Assembly: GCA_013330595.1 (NCBI GenBank)
Contig: DUIB01000016.1
Location: forward strand, 1 to 43,651
DNA length: 43,651 nucleotides
Direction of reading: 5' to 3'
From: Candidatus Woesearchaeota archaeon
GTDB taxonomy: Archaea > Nanobdellota > Nanobdellia > Woesearchaeales > UBA9642
In this document: one piece after another, positions 1-43,651 of the stretch
Layout of the letters: each line of letters starts with the position of its first letter
How positions within the stretch are numbered: position 1 is the first letter of the stretch
The notes under the pieces: generated by a model
Seen by the model: only the letters and a program-made list of their open reading frames with translations
What the model was told of the DNA's origin: nothing
Databases searched by the model: none
Made by a program: the position numbers and the translations under genes

Positions 1-606
1 AATGCAGTATATAATCTTGCATATGAGCTTGGAGCAAAAGGAGTTACTATTTATAGGGATGGAAGTAAGAGCTTACAAATACTAAATATTTCCTCAAAAG
101 AGAAAAAGCGTGATTATGATCATGGTTATGGTGAATTGAGTCATTATTATTCCATACACACAGGTCAAGGGCCTTTGCATATAAACATCACATTTGATGA
201 TGTTGGTCCTAAAAGGATCTTCCTAAACATTACACCTACTGGAACAGAGATTTCAGGATTAACAACTGCTCTTGGAATAATGCTTTCAAAGTATTTTGAG
301 CTTGGAGGAGATCCTGTAAAGGTGCTGAAACATTTGAATTCAATCAAAGGAGACAAACCATTTGGTTTAGGCACAAAGAGAGTTGATAGTATTCCTCATG
401 GAATTTCAAAAGCATTACGTGATCACTTAATCAAGACAGGAAAGCTAGATCAGATTGAAGGTCAACAATTGCTTGTGACAAAGAAAGAGCTTAAAGAAGC
501 TGATGATAGTGTCATGTGTCCAAAATGTTATAGCCATAATGTTGGAATGTTAAGCGGTTGTTCAAAGCCGACATGTTTTGATTGTGGATATAGTGAATGT
601 AGTTAA
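1..606 (+). CDS. nrdJ: Adenosylcobalamin-dependent ribonucleotide reductase (class II), C-terminal part; 5' end outside window
   Basis: Frame 1 is open from base 1 (NAVYNLAYELGAKGVTIYRDGSKSLQIL...) into the 136..606 ORF. YRDGS motif and C-terminal CPKC...CFDCGYSECS zinc-ribbon-like tail are typical of NrdJ. Confidence 0.85.
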   Translation, partial: NAVYNLAYELGAKGVTIYRDGSKSLQILNISSKEKKRDYDHGYGELSHYYSIHTGQGPLHINITFDDVGPKRIFLNITPTGTEISGLTTALGIMLSKYFELGGDPVKVLKHLNSIKGDKPFGLGTKRVDSIPHGISKALRDHLIKTGKLDQIEGQQLLVTKKELKEADDSVMCPKCYSHNVGMLSGCSKPTCFDCGYSECS

Positions 607-609
607 TTG

Positions 610-1161
610 ATGGTCAGGATGGCAGAAAATATTAAAGAAAGCCTCGGATTAGTCCATGTGATTACTGGAAACGGTAAAGGCAAGACTACTTCAGGAATGG
701 GTATTGTGATAAGAGCTCTTGGAAGAGGATTGAAAGTTAAGATCATACAATTGTTCAAGCGTGATACAGGAGAACAATACTTCTTTGAAAACCTAAAAAA
801 CTATCATATAAAGTATGCACAATTCCAGCCTCTGCATCCATATTTCAAGAAATACACTCCAGAAAATCTTGAATCACTCAAAAAAGAACTTCAGGATTTC
901 TGGAACAATAATATCAAGGATCTGGAAGAGTATGATTTATTGCTAATTGATGAAACAGGCCCAGGATTAAATTGGAAAGTACTGGATGAATCATTGATAA
1001 TTGATCTGATTAACAATAAGCCTAAGAATCTTGAGCTTGTAATGACAGGAAGGGATTTTCCAGAATCAATAAAAGACAAGGCAGATTATGTCTCTGAAGT
1101 GCAACTGATTAAGCATCCATATCAAAAATCTGTATTGGCAAGAAAAGGCATAGAATATTAA
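610..1161 (+). CDS. cobO: Cob(I)alamin/corrinoid adenosyltransferase (CobO/CobA family)
   Basis: HVITGNGKGKTTSGMGIVIRALGRGLKVKIIQLFK P-loop and family pattern; LLLIDE; ...VMTGRDFPESIKDKADYVSEVQLIKHPY. ATG at 610 (ORF track opens at TTG 607). Confidence 0.88.
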   Translation: MVRMAENIKESLGLVHVITGNGKGKTTSGMGIVIRALGRGLKVKIIQLFKRDTGEQYFFENLKNYHIKYAQFQPLHPYFKKYTPENLESLKKELQDFWNNNIKDLEEYDLLLIDETGPGLNWKVLDESLIIDLINNKPKNLELVMTGRDFPESIKDKADYVSEVQLIKHPYQKSVLARKGIEY

Positions 1162-1179
1162 ATAAAAATATACTATAAA

Positions 1180-1455
1180 ATGTTAATCTGGCTGTTTTTT
1201 TTAGGGGATTTATGCTCATTGATTGCTATCATAGGAATGCATTATGACTTTATCCCAGGATGGAGATTTGCCTTTACCTGCATTGTTTATTTATTGATGA
1301 AAGGCATAATATTCCTAGGAGACTTCTTAAGTGTTATGGACATGATCATAGCTGTCTATATGATCTTGATGCTGATCTTTAATGTTTCATGGTTTTTGAC
1401 TTATATTGCTATTGCATTTTTTGTGTATAAATTAAGTATGACGTTTATTAGATAA
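1180..1455 (+). CDS. Small hypothetical membrane protein
   Basis: 91-aa ORF with several hydrophobic segments. Confidence 0.5.
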   Translation: MLIWLFFLGDLCSLIAIIGMHYDFIPGWRFAFTCIVYLLMKGIIFLGDFLSVMDMIIAVYMILMLIFNVSWFLTYIAIAFFVYKLSMTFIR

Positions 1456-1506
1456 TCATAAAAAAAAGGAAAAGTGTTTTAAATTTGAACACTTTACATT
1501 TATCAC

Positions 1507-2172
1507 ATGAAACCTAGAACAGCGATTGCCCATTACGAAGTTTTTGCTAAAGAGTATGATCAATCAAGCAAAAAACATGAGTGGTTTAGTCCAGAGATTC
1601 TGTTTGGTCTTATGTTTGAGTATGTAAAAAACAAAGAAAAACTTCTTGACTTAGGCATAGGCACAGGTCAAAGCGCAATGCCTTTTCATGCTATAGGGTT
1701 GAAGATATATGGATTAGACGGATCAAATGAGATGCTAAAAAAATGTAAAAGAAAAGCAATTGCTGATGAACTGAAATTATTTGACTTAAGCACAACTCCG
1801 CCTTTGCCTTACAAGAATAATAGCTTTAAATATATTATTTCAAATGGAGTTTTTTATTTTTTCGAAAATCTAGAATCATTTTTTAGCGAGGCAAAAAGAA
1901 TACTGAAACCTAACGGTTTCTTTGCATTTACTGTTGAGAACCTAAAATCAGGATATTCACAAAAATATGTTAACAAAGATAATGATTTGATCTCAAAAAG
2001 AATAATCAAAAAAGTAGGGGTAGAGGTTTTTCGTCATTCTGATAAGTACATCAACAATTTAGCAGAAAAATATGGCTTTAAGGTGTTAAAGAAATTAGAA
2101 TATTTTGCCTATAACTCACCTACAGAAAATAAGGATATATACTTTAAAGCATACATTTTAAAGAAAAAATAA
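1507..2172 (+). CDS. Class I SAM-dependent methyltransferase
   Basis: LLDLGIGTGQSAMPFHAIGLKIYGLDGSNEML motif I/II pattern. Confidence 0.8.
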   Translation: MKPRTAIAHYEVFAKEYDQSSKKHEWFSPEILFGLMFEYVKNKEKLLDLGIGTGQSAMPFHAIGLKIYGLDGSNEMLKKCKRKAIADELKLFDLSTTPPLPYKNNSFKYIISNGVFYFFENLESFFSEAKRILKPNGFFAFTVENLKSGYSQKYVNKDNDLISKRIIKKVGVEVFRHSDKYINNLAEKYGFKVLKKLEYFAYNSPTENKDIYFKAYILKKK

Positions 2173-2245
2173 GACTAAAATATCATTTCAATTCATCAAC
2201 ATATTTAAATATAAGTAGCGAGAGTAAAAACCAGGAACAATACTT

Positions 2246-2337
2246 AAGTTGCCACGCTCACATCGCGTATGATTTAGATTGTTGCTCGAGTTATTTGCAA
2301 TAAAACTCAGGCGTCATGGTTCGCTGGGTGGCAACTT
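2246..2337. ncRNA. Candidate structured RNA or 5' leader element upstream of nrdR-nrdD
   Basis: 10-bp perfect terminal inverted repeat AAGTTGCCAC (2246-2255) / GTGGCAACTT (2328-2337). Nested pairings GCGTATGA with TCATGGTTCGC and GAGTT/AACTC. Strong TATA-like atatttaaatata at ~2201-2213 upstream. Confidence 0.5.
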
Positions 2338-2368
2338 TAATGGTTATTATGGAAATTAAGGGGTAAAT

Positions 2369-4696
2369 ATGAAATGTCCATTTTGTGGGAGTTCTGATCT
2401 GAAGGTTATTGATAAGAGGCAGAGTGATGATGAATCAAATCGTAGAAGAAGAGAATGCCTTAAATGCAATAAACGCTTCACAACCTATGAGAGAGTTGAG
2501 ATGGTTGAGATCAAGGTTGAGAAGAAAGATGGCAGAAGAGAATCATTCAATAGGGATAAGATCCTTAAAGGAGTAATAAAGGCTTGTGAGAAAAGGCCAA
2601 TAAGCCAGGAAAGGATTGAGGCAACAGTTGATGAGATTGAAGCTGAATTATTAAGCATGGAAGAGCCTGAAATCAAAAGTACAGTAATTGGAGATGTTGT
2701 GATGGCTCACCTGAAAAAGCTTGATGAGATAGCATTCATAAGATTTGCCTCTGTATATAGAGCATTTGAAGACTTAAGCGAGTTCGAAAGTGAATTAAAG
2801 AATCTAAAGGTTGTAAGCTCCAAACCAAAAAGTGCTGAAGTTCATGAAACAAACCTACTTGTATCTACATCAGTTAAAGATAATATTTCAACATGGGATA
2901 GAGCAAGAATCAAAGAAGCATTGATCAATGAGATAAGCATAACTGATAAGGATGCTGATGAGATAGCAAGAAATGTTGAGTCTAAGGTTGTAAGATCAGG
3001 AGTAAAGATAATATCAACATCATTCCTAAGAGAGCTTGTCAATAATGAATTATTTGAAAGAGGATTGACAAAAAAACTTGAAAAACAGGAAATTTTAGGT
3101 ATAAATGTCTATAATCTTAATCAATTAATATATTCCAAAGACCAGCATCAGCACCTTGGCAATCCAGAAATAATACGCCAGGAAATTGCAGCTCAAGTCT
3201 TTAAGAATTATGCATTAAAAGAGGTCTTTAGCAAGGATGTTGCAGAATCTCATCTTACAGGATCAATACACATTCATGATCTAGGCCATGTATTAAGATT
3301 TTACTCTTTAATGTTCAGCCCTGAATATATAAAGAAATTTGGATTACAGTCTTTTGATATTGGCAGAAGCCCTGCAAAACATGCATCATCACTAACAAGT
3401 CATATCATAAATTTCTTATCAAGCATGCAGTCTTATTATTATTCAATTGGCTTAAGTGATCTGAACATAACTTATGCTCCGTTATTATATGGATTAAACG
3501 AAAACCAGGTATTTCAAGAAGCGCAGCACCTGATATTTAATTGCAATTCATTGCCAAAGTCATCAATCATTGAGCTTCATATCTATGCTGGAATACCAAA
3601 ACACCTTGAGAACATACCTGCCATAGGCACTGGTGGAAGATTCATGATAAAAAAAGACAATAATATTGAATACCTGCAAATAAAGGATTTAAAGGTAAAT
3701 TATTCTGATCCGGATCCTAAGCCTAAGAAGTTCTTGGCATATAAGGATTTTGAAAAACAAAGCCAGGAATTCTGCAAGGCAATATTACAGATTCTGATGC
3801 AAGGAGACAGCAAGGGAAACAGTTTTTTGTTCCCAAAAATATATTTCCATATACAAAGCCTTTCAGACCAATCACAGGTTGAGCTTGCAAAACTAGCTTG
3901 TAAGGTTGTTTCTAATAAAAGGCCATTAAGCATTGTCTTAGACAATCATGAGAACAATTTTGAAGCTGATTCAGGCAAGTATGATCCAGACATTGCACGA
4001 TGCTTTGCAATACAAAACATTTCAATCAATCTTCCTCAGGCTTCATATAAGGGAAAGACAATTGAAGGGACTGTTGATGAATTAAGAAAGACAATGGACA
4101 TAATCATCAAGGCTCATGCTCAGAAAAAATCCTTTATTTCAAAAACAACAATACATTCAGGATGGCAGACAGAATCAATAAATGATGATAAGTCTTTTAT
4201 TGACTTGGATGATGCAAATTTTAATATTGGATTGATTGGATTAAATGAATGCATAAGATTCCTCACAGGCAAATCAATGCATGAATCTGATGAATCATAC
4301 AAACTGGGATTAAAGATTGCTGCAGCAATTTATATTAAAGCAAATGAGCTAGAGCAACAGCATAACATGAAAATAACATTATCAGAAAAATCTTCTGAGT
4401 CATGTAATTCTAGATTTGCAAAAAATGATCTTAAGGAGTATCCTGAAGCAAAAGAGCTAATAAGTGGAAATAATGAAGATGTTTATTATACAGGCAGCAT
4501 TAATTTCTCTGCTGATGCATCAATAGACTTGTTGGAAAGAGCAGAAAAACAAGGAAGATTCAATCAAATTCTAAATACATTATTATCAATGAATACAGAT
4601 AAATTAACTTCAGAAGAGATATATGAGCAAGTAAAGAGCATTTATCAAGATACAAAGATATATGAACTGATTTTTGAGAAAAAGACCAAGCAATAA
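2369..4696 (+). CDS. NrdR (Zn-ribbon + ATP-cone) fused to an anaerobic RNR (NrdD)-like domain; no glycyl-radical C-terminus visible
   Basis: N-terminus MKCPFCGSSDLKVIDKRQSDDESNRRRRECLKCNKRFTTYERVE plus ATP-cone is NrdR-like. Downstream a second ATP-cone-like segment and NrdD-like blocks (GSIHIHDLGHVLRFYS, SINLPQASYKG, GLIGLNECIRFLTG). Ends ...IYELIFEKKTKQ with no RVxGY-type motif or Zn-binding tail. Confidence 0.8.
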   Translation: MKCPFCGSSDLKVIDKRQSDDESNRRRRECLKCNKRFTTYERVEMVEIKVEKKDGRRESFNRDKILKGVIKACEKRPISQERIEATVDEIEAELLSMEEPEIKSTVIGDVVMAHLKKLDEIAFIRFASVYRAFEDLSEFESELKNLKVVSSKPKSAEVHETNLLVSTSVKDNISTWDRARIKEALINEISITDKDADEIARNVESKVVRSGVKIISTSFLRELVNNELFERGLTKKLEKQEILGINVYNLNQLIYSKDQHQHLGNPEIIRQEIAAQVFKNYALKEVFSKDVAESHLTGSIHIHDLGHVLRFYSLMFSPEYIKKFGLQSFDIGRSPAKHASSLTSHIINFLSSMQSYYYSIGLSDLNITYAPLLYGLNENQVFQEAQHLIFNCNSLPKSSIIELHIYAGIPKHLENIPAIGTGGRFMIKKDNNIEYLQIKDLKVNYSDPDPKPKKFLAYKDFEKQSQEFCKAILQILMQGDSKGNSFLFPKIYFHIQSLSDQSQVELAKLACKVVSNKRPLSIVLDNHENNFEADSGKYDPDIARCFAIQNISINLPQASYKGKTIEGTVDELRKTMDIIIKAHAQKKSFISKTTIHSGWQTESINDDKSFIDLDDANFNIGLIGLNECIRFLTGKSMHESDESYKLGLKIAAAIYIKANELEQQHNMKITLSEKSSESCNSRFAKNDLKEYPEAKELISGNNEDVYYTGSINFSADASIDLLERAEKQGRFNQILNTLLSMNTDKLTSEEIYEQVKSIYQDTKIYELIFEKKTKQ

Positions 4697-4707
4697 GCTA
4701 TGTCAAG

Positions 4708-4956
4708 ATGATACTAAAATTATTCATAAAAAAAGACTGCCCTAAATATCCTGCAGCAAAAGCATTGATCAAGCATGTTGAGAACAGGATAAAGACAGAT
4801 ATTCTCGACATGGATACTGTTGAAGGATTATCAGAAGCACTATATTATGATGCTATTGCATCCTCTATAATAATACTTGATCATGATAAGAACATTGTTG
4901 GAAGATTCATTGATGACATGCCTTCTGTGGAGGAATTAAACAAGCTAGCCAAATAA
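4708..4956 (+). CDS. Glutaredoxin/thioredoxin-fold redoxin-like protein with CPKY in place of CxxC
   Basis: MILKLFIKKDCPKYPAAKALIKHVENR... redoxin N-terminus; directly downstream of nrdR-nrdD. Confidence 0.65.
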   Translation: MILKLFIKKDCPKYPAAKALIKHVENRIKTDILDMDTVEGLSEALYYDAIASSIIILDHDKNIVGRFIDDMPSVEELNKLAK

Positions 4957-5012
4957 ATCCATTTTCCCTAAATTTCCATTAACTATTAAAACCAATAATA
5001 TAATCTTATTTC

Positions 5013-5192
5013 ATGAAGAAATCAAGCATAAGCATCATCAAGATAATATCAATAATATGCATCATAATATTGATAGCAAACATATTATTATTTGCATTCA
5101 GTGTCTATTCATCATTGATCATGTGGATAGTAATAATAATTATTGCATTGATCGCATTTCCCGGAATGAAGATCTTGAAGAGGATAAAATAA
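5013..5192 (+). CDS. Small hydrophobic protein (59 aa, not in the supplied ORF track)
   Basis: ATG 5013 to TAA 5190-5192: MKKSSISIIKIISIICIIILIANILLFAFSVYSSLIMWIVIIIIALIAFPGMKILKRIK. Confidence 0.45.
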   Translation: MKKSSISIIKIISIICIIILIANILLFAFSVYSSLIMWIVIIIIALIAFPGMKILKRIK

Positions 5193-5193
5193 G

Positions 5194-5688
5194 ATGTTGA
5201 TCACAATAACAGGCACTCCCGGAACAGGCAAGACGCATATTGCAAAAAAGCTAAAGAATTTCAAGTATTTTGACCTTAATGGATTTATCAAGAAAAATAA
5301 ATTATTTTATAAGTATGATAAAAAAGACATGACATATGATGTCGATGTAAAAAAAATCAGATCACTGAATAAGAGATTCAGCAAATATCTGGACAAAGAA
5401 AAAAATGCCCTATTAAAAAGGCATTATGATAAGAGTATAGATTTAAAAACATTGCAAGATTTATTAAAGCATAGCTCAGGAATAATCATAGACAGCCATT
5501 TAAGTCATTATCTGAAATCAGATTTATGCATTTTGGTGAAATCAGATATAAAAAATATAAAGAAAAGACTGGAAAAAAGAGATTATGCTGAGAAAAAGAT
5601 CCAGGATAACATACAGAGCGAGATATTTGACATCTGCCTTGAAGAGGCTGTAAGAGAAAAAAATAATATTGTCATCTTAAAAAACTAG
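5194..5688 (+). CDS. AK6/Fap7-like nucleotide kinase
   Basis: MLITITGTPGTGKTHIAKKL Walker A; GIIIDSHLSHYL; archaeal AK6-like organisation. Confidence 0.75.
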   Translation: MLITITGTPGTGKTHIAKKLKNFKYFDLNGFIKKNKLFYKYDKKDMTYDVDVKKIRSLNKRFSKYLDKEKNALLKRHYDKSIDLKTLQDLLKHSSGIIIDSHLSHYLKSDLCILVKSDIKNIKKRLEKRDYAEKKIQDNIQSEIFDICLEEAVREKNNIVILKN

Positions 5689-5707
5689 AGAAAATCAAAG
5701 ATATAAA

Positions 5708-6808
5708 ATGGTAAAGGAATTATCATCATTGGACCTGTATTATCTGATCCAAGAGCTTAAAGTAATTGAGAATTCAAAAGTCGACAGGATATATCACAGC
5801 AAAGATACTCAGGAAGAATTAATGATAATATTGCATGTTTCTGGAAAAGGAAAGCATGTATTAAGAATATTGCTTCCCAGCATGATATTTATAGAGGATA
5901 CAAAACAGGATCAAGGCATAGCAACAGGATTCTGCATGATGCTGAGAAAATATTTAGAAGGAAGCTTATTGAAAAGTATTGATCAAAAGGATTTTGAGAG
6001 AATTCTTGAATTGAGATTCAAAATTAAGGATAAAGAATTTTTATTGATAATAGAATTATTCAGCAAAGGCAATATCATATTCTGTGATTCAGAGGGAAAG
6101 ATAATGAACTTATTATATGCACAGAGATGGAAAGACAGGGAATTGAAAATTGGAAATGAATACAAGATGCCTGTGCATGATAACTTGATGAATATTGATT
6201 ATGAAAAATTCATCAGCATCATAAAGAATTCAAAGAAATATTCTATTGTCAAATCATTGGCAATAGAACTCTCATTAGGAGGAGTATATGCAGAAGAGAT
6301 CTGCAAAGACATCAATATTGAAAAGACAGACAAAATTATAGACGATAAAAGGTTAAAGGAATTATTCAAGGCTTACAAGGAATTATTCAATAAAAAAATC
6401 AGTGCAAATTCTGTCGGAAAAAATGCCTTTCCTTTTGAATTAAGAAATGTTGATGCAGGAAAGAAATATTATGAATCATTCAATGAAGCAATCATAAACA
6501 ATTTGGAAATAGAGGATAAGAATGAGGAATTAATTTCTGAGCAGAGGAATAAAATACTTAAAGTCATTGAGGAGCAGGAAAAAAATCTGGGGCAATTGCA
6601 GATTGAGATGGAGGATAACCAGAAAAAAGCTGAGTTTATTTATGAGCATTATGATGCAATCCGGGACATAATAAAAATAATTAAAGAGGCAAGGAAAAAA
6701 TATTCCTGGAGAGAGATAAGGGAAAGATTGAATGCAGATAAAGAATATTCTAGCCTGATAAAAGATATAGATGAGAAGGAAAATAAGATTATCCTGGATT
6801 TAAAATGA
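5708..6808 (+). CDS. RqcH/NFACT-family protein, N-terminal and middle regions only
   Basis: MVKELSSLDLYYLIQELKVIENSKVDRIYH; GNIIFCDSEGKIMNLL; coiled coil EEQEKNLGQLQIEMEDNQKKAEFIYEHYDAIRDIIKIIKEARKKYSWREIRERL; stops at ...KIILDLK. Confidence 0.8.
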   Translation: MVKELSSLDLYYLIQELKVIENSKVDRIYHSKDTQEELMIILHVSGKGKHVLRILLPSMIFIEDTKQDQGIATGFCMMLRKYLEGSLLKSIDQKDFERILELRFKIKDKEFLLIIELFSKGNIIFCDSEGKIMNLLYAQRWKDRELKIGNEYKMPVHDNLMNIDYEKFISIIKNSKKYSIVKSLAIELSLGGVYAEEICKDINIEKTDKIIDDKRLKELFKAYKELFNKKISANSVGKNAFPFELRNVDAGKKYYESFNEAIINNLEIEDKNEELISEQRNKILKVIEEQEKNLGQLQIEMEDNQKKAEFIYEHYDAIRDIIKIIKEARKKYSWREIRERLNADKEYSSLIKDIDEKENKIILDLK

Positions 6809-7683
6809 TTTATAATCAATTCTTGAAAAGATATGGGCAGCTTGGATGCAAATGTACTGGAAAAATTGCATTAAGAAATTCCTTCAGGATAAATACATTA
6901 AAAGCAGATGAAAAATTATTGTTAAGATTGAAAAAGCAAAAGGTTCAAAAAATTGGTTTTCTTGATCAAGGATATTATTATGAATCAGACTATTCATTAG
7001 CATCATCAAATGAGTATCTGCAAGGATATCTATATATCCAAGAGGCTGCATCGCAATTGCCAGTACAAGTCCTGGATCCAAAGCCAGATGAATTAGTATT
7101 AGATATGTGTGCAAGTCCTGGAAGCAAGACAACACAGATTGCTGCAATGATGAACAATAACGGAGCCATACTATGCCTGGATAACGATTCAAGGAGATTA
7201 TTATCATTAAGAAATAATCTTGAGAGGTGTGGTGTTGAAAATGCTTTTTTATTGAAAAAAGATGCAAGGTTTTCAATGGATTTCGGGATTGAATTTGATA
7301 AGATATTGCTAGATGCACCATGTTCAGGAAATTATGCTATTGAAGAAAAGTTTTTTCAGGAAAAAAATATTCATGGAGTGCTAGAAAGATCAAGGATCCA
7401 GAAAGAATTACTTAAAGCAGCTGTTAAAGTTTTGAAGAAAAACGGGATTTTAGTTTATAGTACATGCTCTCTTGAGCCTGAAGAAGATGAGATGAATATT
7501 GATTGGTTGCTAACAAAATATAAAGATCTTGTTCTTGAGGATACTGGTCTTTCGGTAGGCGATAGCGGATTAACATCTGTATTCGGAAAAAAACTAAATC
7601 CTGAACTAAAAAAGACAAGAAGATTCTGGCCTGAAAAACATAATACAGAAGGATTCTTCATAGCTAAGATAAAGAAAAGATAA
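6805..7683 (+). CDS. tRNA/rRNA cytosine-C5 methyltransferase (NOL1/NOP2/Sun family)
   Basis: LVLDMCASPGSKTTQIAA, DKILLDAPCSGNYAIE, LVYSTCSLEPEEDE. 4-bp overlap with the upstream gene. Confidence 0.88.
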   Translation: MIYNQFLKRYGQLGCKCTGKIALRNSFRINTLKADEKLLLRLKKQKVQKIGFLDQGYYYESDYSLASSNEYLQGYLYIQEAASQLPVQVLDPKPDELVLDMCASPGSKTTQIAAMMNNNGAILCLDNDSRRLLSLRNNLERCGVENAFLLKKDARFSMDFGIEFDKILLDAPCSGNYAIEEKFFQEKNIHGVLERSRIQKELLKAAVKVLKKNGILVYSTCSLEPEEDEMNIDWLLTKYKDLVLEDTGLSVGDSGLTSVFGKKLNPELKKTRRFWPEKHNTEGFFIAKIKKR

Positions 7684-7837
7684 TGGGAAATATCCTATAA
7701 GATAACAAAAATTCAGGAATATTCGCAAATCATCCGCTGAACACCGAATGTTTTCCGAAAAAATCACCAATAGGCATATTAAGAATTCTGTATTACTAGA
7801 AATGCTCATAAATCAAAGAAAGAGCAGGGGGTTAAAA

Positions 7838-8080
7838 ATGGGATTGACACAAAAACGAGAAGAGCACCTGAAGAAGATGCCTATAATAGAGAGCAAGATA
7901 ACAACAAGCAAGAATGGGAGATTCCTGATACACAGGACTATAATCACGCATATAATGCCTACAGATTATTACAGGGCAGTTCTTGCAAACACAGTAAAAG
8001 TAGAAGAGCAGGATCTTAGCGATAATGAAATAGAGAAGATAATCAAAGAAGGAAGAGAATACCTAAAGGAAAGGGAATAG
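7838..8080 (+). CDS. Conserved-looking small hypothetical protein
   Basis: Internal ATG 7838 preceded by agcagggggtt RBS-like sequence; MGLTQKREEHLKKMPIIESKITTSKNGRFLIHRTIITHIMP... Confidence 0.5.
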   Translation: MGLTQKREEHLKKMPIIESKITTSKNGRFLIHRTIITHIMPTDYYRAVLANTVKVEEQDLSDNEIEKIIKEGREYLKERE

Positions 8081-8173
8081 GATTCGGATAAATGTAGCGT
8101 AATTGTCAATTTATTCTAAAGATGAGAAGAATAACAAAAGGAACTTATGATCCCATTCGTTAAATAAAAAGGT

Positions 8174-8313
8174 GGACAGCTAATCAAGTTTCCCGTACAT
8201 AAGTACAGTACAGCTTGAAACGTGAGGTTGCTTAACTCTCTCGTGAGCCAAGTTCCAAGACTCAATCCGAGTTCGAAATGGGATCGGGTGTAACCAACCT
8301 GCTATGACCGTCC
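8174..8313 (-). rRNA. rrf: 5S ribosomal RNA with a 28-nt insertion
   Basis: Reverse complement GGACGGTCATAGCAGGTTGGTTACACCCGATCCCATTTCGAACTCGGA...AGTTAAGCAACCTCACG...GTACGGGAAACTTGATTAGCTGTCC. Termini pair (GGACGG/CTGTCC), helix II pairs (AGGTTG/CAACCT), loop C CATTTCGAAC and AGTTAAGC present. Confidence 0.88.
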
Positions 8314-8335
8314 AAGAATAGGGAATAAAAAACTC

Positions 8336-8343
8336 TTTATAAA
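8336..8343 (-). promoter_or_regulatory. TATA box for the 5S rRNA gene
   Basis: Palindromic TTTATAAA centred ~27 nt upstream of the 5S 5' end (8313). Confidence 0.6.
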
Positions 8344-8359
8344 GATTTTGATTTCCTGT

Positions 8360-8480
8360 TGACTTAGCTAAGTGAAGCGCTACCATCTCGGAAATGAGAA
8401 TTAATTCTCATTGTCCGCTCAATCTTGAAAACGTAGTTTTCAAGTAGAAGATGGTAACACTGCTTCAGAAAGCTAAGTCA
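8360..8480. ncRNA. Unassigned highly structured element (candidate ncRNA or small inverted-repeat element)
   Basis: Nested helices: TGACTTAGCT/AGCTAAGTCA (10 bp), GAAGC/GCTTC, TACCATCT/AGATGGTA, enclosing two hairpins CGGAaATGAGAATTAATTCTCATtgTCCG and CTTGAAAACgtaGTTTTCAAG. No long ORF. Confidence 0.6.
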
Positions 8481-8500
8481 GTACGATTTCCTGATGCATC

Positions 8501-8839
8501 CTATTTGAAAATGTCAGGATTCTTCTCATCAAACTCATGAGAAAGCAGGACTATCCATTCAGTGTCTGTCAAAGACTGAAGTGTATGTTTCTCAAATGGC
8601 TTTACTTTTAGGATATCGCCTTTCTTCATATTCACTTTTTGATGAAATCCTGTCTGGACATTCTGAAGTTCAGCAACCACCTCACCAGATATTAAATAGA
8701 ATATTTCACTTGTGAATTTATGATAATGCCTTCCTCTTATGCTATCTTTCTTGTTAAAGGCATGATTCATCTGTGTCCAAGGGCCACCTTTTACTACTTC
8801 AATCAATTTTCCCCTATCATCAGATATTATGTTTAACAT
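8501..8839 (-). CDS. Cupin / WxcM-like sugar isomerase-type protein
   Basis: DDRGKLIEVVKGGPWTQMNHAFNKKDSIRGRHYHKFTSEIFYLISGEVVAEL...VKPFEKHTLQSL cupin pattern. Confidence 0.7.
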   Translation of the reverse strand: MLNIISDDRGKLIEVVKGGPWTQMNHAFNKKDSIRGRHYHKFTSEIFYLISGEVVAELQNVQTGFHQKVNMKKGDILKVKPFEKHTLQSLTDTEWIVLLSHEFDEKNPDIFK

Positions 8840-8840
8840 T

Positions 8841-9743
8841 TTACCTCCCTGACATCTTAATCAATCCTTCCTTAAGGGATGTCTTGGCACTCCATTTCAG
8901 AATTTTTCTTGATTTAGTGTTATCCAGAACCAATTCTTTTTTTTGCATATTAGCATTTGGAGAGATGTCACATAGAAGTTTTTTCATCTTGAATATTGAT
9001 TGAGCATCTCTTAAAATGTCAGTAATTCTTGTGCCCTTGCCTTCACTTATATTAATTGTTTCATCTGTTATTTCATTTTTCAGTCCTGCCATAATAAGTG
9101 CATCTACAGCATCTTCTACATACAAGAAATCTAGCTTATTTTCAGGATTTTGGAAGAGCATTATTTTACTTTTGTTCATGATCGGATTGAGTATATCAAA
9201 TATTGGTCCTCTATTGCAGCCTTTACCGTATAAATATCCAAATCTTATTATTATATAATTTAAACCATAATTTCTGGAAAATTGCCTAATATAATTTTCT
9301 GATGTGTATTTGCTGAGTCCATAGAATGATTGTGGATTCGCATCAGACTCTTTAAGTTTAGTGCCAAAATTATCTGGATAAACTGCAATTGTTGAAGTAT
9401 ATACAAGCCTTATTTTTGTACCTTTAATTGGATTAAGCAATTCAATAGTACCGAGAGCATTTATTTTAAAGTCCTCTATTGGGAACTTGTTTGCATAATG
9501 GATTGATGGATTGGCTGCTAGGTGAAATATTATATCCTGCTCCAGAAGCATATCCTTGTATCCAGAAATATTTTTCATATCATCTTTGATATACTTAAAA
9601 TTATTATATGATTTTAGGTCTTGAATATTTCCTGGATTTCTATCAAAACCTGTAACATATGCTCCTTGACTTAACAGTCTTCTGCACAAGGCAGATCCTA
9701 GAAATCCTAAAGCTCCTGTTACAAATATCTTTTTATTTTTCAT
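8841..9743 (-). CDS. NAD-dependent nucleotide-sugar epimerase/dehydratase (extended SDR)
   Basis: KKIFVTGALGFLGSALCRRLL; YGLSKYTSE (YxxxK). Confidence 0.85.
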   Translation of the reverse strand: MKNKKIFVTGALGFLGSALCRRLLSQGAYVTGFDRNPGNIQDLKSYNNFKYIKDDMKNISGYKDMLLEQDIIFHLAANPSIHYANKFPIEDFKINALGTIELLNPIKGTKIRLVYTSTIAVYPDNFGTKLKESDANPQSFYGLSKYTSENYIRQFSRNYGLNYIIIRFGYLYGKGCNRGPIFDILNPIMNKSKIMLFQNPENKLDFLYVEDAVDALIMAGLKNEITDETINISEGKGTRITDILRDAQSIFKMKKLLCDISPNANMQKKELVLDNTKSRKILKWSAKTSLKEGLIKMSGR

Positions 9744-10459
9744 TTTTCCATTCTTATCTTGAATACATTGATTATAAATTTTATGGTTTCTTTTCCAAGC
9801 CTGATTTTAGTAGCATCCTCTCTATGCTCAAAATATTTTGTCGGAATCTCCTTAATTCTGAACCCTTTTTTCTTAGTCCAGAAGACAATTTCTGTAAGCA
9901 TGACATTGCCAGTAGGATGCAACTTAGATCTTATCTTCTTATAAATCTCTGACTTGAAAACCCGGAAATTGTTAGTCGTGTCATTAACTCCAACACCTAA
10001 AAGAACCTTAGCGATCAATTGTGCTGTCCTACTGGCCATTTCCTTAATTATCGGCTTACCAGAGAAACTACTGCCTTTGACATATCTCGAACCTATCACC
10101 ATATCTGCATCATTACTATCTAAAATTTTTATCATCGCAGGAAATATTTTTGGATCATGGCACAAATCAGAATCAAGTGTTGCTATATACCTGCCTTTTG
10201 CATTCCCGAAACCTTCAATCATTGAATTTGCAAATCCGCGATTCTTCTTTCTTATTATAATATTTATTGAATGAAATTTTTTCTTCATACTTCTTACTGC
10301 TTCTGCTGTACCATCAGGACTATTGTCATCCACGACAATTATCTCATAAAAGAATTGATTACCCAGGGCTTTAACAATCCTGGGGATAAGTATTTTTATG
10401 TTTCTTTTCTCATTATATGTCGGAATAATGACTGAAAGCTTAAGTTCGGATTTTTTCAT
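9740..10459 (-). CDS. GT2 polyprenol-phosphate mannosyltransferase-like
   Basis: LSVIIPTYNEKRNIKILIPRI...IIVVDDNSPDGTAEAV...DSDLCHDPK... Confidence 0.85.
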   Translation of the reverse strand: MKKSELKLSVIIPTYNEKRNIKILIPRIVKALGNQFFYEIIVVDDNSPDGTAEAVRSMKKKFHSINIIIRKKNRGFANSMIEGFGNAKGRYIATLDSDLCHDPKIFPAMIKILDSNDADMVIGSRYVKGSSFSGKPIIKEMASRTAQLIAKVLLGVGVNDTTNNFRVFKSEIYKKIRSKLHPTGNVMLTEIVFWTKKKGFRIKEIPTKYFEHREDATKIRLGKETIKFIINVFKIRMEK

Positions 10460-11715
10460 TTTTCAGATCTCATGATTTCCTCTGCAGTTTTTCTGCCTGA
10501 TAACATTGCAGAGCCTGTGGATGTTACTAATGGATATGTCATATAGTTTCCTGCAAAATACATTCCATCGATATTTGATTTTATTTGTGGATTTGTATAT
10601 GTCTTTGAAAATTTTGGTGAGGAATTTGGTATGCGAAAAATCTTATACCATAGAATATCGAGTTCATACTTGAAAACCCTTTTGAAATCTCTCTTATACA
10701 TTCTCAGAATCTGCTCATCATTCATTTTAAATAATTTACTCTTTTGATCTGTATTTGTGAAGATGTTAAGGACAGTATTCTCATGCATAGTTGCATTAAG
10801 ATTTGTTAATTGGAATATCCCAGAAAATGATACTCTTGGATTAAGGAACACCATCCAATAACTATCATTGATCTCTCTCTTTGTACCGATAATCACAGAT
10901 ATTGTACTAATATATTCTATGTTATCAAGAATCTTATCATTATATTCAGGCATCAATCTCCTAAATACAGGAACTGCCATAGTGTTTATCATAATATCTC
11001 CTTTTATTGTCTTTTCCTTAGCAATTACACCAATAAACCTACTGTTTTCTACTAAAATTTTTTGCACAGGATGCTCTTTTAAGATTTTTCCGTGATTACG
11101 AATTATTGTCTGTTCAAATTTATTTACTATTAGGCTAGTCCAGTCACCATGAGGAAGATATCCGAACTTACTAGAACCTTCTCTCTGAGCTAATCTTGAT
11201 CCTAACCAAGAGGCACTGACATCACTAGATGATAAGCCGAATTTAATGTTAATCAATGGCTCGAATATCTCTTTCCTTATTCTTTTGCCTGCCCAGTCAT
11301 CAAGCCATACTTGAGCATTCTTGTATTCTAGACTATTCCAATCTTTTTTAACAATGCATCTTATCATGAATTTCACAAAATTTATTTTGTCGAAGATACT
11401 TAGTGGTAATGTGAGAAAATCTTTTGGATTAGTCATAACATATAATTTTCCTCTTATCCAAAAGGACATCTTAATATGTTTCCATTGCATTTGATCATAT
11501 ATGCCAAGCAGTCTTAGAAAATATACTAGATTATTGTCTTTAGATAATATATGATGATAACCTATTGGAATACGAGCTCCATTTATCTCAAAACTTGATG
11601 CCAGTCCTCCAAGAACCTTATCTCTCTCAATGACTGTGACATGAAACTTTTTAGAAAGAAAATATGCAGCTGACAATCCTGCAAAACCTCCACCTAAGAT
11701 AAGAATTTTTTTCAT
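10456..11715 (-). CDS. FAD-dependent amine-oxidase-like oxidoreductase
   Basis: KKILILGGGFAGLSAAYFLSKKFHVTVIERDKVLGGLASS; C-terminal GMYFAGNYMTYPLVTSTGSAMLSGRKTAEEI. Confidence 0.8.
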   Translation of the reverse strand: MKKILILGGGFAGLSAAYFLSKKFHVTVIERDKVLGGLASSFEINGARIPIGYHHILSKDNNLVYFLRLLGIYDQMQWKHIKMSFWIRGKLYVMTNPKDFLTLPLSIFDKINFVKFMIRCIVKKDWNSLEYKNAQVWLDDWAGKRIRKEIFEPLINIKFGLSSSDVSASWLGSRLAQREGSSKFGYLPHGDWTSLIVNKFEQTIIRNHGKILKEHPVQKILVENSRFIGVIAKEKTIKGDIMINTMAVPVFRRLMPEYNDKILDNIEYISTISVIIGTKREINDSYWMVFLNPRVSFSGIFQLTNLNATMHENTVLNIFTNTDQKSKLFKMNDEQILRMYKRDFKRVFKYELDILWYKIFRIPNSSPKFSKTYTNPQIKSNIDGMYFAGNYMTYPLVTSTGSAMLSGRKTAEEIMRSEK

Positions 11716-12767
11716 TAGCTATCAATTCTTTGTTTCTTTAATTCTGAAAAATCCGCCTGAATCATCATCTTAGCCAAATCCTTGAACTTTGTTCTAGGTT
11801 CCCAACCTAACTCTCTTTTTGCTTTCGAAGAATCTCCTTGCAGCAGATCAACCTCTGTAGGTCTGAAATATCTAGGATCAACTTCTACGATAGTTCTGCC
11901 TGTATCTTCATCAATACCAACTTCATTTAATCCTTCGCCTCTCCAAGCTATATTGATTCCTAGCTCCTCGCAACATACTGTTATGAACTCTCTGACACTA
12001 TGAGTCTCTCCTGTGGCAATCACATAATCATCTGGTTTATCCTGCTGTAACATCAGCCACATAGACTCTACATACTCTTTGGCATATCCCCAATCCCTAT
12101 TAGCATCAAGATTTCCTATATATAACTTATCTTGCACACCCAACTTAATTTTACTCAATGTACGAGTTATTTTTCTTGTCACAAAATTCTCCCCTCTTCT
12201 TGGAGATTCATGATTAAATAGTATGCCATTGCAGATAAACATATTGTATGCTTCCCGATAATTTTTTGATATCCAGAATGCATATAATTTAGCAACACCA
12301 TAAGGGCTTCTCGGATAGAATGATGTATTCTCTGTTTGAGGTATCTCTTGTACCTTACCGAACAATTCGCTTGTTGATGCATGATAAATTCTTGTATTCT
12401 TCAATCCTAATAATCTTACAGCCTCAAGAATCCTTAGTGTTCCAAGAGCATCAACATTTGCTGTGAATTCTGAAGTTGCAAATGATATAAGAACATGACT
12501 TTGAGCAGCCAGGTTGTATATCTCATCAGGTTGAATCTCTTTTATTATTGAAATAAGGCTTATAGCATCACCCATATCTCCGTAATGCAAGATGAACATC
12601 TTGCTTCTGTGATAATAATCATGATGCAGATGCTCAATCCTCTTCCTATTGAAAGTGCTTGCTTGGCGTACTAATCCATGGACTTCATAACCTTTCTCTA
12701 ACAAAAATTCAGCAAGATAAGACCCATCTTGTCCTGTTACACCTGTTATCAAAGCCTTTTTGACCAT
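11715..12767 (-). CDS. gmd: GDP-mannose 4,6-dehydratase
   Basis: [37 protein letters not shown]...[34 protein letters not shown]...[20 protein letters not shown]. Confidence 0.95.
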
Positions 12768-12844
12768 TAATGCACCTTGTCTGTTTTCTGAGGATATGAA
12801 GATATTTTAAAAATCTTTCGCCAAGAAAGCATTATCCAATAAAT

Positions 12845-12908
12845 AGATAAAGGAAGTAATAGATAAAGGAAGTAATAGATAAAGGAAGTAATAGATAAAG
12901 GAAGTAAT
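12845..12908. repeat. Short tandem repeat, four exact 16-bp copies of agataaaggaagtaat plus a degenerate partial copy
   Basis: Four consecutive identical 16-mers, then agattaaag; lies between the GT-C gene and gmd. Confidence 0.95.
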
Positions 12909-12926
12909 AGATTAAAGAATTTATTT

Positions 12927-14705
12927 CTAACTCTCTTTCAGCCTAAATAACTGCCCGACTGTTTGGCCTTGCACAACAACATTATGCACAGGAATCCATA
13001 ATGAAGTGAATTCTTCAGATAGATTTTGAGGAGGAATCAATAATAGATCCTGCATATTGGCTCTTTCTGGTGGGACAGCAATATCATATCTATCATAAGC
13101 CTCAACAAATGCAATTTTATTCTCAACTAAAAACTGTTTTAAATCAGGCCTTACTCTCATGTAATTCTGGAATATGTTCTGATCAAGATAAAGATACTTT
13201 ACATTATATCTATCCAGTATTTCTTTTGTTAAGTCAACATTATTCCCGTACATTGCTACAGTAGCTTCTGCTATCCTCTTATCAATATCCACATAATAAC
13301 TTGCATGAGTCCTTCTTGTAAGCATCACTTTTCTTCCTGATACAATAGCCAGCATGAACCCCGACTCATCATTGCTTAAGACAGTCTCATCCTTAGCCAT
13401 ATTCTTTTCAAGAAAATCACCTAATGCATACAGGGATTTAACATAGGCTGGATCGCTCCTTCCAGCTTTATCCCATTGATCATTTGACATAACACTATAC
13501 TTATGAGAGAAAGATATTACAATAATGATTAATGCAGCAATGAATACCAGTTTTTTGATATTTTCCTTTTTCATGAAAGAGCTTATTGTCAATATTCCGA
13601 AAACAAAAAATATAGGGATAAAAAAATACAGATAAGCCATTTTCTGCGGCAAGAATGACCAATGCAACAATGGACGTGTTATAAGATGATGCTGTAAAAT
13701 AATGATATTTCCTATAAACAATGCAAGGACAAAAATATTTTCAAACCTTTTTTTGGAAAACAGCATGCTTAAGATTCCTATAAGCGATATCAATGTGAAG
13801 ATAATGGTTATTATACTGCTTGTATCAAAGAATAATCCCTTAAAACTGCTTAGTATCCATGAAGGGCCAAGCAGCCCTATTTTTTCATCACCCCATTTTG
13901 TGACTAGATTGTACTCTTTCATTTGATATTTAATCAACAGTGGCAAAAAGAAAATTAATGAAATAAGAATCGCTACGATAAATAGAGGATAATATTTCTT
14001 GATATATGAATAGATTGTCTTCCATAGATTGATAGAATTTTTGTGTTTATGATTATTCACTAATTCTTTAATGAAAAAATACACGATCACAACACCAGAT
14101 GTCATAATTATCCCAACAAATATTCCTCCCCATATCAATGATGTCAATCCCAAAAAAAGTCCTGCAAATACTGAATCTATCAGCTTATTTTCCTGTTCGT
14201 ATTTAAGCCAGAAATACAGGAATAATGGTATTGTCAAGAAAACTGCCACTCCAGCAGATTTCGGAAAATACCAATGCACAAATCCGATAAAAGAGAGCGA
14301 TGTCAATAAAGCCCATCTCTTAATCTTGAAGATCCTTAATCCTAACACATACCATGCTATTGCAGACAATATTAATGTGATTAAGGGAAAATATAATACA
14401 ACACCATCAACACTAACACCTGTTATCTTGACAAATAAAGCCTGCAATGCAAATACAAGATAAGGGTAATATTGTATCTCATTTGCATAAAAGCCATCAG
14501 ACCATACAGGATTTCCTGCAACAATATTCTTTACAAAGCCCCTGTCTCTGTAAATGTCTCCTCCAAAAATAGGCGAGGGCAGTTGCTTGAACTGGCTTAT
14601 ATGAATCCCATAAATTATTACAGAAACAGCCACCACACATATCAATGCATATTCTTCCCAAGACAATCTTTTTATATCTATTCTCGGATAATGATCATCA
14701 CCCAT
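12927..14705 (-). CDS. Polytopic membrane glycosyltransferase (GT-C-like)
   Basis: 592 aa with many TM segments; acidic motif after TM1 (FGGDIYRDRGFVKNIVAGNP); soluble C-terminal region. Confidence 0.65.
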   Translation of the reverse strand: MGDDHYPRIDIKRLSWEEYALICVVAVSVIIYGIHISQFKQLPSPIFGGDIYRDRGFVKNIVAGNPVWSDGFYANEIQYYPYLVFALQALFVKITGVSVDGVVLYFPLITLILSAIAWYVLGLRIFKIKRWALLTSLSFIGFVHWYFPKSAGVAVFLTIPLFLYFWLKYEQENKLIDSVFAGLFLGLTSLIWGGIFVGIIMTSGVVIVYFFIKELVNNHKHKNSINLWKTIYSYIKKYYPLFIVAILISLIFFLPLLIKYQMKEYNLVTKWGDEKIGLLGPSWILSSFKGLFFDTSSIITIIFTLISLIGILSMLFSKKRFENIFVLALFIGNIIILQHHLITRPLLHWSFLPQKMAYLYFFIPIFFVFGILTISSFMKKENIKKLVFIAALIIIVISFSHKYSVMSNDQWDKAGRSDPAYVKSLYALGDFLEKNMAKDETVLSNDESGFMLAIVSGRKVMLTRRTHASYYVDIDKRIAEATVAMYGNNVDLTKEILDRYNVKYLYLDQNIFQNYMRVRPDLKQFLVENKIAFVEAYDRYDIAVPPERANMQDLLLIPPQNLSEEFTSLWIPVHNVVVQGQTVGQLFRLKES

Positions 14706-14824
14706 AATCCCGAATAGAATAATATATTTATAAAGTTATTTAATGACACATCTGCCAATCAAGAGATGCCAAAACACTATTATGTTTTAACAATATTTAT
14801 AAAATCCCTCCAATTGGCAATAGT
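14706..14824. promoter_or_regulatory. Divergent intergenic promoter region
   Basis: Divergent gene starts with AT-rich TATA-like sequences on both sides (tatatttataaagtt; aatatttataaaatccc). Confidence 0.5.
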
Positions 14825-15898
14825 ATGTTTAATTTGACAAAATTTGCAGATAAGCATATTCTTGACAGTATATTGTTTCTATGGCAGAGAAGGAGGAATC
14901 AGCTTCCAAAAAAAATCAATAGCATAATGTTCATAAAATTATGGGCATTAGGAGATTCTGTCAATACACTGCCATTGATATCAGAAACAAAGAAGAGATA
15001 TCCTAAAACAAAAATAACTGTCCTTGCCTCTAAAAACAATATGCAAGTCTATAGAAACCAATTGTTTATTGATGAATTAATCGGGCTTTCAGGCATTAAC
15101 AAGATCCTATGGAAAAAATTTGATGTGGTCTTTGATCTTGAGCCATATCTTAATATATCTGCCATAATCGCAAGACACACAGGAGATTTAACTATCGGAT
15201 TCTCTGATCAGAAGAGAAGCAGATTATATGATCTATCAGGGAAATTTCATCAGGACAAGCATATTGTGATCACATATATGGATCTGGCAAAACATATCAA
15301 TGTATTGAATATCCCGAAAGAATTAATTAAATTAAGGTCCGGCAAGGAATCTGAGGAAAAGATCAAAATACTATTCGATGAATTAAAGATAAAGAATAAT
15401 GCAAAAATAATAGGATTTTGCGCAGGAGCAGGAAAAAATGTCAAGGAAAGAGAGTGGCCAAAAGAAAAATTTAAAGCCCTTGCCATTAGATTATTGGGAG
15501 ATAAGAACAATATCATAATACTTACTGGATCAAAAGAGGAATATGAATTGAATGAATTCATAAGAAACAATAATCCAAGGATCTATAATTTTTCAGGAAA
15601 GGTTGATTTAGAGAGCTTATTCTGCCTAATCAAGAAATTTAAAATATTCATCAGCAATGATACTGGCCCAATGCATATTGCTGCAGCACAAGGAGTCAAA
15701 ACAATAGGCTTATTTGGCCCAAATACTCCAAAGATCTGGGCTCCTTATGGGAAAAATAATATATCGATATTCCATCAGCAAAAAGGATGTCCTTTTCTTG
15801 ACAACACCTTGCACGAGTTAGTGCCAAGGCATTTGACACAAACTCAGAAATCATGCATGGATGCAATAACTGTGAATGAAGTAATGAGGCATATATGA
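14825..15898 (+). CDS. GT9 glycosyltransferase (heptosyltransferase-like)
   Basis: IMFIKLWALGDSVNTLPLISETKKRYPKTKITVLASKNN...FISNDTGPMHIAAAQGVKTIGLFGPNTPKIWAPYG. Confidence 0.85.
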   Translation: MFNLTKFADKHILDSILFLWQRRRNQLPKKINSIMFIKLWALGDSVNTLPLISETKKRYPKTKITVLASKNNMQVYRNQLFIDELIGLSGINKILWKKFDVVFDLEPYLNISAIIARHTGDLTIGFSDQKRSRLYDLSGKFHQDKHIVITYMDLAKHINVLNIPKELIKLRSGKESEEKIKILFDELKIKNNAKIIGFCAGAGKNVKEREWPKEKFKALAIRLLGDKNNIIILTGSKEEYELNEFIRNNNPRIYNFSGKVDLESLFCLIKKFKIFISNDTGPMHIAAAQGVKTIGLFGPNTPKIWAPYGKNNISIFHQQKGCPFLDNTLHELVPRHLTQTQKSCMDAITVNEVMRHI

Positions 15899-16923
15899 AC
15901 AAACCGAAAAAAACAGTGATCAAGATTCTATTGTTCAAGACAGGAGCAATAGGAGACACAATAATGACAACGCCCCTATTGAGGCAATTAAGGGAGCATT
16001 TTCCTAGAGCCGAGATAGACTATTTGATAGGAGACATTGCATCACAAGCCTTAGAGGACAATCCCCATATCGACAACATAATGAAATTCAACCCAGATAT
16101 TTTCTTTAAAAGAAAAATTTTTGCATACCTAAAATTAATAAAAAATATCAGAAAAAGAAAATATGACTGCATTTTTGTTCTTGACAAACATCATATATTC
16201 AATTATACCTCTGCATTGTTTCATATACCTATCAGGATTGGTTTTGACAGGATGGGCAAAGAGGGAACTAAACTGACTAATAAGGTTTATTTTGATGGAA
16301 CAAGACATGAGATATATTATTATCTGGATCTTCTGAAAGCATGTGGCAAAAAACCAGACTATAAGGATATTCAGACAGAGATATCATTAAGTTCAAAAGA
16401 TCTTGCTTATGCAAGAGATATCATAAAAAAATACAAGATCAATAAAAGAATCATTGTAATATCGCCTGGAGGAGCAAATAATCCTGGGCAAAAGGCATTA
16501 AGCAAGACCTGGCCAAAAGAGAATTACAGAGAATTGGTTTCTTTATTGAAAAATGATTATAAAATAATATTTATAGGAGATAAAAATGACAAACAGTTAT
16601 GTGATTATATCTCCAAGGATAATCCTGGCATAATAAATCTGTGTGGCAAGACAGCAATAAAACAGGCCGCAGCAATAATGAAGCATGCATATAAAATAAT
16701 AACCAATGATTCAGGGTCAATGCATATTGCAACCTGTGTGAACAATAACATCATTGCATTATTCGGGCCTACAGACCCGAAAAGATTTGCACCAATTACA
16801 AAAAATGGCAAATGTCTCTGGAAATCAAAAAAAGTCTTAAATGATATCTATGGAAATTTCAGTGAAGACAATCAAAAGAATATAGGAAAAATATCAGTGC
16901 GAGATGTAATAAAATGTATCTAA
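15895..16923 (+). CDS. GT9 glycosyltransferase (heptosyltransferase-like)
   Basis: ILLFKTGAIGDTIMTTPLLRQLREHFPRAEIDYLIG...ITNDSGSMHIATCVNNNIIALFGPTDPKRFAP. Confidence 0.87.
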   Translation: MNKPKKTVIKILLFKTGAIGDTIMTTPLLRQLREHFPRAEIDYLIGDIASQALEDNPHIDNIMKFNPDIFFKRKIFAYLKLIKNIRKRKYDCIFVLDKHHIFNYTSALFHIPIRIGFDRMGKEGTKLTNKVYFDGTRHEIYYYLDLLKACGKKPDYKDIQTEISLSSKDLAYARDIIKKYKINKRIIVISPGGANNPGQKALSKTWPKENYRELVSLLKNDYKIIFIGDKNDKQLCDYISKDNPGIINLCGKTAIKQAAAIMKHAYKIITNDSGSMHIATCVNNNIIALFGPTDPKRFAPITKNGKCLWKSKKVLNDIYGNFSEDNQKNIGKISVRDVIKCI

Positions 16924-17870
16924 CAAAAAAAATATATTGGCCTATACTGTTAATAATAGATCTTTTTGGCAACATATTGTTTTTCTGGAAAAGATTTAAG
17001 TCTCAACCATCAAGGCCAAAAAAAATCCTGTTCATCAGATTGGAGCATATAGGGGATATGATCATGTCAACTCCGGTTTTCGAGACTTGGAAAAAGAATA
17101 ATCCTGACTGTGAAGTCCATGTTCTTTGCAGGACACTGACAGAGCCACTGATAAAGAATAATCCAAATGTTGATAAGATAATTGTCTTTGACTCTGAATG
17201 GATGCTGAAAAGACAGGATGATAAGAAACAGGATAAAAGTAAAATAATAAAAGTATTGCAAAAGGAAAAATATGATATTGTATTTGAGATGCATGGTGAT
17301 CCAAGGAATATAATGTTAGCAAACAAATTAAGAACATATACTATAGGATATTCTTGCAGAGGACTAGGATTTTTGCTTAACAAAATCATTGAATATGAAT
17401 CAGATAAGCAGATGATAAAACAAAATCTTGAACTGATAAGGCCATTTTGCAAGGACATTTATGAAACAACCAAGATCTATAGCGACAATAAAGCAAATAA
17501 TGATTGTTCAAAATTAATGAAAAAATACAGATTAATCAAAGGTAAATTCATTATCATTAATCCGAAATCTGGAAGAGCTGAAAAAGATCTTACAAACGAT
17601 GAAGTGTGGCAATCAATCAAAAAATATCCCACATTTAAGATAATAATTACAGGTTCACAATCAGAAAGACCCAATAATGATCAATATGCAAAGAAAAACA
17701 TTATAAATATATGCGGACAAACAGACTTATTGGCATTAGCAGAACTTGTAAAAAATGCAAAATTAGTAATAGGTCCGGATACAGGGATAATGCATATAGC
17801 AAAGGCAGCAGGAACAACATTCAAGTGCATATATAAGACTACAAACAGCAAGGTATGGGGTTATGACTAA
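16914..17870 (+). CDS. GT9 glycosyltransferase (heptosyltransferase-like)
   Basis: ILFIRLEHIGDMIMSTPVFETWKKNNPDCEVHVLCR...VIGPDTGIMHIAKAAGTTFKCIY. Confidence 0.85.
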   Translation: MYLTKKIYWPILLIIDLFGNILFFWKRFKSQPSRPKKILFIRLEHIGDMIMSTPVFETWKKNNPDCEVHVLCRTLTEPLIKNNPNVDKIIVFDSEWMLKRQDDKKQDKSKIIKVLQKEKYDIVFEMHGDPRNIMLANKLRTYTIGYSCRGLGFLLNKIIEYESDKQMIKQNLELIRPFCKDIYETTKIYSDNKANNDCSKLMKKYRLIKGKFIIINPKSGRAEKDLTNDEVWQSIKKYPTFKIIITGSQSERPNNDQYAKKNIINICGQTDLLALAELVKNAKLVIGPDTGIMHIAKAAGTTFKCIYKTTNSKVWGYD

Positions 17871-18615
17871 AATGGGAAAAAGCATTAAAACAAGCAACAG
17901 GATTAAAATCAGCATCATCATCCCTGCGTATAATGAAGAATCCAGAATGAAATCTTTTCTCGAAGAAATAATGAGTTTCTGCAAATCAAAATTAAAAAAT
18001 TATGAATTGATATTTGTTGATGATGGATCAAAGGATGATACTAAAAAAATCTTTGAGAGATTCAAATCAAGAAACAGCAATATACAATTAATATCCTACT
18101 CTCCGAATCATGGGAAGGGTTATGCTGTAAAAAAGGGAATATTTGCTGCCAGAGGAGAATATGTATTGTTCATAGACATTGATGGATCAATACAGCCTAA
18201 AGAGATTCCTAAAATGTTGCAGATGCTCAAGAAGTATCCTGTTGTAGTAGGATCAAGGGCTCTTGCAAGTTCCAATGTAAAACAATCACTCTTAAGGAAG
18301 ATGACCTCATCCCTGTTTAACCCATACGTAAACTTTCTCTTTCATAATAAGGTAAATGATCATTTATGCGGATTTAAGGGGTTTCACAAAGAAATTGCAA
18401 AACAATTGTTCAAGGATTTGATAAATGAGCGATGGCTTTTTGATGTGGAATTATTCTATAAAATTCGTAAAAGGAAAATCAGATTTTATGAACAGCCAAT
18501 AGATTGGATCCATAAGGAAGACAGCAAAATGAAATTCATAGACCCTTTAAAAATGCTCTATGAATTAATCTATATCAGGATCCAATTGGCATCACGTCTG
18601 AGAAAATACAAATAA
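17863..18615 (+). CDS. GT2 glycosyltransferase (polyprenyl-phosphate glucosyltransferase-like)
   Basis: ISIIIPAYNEESRMKSFLEEI...ELIFVDDGSKDDTKKIFERF...NHGKGYAVKKG. Confidence 0.87.
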   Translation: MTKMGKSIKTSNRIKISIIIPAYNEESRMKSFLEEIMSFCKSKLKNYELIFVDDGSKDDTKKIFERFKSRNSNIQLISYSPNHGKGYAVKKGIFAARGEYVLFIDIDGSIQPKEIPKMLQMLKKYPVVVGSRALASSNVKQSLLRKMTSSLFNPYVNFLFHNKVNDHLCGFKGFHKEIAKQLFKDLINERWLFDVELFYKIRKRKIRFYEQPIDWIHKEDSKMKFIDPLKMLYELIYIRIQLASRLRKYK

Positions 18616-18795
18616 TGGCTGCAAAATAATCCTCCAAGCATTTTATCTCCAAAATCAATGATAATTAATTAATCATTAATTATAATCATCAATTATAATC
18701 ATCAATTAAAAAAAGAATATTTAAATACTGCAGATGAAAACGCAATATCTAGCAAGCAGTAATCCAAAGCAAGGGTAATAAAGAATATTGATAAA

Positions 18796-20424
18796 ATGCA
18801 AATCGAAAGAAAACATTATATTATCGGAATTCTTATAGGTGTGGCATACTTCATTTTCCTTGCTTCACAATTATCCCAATATGGAATGACCTGGGATGAA
18901 TCACTGTATTTCAGCTCAGGATTATCATATGTGAATTATTTTCAGGGATCTCCACTGACCGTAGGCAATATATCTAACTCTGCAAATTATGGCCCGTTTG
19001 TTGATATTCTTTCAACATATACTTACATGTTTTTTGGAAAGATCACAAATCTTATGGATCCAATAGCTGCACATCGTCTGCCTATAGCATTCTTGGCAGC
19101 ATTGGCTGTGTGCGCTGTTTATTTCTTTGTCTTAAGAAATCACAATATGTGGACAGCAATACTTAGTGCAATATTCACAGGATTCTTCCCAAGATTTTTT
19201 GCGCATGCACATTTCAACGCAAAGGACATACCTATTGCAGGCTTATTTGTTGTTTGCCTTTTTGTTTTTTATGAGGCTACATTCAAGAAAAAATGGTGGC
19301 TTTCAATATCTGCAGGCATATTATTAGGAATATCGTTTGCAGTCAAATTCAACGCAGTATTCATACCTGTAATACTCTTAATTTGGTGGATTGTGCTGTT
19401 TGAGGCTAATTTTAAAAAAATATTTTATTTCTTCAAAAATAGGATCGACCTATTAGTAGCTTTTATTATTGCTGTTCCTTCAAGCATTGCAGTATGGCCC
19501 TGGCTCTGGCACGATACAATTAATGGAATCATAGGAATCTTCCATCATTTTTTGACTGTGGGCAAAGGGTTCAGCGTATTCTATTACGGCAAAGCCTATG
19601 TATCAGGAACAAATGTTCCGTGGCATTATCCATACGGATATCTGCTTGTTGTAACTCCACTTTTAATTTTAGTTCTAGCGGGTATTGGAATATTTTTTGC
19701 TGCAAAAAATATCAGATCACATAAATCAGAATCACCAGACATGCATCCGACTATCTACACATTCTACTCACTCATCTTAATATGGTTTGTAATTGTTACA
19801 ATCAAGGTCAGCATATCTGGAATGGTTTATGATGGCATCAGACAATTCTTTGAAGCTGTTCCTGCAATAGGCATACTTGCAGGATTTGGATTCTGGATAA
19901 TAATAAAAACAATTCACAGTTTTTATAAGAAAATGCAATTGCCGAGCTTGACTATCATTGTGTTAGTGTGTGTTCTGCTATTGTATCTTCCGACAATAAT
20001 TACATTAACCAAACTTCATCCATATGAAAGCAGTTATTTCAATGAACTTGTAGGAGGAACACAGGGCGCTGTTGGTAAATTTAGGATCAGCTATTGGGGA
20101 GAACCGATAAAATATGGCATTGAATGGCTCAATCAGAATGCAGCCACTGGGTCATCTATTAATGTCATTGAAGCACCACACATTGCAAAATATTATATCC
20201 GTAAGGATCTAAGATTGGTCCAGGGTAATGGAGGCGATTACATAGTAACATTGAACGCGTTTCCTGTCCGACCCATATACACCATTTCCGTCGATAGTGT
20301 ACCAATACTAAACATATATAAAGGCAACACTGCGCCTAACCTAACGGCATATCCGGATGAAGATGATTTAGAACTATTCTATAAGCAAGAATTTGTAAAT
20401 TTAAAGGAATCTAAGAATGAGTGA
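18796..20424 (+). CDS. Polytopic membrane glycosyltransferase (GT39/ArnT-like GT-C)
   Basis: QYGMTWDESLYFSSGLSYVNYF after TM1; multiple TMs; FFPRFFAHAHFNAKDIPIAGLF; LHPYESSYFNELVGG. Confidence 0.75.
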   Translation: MQIERKHYIIGILIGVAYFIFLASQLSQYGMTWDESLYFSSGLSYVNYFQGSPLTVGNISNSANYGPFVDILSTYTYMFFGKITNLMDPIAAHRLPIAFLAALAVCAVYFFVLRNHNMWTAILSAIFTGFFPRFFAHAHFNAKDIPIAGLFVVCLFVFYEATFKKKWWLSISAGILLGISFAVKFNAVFIPVILLIWWIVLFEANFKKIFYFFKNRIDLLVAFIIAVPSSIAVWPWLWHDTINGIIGIFHHFLTVGKGFSVFYYGKAYVSGTNVPWHYPYGYLLVVTPLLILVLAGIGIFFAAKNIRSHKSESPDMHPTIYTFYSLILIWFVIVTIKVSISGMVYDGIRQFFEAVPAIGILAGFGFWIIIKTIHSFYKKMQLPSLTIIVLVCVLLLYLPTIITLTKLHPYESSYFNELVGGTQGAVGKFRISYWGEPIKYGIEWLNQNAATGSSINVIEAPHIAKYYIRKDLRLVQGNGGDYIVTLNAFPVRPIYTISVDSVPILNIYKGNTAPNLTAYPDEDDLELFYKQEFVNLKESKNE

Positions 20425-21856
20425 AGTAATATTACTATACCCTAAAACAGGATTTGATTTGAAAAGTGTCTCTGTAGAATTACCACTTTCTACCATACAC
20501 GCAGCTTCACTGCTATACGAATCAGGATACAAGATAAAGATTATTGACCAACGCATGGACCAAGAATGGAAAAAAACACTTGCTAAAGAATTGAAATCTG
20601 AGCCTTTATTTGTGGGAATATCTTCAATGACAGGAACACAAATACATTTTGGTATTGAAGCAGCACAAACTGTTAGAGAGCACTCCAACGCAAGGATAGT
20701 CTGGGGTGGGGTACATCCCACTATACTCCCTACTGAAACATTAAAAGATGAACATGTAGACATTGTAATAAGAGGAGATGGTGAAAGAACTGCTCTAGAA
20801 CTTGCTGAAGCCTTAGAAACTGGAAAACCACTAAGCACAGTCAAAGGCCTAAGTTTTAAAGAAGAAAACAGGATATTTACCAATCCTGAACGACCATCTG
20901 AGGATATAAATAACTTTCCTAGAATACCATATGAATTGGTAGACGTTAAAGAGAATCTAAAGAACAACGGAGGACTTTTCTCAGCAATATATAGCAGAGG
21001 ATGCCCCTTTAGATGTTCATTCTGCTGTAATCCATTGCTAAGTAAGCGTGTCTGGAGAACACTAAAGAGCGATAGAATAATTGAAGATCTTGATGAAGCA
21101 TATGATAAATATAAGTTCAAAAAACTTAAATTCAATGATGAAAATTTTTTTGTCAGGCCAGATCGTGTGGATGAAATTTCTAAATTCATAGGAGATAAGT
21201 TCGAGTGGGAATGCCAGGCAAGAATAGACTCTGTGGAGAGATTTGACTTCGAAATTTTGAGAAAAAGAGGATTATACCAAATACAACCAGGAATAGAATC
21301 TGGAAATGACAGAGTTCTTGAATTGATACATAAAGACTTACGTGTTCAAAAGATTATAGACTATAATAAGAAGCTCAGCAAGACAAACATAATAGCAACA
21401 TATAATTTTATGATGGGATTTCCAACAGAGACATTACCAGAACTATATGACTCTATAAATTTGTCTTTGAGATTAATACACGATAATAAACATGCGGAAA
21501 TTTCTGCATTCTACATATACGTACCGTATCCGGGATGTGAACTATACGATTTAAGTATAAAAGAGGGGTTTATACCTCCAAAAAAATTAAAAGATTGGAC
21601 AAAGTTTAGTAGACAACAACTTTACACTCCATGGATACAAGATAAAAAAGATATACTTTTAAACATTGCGTTAACTAGCAAATTTATCGATGGTAGAAGA
21701 ATAAATAGGTTGTTCGAAAAGACACCCCTACCAAAGATAATACCAGAACAATTATCTAAAACATTCCAGAAACGTTGGATAAAGAAAGATTTCAAGAATC
21801 ATATGGATATAAAAGCGATTAATTATATAATAAGCAAGTATGTTAAGGTTTTTTGA
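20417..21856 (+). CDS. B12-binding-domain radical SAM protein
   Basis: IVWGGVHPTILPTETLKDEHVDIVIRGDGERTALEL plus CPFRCSFCCNP (CxxxCxxC) and GIESGNDRVLELIHKD. Confidence 0.88.
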   Translation: MSEVILLYPKTGFDLKSVSVELPLSTIHAASLLYESGYKIKIIDQRMDQEWKKTLAKELKSEPLFVGISSMTGTQIHFGIEAAQTVREHSNARIVWGGVHPTILPTETLKDEHVDIVIRGDGERTALELAEALETGKPLSTVKGLSFKEENRIFTNPERPSEDINNFPRIPYELVDVKENLKNNGGLFSAIYSRGCPFRCSFCCNPLLSKRVWRTLKSDRIIEDLDEAYDKYKFKKLKFNDENFFVRPDRVDEISKFIGDKFEWECQARIDSVERFDFEILRKRGLYQIQPGIESGNDRVLELIHKDLRVQKIIDYNKKLSKTNIIATYNFMMGFPTETLPELYDSINLSLRLIHDNKHAEISAFYIYVPYPGCELYDLSIKEGFIPPKKLKDWTKFSRQQLYTPWIQDKKDILLNIALTSKFIDGRRINRLFEKTPLPKIIPEQLSKTFQKRWIKKDFKNHMDIKAINYIISKYVKVF

Positions 21857-21927
21857 ATCGAATCAGAATATATTCACAATTCAGGATATTAAACTTACAT
21901 AATCCAAACAACTTACATAATCCAAAC

Positions 21928-22791
21928 ATGAAAAACTCAAAGATGAAATGCCCGATTTGCAAAGGAAAATCAAAAGAAAAGAGATTAAAGCAGTTTGTTT
22001 TACTAAAATGTACATCTTGCGGTCTGGAATGGCAGAAGAAAATGCCTACAGATTCAGAATTAGATAGCATCTATTCTGAGTATTCTCAATCCAAATTTGA
22101 TTATGATAGATATGATTTCTTTAATGCAGTCTATAAAAAATATATATCCAAATTAAAAAAAGCCTCAGTATTGGATCTAGGGTGCGGTCTTGGACATTTC
22201 CTGGATATATTAAAAGGCAAAGGTTGGGATATAGAAGGCATTGATATGAGCAAATCATCAGTAAAGATAGCCAAAAAGAAATTAGGAAACAAGATACATC
22301 TTAAGTCAATAGAGAGCTTTAAAACAAGCAAGAAATATGATCTCATATTGATGATTGATATAATAGAGCATGTCAGGAATCCTGATCATATTATGCAAAA
22401 AGTCAAGGATTTATTGAAAAAAGACGGATTATTGATCATAAATACACCTAATACCTCAGCAATTCTTGCTAAGATTTCAGGCAAAACCTGGTTCCAATAC
22501 AAGAGAGAGCACCTTTATTATTTCAACAGCAGTAATATTAAGCAATTTTTATCAAAAAATGGATTCAAGACGATAAAGTGCGACCCAACAATAAGAAACA
22601 TATCTTTTTATCTGGTGAGAAATTACCTGATATATTATCCGAAAAAGGTCATCCCGAAAATTGCAGATTTTTTTTATAAGATATTCGGAGAAAAATTATC
22701 CAAAAAGATAAAAATCAAGATTCCTGCTTCAGAGATTATCGTTATAGCAAAAAGAATTGAAAATATCAAGAAAAAGATGGTGTGGGAGTAA
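21928..22791 (+). CDS. SAM-dependent methyltransferase with N-terminal zinc ribbon
   Basis: MKCPICKGKSKEKRLKQFVLLKCTSCGLEWQ; VLDLGCGLGHFLDILKGKGWDIEGIDMS. ATG 21928 follows an 18-bp tandem duplication that the longer ORF (21853) would translate. Confidence 0.82.
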   Translation: MKNSKMKCPICKGKSKEKRLKQFVLLKCTSCGLEWQKKMPTDSELDSIYSEYSQSKFDYDRYDFFNAVYKKYISKLKKASVLDLGCGLGHFLDILKGKGWDIEGIDMSKSSVKIAKKKLGNKIHLKSIESFKTSKKYDLILMIDIIEHVRNPDHIMQKVKDLLKKDGLLIINTPNTSAILAKISGKTWFQYKREHLYYFNSSNIKQFLSKNGFKTIKCDPTIRNISFYLVRNYLIYYPKKVIPKIADFFYKIFGEKLSKKIKIKIPASEIIVIAKRIENIKKKMVWE

Positions 22792-22794
22792 TTT

Positions 22795-24054
22795 ATGGAA
22801 ATTGAGTACATGCGTAAAATCGATAAAATTGTAGGTGTCATAACATGCTTTTTCTTGTCAATAGTGCATAACACTATTAAAATCTTCAAAACCGATAACA
22901 TTAAAGCACACATACCCAAAAAAATCCTTTTTCTTAAGATTTCTGAGATGGGAGGATTAGTCTTAATATTGCCTGCTTTAGAAGAAGTTAAGAAGAAATA
23001 TCCTAATGCAAAAATATATTTCATAGCATTTGCACATAACAAGGAAATGGTTGAATTGCTAGGCATAGCTAATAAAGAAAATATTATCAATATCAGGAAC
23101 GATCATTTCTTTGTTTTTGTCTGGGACACCATAAGAGCCATAATTAAAATTCGAAAACTAAATATCGATACAACTATAGATTTTGAGTTTTTTGCAAGAT
23201 TCACAAACATAGTAAGCTATATAGGTGGCGCAAAAACAAGGGTCGGATTTTTCAGATTTCACTCAGAAGGATTGTACAGGGGAAATTTGTTAACACACAA
23301 TGTGCAGTATAATTATTATATGCATACTGCAGAAGCTTACTTGATGCTTGTCAAATCCTTAAATGCTAACCTGAGCGATATTCCATTAGTAAAGCAAAAG
23401 TGGGAGCATGACAATCTTCAGGTGAAAAAGATAATCTCTTCAAAAAAAGATATAGACAATATATACTCAAAAATATTGTCGGAGAACAAAAATTTTGACA
23501 AAAAAAACAAGATAGTGATAATTGCGCCAAACTCAAGCAAGATGCTCCCATTGCGAAAGTGGCCCCTAAATAATTATATCTTGATATCAGAAATGCTGTT
23601 GGCCAAATACCCAGGCCTGTATATAATATTAATCGGTGGTAATGAAGATCTTGATGAATCAGAAGAAATCCAGAGAAAAGTAAATGATAAGAGATGCATC
23701 TTATTGACAGGAAAGACAAGCATCAGGGAGATCATAGATCTATATAATATATCAGATTTATTGATAACACATGATGGCGGGCCTGCACATTTCGCATCAT
23801 TGACAAACATAAGATCCATCACATTGTTCGGAACAGAAACACCTCTTCTTTGGAGGCCTTTAAGCAAGAACAACATTAACATAACTGCAAATTTCAGCTG
23901 CAGTCCTTGCGTAAATATATATAATCAGAGAAAATCTGCATGCAATAATAATAAATGCATGCAAGCCATCACCATAAAGCAGGTTTATGAAGAGGCAAAA
24001 AAGATATTAGGGTTTAAGGAACAAAAAAACAATATTTATAAAATTGCATCATAA
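22795..24054 (+). CDS. GT9 glycosyltransferase (heptosyltransferase-like)
   Basis: ILFLKISEMGGLVLILPALEEVKKKYPNAKIYFIAF...LLITHDGGPAHFASLTNIRSITLFGTETPLLWRPL. Confidence 0.85.
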   Translation: MEIEYMRKIDKIVGVITCFFLSIVHNTIKIFKTDNIKAHIPKKILFLKISEMGGLVLILPALEEVKKKYPNAKIYFIAFAHNKEMVELLGIANKENIINIRNDHFFVFVWDTIRAIIKIRKLNIDTTIDFEFFARFTNIVSYIGGAKTRVGFFRFHSEGLYRGNLLTHNVQYNYYMHTAEAYLMLVKSLNANLSDIPLVKQKWEHDNLQVKKIISSKKDIDNIYSKILSENKNFDKKNKIVIIAPNSSKMLPLRKWPLNNYILISEMLLAKYPGLYIILIGGNEDLDESEEIQRKVNDKRCILLTGKTSIREIIDLYNISDLLITHDGGPAHFASLTNIRSITLFGTETPLLWRPLSKNNINITANFSCSPCVNIYNQRKSACNNNKCMQAITIKQVYEEAKKILGFKEQKNNIYKIAS

Positions 24055-24063
24055 GGTATAACA

Positions 24064-25719
24064 ATGGAGATTAAAAAATCTGCACTCATATTAATTGTGT
24101 GTATGATAATTTTCTTTGCAAGAGGAGTTTATCTTATAAATTATTATTCAGTCACAGAGGAGGCAGTGTATATAGCTAATGGATATACGCTCTATCATAC
24201 AGGAGATTTCATTATAAGCGCAACACATCCTCAATTGCTTCATCTTCTTGTTTCTGCACCCTTGCTTATTACACGCCCAAATATTGAGCTATATCCGCCT
24301 GAGTACAGGGAAAAATATTATGATATCCAATGGGTATACTCAGATAGATTTGTATTCTTTTCAGGAAATGACGCTGATTCATTAATGGCAATGACAAGAA
24401 TTCCAGTGCTGTTATTATCATTGGTTCTTATGGTTTATGTTTTTTTGTGGTCAAAGGAATTATTCGGCAAGACTGCCGCAATCATAGCAACCCTGCTATT
24501 TACATTTGAGCCGAACATTATAGGATATTCTGCATTATTAATGGATGATATGCCTGTAGCTGTTTTTATATTCATCTCAGCATATTACCTATGGAAGTCA
24601 TTAAATGCCAATACTATAAAAAACTGGATATTATTCGGAATATTCACCGGATGCGCTCTTTCAACAAAGTTCAGCTCAGCCGTAATCATACCTATATACC
24701 TTATTATCTTATTTATAACCATAAAGAAAGGTAGTTATAAGCATTATAAGAAAAATTTGTTAATCTCTCTCGGTATGCTGCTTTTGGTTATAAATGCATC
24801 ATATTTTTTCCAAGGATTTCTTGGACCTATAGGCCAAGAACAGTATCCAAATTCTCCATTAAAAATCTTGAATAGTCCAGTACTTTCTTGGATCCCAAGT
24901 CCTGTCCCTAAGTATTTCCTGGTGGGATTAGACATGGCATATGGCATGAGTGGAGTCTCAAGAGAAGATACCACAAAAACATATCTGTTAGGGAAGTATC
25001 GTGAAAATGCAGACACATGGTATTTCCACATTTTAACAATATTATTGAAAACTCCGTTAGCGTTATTGCTCTTGTTCTTATTCGTCCTAGTCTCGTTACT
25101 AACAAAAAAGATAAGTATAGATAAAAAAGTGCTGGCATTAAGCATCTCCATACCTGTTATAACCGTCTTCTTCTTCAGCATAGGACAGTATAAGTTAGGA
25201 GTAAGACATATACTGATAGTATATCCATTCATGATATTGATTACCTGCGCAATATTCAGTTGCGCACATCATAAAAAACAATTTTGGAAATATATGATAT
25301 TCGGATTATTAATATGGTATGTCGCATCATCCATTGTGATCCATCCAGACTATCTATCTTACTTCAACGAGGCGGCAGGAGGACCGAATAACGCAGATAA
25401 ATATTTTATCGAGTCAAACATTGATCTTGGCCAAAATTTGAAAGCACTAAAGACTTGGATGGATGACAATCACATACAAGGAATTTATCTAAGCCACTAT
25501 GGTCATGATTTCCCAAACTATAGAAAGATAAATTATACAATACCTCCATGCGGAAAGTTAATGCCAGGATGGACGGCTGTAAGCCTAAATCACATCCACG
25601 GGTATATGTTTACAGGACAGCCGCTTGACTGCTATACATTCTTGCAGAACATAACGCCAACGAAGAAGATAGGATATTCTTTATATCTATATTATGTTCC
25701 AGAAAAACAAGGGATATAA
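24064..25719 (+). CDS. Polytopic membrane glycosyltransferase (GT39-like GT-C)
   Basis: VTEEAVYIANGYTLYHTGDF after TM1; LLFTFEPNIIGYSALLMDDMPVAVFIF; PDYLSYFNEAAGGPNNA. Confidence 0.75.
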   Translation: MEIKKSALILIVCMIIFFARGVYLINYYSVTEEAVYIANGYTLYHTGDFIISATHPQLLHLLVSAPLLITRPNIELYPPEYREKYYDIQWVYSDRFVFFSGNDADSLMAMTRIPVLLLSLVLMVYVFLWSKELFGKTAAIIATLLFTFEPNIIGYSALLMDDMPVAVFIFISAYYLWKSLNANTIKNWILFGIFTGCALSTKFSSAVIIPIYLIILFITIKKGSYKHYKKNLLISLGMLLLVINASYFFQGFLGPIGQEQYPNSPLKILNSPVLSWIPSPVPKYFLVGLDMAYGMSGVSREDTTKTYLLGKYRENADTWYFHILTILLKTPLALLLLFLFVLVSLLTKKISIDKKVLALSISIPVITVFFFSIGQYKLGVRHILIVYPFMILITCAIFSCAHHKKQFWKYMIFGLLIWYVASSIVIHPDYLSYFNEAAGGPNNADKYFIESNIDLGQNLKALKTWMDDNHIQGIYLSHYGHDFPNYRKINYTIPPCGKLMPGWTAVSLNHIHGYMFTGQPLDCYTFLQNITPTKKIGYSLYLYYVPEKQGI

Positions 25720-25752
25720 AGAAAATTTATAAACATATTATCTACTCTGCAA

Positions 25753-27609
25753 ATGATGATGAGAATAAATAGTACATTAGCATATAAGCTTTTAGGGATA
25801 TTTTTGATTATTTTTGGTATTATCCTGCCTGCAGAGCTTGTTCTACAAACAATAACAAAAGCAATAAATCCAAATACAGTAATAATGCCTGAATGGATAA
25901 AGGATATAATCCATCTTAAAATTGCAATAATATTTATTGGGGTGGTAATTTTACTTTTATCAACAATAAAATTATCTTTTAACAAACAATCATCAAAGAA
26001 ATCTAAGACTTCACAAGAATTTCAATCTAAGATTAATATATTCTTAATAATCATCTTGTTATTAAGCGGATTGATTGGGGCATATTACATATTCAGACCA
26101 TTGGATATCAATATTGGGAGTATATATATTGATGATTATTTCTATTTTTTACAGACTGCTAAACATATTGTTAGTGAAGGAAACCTTACATTTGATGGGA
26201 CAAATCCCACTAATGGAGTACAGCCACTATGGCTTTTTATAATAGTGGGCTTGACAGCAATATTAAAGAAAGATATTCTTGTGATTATCGTATCTGAGAT
26301 TCTGGTTCTGATCATGCATATTGCAACCGCATATTTATTATACAGGATTTTAAAATTATTCAATCATGCAACAGCTGGTGCAATATTAGCAGCTTTTTGG
26401 GCATTAAATCCATTCATATTATGGATGAATTTAGGAGGTCTTGAGACATCATTAAACCTGTTCTTTATCTCATTAAGCATGCTATACTATTTAAAACACA
26501 GAAATTCCCTATCTATTAAATCAAGCGCAATATTAGGAATATTATTAGGTTTCACTTTTCTATCAAGACTAGACTCGATATTCTTTTGTGCAGGCATTGC
26601 GTTAGATTACTTATTTTTCAGAACTAAAATATCTTATATGAACATGAAAAGGTCATTTAAAGAATTAATACCTTGCGGCATAATATTAGTGATAGTTGCA
26701 GTGGTTTGGTTGTCAATAAGTTATGTAAATACAGGAGAATTATTCCCTCTAAACGGAAAAGCAAAGATATTGACAAATAATGTTGGATATTACACAGGGA
26801 TTTTAGATTTTATAATAAAACGTGCTTTCACATTATTGGCAATTACTAATCAAGCAGGATATTTCCTAGGATTATGGCATCTTCCAGGATTTATATTTTC
26901 CACATTGATATCAGGATTAGTTGTTGGTATAACAATATGGCTGTTATATGTAGCCAAAATAAAAGTCAAACCTGCTATTCCATTCATAATGATTTGTTTG
27001 ATGCTTACAGCGTATTATCTGTTAACTAGCATAGACATCAGATACTTATTTCCAGTAATGCTGTTCTGTGGCATAGGAATAGCAGAAACCCTTGCCCAAG
27101 TTTTCGACAAATCAACAAACAAAGGAATATGGAAAAAAATATTCTTAGCTATTGCCATAATATTTATTATAAATATGGGGATAAGCGTGATTGCTATAAA
27201 TAAAACAAAACAGCTGAGTGGAGAATGGAATCCTTTGCAATATACTATGTACAATGAAGGAGTTAATTGGATAGATAGCACCCCAAAAGGAACTATTATC
27301 GGAAGCTTTAATGCAGGTATATACGGATATTTTGGCCATAGAAAAATTGTTAACCTCGATGGTGTAATAAACAATAATGCATATTACGCAATGAAAGATA
27401 ATAGATTATATGCATATCTCAGGGAGCAGAATATTTCCTATGTGATTGATTGGGAATATGTTGAAGACTTTTACTTTGCGAGATTTGGTGGAGAAGAAAA
27501 TATTTCAAATAATTTAGAGTTAGTTGACACAATTGTCAGAGACAATGATCCTCATAAAGGACTTCGTTTACTTGTTTATAAGGTGAAATATGAAGATAGG
27601 CAAGATTAG
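25753..27609 (+). CDS. Polytopic membrane glycosyltransferase (GT-C)
   Basis: 618 aa, multi-TM; IYIDDYFYFLQTAKHIVSEGNLTFDGTNPTNGVQPLW; soluble C-terminal region. Confidence 0.72.
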   Translation: MMMRINSTLAYKLLGIFLIIFGIILPAELVLQTITKAINPNTVIMPEWIKDIIHLKIAIIFIGVVILLLSTIKLSFNKQSSKKSKTSQEFQSKINIFLIIILLLSGLIGAYYIFRPLDINIGSIYIDDYFYFLQTAKHIVSEGNLTFDGTNPTNGVQPLWLFIIVGLTAILKKDILVIIVSEILVLIMHIATAYLLYRILKLFNHATAGAILAAFWALNPFILWMNLGGLETSLNLFFISLSMLYYLKHRNSLSIKSSAILGILLGFTFLSRLDSIFFCAGIALDYLFFRTKISYMNMKRSFKELIPCGIILVIVAVVWLSISYVNTGELFPLNGKAKILTNNVGYYTGILDFIIKRAFTLLAITNQAGYFLGLWHLPGFIFSTLISGLVVGITIWLLYVAKIKVKPAIPFIMICLMLTAYYLLTSIDIRYLFPVMLFCGIGIAETLAQVFDKSTNKGIWKKIFLAIAIIFIINMGISVIAINKTKQLSGEWNPLQYTMYNEGVNWIDSTPKGTIIGSFNAGIYGYFGHRKIVNLDGVINNNAYYAMKDNRLYAYLREQNISYVIDWEYVEDFYFARFGGEENISNNLELVDTIVRDNDPHKGLRLLVYKVKYEDRQD

Positions 27610-28360
27610 CAACAGAGTATATTACGATATAAATCCGACTGTCCTCTTATATGTAGGAAAAAATAAAAAAGTACTTGATATTGGCTGTGGGCCTGGAACT
27701 CTCGGAAAAATAATACGCAATATGAAAAATTATGTAGTCGGAATTGATGTCAATCCTAAAGCCGTAATGATTGCAAAAAAGGTTCTTGATGAAGCATACA
27801 TATCAGATATAGAAAAAAAATTTCCAGCAAAAGTACTAAGCAAAAAATTTGATATAATCATTTGTGCAGACATACTCGAACATCTGCACAATCCTGATAG
27901 CGTATTGGAAACAATCCAAAAATTATTAAAATCAGAAGGATTGCTGATTATTTCCCTGCCAAATGTTGCCACTTGGACCGTCCGCTTAAAATTGCTTTTC
28001 GGCAAATTTAATTATACGCCAACTGGAATCTTAGATAAAACACATGTCAGATTTTACACCTACAGATCAGGGACGCAATTAATCGAATCCAAAGGATTCT
28101 GCATAAAAGAAATTGATGTTACACCAAATGGTGTAAGAGCATTTTTGCCAGTAATCAGAAAAATTTTTAGCAAAGAAAAGATAACAAGTGGCTACGACGA
28201 TACGGATAAAAAGATAATCAAGTCTTATCCATATAGAATTTATAATAAAATATTTTACCCTGTAGAGCTTATGATTTCAAGAATGTGGAAAAGATTATTA
28301 GGATATCAATTTATTTTTGTATGCACAAAAAATGATAAATTCCAAAATCGAAACAAATAA
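27590..28360 (+). CDS. SAM-dependent methyltransferase
   Basis: VLDIGCGPGTLGKIIRNMKNYVVGIDVNPKAVMIAKK...IIICADILEHLHNPDSVL. Confidence 0.85.
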   Translation: MKIGKISNRVYYDINPTVLLYVGKNKKVLDIGCGPGTLGKIIRNMKNYVVGIDVNPKAVMIAKKVLDEAYISDIEKKFPAKVLSKKFDIIICADILEHLHNPDSVLETIQKLLKSEGLLIISLPNVATWTVRLKLLFGKFNYTPTGILDKTHVRFYTYRSGTQLIESKGFCIKEIDVTPNGVRAFLPVIRKIFSKEKITSGYDDTDKKIIKSYPYRIYNKIFYPVELMISRMWKRLLGYQFIFVCTKNDKFQNRNK

Positions 28361-29996
28361 GCATAATTCCATAGCTAGTAAAAGAAGAAATATATTAGGA
28401 TTTATTTGCATTATATTGCTTGCAATACTTTTTTTGGCAACCAGATTATTAATTTCGGAAAATACATACTTGCTCTCAGCTGATGAAACAAGATACATGG
28501 GGCTTGCAAGAGCCTTTCCTTTTCACACATTCTATGCAAACACAGTTTATGTATTGCATCCTCCATTTTATTCCATGACCATCGCTTTCTTGGATTTGTT
28601 TACTCATGACTATTTTCGTGCAGGACTTCTAATTTCCATGATAGCAGCATTAATACTCCCACTGATTTTGATATATTTTCTTCACAGAATCGGAAAACCA
28701 AAATTATGGATAATTATTTTCTTAATATTTTTTACATTAAACTGGAGCCTGATAACATTTTCCAACATGATTTTCAAGGAATCTCTCGCATTGCTTTTAG
28801 TTTGGATCATAATACTTTGCTCGTGGATAGGAATAACAGACACTAAAAAAAGGAATCGATGGCTTTTTGCAGCGATGATTCCCGCATTTTTTCTCGGGAT
28901 AACAACAGACCACGTTATTTTTCTATTTCCAATATTATTTCTCATGATAATTATTCACAATTCCTGGAGAAGAATAAGCTCATATCTGCCAATAATCGGG
29001 CTTGCTATCGGATATGGACTTTGGATAGTAATACGTTTGTCAGTTTATACATCTTATACTCTTGCTCCAGTTGGGGCAGATGGTGTTATCGAAACCACTA
29101 TGCCATTACGCCCATTCACCCTTATCACTCCGGCAGCTTTCTCCAGATCAGCCATTCTTGCAGGATGGGGAGACCATGATATAACAAAACTGACATCATA
29201 CGGATATATCTTAAATTCTTATCCCTTTTTGATAACTCCAAATCTTACCCGTCAGGAAATTTCGCATTTTTTCACAGCAAAAAATATTGTTTTCGCAGGG
29301 ATATACATAGCTCTTGGTATTTTTGTAATTATATCTGTTATCCGAAAAGCTATTAAGATAAAAAATAGTTTCCACTTAAAAAAACTGTCAATTGAAGAAA
29401 AAACTTTTGTATGGACTCTTGGAACGTTATTCTTCTTCCTGTTACCTTTCGCCTCATCATTTGGTCTTTGGAGGTACGGTATTTTCGCTCTCATCCCAAT
29501 ATTCATGCTCACTACAGATGCTATATATAGCCGTATCAGACCGATTATCAAGGATATTTGGGTATATACTGGCATTATCGTATTTATTTGCTTAATGGTA
29601 TCTTTATGGTTGGTGAATAATTCTCACGTATCAATACTAAGAAATGAGGAGATACAAGGGACAAAACTTGCAAGTTTTATGAACATCCTGCCAGGGAGAA
29701 ATATTCTTGTAGAAACAGGGTATAGTGAAGAACAGGCATATCTCCTGCCGCAAAAAAATATCTACGGGTTATCTCCATCTTCGGAAAACCTGGAGCGTGA
29801 TATTTATTTTTTTAACATAACTTACATAGCTATTGGTGACCATCCGTGGCCGGCAGGGGAATTTGAATCCGTAAAATACATCCAATCCAGAATAGATTTA
29901 TTTATTCCTATAGCCAGTTTTGAGGAAAAATACTCTGCAAAAGATTTTTGGATTGATACATATACTATCTATAAAGTTAACAACAGTCTTAACTAA
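28317..29996 (+). CDS. Polytopic membrane glycosyltransferase (GT39-like GT-C)
   Basis: LLSADETRYMGLARAFPFHTFY after TM1; many TM segments. Confidence 0.7.
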   Translation: MYAQKMINSKIETNKHNSIASKRRNILGFICIILLAILFLATRLLISENTYLLSADETRYMGLARAFPFHTFYANTVYVLHPPFYSMTIAFLDLFTHDYFRAGLLISMIAALILPLILIYFLHRIGKPKLWIIIFLIFFTLNWSLITFSNMIFKESLALLLVWIIILCSWIGITDTKKRNRWLFAAMIPAFFLGITTDHVIFLFPILFLMIIIHNSWRRISSYLPIIGLAIGYGLWIVIRLSVYTSYTLAPVGADGVIETTMPLRPFTLITPAAFSRSAILAGWGDHDITKLTSYGYILNSYPFLITPNLTRQEISHFFTAKNIVFAGIYIALGIFVIISVIRKAIKIKNSFHLKKLSIEEKTFVWTLGTLFFFLLPFASSFGLWRYGIFALIPIFMLTTDAIYSRIRPIIKDIWVYTGIIVFICLMVSLWLVNNSHVSILRNEEIQGTKLASFMNILPGRNILVETGYSEEQAYLLPQKNIYGLSPSSENLERDIYFFNITYIAIGDHPWPAGEFESVKYIQSRIDLFIPIASFEEKYSAKDFWIDTYTIYKVNNSLN

Positions 29997-30026
29997 TTAT
30001 AAGTGTTTAGTAATTCAAACCAACTA

Positions 30027-30044
30027 TTCTAATAACCATTAGAA
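30027..30044 (+). terminator. Hairpin after the plus-strand glycan operon (weak terminator candidate)
   Basis: Perfect 7-bp stem TTCTAAT-aacc-ATTAGAA, followed by a T-rich stretch a few bases later. Confidence 0.25.
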
Positions 30045-30183
30045 GGGAAGGTTTTATTTGCACAGATAAAGAAAAATTTATAATAAGATACTTTTGTACA
30101 AAGATCATGATTGAATGTTAAACCTCGTGTTTTTATACTCATGCGTTTTAGCATAAGCATAAAAAACAAACTAGGTGATACCA

Positions 30184-31221
30184 ATGGTATCTAAACAAAT
30201 GCAATCGTATGTAGGGTTGGATGTACATAAAAAGTTTATCCAAGGATGCATCTTGGATAATGAAGGAAAGGTTTTGCTTGAGCAGAAGTTCAAGAGTGAA
30301 CCGCATTCAATGGATATGTTCCTTTTGAATGTGTCTAAGGATTCCAAAATTGTTTTGGAATCGTGCAGTTGCTGGCAGTATGTCTATGATTATTTAGACG
30401 ATGCAGAATACAAGGATTTGCATTTGGCAAATCCTTCAAGAGTCAGACTTATTGCAGAATCACGCAAGAAAACAGATAAAGTTGATGCTAAAGCATTAGC
30501 AAATCTGTTAAGAGTGAATTTGCTTCCAGAAAGTTATGCACCTCCCTTGTCAGTAAGATATGAAAGACAAATTACTCGTCATAGATTATCCTTAGTAAGA
30601 CTAAGGGCAGATGTCAAAAGAAAAATCCATGCCATACTATTAAGACACGGCATAGAGCATGAATTCAGCGACGTATTTGGCAAGGCAGGAACAAAATATT
30701 TATATTCATTAGATCTGCCAATGTGTGATAGATTTGAATTGGACAATTATATTCAAACAATTGATTTTTTTGGACAAAAAATCAAAGACACACAAGAGCG
30801 TGTAGAAGAATTCGCAGAACATAGTCCACAATCAAGATTGTTAATGACCATTCCAGGAATTGATTATTATTCAGCATTAATGATCAGCGCAGAAATAGGG
30901 GATATAAGAAGATTCAATACAGCAAAAAAACTTATAAGTTATGCTGGATTGAATCCATCTATATCTCAATCAGGAGAAAAATGCTACACAGGGCATATTG
31001 CCAAACAAGGCAATAATAATTTACGCTGGATACTTGGACAATGCGCAAATATTGCCGTAATGAATGATTCACGACTAGCACTTTTTTATCACCGAATAAA
31101 AAAGTGTAAAAATCATAATATTGCAATAACTGCAACAGCACGAAAGCTGTTATGCATTATTTTTGCAATGTTGAAAGATAATTCAAAATATATTCATTTG
31201 AAGAAATGTAAGGCATCATAG
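30184..31221 (+). CDS. tnp: IS110/IS1111-family DEDD transposase
   Basis: YVGLDVHKKFIQGCILDNEGKVL...RKKTDKVDAKALANLL...LMTIPGIDYYSALMISAEIGDIRRFNTAKKLISYAGLNPS. ATG 30184 preceded by aggtgat. Confidence 0.93.
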   Translation: MVSKQMQSYVGLDVHKKFIQGCILDNEGKVLLEQKFKSEPHSMDMFLLNVSKDSKIVLESCSCWQYVYDYLDDAEYKDLHLANPSRVRLIAESRKKTDKVDAKALANLLRVNLLPESYAPPLSVRYERQITRHRLSLVRLRADVKRKIHAILLRHGIEHEFSDVFGKAGTKYLYSLDLPMCDRFELDNYIQTIDFFGQKIKDTQERVEEFAEHSPQSRLLMTIPGIDYYSALMISAEIGDIRRFNTAKKLISYAGLNPSISQSGEKCYTGHIAKQGNNNLRWILGQCANIAVMNDSRLALFYHRIKKCKNHNIAITATARKLLCIIFAMLKDNSKYIHLKKCKAS

Positions 31222-31372
31222 GCTGACGCCGCTAATTTCATAGGCCTCTGCCATCAGGCAAGCCTGATATCATGATTGGCGCAATGCCTTTAATACGACC
31301 GCAATAATGTGCCTGAAACAAAGCACGAATAGATGAATGTCGTAAAGAAGCCTCACACTTCAAAAAAATATA
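31222..31372 (+). ncRNA. Candidate IS-encoded guide (bridge/seek) RNA region
   Basis: ~150-nt noncoding region 3' of the transposase with hairpin ATCAGGCAAGCCTGAT (31253-31268), CGCC/GGCG closing pair, and short words shared with both genomic flanks. Confidence 0.5.
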
Positions 31373-31396
31373 TAAACAAACACGAGGTTTACATAG

Positions 31397-32116
31397 ATGA
31401 AAATAATCGTCGTAATGCCTGCATACAAGGCAGCCTTGACTATTGAATCTGTATTCAAGCGCATTCCAAAGGAATTCTGGAAAAAGATAAACAAAGTCAT
31501 AGTTGTCAATGATGGAAGCACTGACAATACAGAGAAAGTTATTGACAAATTAAAGAAAAAATATCCAAAAATTCTAAAAATAAACCATAAAGTAAACCAG
31601 GGATATGGTGCTGTTCAGAAAACTGGTTTTACAAAAGCTCGAGAGTTAGGAGCAGATATCGCAATACTGCTTCATTCTGATGGACAGTATCCTCCTGAAA
31701 TACTGCAAAAAATGATAAGCCCTATAGAAAAAGGAAAGGCAGATGTTGTTTTAGGATCAAGAATGCTAGGTGGAGAGGCATTAAAGGGCGGCATGCCATT
31801 ATACAAGTATCTTGGAAACAGATTTTTGACATTCATAGAAAACATTGCCTATGGGATGAATATTACCGAATATCATACAGGATATATGGTGTACTCTAAA
31901 AAGGCATTAAACACCATCCCTTTCAAAAAACTTAGCGATACTTATCATTTTGATGGTGAGATGATAATGATGTCTGGCAAGAAAAAATTGAGAATTGCCC
32001 AGATCCCAATATCAACACATTATGGAAATGAAAAATCTCATCTTAAGCCAATTAAATATGGTATGGATGTTCTGAGAATAATCTGGAGAAATTGGACAGG
32101 AAAATATGATTTCTAA
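31397..32116 (+). CDS. GT2 glycosyltransferase
   Basis: IIVVMPAYKAALTIESVFKRIP...VIVVNDGSTDNTEKVIDKL...ILLHSDGQYPPEIL. Confidence 0.88.
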   Translation: MKIIVVMPAYKAALTIESVFKRIPKEFWKKINKVIVVNDGSTDNTEKVIDKLKKKYPKILKINHKVNQGYGAVQKTGFTKARELGADIAILLHSDGQYPPEILQKMISPIEKGKADVVLGSRMLGGEALKGGMPLYKYLGNRFLTFIENIAYGMNITEYHTGYMVYSKKALNTIPFKKLSDTYHFDGEMIMMSGKKKLRIAQIPISTHYGNEKSHLKPIKYGMDVLRIIWRNWTGKYDF

Positions 32117-32176
32117 TAGAGTATGTCTTTCATCAAAGCTTTAATGGCAGAAGGCAATTTTTTTATCTAAACTGAT

Positions 32177-33187
32177 TCAGAACATCTTATCTCTCCATGT
32201 TACTGGAGTCTTGTCATTTACAATCTCGACAGCTATATGATACCTGAACTTTCTTGGCCCTCGATGTTTTATATATGCAATCATTTCTGACAAGCCTTCT
32301 CTTAATGAATATTGGGTTTTATAACCTAACAATTTTCTTGCCTTGTCAGATGAACAGTATGCTAACTTAACCTCCTGAGGTCTGCCTGTAACATATACTG
32401 GCTTTAGATCAAAATCAAGCAATTCTGCAATGATTCTTGCTAATTCATTTATAGTAACAAATTCTTCATCAGGACCAATATTTATCACTTCGCCAACAAC
32501 ATTATTTTGGAATCCCATCTTTTTTAAACACTCAATATTATCCTGAATAAATGAAAATGATCTTTTTTGAGTGCCATCACCATATATTATTGGTTGCCTG
32601 CCTTGAAGCATGAGATTAATCATAATAGATGCCACATTCCTGAAAGGATCATCATACTTTTGCTTTGGGCCTATAATATTATGAGGAACAGCATGCACTA
32701 CTTCAATTCCATGAACTTCTGATAGGATATTAAGCATTTGCTCTGAGGCAAGTTTGGCAACTCCATAAGGATCCCTAGGCTTTGGTATCATATCTTCTGT
32801 GAACGGTATCTTTTCTTGAAAGCCATATCTTGCCATGCTTGAGCAATTAACAAATCTTTTTACTCCTTGGGATACTGATGCTGATGCAACAGTCGCTGTT
32901 ATCTGTGAAGTATTATGCAGCACTGTATGAGGGGAGAACACACTTAATCCCTCATATGGCGTGCAGGCAGTATGATAAACAACATCAATATCCTTTAGCA
33001 ATTTATTCATTGTGTTAAGATATGAGCAATCTGCATGAATAAATTCTGCATCATTATGAACATTATCAATATGCCCTCCGATTAGATTGTCGCAACCATA
33101 GACTTCATGGCCTTCTGCAATCATTGCATCGGCAATATGAGACCCGAGAAAACCAGCAATTCCTGTAACAAAAATCTTCTTTTTCAT
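32177..33187 (-). CDS. NAD-dependent nucleotide-sugar epimerase
   Basis: KKIFVTGIAGFLGSHIADAMIAEGHEVYGCDNL; DPYGVAKLASEQ. Confidence 0.87.
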   Translation of the reverse strand: MKKKIFVTGIAGFLGSHIADAMIAEGHEVYGCDNLIGGHIDNVHNDAEFIHADCSYLNTMNKLLKDIDVVYHTACTPYEGLSVFSPHTVLHNTSQITATVASASVSQGVKRFVNCSSMARYGFQEKIPFTEDMIPKPRDPYGVAKLASEQMLNILSEVHGIEVVHAVPHNIIGPKQKYDDPFRNVASIMINLMLQGRQPIIYGDGTQKRSFSFIQDNIECLKKMGFQNNVVGEVINIGPDEEFVTINELARIIAELLDFDLKPVYVTGRPQEVKLAYCSSDKARKLLGYKTQYSLREGLSEMIAYIKHRGPRKFRYHIAVEIVNDKTPVTWRDKMF

Positions 33188-33249
33188 AGTATATGGAAAT
33201 GAGCATCATTTATATATTTTTTGATTATTCGGGAGCATGAATAAAAATC

Positions 33250-34749
33250 TCACATCTTCTTAACATCCCTTTTAATCATTAGTAGATATATGTCTTTCAG
33301 CTCATCCCAGCTAATGATTTTTAGCGAGAACAGAACTAATGTGTATAATGAACCAGAGATAGCTACTGTCAAGAGTTTTGATAATAGAGTGTATAACAAG
33401 AATATGTTCGATGCACCATATAATAGCGCAATATAAACTATGAAAGACAGCAGAGTAAGCAGATTAGTTTTCCATGGAAAACCTACTCCAAGCTTTTCAT
33501 ATAATTTGAATGATGATATTACATATAATGCAATATATCCAGCTAAAGTCCCTATGGCAGCGCCTATTATGCCTAAATAATGCACTAAGACTATAGATGA
33601 AATAATATTGATAATTGCTGAATATACATAGACTTTTGTCGCCTCTCTTGATCCATACACTCCAAATAGGAAATGCACATTAATGACACCGACTGATAAG
33701 AATAATGATCCAAAAGACAAGATAAACAGCACATTACTTGCTGCCACAAACTCCTGGCCGAAAAGTACTGTTATTACATATTTTGAAAACATCATAAGTA
33801 TTCCCACACATGGAATGAGTATGATAAAGGTATATTTTTGCAGTATCAATATGATTCTTTGGAGCAATTCGATCTTTTTCCTTGCCCAAAGCTCTGAACT
33901 TAATGGCAATACAACACTGCTTGCTGCATAAGAGAAAAATAAGAGTAAACCTACAATCGGCGCACCTATATTATATAATCCGACTTCATCTAATGTCCTA
34001 AAAAGAGTGAGTATTATAGTATCTGCAGATGTTATGAGGAAAAGTCCTAGTGAAAACAGCATTGATGGAATTCCAAAGATTATTAATTGGCGTTTATCGA
34101 ATTTTTGGTCTTTATGGCTAGAATATTTCAAAAAGATCTTTTTATAGAAAACAAATGAGAATATGGCTAGCAATAGCGCATATGTTATGATATGCGTAAA
34201 TAATGGTACAAGAATTCCATTAAAATAAACAAAAGCAATTACAGTTATGATCAAAATCAATACATTGCGCATCAAACTATGTAAAGAGAATAAAAATTGG
34301 TTTTGAAAGAAATTAAAGAAATGTTGGATAGATACCTCCAAGGAATTGAAGAAAATCAGGACAGCAAATATCAGAAAAACAGCCCGAGACGCTGTGTGAA
34401 AATAATTTTGAATAATCAAGTCTGAAACTAGTATTAAAGCCAAAGACAGCATCAAACTGACAAGAACCTCGAATTTCACCATATATTTTATCATACTATT
34501 CATGATCCCGAATTTCCTCTGTGAAATAAGCCTGGGTATGAAATAATATCCAGAATACATGACACCAAGATCACGGATAACCATCAAAAAGCTTCCAAAG
34601 GCTATCAATGCATAAAATAATCCGTAATCAGACAAGGAAAGATTTTTCGTTAGAAGCACCCTGAAAAAATATGCAAAAACAGCTGCAATTATGGAAAAAA
34701 CAAATATTGTGAGGGTTCCATAGAAAACCTTGCGCCTGTATCTTTCCAT
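33250..34749 (-). CDS. Polysaccharide flippase (Wzx/MVF-type)
   Basis: ~499-aa polytopic protein; FRVLLTKNLSLSDYGLFYALIAFGSFLMVIRDLGV N-terminal pattern. Confidence 0.82.
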   Translation of the reverse strand: MERYRRKVFYGTLTIFVFSIIAAVFAYFFRVLLTKNLSLSDYGLFYALIAFGSFLMVIRDLGVMYSGYYFIPRLISQRKFGIMNSMIKYMVKFEVLVSLMLSLALILVSDLIIQNYFHTASRAVFLIFAVLIFFNSLEVSIQHFFNFFQNQFLFSLHSLMRNVLILIITVIAFVYFNGILVPLFTHIITYALLLAIFSFVFYKKIFLKYSSHKDQKFDKRQLIIFGIPSMLFSLGLFLITSADTIILTLFRTLDEVGLYNIGAPIVGLLLFFSYAASSVVLPLSSELWARKKIELLQRIILILQKYTFIILIPCVGILMMFSKYVITVLFGQEFVAASNVLFILSFGSLFLSVGVINVHFLFGVYGSREATKVYVYSAIINIISSIVLVHYLGIIGAAIGTLAGYIALYVISSFKLYEKLGVGFPWKTNLLTLLSFIVYIALLYGASNIFLLYTLLSKLLTVAISGSLYTLVLFSLKIISWDELKDIYLLMIKRDVKKM

Positions 34750-34926
34750 AAGGCTCTACAATAAAACATTGTTTATAAATATTATTAAAAACCAAACTAT
34801 TGATGCAAAAATAAGTTAGGCAGTTTATGAAATAGAATGTTGCAAGTGATAATGTGTGAGATTCTGAATATGCTGCAACTATAGCAAAAGACATTGATTA
34901 TTGGAAGTGATTGTCTTTTGCTTATT

Positions 34927-34970
34927 AGGTAAAGACATACAATTTATTACGAATATTACTGTCTTTACCT
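34927..34970. repeat. 11-bp perfect inverted repeat AGGTAAAGACA / TGTCTTTACCT (operator or hairpin)
   Basis: Arms 34927-34937 and 34960-34970, immediately upstream of the 34975 ORF. Confidence 0.7.
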
Positions 34971-34974
34971 ATAA

Positions 34975-35196
34975 ATGAAAAAATTTAAATATGGCTTAAG
35001 TAATAACCCTGTTAGAGGTTATAAAAAATCAAGCATTGAAATGACAGCAAAAAATTCAGATTCGGTTGCAACGTTTTTTAGAAAAAATAAAACAAAGGTC
35101 ATAATCATTCTGGTGATCCTTGTGATAATATTTCTGCTAATATTTTATCTTGGAAAAATGCAAGGATATGCCGGACTTAATTATCTTGGCATTTGA
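34975..35196 (+). CDS. Small single-TM protein
   Basis: 73-aa ORF with one hydrophobic helix (VIIILVILVIIFLLIFYLG). Confidence 0.45.
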   Translation: MKKFKYGLSNNPVRGYKKSSIEMTAKNSDSVATFFRKNKTKVIIILVILVIIFLLIFYLGKMQGYAGLNYLGI

Positions 35197-35259
35197 GATG
35201 TGTACTAGTCTAATATTTTATACTGGCCATCTTCTCATCCCAAAAATCAATTCTTATTC

Positions 35260-36708
35260 CTAGAATTGGAAGTATATAAACCGCACTGTCTGTGCAGGCG
35301 CCAGGAAATATAACGCCAGGCATGCAATAAATAAATATAGCACCCAATAAAACATATCCTTCTGCAATGCTTTCTCCAATGACGCGCCTTTAAAGAATGT
35401 AAATACGTGAATCACTATAAATCCAAATAAAAACAGCAGCGGCACATTGTACTTATCAAATAATGTCAAGAATTCTGTCCAGCTGCCTGTAAAATCCCAG
35501 AAAATAAATTTTTTCATACAAAAGAATAGCACATTTATGTCATAAACCCTAAAAATTATCCAGCCTAAAAATACAAAAAACTGTGTGATGGCCCAACCTA
35601 AAAATACACCAAAACCTCTCAAATGATCGAATAATGCAGTTATGTGCAGTGCTTCTGAAACCTTATGGACCATTAGCAAAATTCCTTGATACAGCCCCCA
35701 AAAAAGGAAGTTCCATGAAGCGCCATGCCACAATCCTCCTATGATCATCGTAAGTAATACATTTACATAAGTGCGTATTTTTCCTTTTCTATTTCCTCCT
35801 AATGGAATGTAAAGATAATCCTTTAACCATGAAGAAAGGGAGATGTGCCACCTATTCCAAAACTCAGATGCATTGCGTGCGGCATATGGCTTGTTGAAAT
35901 TTATAGGTAACGTAATTCCCATCATTTGTGCAAGGCCTATAGCCATTTGTGAATACCCCGAGAAGTCACAATATATTTGGATGCCAAACGCCAGTGCGCC
36001 AAAAAATACAGGTACGCTGCTGCTGTAAACAGTAGGATCTGAAAAATATGCATTTGTAAAGACTGCAACATTATCAGCAAACACAACTTTTTTCACCAGC
36101 CCCCACACAGTATTTGTCAGGCCATCACGAAAATTTTTTGGTATGATTCTTATTTTTTTGCGGAGTTGTGGCAAAAATCTCGAAGCACGCAAAATAGGGC
36201 CTGCTACAAGATGAGGGAAGAATGTTATGAAAAAAGCATACTTAACAAGAGAATCAATGGGTTTTAATTCTTTACGGTATATATCGAACGTGTAACTGAG
36301 AGAGCAAAAAGTGTAAAAAGATATGCCTATAGGCAGCAGTATATGCGGATTAGGCAGGAAGAAAGTTCCATGAAATAATGACATGAAATAATTAAACACT
36401 TCTGTCAAAAAATTTGTATACTTGAAGATAAATAATAATCCGAGATTCCCGATGAGACTGACTATGAAATAAAACTTTCTTTTCTTAGAATCCTTTGTAT
36501 CATAGATGAGCTTGCCTAAATAAAAGTCCATAATCAGGCTATAAAACAAGAGCACAATCATAGATCCGCTGGAGTACCAATAGAAATAGCAGCTCATTAG
36601 GACTATGAAAATATGCTGATATTTTCTGTACCTAATTATCAAAAGCATTATTAGCACTGTAACAAAGAAAAAGAAGAATGGAAAGCTATTGAATATTATT
36701 TTTATCAC
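35260..36708 (-). CDS. MBOAT O-acyltransferase (AlgI/DltB-like)
   Basis: NRWHISLSSWLKDYLYIPLGGNRKGKIRTYVNVLLTMIIGGLWHGASWNFLFWGLYQGILL. Confidence 0.93.
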   Translation of the reverse strand: MIKIIFNSFPFFFFFVTVLIMLLIIRYRKYQHIFIVLMSCYFYWYSSGSMIVLLFYSLIMDFYLGKLIYDTKDSKKRKFYFIVSLIGNLGLLFIFKYTNFLTEVFNYFMSLFHGTFFLPNPHILLPIGISFYTFCSLSYTFDIYRKELKPIDSLVKYAFFITFFPHLVAGPILRASRFLPQLRKKIRIIPKNFRDGLTNTVWGLVKKVVFADNVAVFTNAYFSDPTVYSSSVPVFFGALAFGIQIYCDFSGYSQMAIGLAQMMGITLPINFNKPYAARNASEFWNRWHISLSSWLKDYLYIPLGGNRKGKIRTYVNVLLTMIIGGLWHGASWNFLFWGLYQGILLMVHKVSEALHITALFDHLRGFGVFLGWAITQFFVFLGWIIFRVYDINVLFFCMKKFIFWDFTGSWTEFLTLFDKYNVPLLFLFGFIVIHVFTFFKGASLEKALQKDMFYWVLYLFIACLALYFLAPAQTVRFIYFQF

Positions 36709-36717
36709 CTATTGTCT

Positions 36718-37902
36718 CTATTTTATTGTTTCTATTATCTCCAAAATATAATCCTGTGTTGAATTAAGTACAGGATTGTCTGCAGATTCCGAGAATCTTG
36801 GAATCAATGTGGGAAAAGTCGATGGTGAACTGGTCAATGCTGAAAAGTTTTCTTCAATCGTGATTAATTTTTCAAAAAAATATTTAGACAGGCTATTACG
36901 GCCTTCTGCATTAAGATGTGTCAAATCAATAAATTGATCCTGGGAAAACGATGATGTCAGATCAATGCATTCAATCTGGTTTTTTGTGCAAATGTGATAT
37001 AGAAACGATTTATACTCGGATAATGATTGTTCATTCAGGATTTCAACAAGTAAAGGGTTGAGCGGCATGCTAACAACAGTCAAAATTATGCTAGAGTTAT
37101 ACAAATTAGAAATGAGATAATCAAAAGACTCTCTTTCACGATTATTTGAATTATTGAATGGCGAGAGTAACTCAGGACTATCTAATTTTTTCTGCAACTC
37201 TTCCTCAGTCTGCGCATTCGTATACAGAAATGATGACTTGAATTCTGAATAAACACCAGATGATGTAGATGAAAAATATGCATCATCAGCCGAATTTTTA
37301 TCAGGTAAGCTTTGACCTGATCTTTTTCCAAGAGTTGAACGAATCACAGACTCATAAAAAGGTAGAATGAACCTTCGCTTGTAAAGTGCGCGGAGGTACG
37401 AGTTCATTGTCAATGATTTTTTCTCATCAGAATTAAGCAAAGAATTCAAGGTTGCATCAGGCATGATTCTACGTTCACCCATAAAAAAAAATAAGTTTTT
37501 GTTAGAGTTTATTCCCTCACTGAAAAAAAGAGGAGAAACACCAATAATTACATGTTTAGGCCCAGCATCAATAATCTTTTTTTGGATGAGAGCATATTGC
37601 AAAGAGGACATCCCTTCAATGCCTAAGTTGAAACAAGGAGAATAATTAGCTGCTACTCCATGCAAAGAATCGATAATATTACAATTGATATCCTCTCTGA
37701 TTTGACTGTCTCCTATAAAGAAAGTGCTTCCAGGACTGGAATTTTCGTAAAAATCCAGACTATGTATGAAGCGTGTACTTGTGCTATCATAACCTCTAAA
37801 ATCGGATATGAATAGCATGTAAATAGCCGTACTTAACACAAGAACGACAATAGGCGCAACAAATACAATTATGATGGTTTTTTTATTCTCTCTCATATGC
37901 AA
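36718..37902 (-). CDS. Membrane-anchored SGNH/DltD/AlgX-like protein
   Basis: N-terminal TM; STFFIGDSQIREDINC (GDS) and FIDLTHLNAEGRNSLSKYF (DxxH). Confidence 0.6.
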   Translation of the reverse strand: MHMRENKKTIIIVFVAPIVVLVLSTAIYMLFISDFRGYDSTSTRFIHSLDFYENSSPGSTFFIGDSQIREDINCNIIDSLHGVAANYSPCFNLGIEGMSSLQYALIQKKIIDAGPKHVIIGVSPLFFSEGINSNKNLFFFMGERRIMPDATLNSLLNSDEKKSLTMNSYLRALYKRRFILPFYESVIRSTLGKRSGQSLPDKNSADDAYFSSTSSGVYSEFKSSFLYTNAQTEEELQKKLDSPELLSPFNNSNNRERESFDYLISNLYNSSIILTVVSMPLNPLLVEILNEQSLSEYKSFLYHICTKNQIECIDLTSSFSQDQFIDLTHLNAEGRNSLSKYFFEKLITIEENFSALTSSPSTFPTLIPRFSESADNPVLNSTQDYILEIIETIK

Positions 37903-37988
37903 AAATTTAAAATCTTTTTAATGTAAATTTTTAATGTAAAGTCCGAACAATTTTTTATAAGCCAATCTATGCGAAGTGAATTGATAAA

Positions 37989-39152
37989 TCAAATCAAAGT
38001 TTGAAGTTTCTCAGCAACTTTTGTAACCCCAAAGGGAGTCCAATGGGAACCTAAGTGGTTATAAAGCAGTTTAGGATTTGGCTCATTAACAAATAAGGAA
38101 TATATATCGACATAAGAGATATTTTGATTTCTGAAACATGTGTTAAAGTATGATGCAATAATGCCAAAATCAAAATCATTAGGATCGTAATGCAGTGCAT
38201 CTGCATTAATAGCGTTTATCCTTTCTTCAGGATCTATTTCTACAGGATCAGGGACATACATGAAAACGAGCGTGGAATTTATCTTATCTGTTTGTACCTT
38301 AAATTCATTAGCCAGTGCACAAAGGGTTAAAACACTATTTTGTATTTCAGGCGAAGGTTGTTTCAAATAATATTGATATCGTGGATGAAATTTTGCATCA
38401 GGATATTTTTGATTACTTTTAGAATTAAATATCTTGCATAGTAAAACGTACAAATGAGAATATGATCTAAGCATTCTATCATGACCAGAATATTTGTAGA
38501 CTTTGTGCTGCTCACGGGCATTATTCAACTCTTCTTCATTATATACTGAAGGATACCTATAGAGAATTAATGAAGTCCCATTAAATACAAAAAAAGGGTT
38601 TCCATATCGGTTATTATTCGGAAATTCATTAATTATATCATTTGTAAATATTGAAACAATAACTACATCAGGCTTATAATTTAAATTCTGCCTGAATAGC
38701 AAGTATGCCTGTCCCAGGCTAAAAGCCGCGACACCAAAATTATATGACTCAACATCAGGATTCATGCGCTCAATCACTGCAGGCAATGCTTGATCCTGGT
38801 CTAACCCATCTCCAAACATTACTGAATCCCCAAAAAATAATATCCTTTTTTTAGGATTTTTTTGCAGAGAAAAATCATAATCGCTTCTGAATCCCTGAGA
38901 ATTGGTTCTCACTCTGAACAATCTGTTAGCCTCACCATATCTTAGGATGTCAAGATTAGGGCGTGACAATCCCCCAATTTCTGTAAAATTTATAAACTCT
39001 GGAAAATCTGGATGTTCAGGGTTATGTTTATTGTATAATGGCTGTGGGTATAATGTTCGTACCATTATTTCTGCAAATAAAATACTGATCAACAAACTTG
39101 CCAGAATGAATAAAATATTGTTTAAAACAACCCGCTTAATCCTAATTTTCAT
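37989..39152 (-). CDS. Membrane-anchored SGNH/GDSL hydrolase
   Basis: N-terminal TM; KRILFFGDSVMFGDGLDQDQALPAVIE (GDS), VVIVSIFTNDIINEF (ND), NHLGSHWTPFGVTKVAEKL (His motif). Confidence 0.75.
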   Translation of the reverse strand: MKIRIKRVVLNNILFILASLLISILFAEIMVRTLYPQPLYNKHNPEHPDFPEFINFTEIGGLSRPNLDILRYGEANRLFRVRTNSQGFRSDYDFSLQKNPKKRILFFGDSVMFGDGLDQDQALPAVIERMNPDVESYNFGVAAFSLGQAYLLFRQNLNYKPDVVIVSIFTNDIINEFPNNNRYGNPFFVFNGTSLILYRYPSVYNEEELNNAREQHKVYKYSGHDRMLRSYSHLYVLLCKIFNSKSNQKYPDAKFHPRYQYYLKQPSPEIQNSVLTLCALANEFKVQTDKINSTLVFMYVPDPVEIDPEERINAINADALHYDPNDFDFGIIASYFNTCFRNQNISYVDIYSLFVNEPNPKLLYNHLGSHWTPFGVTKVAEKLQTLI

Positions 39153-39295
39153 GAAAATTTTTGGAAAAAAATCTGCCGAATTGGATTTACGCCAAATTAC
39201 ACCCTAAAGTGCACATAGTAAAGTTGTTTTTATAAATTTTCTTAAAATAGATATATTTAGATTCAAAACAGGGATTGTTTCGCTATCAGATATTT

Positions 39296-41053
39296 TTAGC
39301 ATTCAACTATATATGCCGACTCTTCCTTGTATAGAAGCTTGCATTGGTGAGACTGGTTCCATAAGGCGCTTTGCTCATTCATCTTCGGGAAATCAACAAA
39401 TATCATTGAACCTCCAGATGGCAATGAATCCTCCAAAGAAAAGGTGTTCTCATTATGAAAATCCAACCTGTCTAATAAAGAGTATCTGCTCTCTAAATAA
39501 TGCTGAAGCGCATAGTTTCTAAATATCAAGATCGGTTCCTTTAGATCATGAGAAAGAGCATAAGCAAGCACTCTTTTTGAGCTAAAGTCTATGTTTGGGT
39601 TTGTCAATGAGAATGCCTGTTCCTGGATCATGAACATATTAAATGACAGAGCCACAGCTAAAAACAAGATAAATAGTATTAATGAAAATGATTTTGATTT
39701 CCTTTTGCCAGGCTTAAAAAGCATGATAGCAATTATTATCATGCTCACGCCGAAGGCAAGTGCAATAGATGCGAAAGAGACATACACTCCTATTGGTCCT
39801 TGATCGCCTGTAAATGGGACAAGAAACATCCAGTTGCCTGAAACCACTGCATTGGCAAAATTTGTCTTTGGATAAAATTGAAGAATATCATTATGCATTA
39901 AATTCAATGCGTAGATCAATACTGAAAAAAGCAGGAATATTGAAAGAAATATCAATAATGTCTTTTTTGCATTCTTTAAATCATGAAGATGATCATTGAT
40001 GACATTTGCGCCCAGGATGCAGATTGCTGGGAACATCACAAAGAAATATCTCTCAAGCGGCCTGAAATTCTCCTGTACGCCAAATGTGAAGAACAAGAAT
40101 ACCACTATAACCCAGATATGCATAAGATAATCTTTCTTATTCTCATTATTTTTTCCATGGTCTGTTTTGTTCTTTTTCTTAATATTCTTATCTTTATTAT
40201 TCCACAACCTTACCAATGAAAGTACATAAAGCCCAAAATATAATGGTCCTATCCAAATGAATGCATGCAAATATTGAATTCCTAGGAGAAGAAAATTCAA
40301 TGAAGAGTTGCTGAAGACTGAAGTATGACTTGTTACGACAGTAAAATAAGACCAATCAGTCAATAGTGCAGCAATAGGAAACAAAGAAAATACCAAAATA
40401 GCAAATAACCCTATTGTAAAAAATTCCCTAAAAAACACTAAAGCGCCCCTTTTAATGTATCTATAGCGAAAAATATAACTATGGATAAACAGTATTGGAA
40501 TTAATAGTATTGCATTTAATTTTGTAAGCATCGCTAAACCAAAAGCGACTCCTGCTGCAATCAGCCATAGTTTCTTCTCAGTATGTATATACTTTACATA
40601 TAAGTATATCACCAGGGTGAAATAAAAAGTCAGGAATGCTCCATCAAAAGATATGGATGTTGAGCCAAGAACATGCCATGCACTTATGGCCAAGAGCAGC
40701 ACACTCCATATTGCAACCTTTTTATCGTATAATTCCGACGCCAAAAGATAAACAAGAATTGCAGTCATTATCCCGAATATTAGCGATACAATCTTCAGCA
40801 CTATAGCAGTCTCGCCAAAGATTGATGCAAAAAATATCCTTGTCCAAGTAGTCAGTGGAGGCATTTCTGTTCCTTTATCCAAGCCTAATGAATTGTGGTT
40901 TAAGACTGCTTTTGTCTGGACATATTCATCAAATGCGATAGTTTTTGGCAGATTAGGAATCCTGATAATAACTGCCAAAATAAGAATAAGTATAAGAGTT
41001 ATTATTGCATTACTTAATGTTATATTTCTAAAAATATTAGATCGATTATGCAT
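39296..41053 (-). CDS. Polytopic membrane glycosyltransferase (GT39-like GT-C)
   Basis: IAFDEYVQTKAVLNHNSLGLDKGTEMPPLTTW after TM1; 585 aa multi-TM. Confidence 0.75.
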   Translation of the reverse strand: MHNRSNIFRNITLSNAIITLILILILAVIIRIPNLPKTIAFDEYVQTKAVLNHNSLGLDKGTEMPPLTTWTRIFFASIFGETAIVLKIVSLIFGIMTAILVYLLASELYDKKVAIWSVLLLAISAWHVLGSTSISFDGAFLTFYFTLVIYLYVKYIHTEKKLWLIAAGVAFGLAMLTKLNAILLIPILFIHSYIFRYRYIKRGALVFFREFFTIGLFAILVFSLFPIAALLTDWSYFTVVTSHTSVFSNSSLNFLLLGIQYLHAFIWIGPLYFGLYVLSLVRLWNNKDKNIKKKNKTDHGKNNENKKDYLMHIWVIVVFLFFTFGVQENFRPLERYFFVMFPAICILGANVINDHLHDLKNAKKTLLIFLSIFLLFSVLIYALNLMHNDILQFYPKTNFANAVVSGNWMFLVPFTGDQGPIGVYVSFASIALAFGVSMIIIAIMLFKPGKRKSKSFSLILFILFLAVALSFNMFMIQEQAFSLTNPNIDFSSKRVLAYALSHDLKEPILIFRNYALQHYLESRYSLLDRLDFHNENTFSLEDSLPSGGSMIFVDFPKMNEQSALWNQSHQCKLLYKEESAYIVEC

Positions 41054-41064
41054 GATTATTTGAT

Positions 41065-41087
41065 AAACTAATAGTATTTATTAGTTT
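41065..41087. promoter_or_regulatory. 9-bp perfect inverted repeat AAACTAATA/TATTAGTTT in a divergent intergenic region
   Basis: Arms 41065-41073 and 41079-41087 with 5-nt spacer between divergent glycosyltransferase genes. Confidence 0.5.
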
Positions 41088-41196
41088 TTCGATAGAAGAG
41101 GCTATATACATATATACAATGTAAATTTATAACGCTATTTATAATGCTATTTATACCACTAAATTTAAAAATGCCGTGAATATCTGAAATATTAAT

Positions 41197-41916
41197 ATGC
41201 AACTGACAGTCATATACCCGGCATTTAATGAAGAAGAGAATGTCAAACATATCCCTAATGAACTAATAAGATTTCTCGACAAGTTAGGAATGACATATGA
41301 GATATTGATAATTGATGACGGCAGCAAAGATAATACAGTTAATGAAGTGAACAAACTCAGGAAAAAATTCAGTAATATAGTATTGATCAGGCATAAATCA
41401 AATAAGGGATTAGGCAGTGCAATAAGGACAGGGATAAAGCATGCAAGAGGAGAATTTTTAGTGACTATTGATGGTGATTTCACATTTCATCCTAGCATGA
41501 TCAAGAGCCTTATTCAAGCGCAAAAAAGAGAGAATGCGGATTGTGTCATAGGTTCGCCGTTGTTGGCAGGATATGGTAAAAATGTTCCTAAGTATAGGAT
41601 TTTTCTCAGCAAGTCAGTCAACAAGATATACCAAATATTGATGCAGAAAAAAGTCACTGCAGTCAGCCAGATATTCAGGCTATACAAGGCAAGAGATCTC
41701 AAGAGCCTTGATCTGGAAAGTAAAAGATTTGACATAAATGCTGAGATACTATTCAAATTGGTTCAAAAGAACAAAACCTTTTATGAAATCCCTGCTAAAC
41801 TCACCCTGAGAAAATATGGTGAATCAAAAATCAACAATTTCAAAGAGATCCAGAATCATATCAGGCTGATATTCAAGATCATCAAATGGAAAATTTTTAG
41901 AAGCACAAGCAATTAG
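41197..41916 (+). CDS. GT2 polyprenol-phosphate glycosyltransferase
   Basis: LTVIYPAFNEEENVKHIPNELIRFL...ILIIDDGSKDNTVNEVNKL...NKGLGSAIRTGIKHARGEFLVTIDGDFTFHPSMI. Confidence 0.87.
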   Translation: MQLTVIYPAFNEEENVKHIPNELIRFLDKLGMTYEILIIDDGSKDNTVNEVNKLRKKFSNIVLIRHKSNKGLGSAIRTGIKHARGEFLVTIDGDFTFHPSMIKSLIQAQKRENADCVIGSPLLAGYGKNVPKYRIFLSKSVNKIYQILMQKKVTAVSQIFRLYKARDLKSLDLESKRFDINAEILFKLVQKNKTFYEIPAKLTLRKYGESKINNFKEIQNHIRLIFKIIKWKIFRSTSN

Positions 41917-41939
41917 GCTGGAAATACTTAATAATTGAA

Positions 41940-43651
41940 ATGCTGAAGACAGCAAATTGGACTATGGATCATAAAGAAACCATAACTAAAAAAGAAGGAT
42001 ATATAGAGATTATTTTTATTATTATATTAGTAGGGGCAATGTTCTTTTTTGTGAATGGAAAATTATATGACAACAGATTAGTGCATTCAATGCCTTTCTC
42101 ATATTTTGCAACAGACGGATTTGCCTATCTTCTATTGACTGAACACGCATATATCAGCGGCAATCAGCTATATCATCCTTACTATGAAGCAGGAGGCTAT
42201 TATGATGTTCTCTGGATTCATGGCCTCACTATATATTCAGTCTCTGCAATACTTGCAAAAACTTCAGGGATCCCTGTTTATGATGCTATATACATAATGG
42301 CATCTGTAATGGTTATACTCAATTGCTTAGCTATGTATTTCTTCATAAGAGAATACAACAAGAATGTTGCCATTATTGCAATAGGATTCTTTGCATTATT
42401 TTTTGTTAAAAACTTTTATGTCTCATATTTTTGGGGAGAATTAGGGGCTGTTTCTGGAATGCTATTCCTTACTGGAATGTTATGGGCAGTCAGCAAAATT
42501 GATATAAAAAAAGGATTTCTTTTGCTTTCAATAACTTCAATTGCAGCAATTTTGGCTCATATCCCTGAATTTATTTTTGCAGCATTGATAATCCTAGGAT
42601 ACTTAGTATTTAAGATTATAATAGAAAAAAAGATTCCTTGGAAGGATGTTAAATGGATAACCATAGCAATGTTTATCACAGTAGTTCTCACAAGCTATTA
42701 TCTTGCAGTATTTGCTTTTGGAATGTTTCAGACACAGGGCAGTAATCCATTGGTCTTAAAACCCTCTGAGATGGGATCATTAAAAGTGGTTTTTTTCCAG
42801 GATATAGGATGGCCTGCAATAATTGCATTAGCCATAGGTATAACATATTTCTCATACATTACTATTAAGAATAAAAAAATTATACCTATACTCTTTTTCT
42901 CGCTTATGCTATTTATCATTGGATTCTCTAATTATTTTGGTTTTGGATACCGTGCTTTCCATATAAGGGCATTTTGGCCAATATTCCTTGCTCCGCTGTT
43001 TGGATTAGGAGTATATATAGTAATTAAGACAATTAAAAAAAATATCTCGCAGGTTGTCTCAATAATTGTTGCTCTGATTATTTTTGCATCAATAACACTT
43101 TCATATTACTCGCCAATAAGAGGCCCTGGTGCAATAACCCAGGAACAATATGATGCATTTAAATGGATCGATAAAAACACAGCTCAAACAGATAAGATAT
43201 TTGTCTTCTATGGTGATGGCTATAGTCAAAGCGCAAGACTCATCCAGAGACTGACATATGTGTTGGATGTAAATGATTATGTCCAATCATTGCAGAAAGG
43301 AACAATAAAGAACATCTACACAGTTGATCTTTTCACATTAACAAATGGAAATCTTCTTTATTGGGATGGATTTATGAAGCCAGGCTATCATGCTGATTTT
43401 TCCACTTCATATCATATACAAGTTAATGTCTGTGATTTTGAATATTATCTATTTGACAAGAAAAGTGCCTACAGCCCTGGCCTAGCACAAGCAAATGTTT
43501 ACATAATGAATTTATTCCTATCTAATGGCATGAAAGAAGTATACTCAAATGATGCAGTAAGTGTTATTTATAATAATGGGATCAGAGAGAACTGCATTAA
43601 TATGCCTGGAACAAATATTTCAACAAACTCGACAGATCAATCAATAAAAGA
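41940..43651 (+). CDS. Polytopic membrane glycosyltransferase-like protein, 3' end outside window
   Basis: Frame open from ATG 41940 to the window end (MLKTANWTMDHKETITKKEGYIEIIFIIILVGAMFFFVNGKLYDNRL...), multi-TM; absent from the ORF track because no stop is reached. Confidence 0.65.
   Translation, partial: MLKTANWTMDHKETITKKEGYIEIIFIIILVGAMFFFVNGKLYDNRLVHSMPFSYFATDGFAYLLLTEHAYISGNQLYHPYYEAGGYYDVLWIHGLTIYSVSAILAKTSGIPVYDAIYIMASVMVILNCLAMYFFIREYNKNVAIIAIGFFALFFVKNFYVSYFWGELGAVSGMLFLTGMLWAVSKIDIKKGFLLLSITSIAAILAHIPEFIFAALIILGYLVFKIIIEKKIPWKDVKWITIAMFITVVLTSYYLAVFAFGMFQTQGSNPLVLKPSEMGSLKVVFFQDIGWPAIIALAIGITYFSYITIKNKKIIPILFFSLMLFIIGFSNYFGFGYRAFHIRAFWPIFLAPLFGLGVYIVIKTIKKNISQVVSIIVALIIFASITLSYYSPIRGPGAITQEQYDAFKWIDKNTAQTDKIFVFYGDGYSQSARLIQRLTYVLDVNDYVQSLQKGTIKNIYTVDLFTLTNGNLLYWDGFMKPGYHADFSTSYHIQVNVCDFEYYLFDKKSAYSPGLAQANVYIMNLFLSNGMKEVYSNDAVSVIYNNGIRENCINMPGTNISTNSTDQSIK

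Follow-up and report, generated by a model that had tools for sequence, protein, structure and literature searches.

The folded stretch that adjoins the 5S rRNA gene in the window (the whole 43,651-nt stretch of DNA analysed here) is probably a MITE, i.e., a non-autonomous DNA transposon placed by a trans-acting transposase immediately upstream of the BRE/TATA of the 5S promoter; we assign this reading a probability of roughly 0.8. The identification follows from inverted repeats, target duplications, dispersed copies, and an empty site, which are hallmarks of such elements. The initial annotation had proposed a stand-alone RNA gene at 8360–8480, a proposal that these same features, with copies that are near-identical, displace. 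The relevant features are as follows.

8171–8315, minus strand: 5S rRNA gene (Rfam RF00001, 44.6 bits), the promoter of which is the likely insertion target.
8336–8343, minus strand: TATA box TTTATAAA of the 5S gene, read from the sequence and lying 6 nt from the left target duplication, with equal spacing in contigs C10, C16, C50, and C61.
8350–8357, plus strand: left target-site duplication GATTTCCT, read from the sequence; other copies have different 8-bp duplications.
8358–8484, plus strand: the whole element, 127 bp, delimited by alignment with the C10, C9, and C16 copies and by the duplications; intact copies are 129 bp, and 2 nt of the left repeat are lost here.
8358–8378, plus strand: left inverted repeat, GT(AT deleted)TGACTTAGCTAAGTGAAGC, compared with GTATTGACTTAGCTAAGTGAAG in C10, C9, C16, and the C50 end.
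8462–8484, minus strand: right inverted repeat, beginning GTACTGACTTAG, recognized by a pattern match at 8473–8484 and by the right ends of the copies.
8485–8492, plus strand: right target-site duplication GATTTCCT.

Gene content, the 5S gene, and the TATA boxes point to a small-genome archaeon as the host. A search of the source genome (1.35 Mb in 71 contigs) revealed three more copies of the element, located on C10, C9, and C16 and 94–98% identical. All three have the terminal inverted repeats GTAYTGACTTAG at both ends, the left repeat of 8358–8484 being 2 nt short, and the element ends are about 23 bp long and unequal (GTATTGACTTAGNTANNTGAAGC). The 8-bp direct repeats differ from copy to copy: GATTTCCT flanks 8358–8484, GATTTTAT/GATTTTAC the C10 copy, CCTGAGAT the C9 copy, and GATTATGA the C16 copy. 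Because GTAYTGACTTAG repeats and its own 8-bp duplications bound each copy, the unit is 8358–8484. The fold originally outlined at 8360–8480 is real but its limits are not those of the unit, and the lower part of its second arm is broken in the present copy, although intact in C10 and C16. The C9 element splits an ORF, and deleting the element together with one duplication restores a 110-aa ORF through the junction, that is, an empty site. Being short (127–129 bp), non-coding, and multicopy (four near-identical copies), with inverted repeats, a target duplication, and an empty site, 8358–8484 belongs to the MITE class on all tested features except a known autonomous partner.

No transposase with matching ends was found in the source genome: around its three DDE_Tnp_1 genes, the ends were either different or could not be made out, and the partnerless TAGTWRNNGACW matches, inspected for a longer element, had no inverted partner. 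Longer elements with GTAYTGACTTAG-type ends are interrupted by contig breaks just inside them, and none was seen whole: C50 and C61 break off within elements whose left end is that of 8358–8484, while C25 and C66 do so within elements with the other (right) end. C69 contains a 214-bp element that has the same ends, the 8-bp duplication TATTTTTC on both sides, and a different multi-hairpin interior. This element occupies 2740–2953 of locus L151 (C69:46500–52500), and pieces of its interior match elsewhere in the genome. Adjoining it is a 234-aa ORF (L151 3174–3878) whose match to Cas1 (PF01867, E 1.6e-18) covers the first half of that protein and which seems truncated compared with the Pfam profile. 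L156 960–2185 contains another, separate element of the DDE_Tnp_1 type, the 16-bp ends of which read AACAGTATCTCCGATT. The IS6 family was ruled out, as IS6 tips are GG (PMC7986276).

The fold itself is strong. Segment 8360–8480 has a folding energy of −50.7 kcal/mol when read as the plus strand (z −8.2) and of −55.2 kcal/mol as the minus strand (z −9.9); none of 200 shuffled sequences folded as well, and DNA folding parameters gave a z of −8.4 for 8358–8484. The nested helices described in the initial annotation are all present in the sequence. Its remark that no known tRNA, SRP, RNase P, or box C/D signature was recognizable also agrees with the Rfam scan, in which both gathering and permissive thresholds returned 5S only and no family for the folded stretch. 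Furthermore, homologues show compensatory changes: two-sided changes affect 17 of the 37 core pairs, compared with 1–8 in slid controls, and the core covariation score was unreached by shuffles.

The very stable fold, the compensatory changes, and the near-palindromic TATA box, which lies 21–28 nt upstream of the 5S start, would all suit an independent gene for a structured RNA, driven by a TATA box common to 5S. We nevertheless consider such a gene very improbable in view of the target duplications, inverted repeats, dispersed copies, and empty site. In addition, the copies occur in unrelated contexts, one of them within an ORF, no Rfam family matches, and two same-genus genomes have the TATA box in their 5S promoters but lack the element there. 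An RNA should also favour G-U on its own strand, yet G-U and A-C cells stand at 16:17 among 13 elements. Since these counts are equal, the core pairing is strand-symmetric and the covariation gives no support to a one-strand RNA; the equality favours pairing at the DNA level.

The 5S gene, the sole one found, carries a 28-nt insertion (8238–8265, minus strand) after CTCGGA, near helix III, relative to two same-genus genomes. Expanded 5S rRNAs are already known (PMC7812874), and the main text of that article makes no mention of DPANN or Woesearchaeota.

Inside the element, covariance models and pair counts delineated a conserved core with the following parts.

8377–8460, plus strand: three-way-junction core, 84 nt, with an outer stem pairing 8377–8388 with 8449–8460 (covariance models R1/R2).
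8389–8417, plus strand: arm 1, consisting of 4 bp, a one-nt purine bulge at 8413 (3′ side), 8 bp, and a 4-nt loop, identical in form in 15 of 15 copies.
8418, plus strand: single unpaired C between the arms (invariant column 42).
8419–8448, plus strand: arm 2, with the lower 4 bp mispaired here, a bulged T at 8423, and a 9-bp upper stem.

The covariance model of the 84-nt core detected about 17 copies in the source genome, a repetition that the window by itself does not reveal, plus a deleted chimera in C14. About 12 further elements have the core but other ends, TAGTTGNNGACA or TAGTAAGCGAC. These other-ended elements all measure 135 bp, except for one of 134 bp and one that a nested insert extends to 192 bp; 3-bp direct repeats flank 11 of 13. 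Core identity drops to 58%, while 92% of the cells still pair. The position of the arm-1 bulge, the single-C linker, and one arm-2 bulge are kept in all 15 copies, the last of these on either side of the arm. The C14 chimera (L018, about 2227–2331) combines a left end of the TAGTAAGCG kind with a right end of the TAGTTGCCGACA kind and has its second arm deleted; because its ends are of different kinds, element pieces do recombine. One 135-bp element (L149, C54:1–11000, at 7795–7986) houses a nested 57-bp double-hairpin repeat (AAAGAAAT...TTTCTT), and a similar repeat adjoins the C61 element.

Two other explanations of this core were weighed. The first is an ordinary MITE with the fold as a by-product, in which template-switch correction at replication forks keeps the palindromes and the arms are unselected. 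Hairpin correction can yield two-sided changes without selection, and the strand-symmetric covariation and the location of all copies in one genome are in agreement with it; palindrome correction during replication could indeed be part of the source of covariation among the copies of one genome. Correction should erase imperfections, yet the arm-1 bulge, the C linker, and the arm-2 bulge persist in all 15 copies, even where identity is as low as 58%, and the constant 135-bp length and a core common to two element kinds also speak against a by-product. We regard it as unlikely, though deserving appreciable weight. The second explanation, in which the core works at the RNA level, as a motif of the UTR-element, processing-site, or ribozyme type, and is carried because it is active in transcripts, appears improbable. 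Fixed bulges and junction residues would accord with such a motif, as would the transcription of many MITEs into stable hairpins (review PMC10969869), but the wobble pairs have no strand preference, Rfam offers no match, and insertion upstream of promoters leaves the element outside the downstream transcript.

Scans with the core model covered 60 relatives, 292 genomes from the order, and 377 from the phylum (overlapping samples, with strict filters in the wide scans), and the source genome alone was matched. Two weak core-model matches in relatives (G052, E 0.011; G025, E 0.26, rRNA-like) look unrelated. The 15-nt end motif occurred at chance level in 100 relatives. Three exact patterns had no match in viral contigs, and one loose core pattern hit 25 stretches there with scores like chance.

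Comparison of the insertion sites disclosed a constant relation to TATA boxes. A TATA-like octamer, defined as an 8-mer scoring at least 7 of 8 (promoter-region rate 0.011 per position), is positioned exactly 6 nt before the duplication in the left flanks of 8358–8484, C10, C16, C50, and C61, in the same orientation, hence in five of six clear left-end insertions (a small sample, n = 6). The chance of at least five of six at 6 nt is P about 1e-9, or about 5e-8 corrected for 50 offsets and sides. The exception, C9, lies within an ORF and has no TATA box. At the 6-nt offset, C69 has a TATA score of 6 of 8. Viewed from its right end, C66 has a TATA at 5 nt on that other side, so the insertion orientation may not be absolute. 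The distance from the element to the 5S start or a start codon ranges over 42–53 nt while the TATA distance is constant, which makes the TATA spacing the tighter quantity. Insertion falls just upstream of the BRE and leaves the core promoter intact. The TATA boxes next to the other copies belong to unrelated protein genes at a distance equal to that at 5S; the 5S TATA box is therefore the older target.

Seven of the nine duplications, read from the same end, start with GATT. Together with the TATA-free C9 insertion, this is compatible with a simple preference for AT-rich DNA plus GATT, exercised without contact with the transcription machinery. A liking for AT-rich DNA alone would leave the spacing unfixed, whereas the 6-nt TATA spacing is exact in five of six, one-sided, and less variable than the start-codon distance. 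A simple sequence preference is thus a minority possibility in our estimation.

Returning to the MITE, the proposed mechanism would involve a transposase supplied in trans that acts on the GTAYTGACTTAG ends, makes an 8-bp staggered cut, and inserts the element immediately upstream of the 5S BRE/TATA. This enzyme would be of the DDE type, probably of the Mutator-like (IS256/ISH6/ISLre2) superfamily. For placement, it may contact promoter-bound TBP/TFB or directly read TATA-N6-GATT. The forked fold may act when the element's DNA is single-stranded, as a shape that is recognized or that promotes transposition, and the core may have been exchanged by recombination between two element kinds with different ends. 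In the fullest form of this model, selection would act on the forked bulged hairpin as the unit, and the hairpin would move between two transposition systems that are unrelated but occur in the same archaeon. One of these systems would place its insertions, via the TBP/TFB-bound promoter, at a single base-pair position on the upstream side of genes. We put this forward tentatively, as a possibility that falls well short of probable.

The TATA-anchored insertion and the shared forked core make the element more interesting than an ordinary MITE. If both the hairpin as unit and TBP/TFB placement are true, the element would have no archaeal precedent as a TATA-anchored mobile element in the literature searched. 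A forked core kept by two-sided changes across different-ended elements suggests that a MITE can conserve the shape of its DNA instead of its sequence. Should the TATA spacing hold, mobile DNA steered to a constant position at promoters, with the core promoter spared, would be known from archaea as well as from bacteria (TnGBS/ISLre2/ISKra4) and yeast (Ty1/Ty3), and whether an archaeal transposase reads TBP/TFB would become testable. For strong folds beside rRNA genes, a copy-number check is needed before an RNA-gene label is given.

In yeast, Ty3 and Ty1 integration is steered by TBP-containing transcription complexes, 5S genes included, which resembles the placement proposed for the present element. 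Ty3 and Ty1 differ in being retrotransposons with 5-bp duplications, and TBP/TFB contact is for our element a supposition. The link between Ty3 and TFIIIB is cited in PMC3942029, which was also the only source found in the literature on three-way-junction MITEs or archaeal promoter-targeted IS.

Prokaryotic MITEs such as Coxiella QMITE2 and Correia share with our element a short, AT-rich, coding-free sequence, inverted repeats, 7–9 bp duplications, and a stable hairpin (PMC10969869). Unlike them, the present element has a conserved forked tip, covarying arms, and fixed bulges, and its core recurs in elements that differ in their ends and in duplication length, with two kinds of each.

ISH6 (archaeal p-MULT 2), an archaeal Mutator-like IS, likewise has an AT-rich duplicated target, with the consensus AANATNTT compared to GATTNNNN here; the passages of PMC3942029 that describe ISH6 report no TATA spacing. 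Bacterial Mutator-like elements, as presented in that article, combine oriented insertion upstream of promoters with 8–9 bp duplications and 18–39 bp ends. Among these, TnGBS/ISLre2/ISKra4 are described as keeping a constant distance and a single orientation relative to the promoters upstream of which they insert; their ends are unequal and their duplications 8–9 bp, and our element has all these traits in common with them (PMC3942029). Their described target is the bacterial sigma-A promoter, 15–17 bp upstream of −35, whereas the anchor here is an archaeal TATA box. Because its 8-bp duplication, its unequal ends of about 23 bp, and its oriented, fixed-distance insertion upstream of promoters (five of six, in a small sample) match this promoter-targeting group, the element is a putative archaeal relative of TnGBS/ISLre2/ISKra4.
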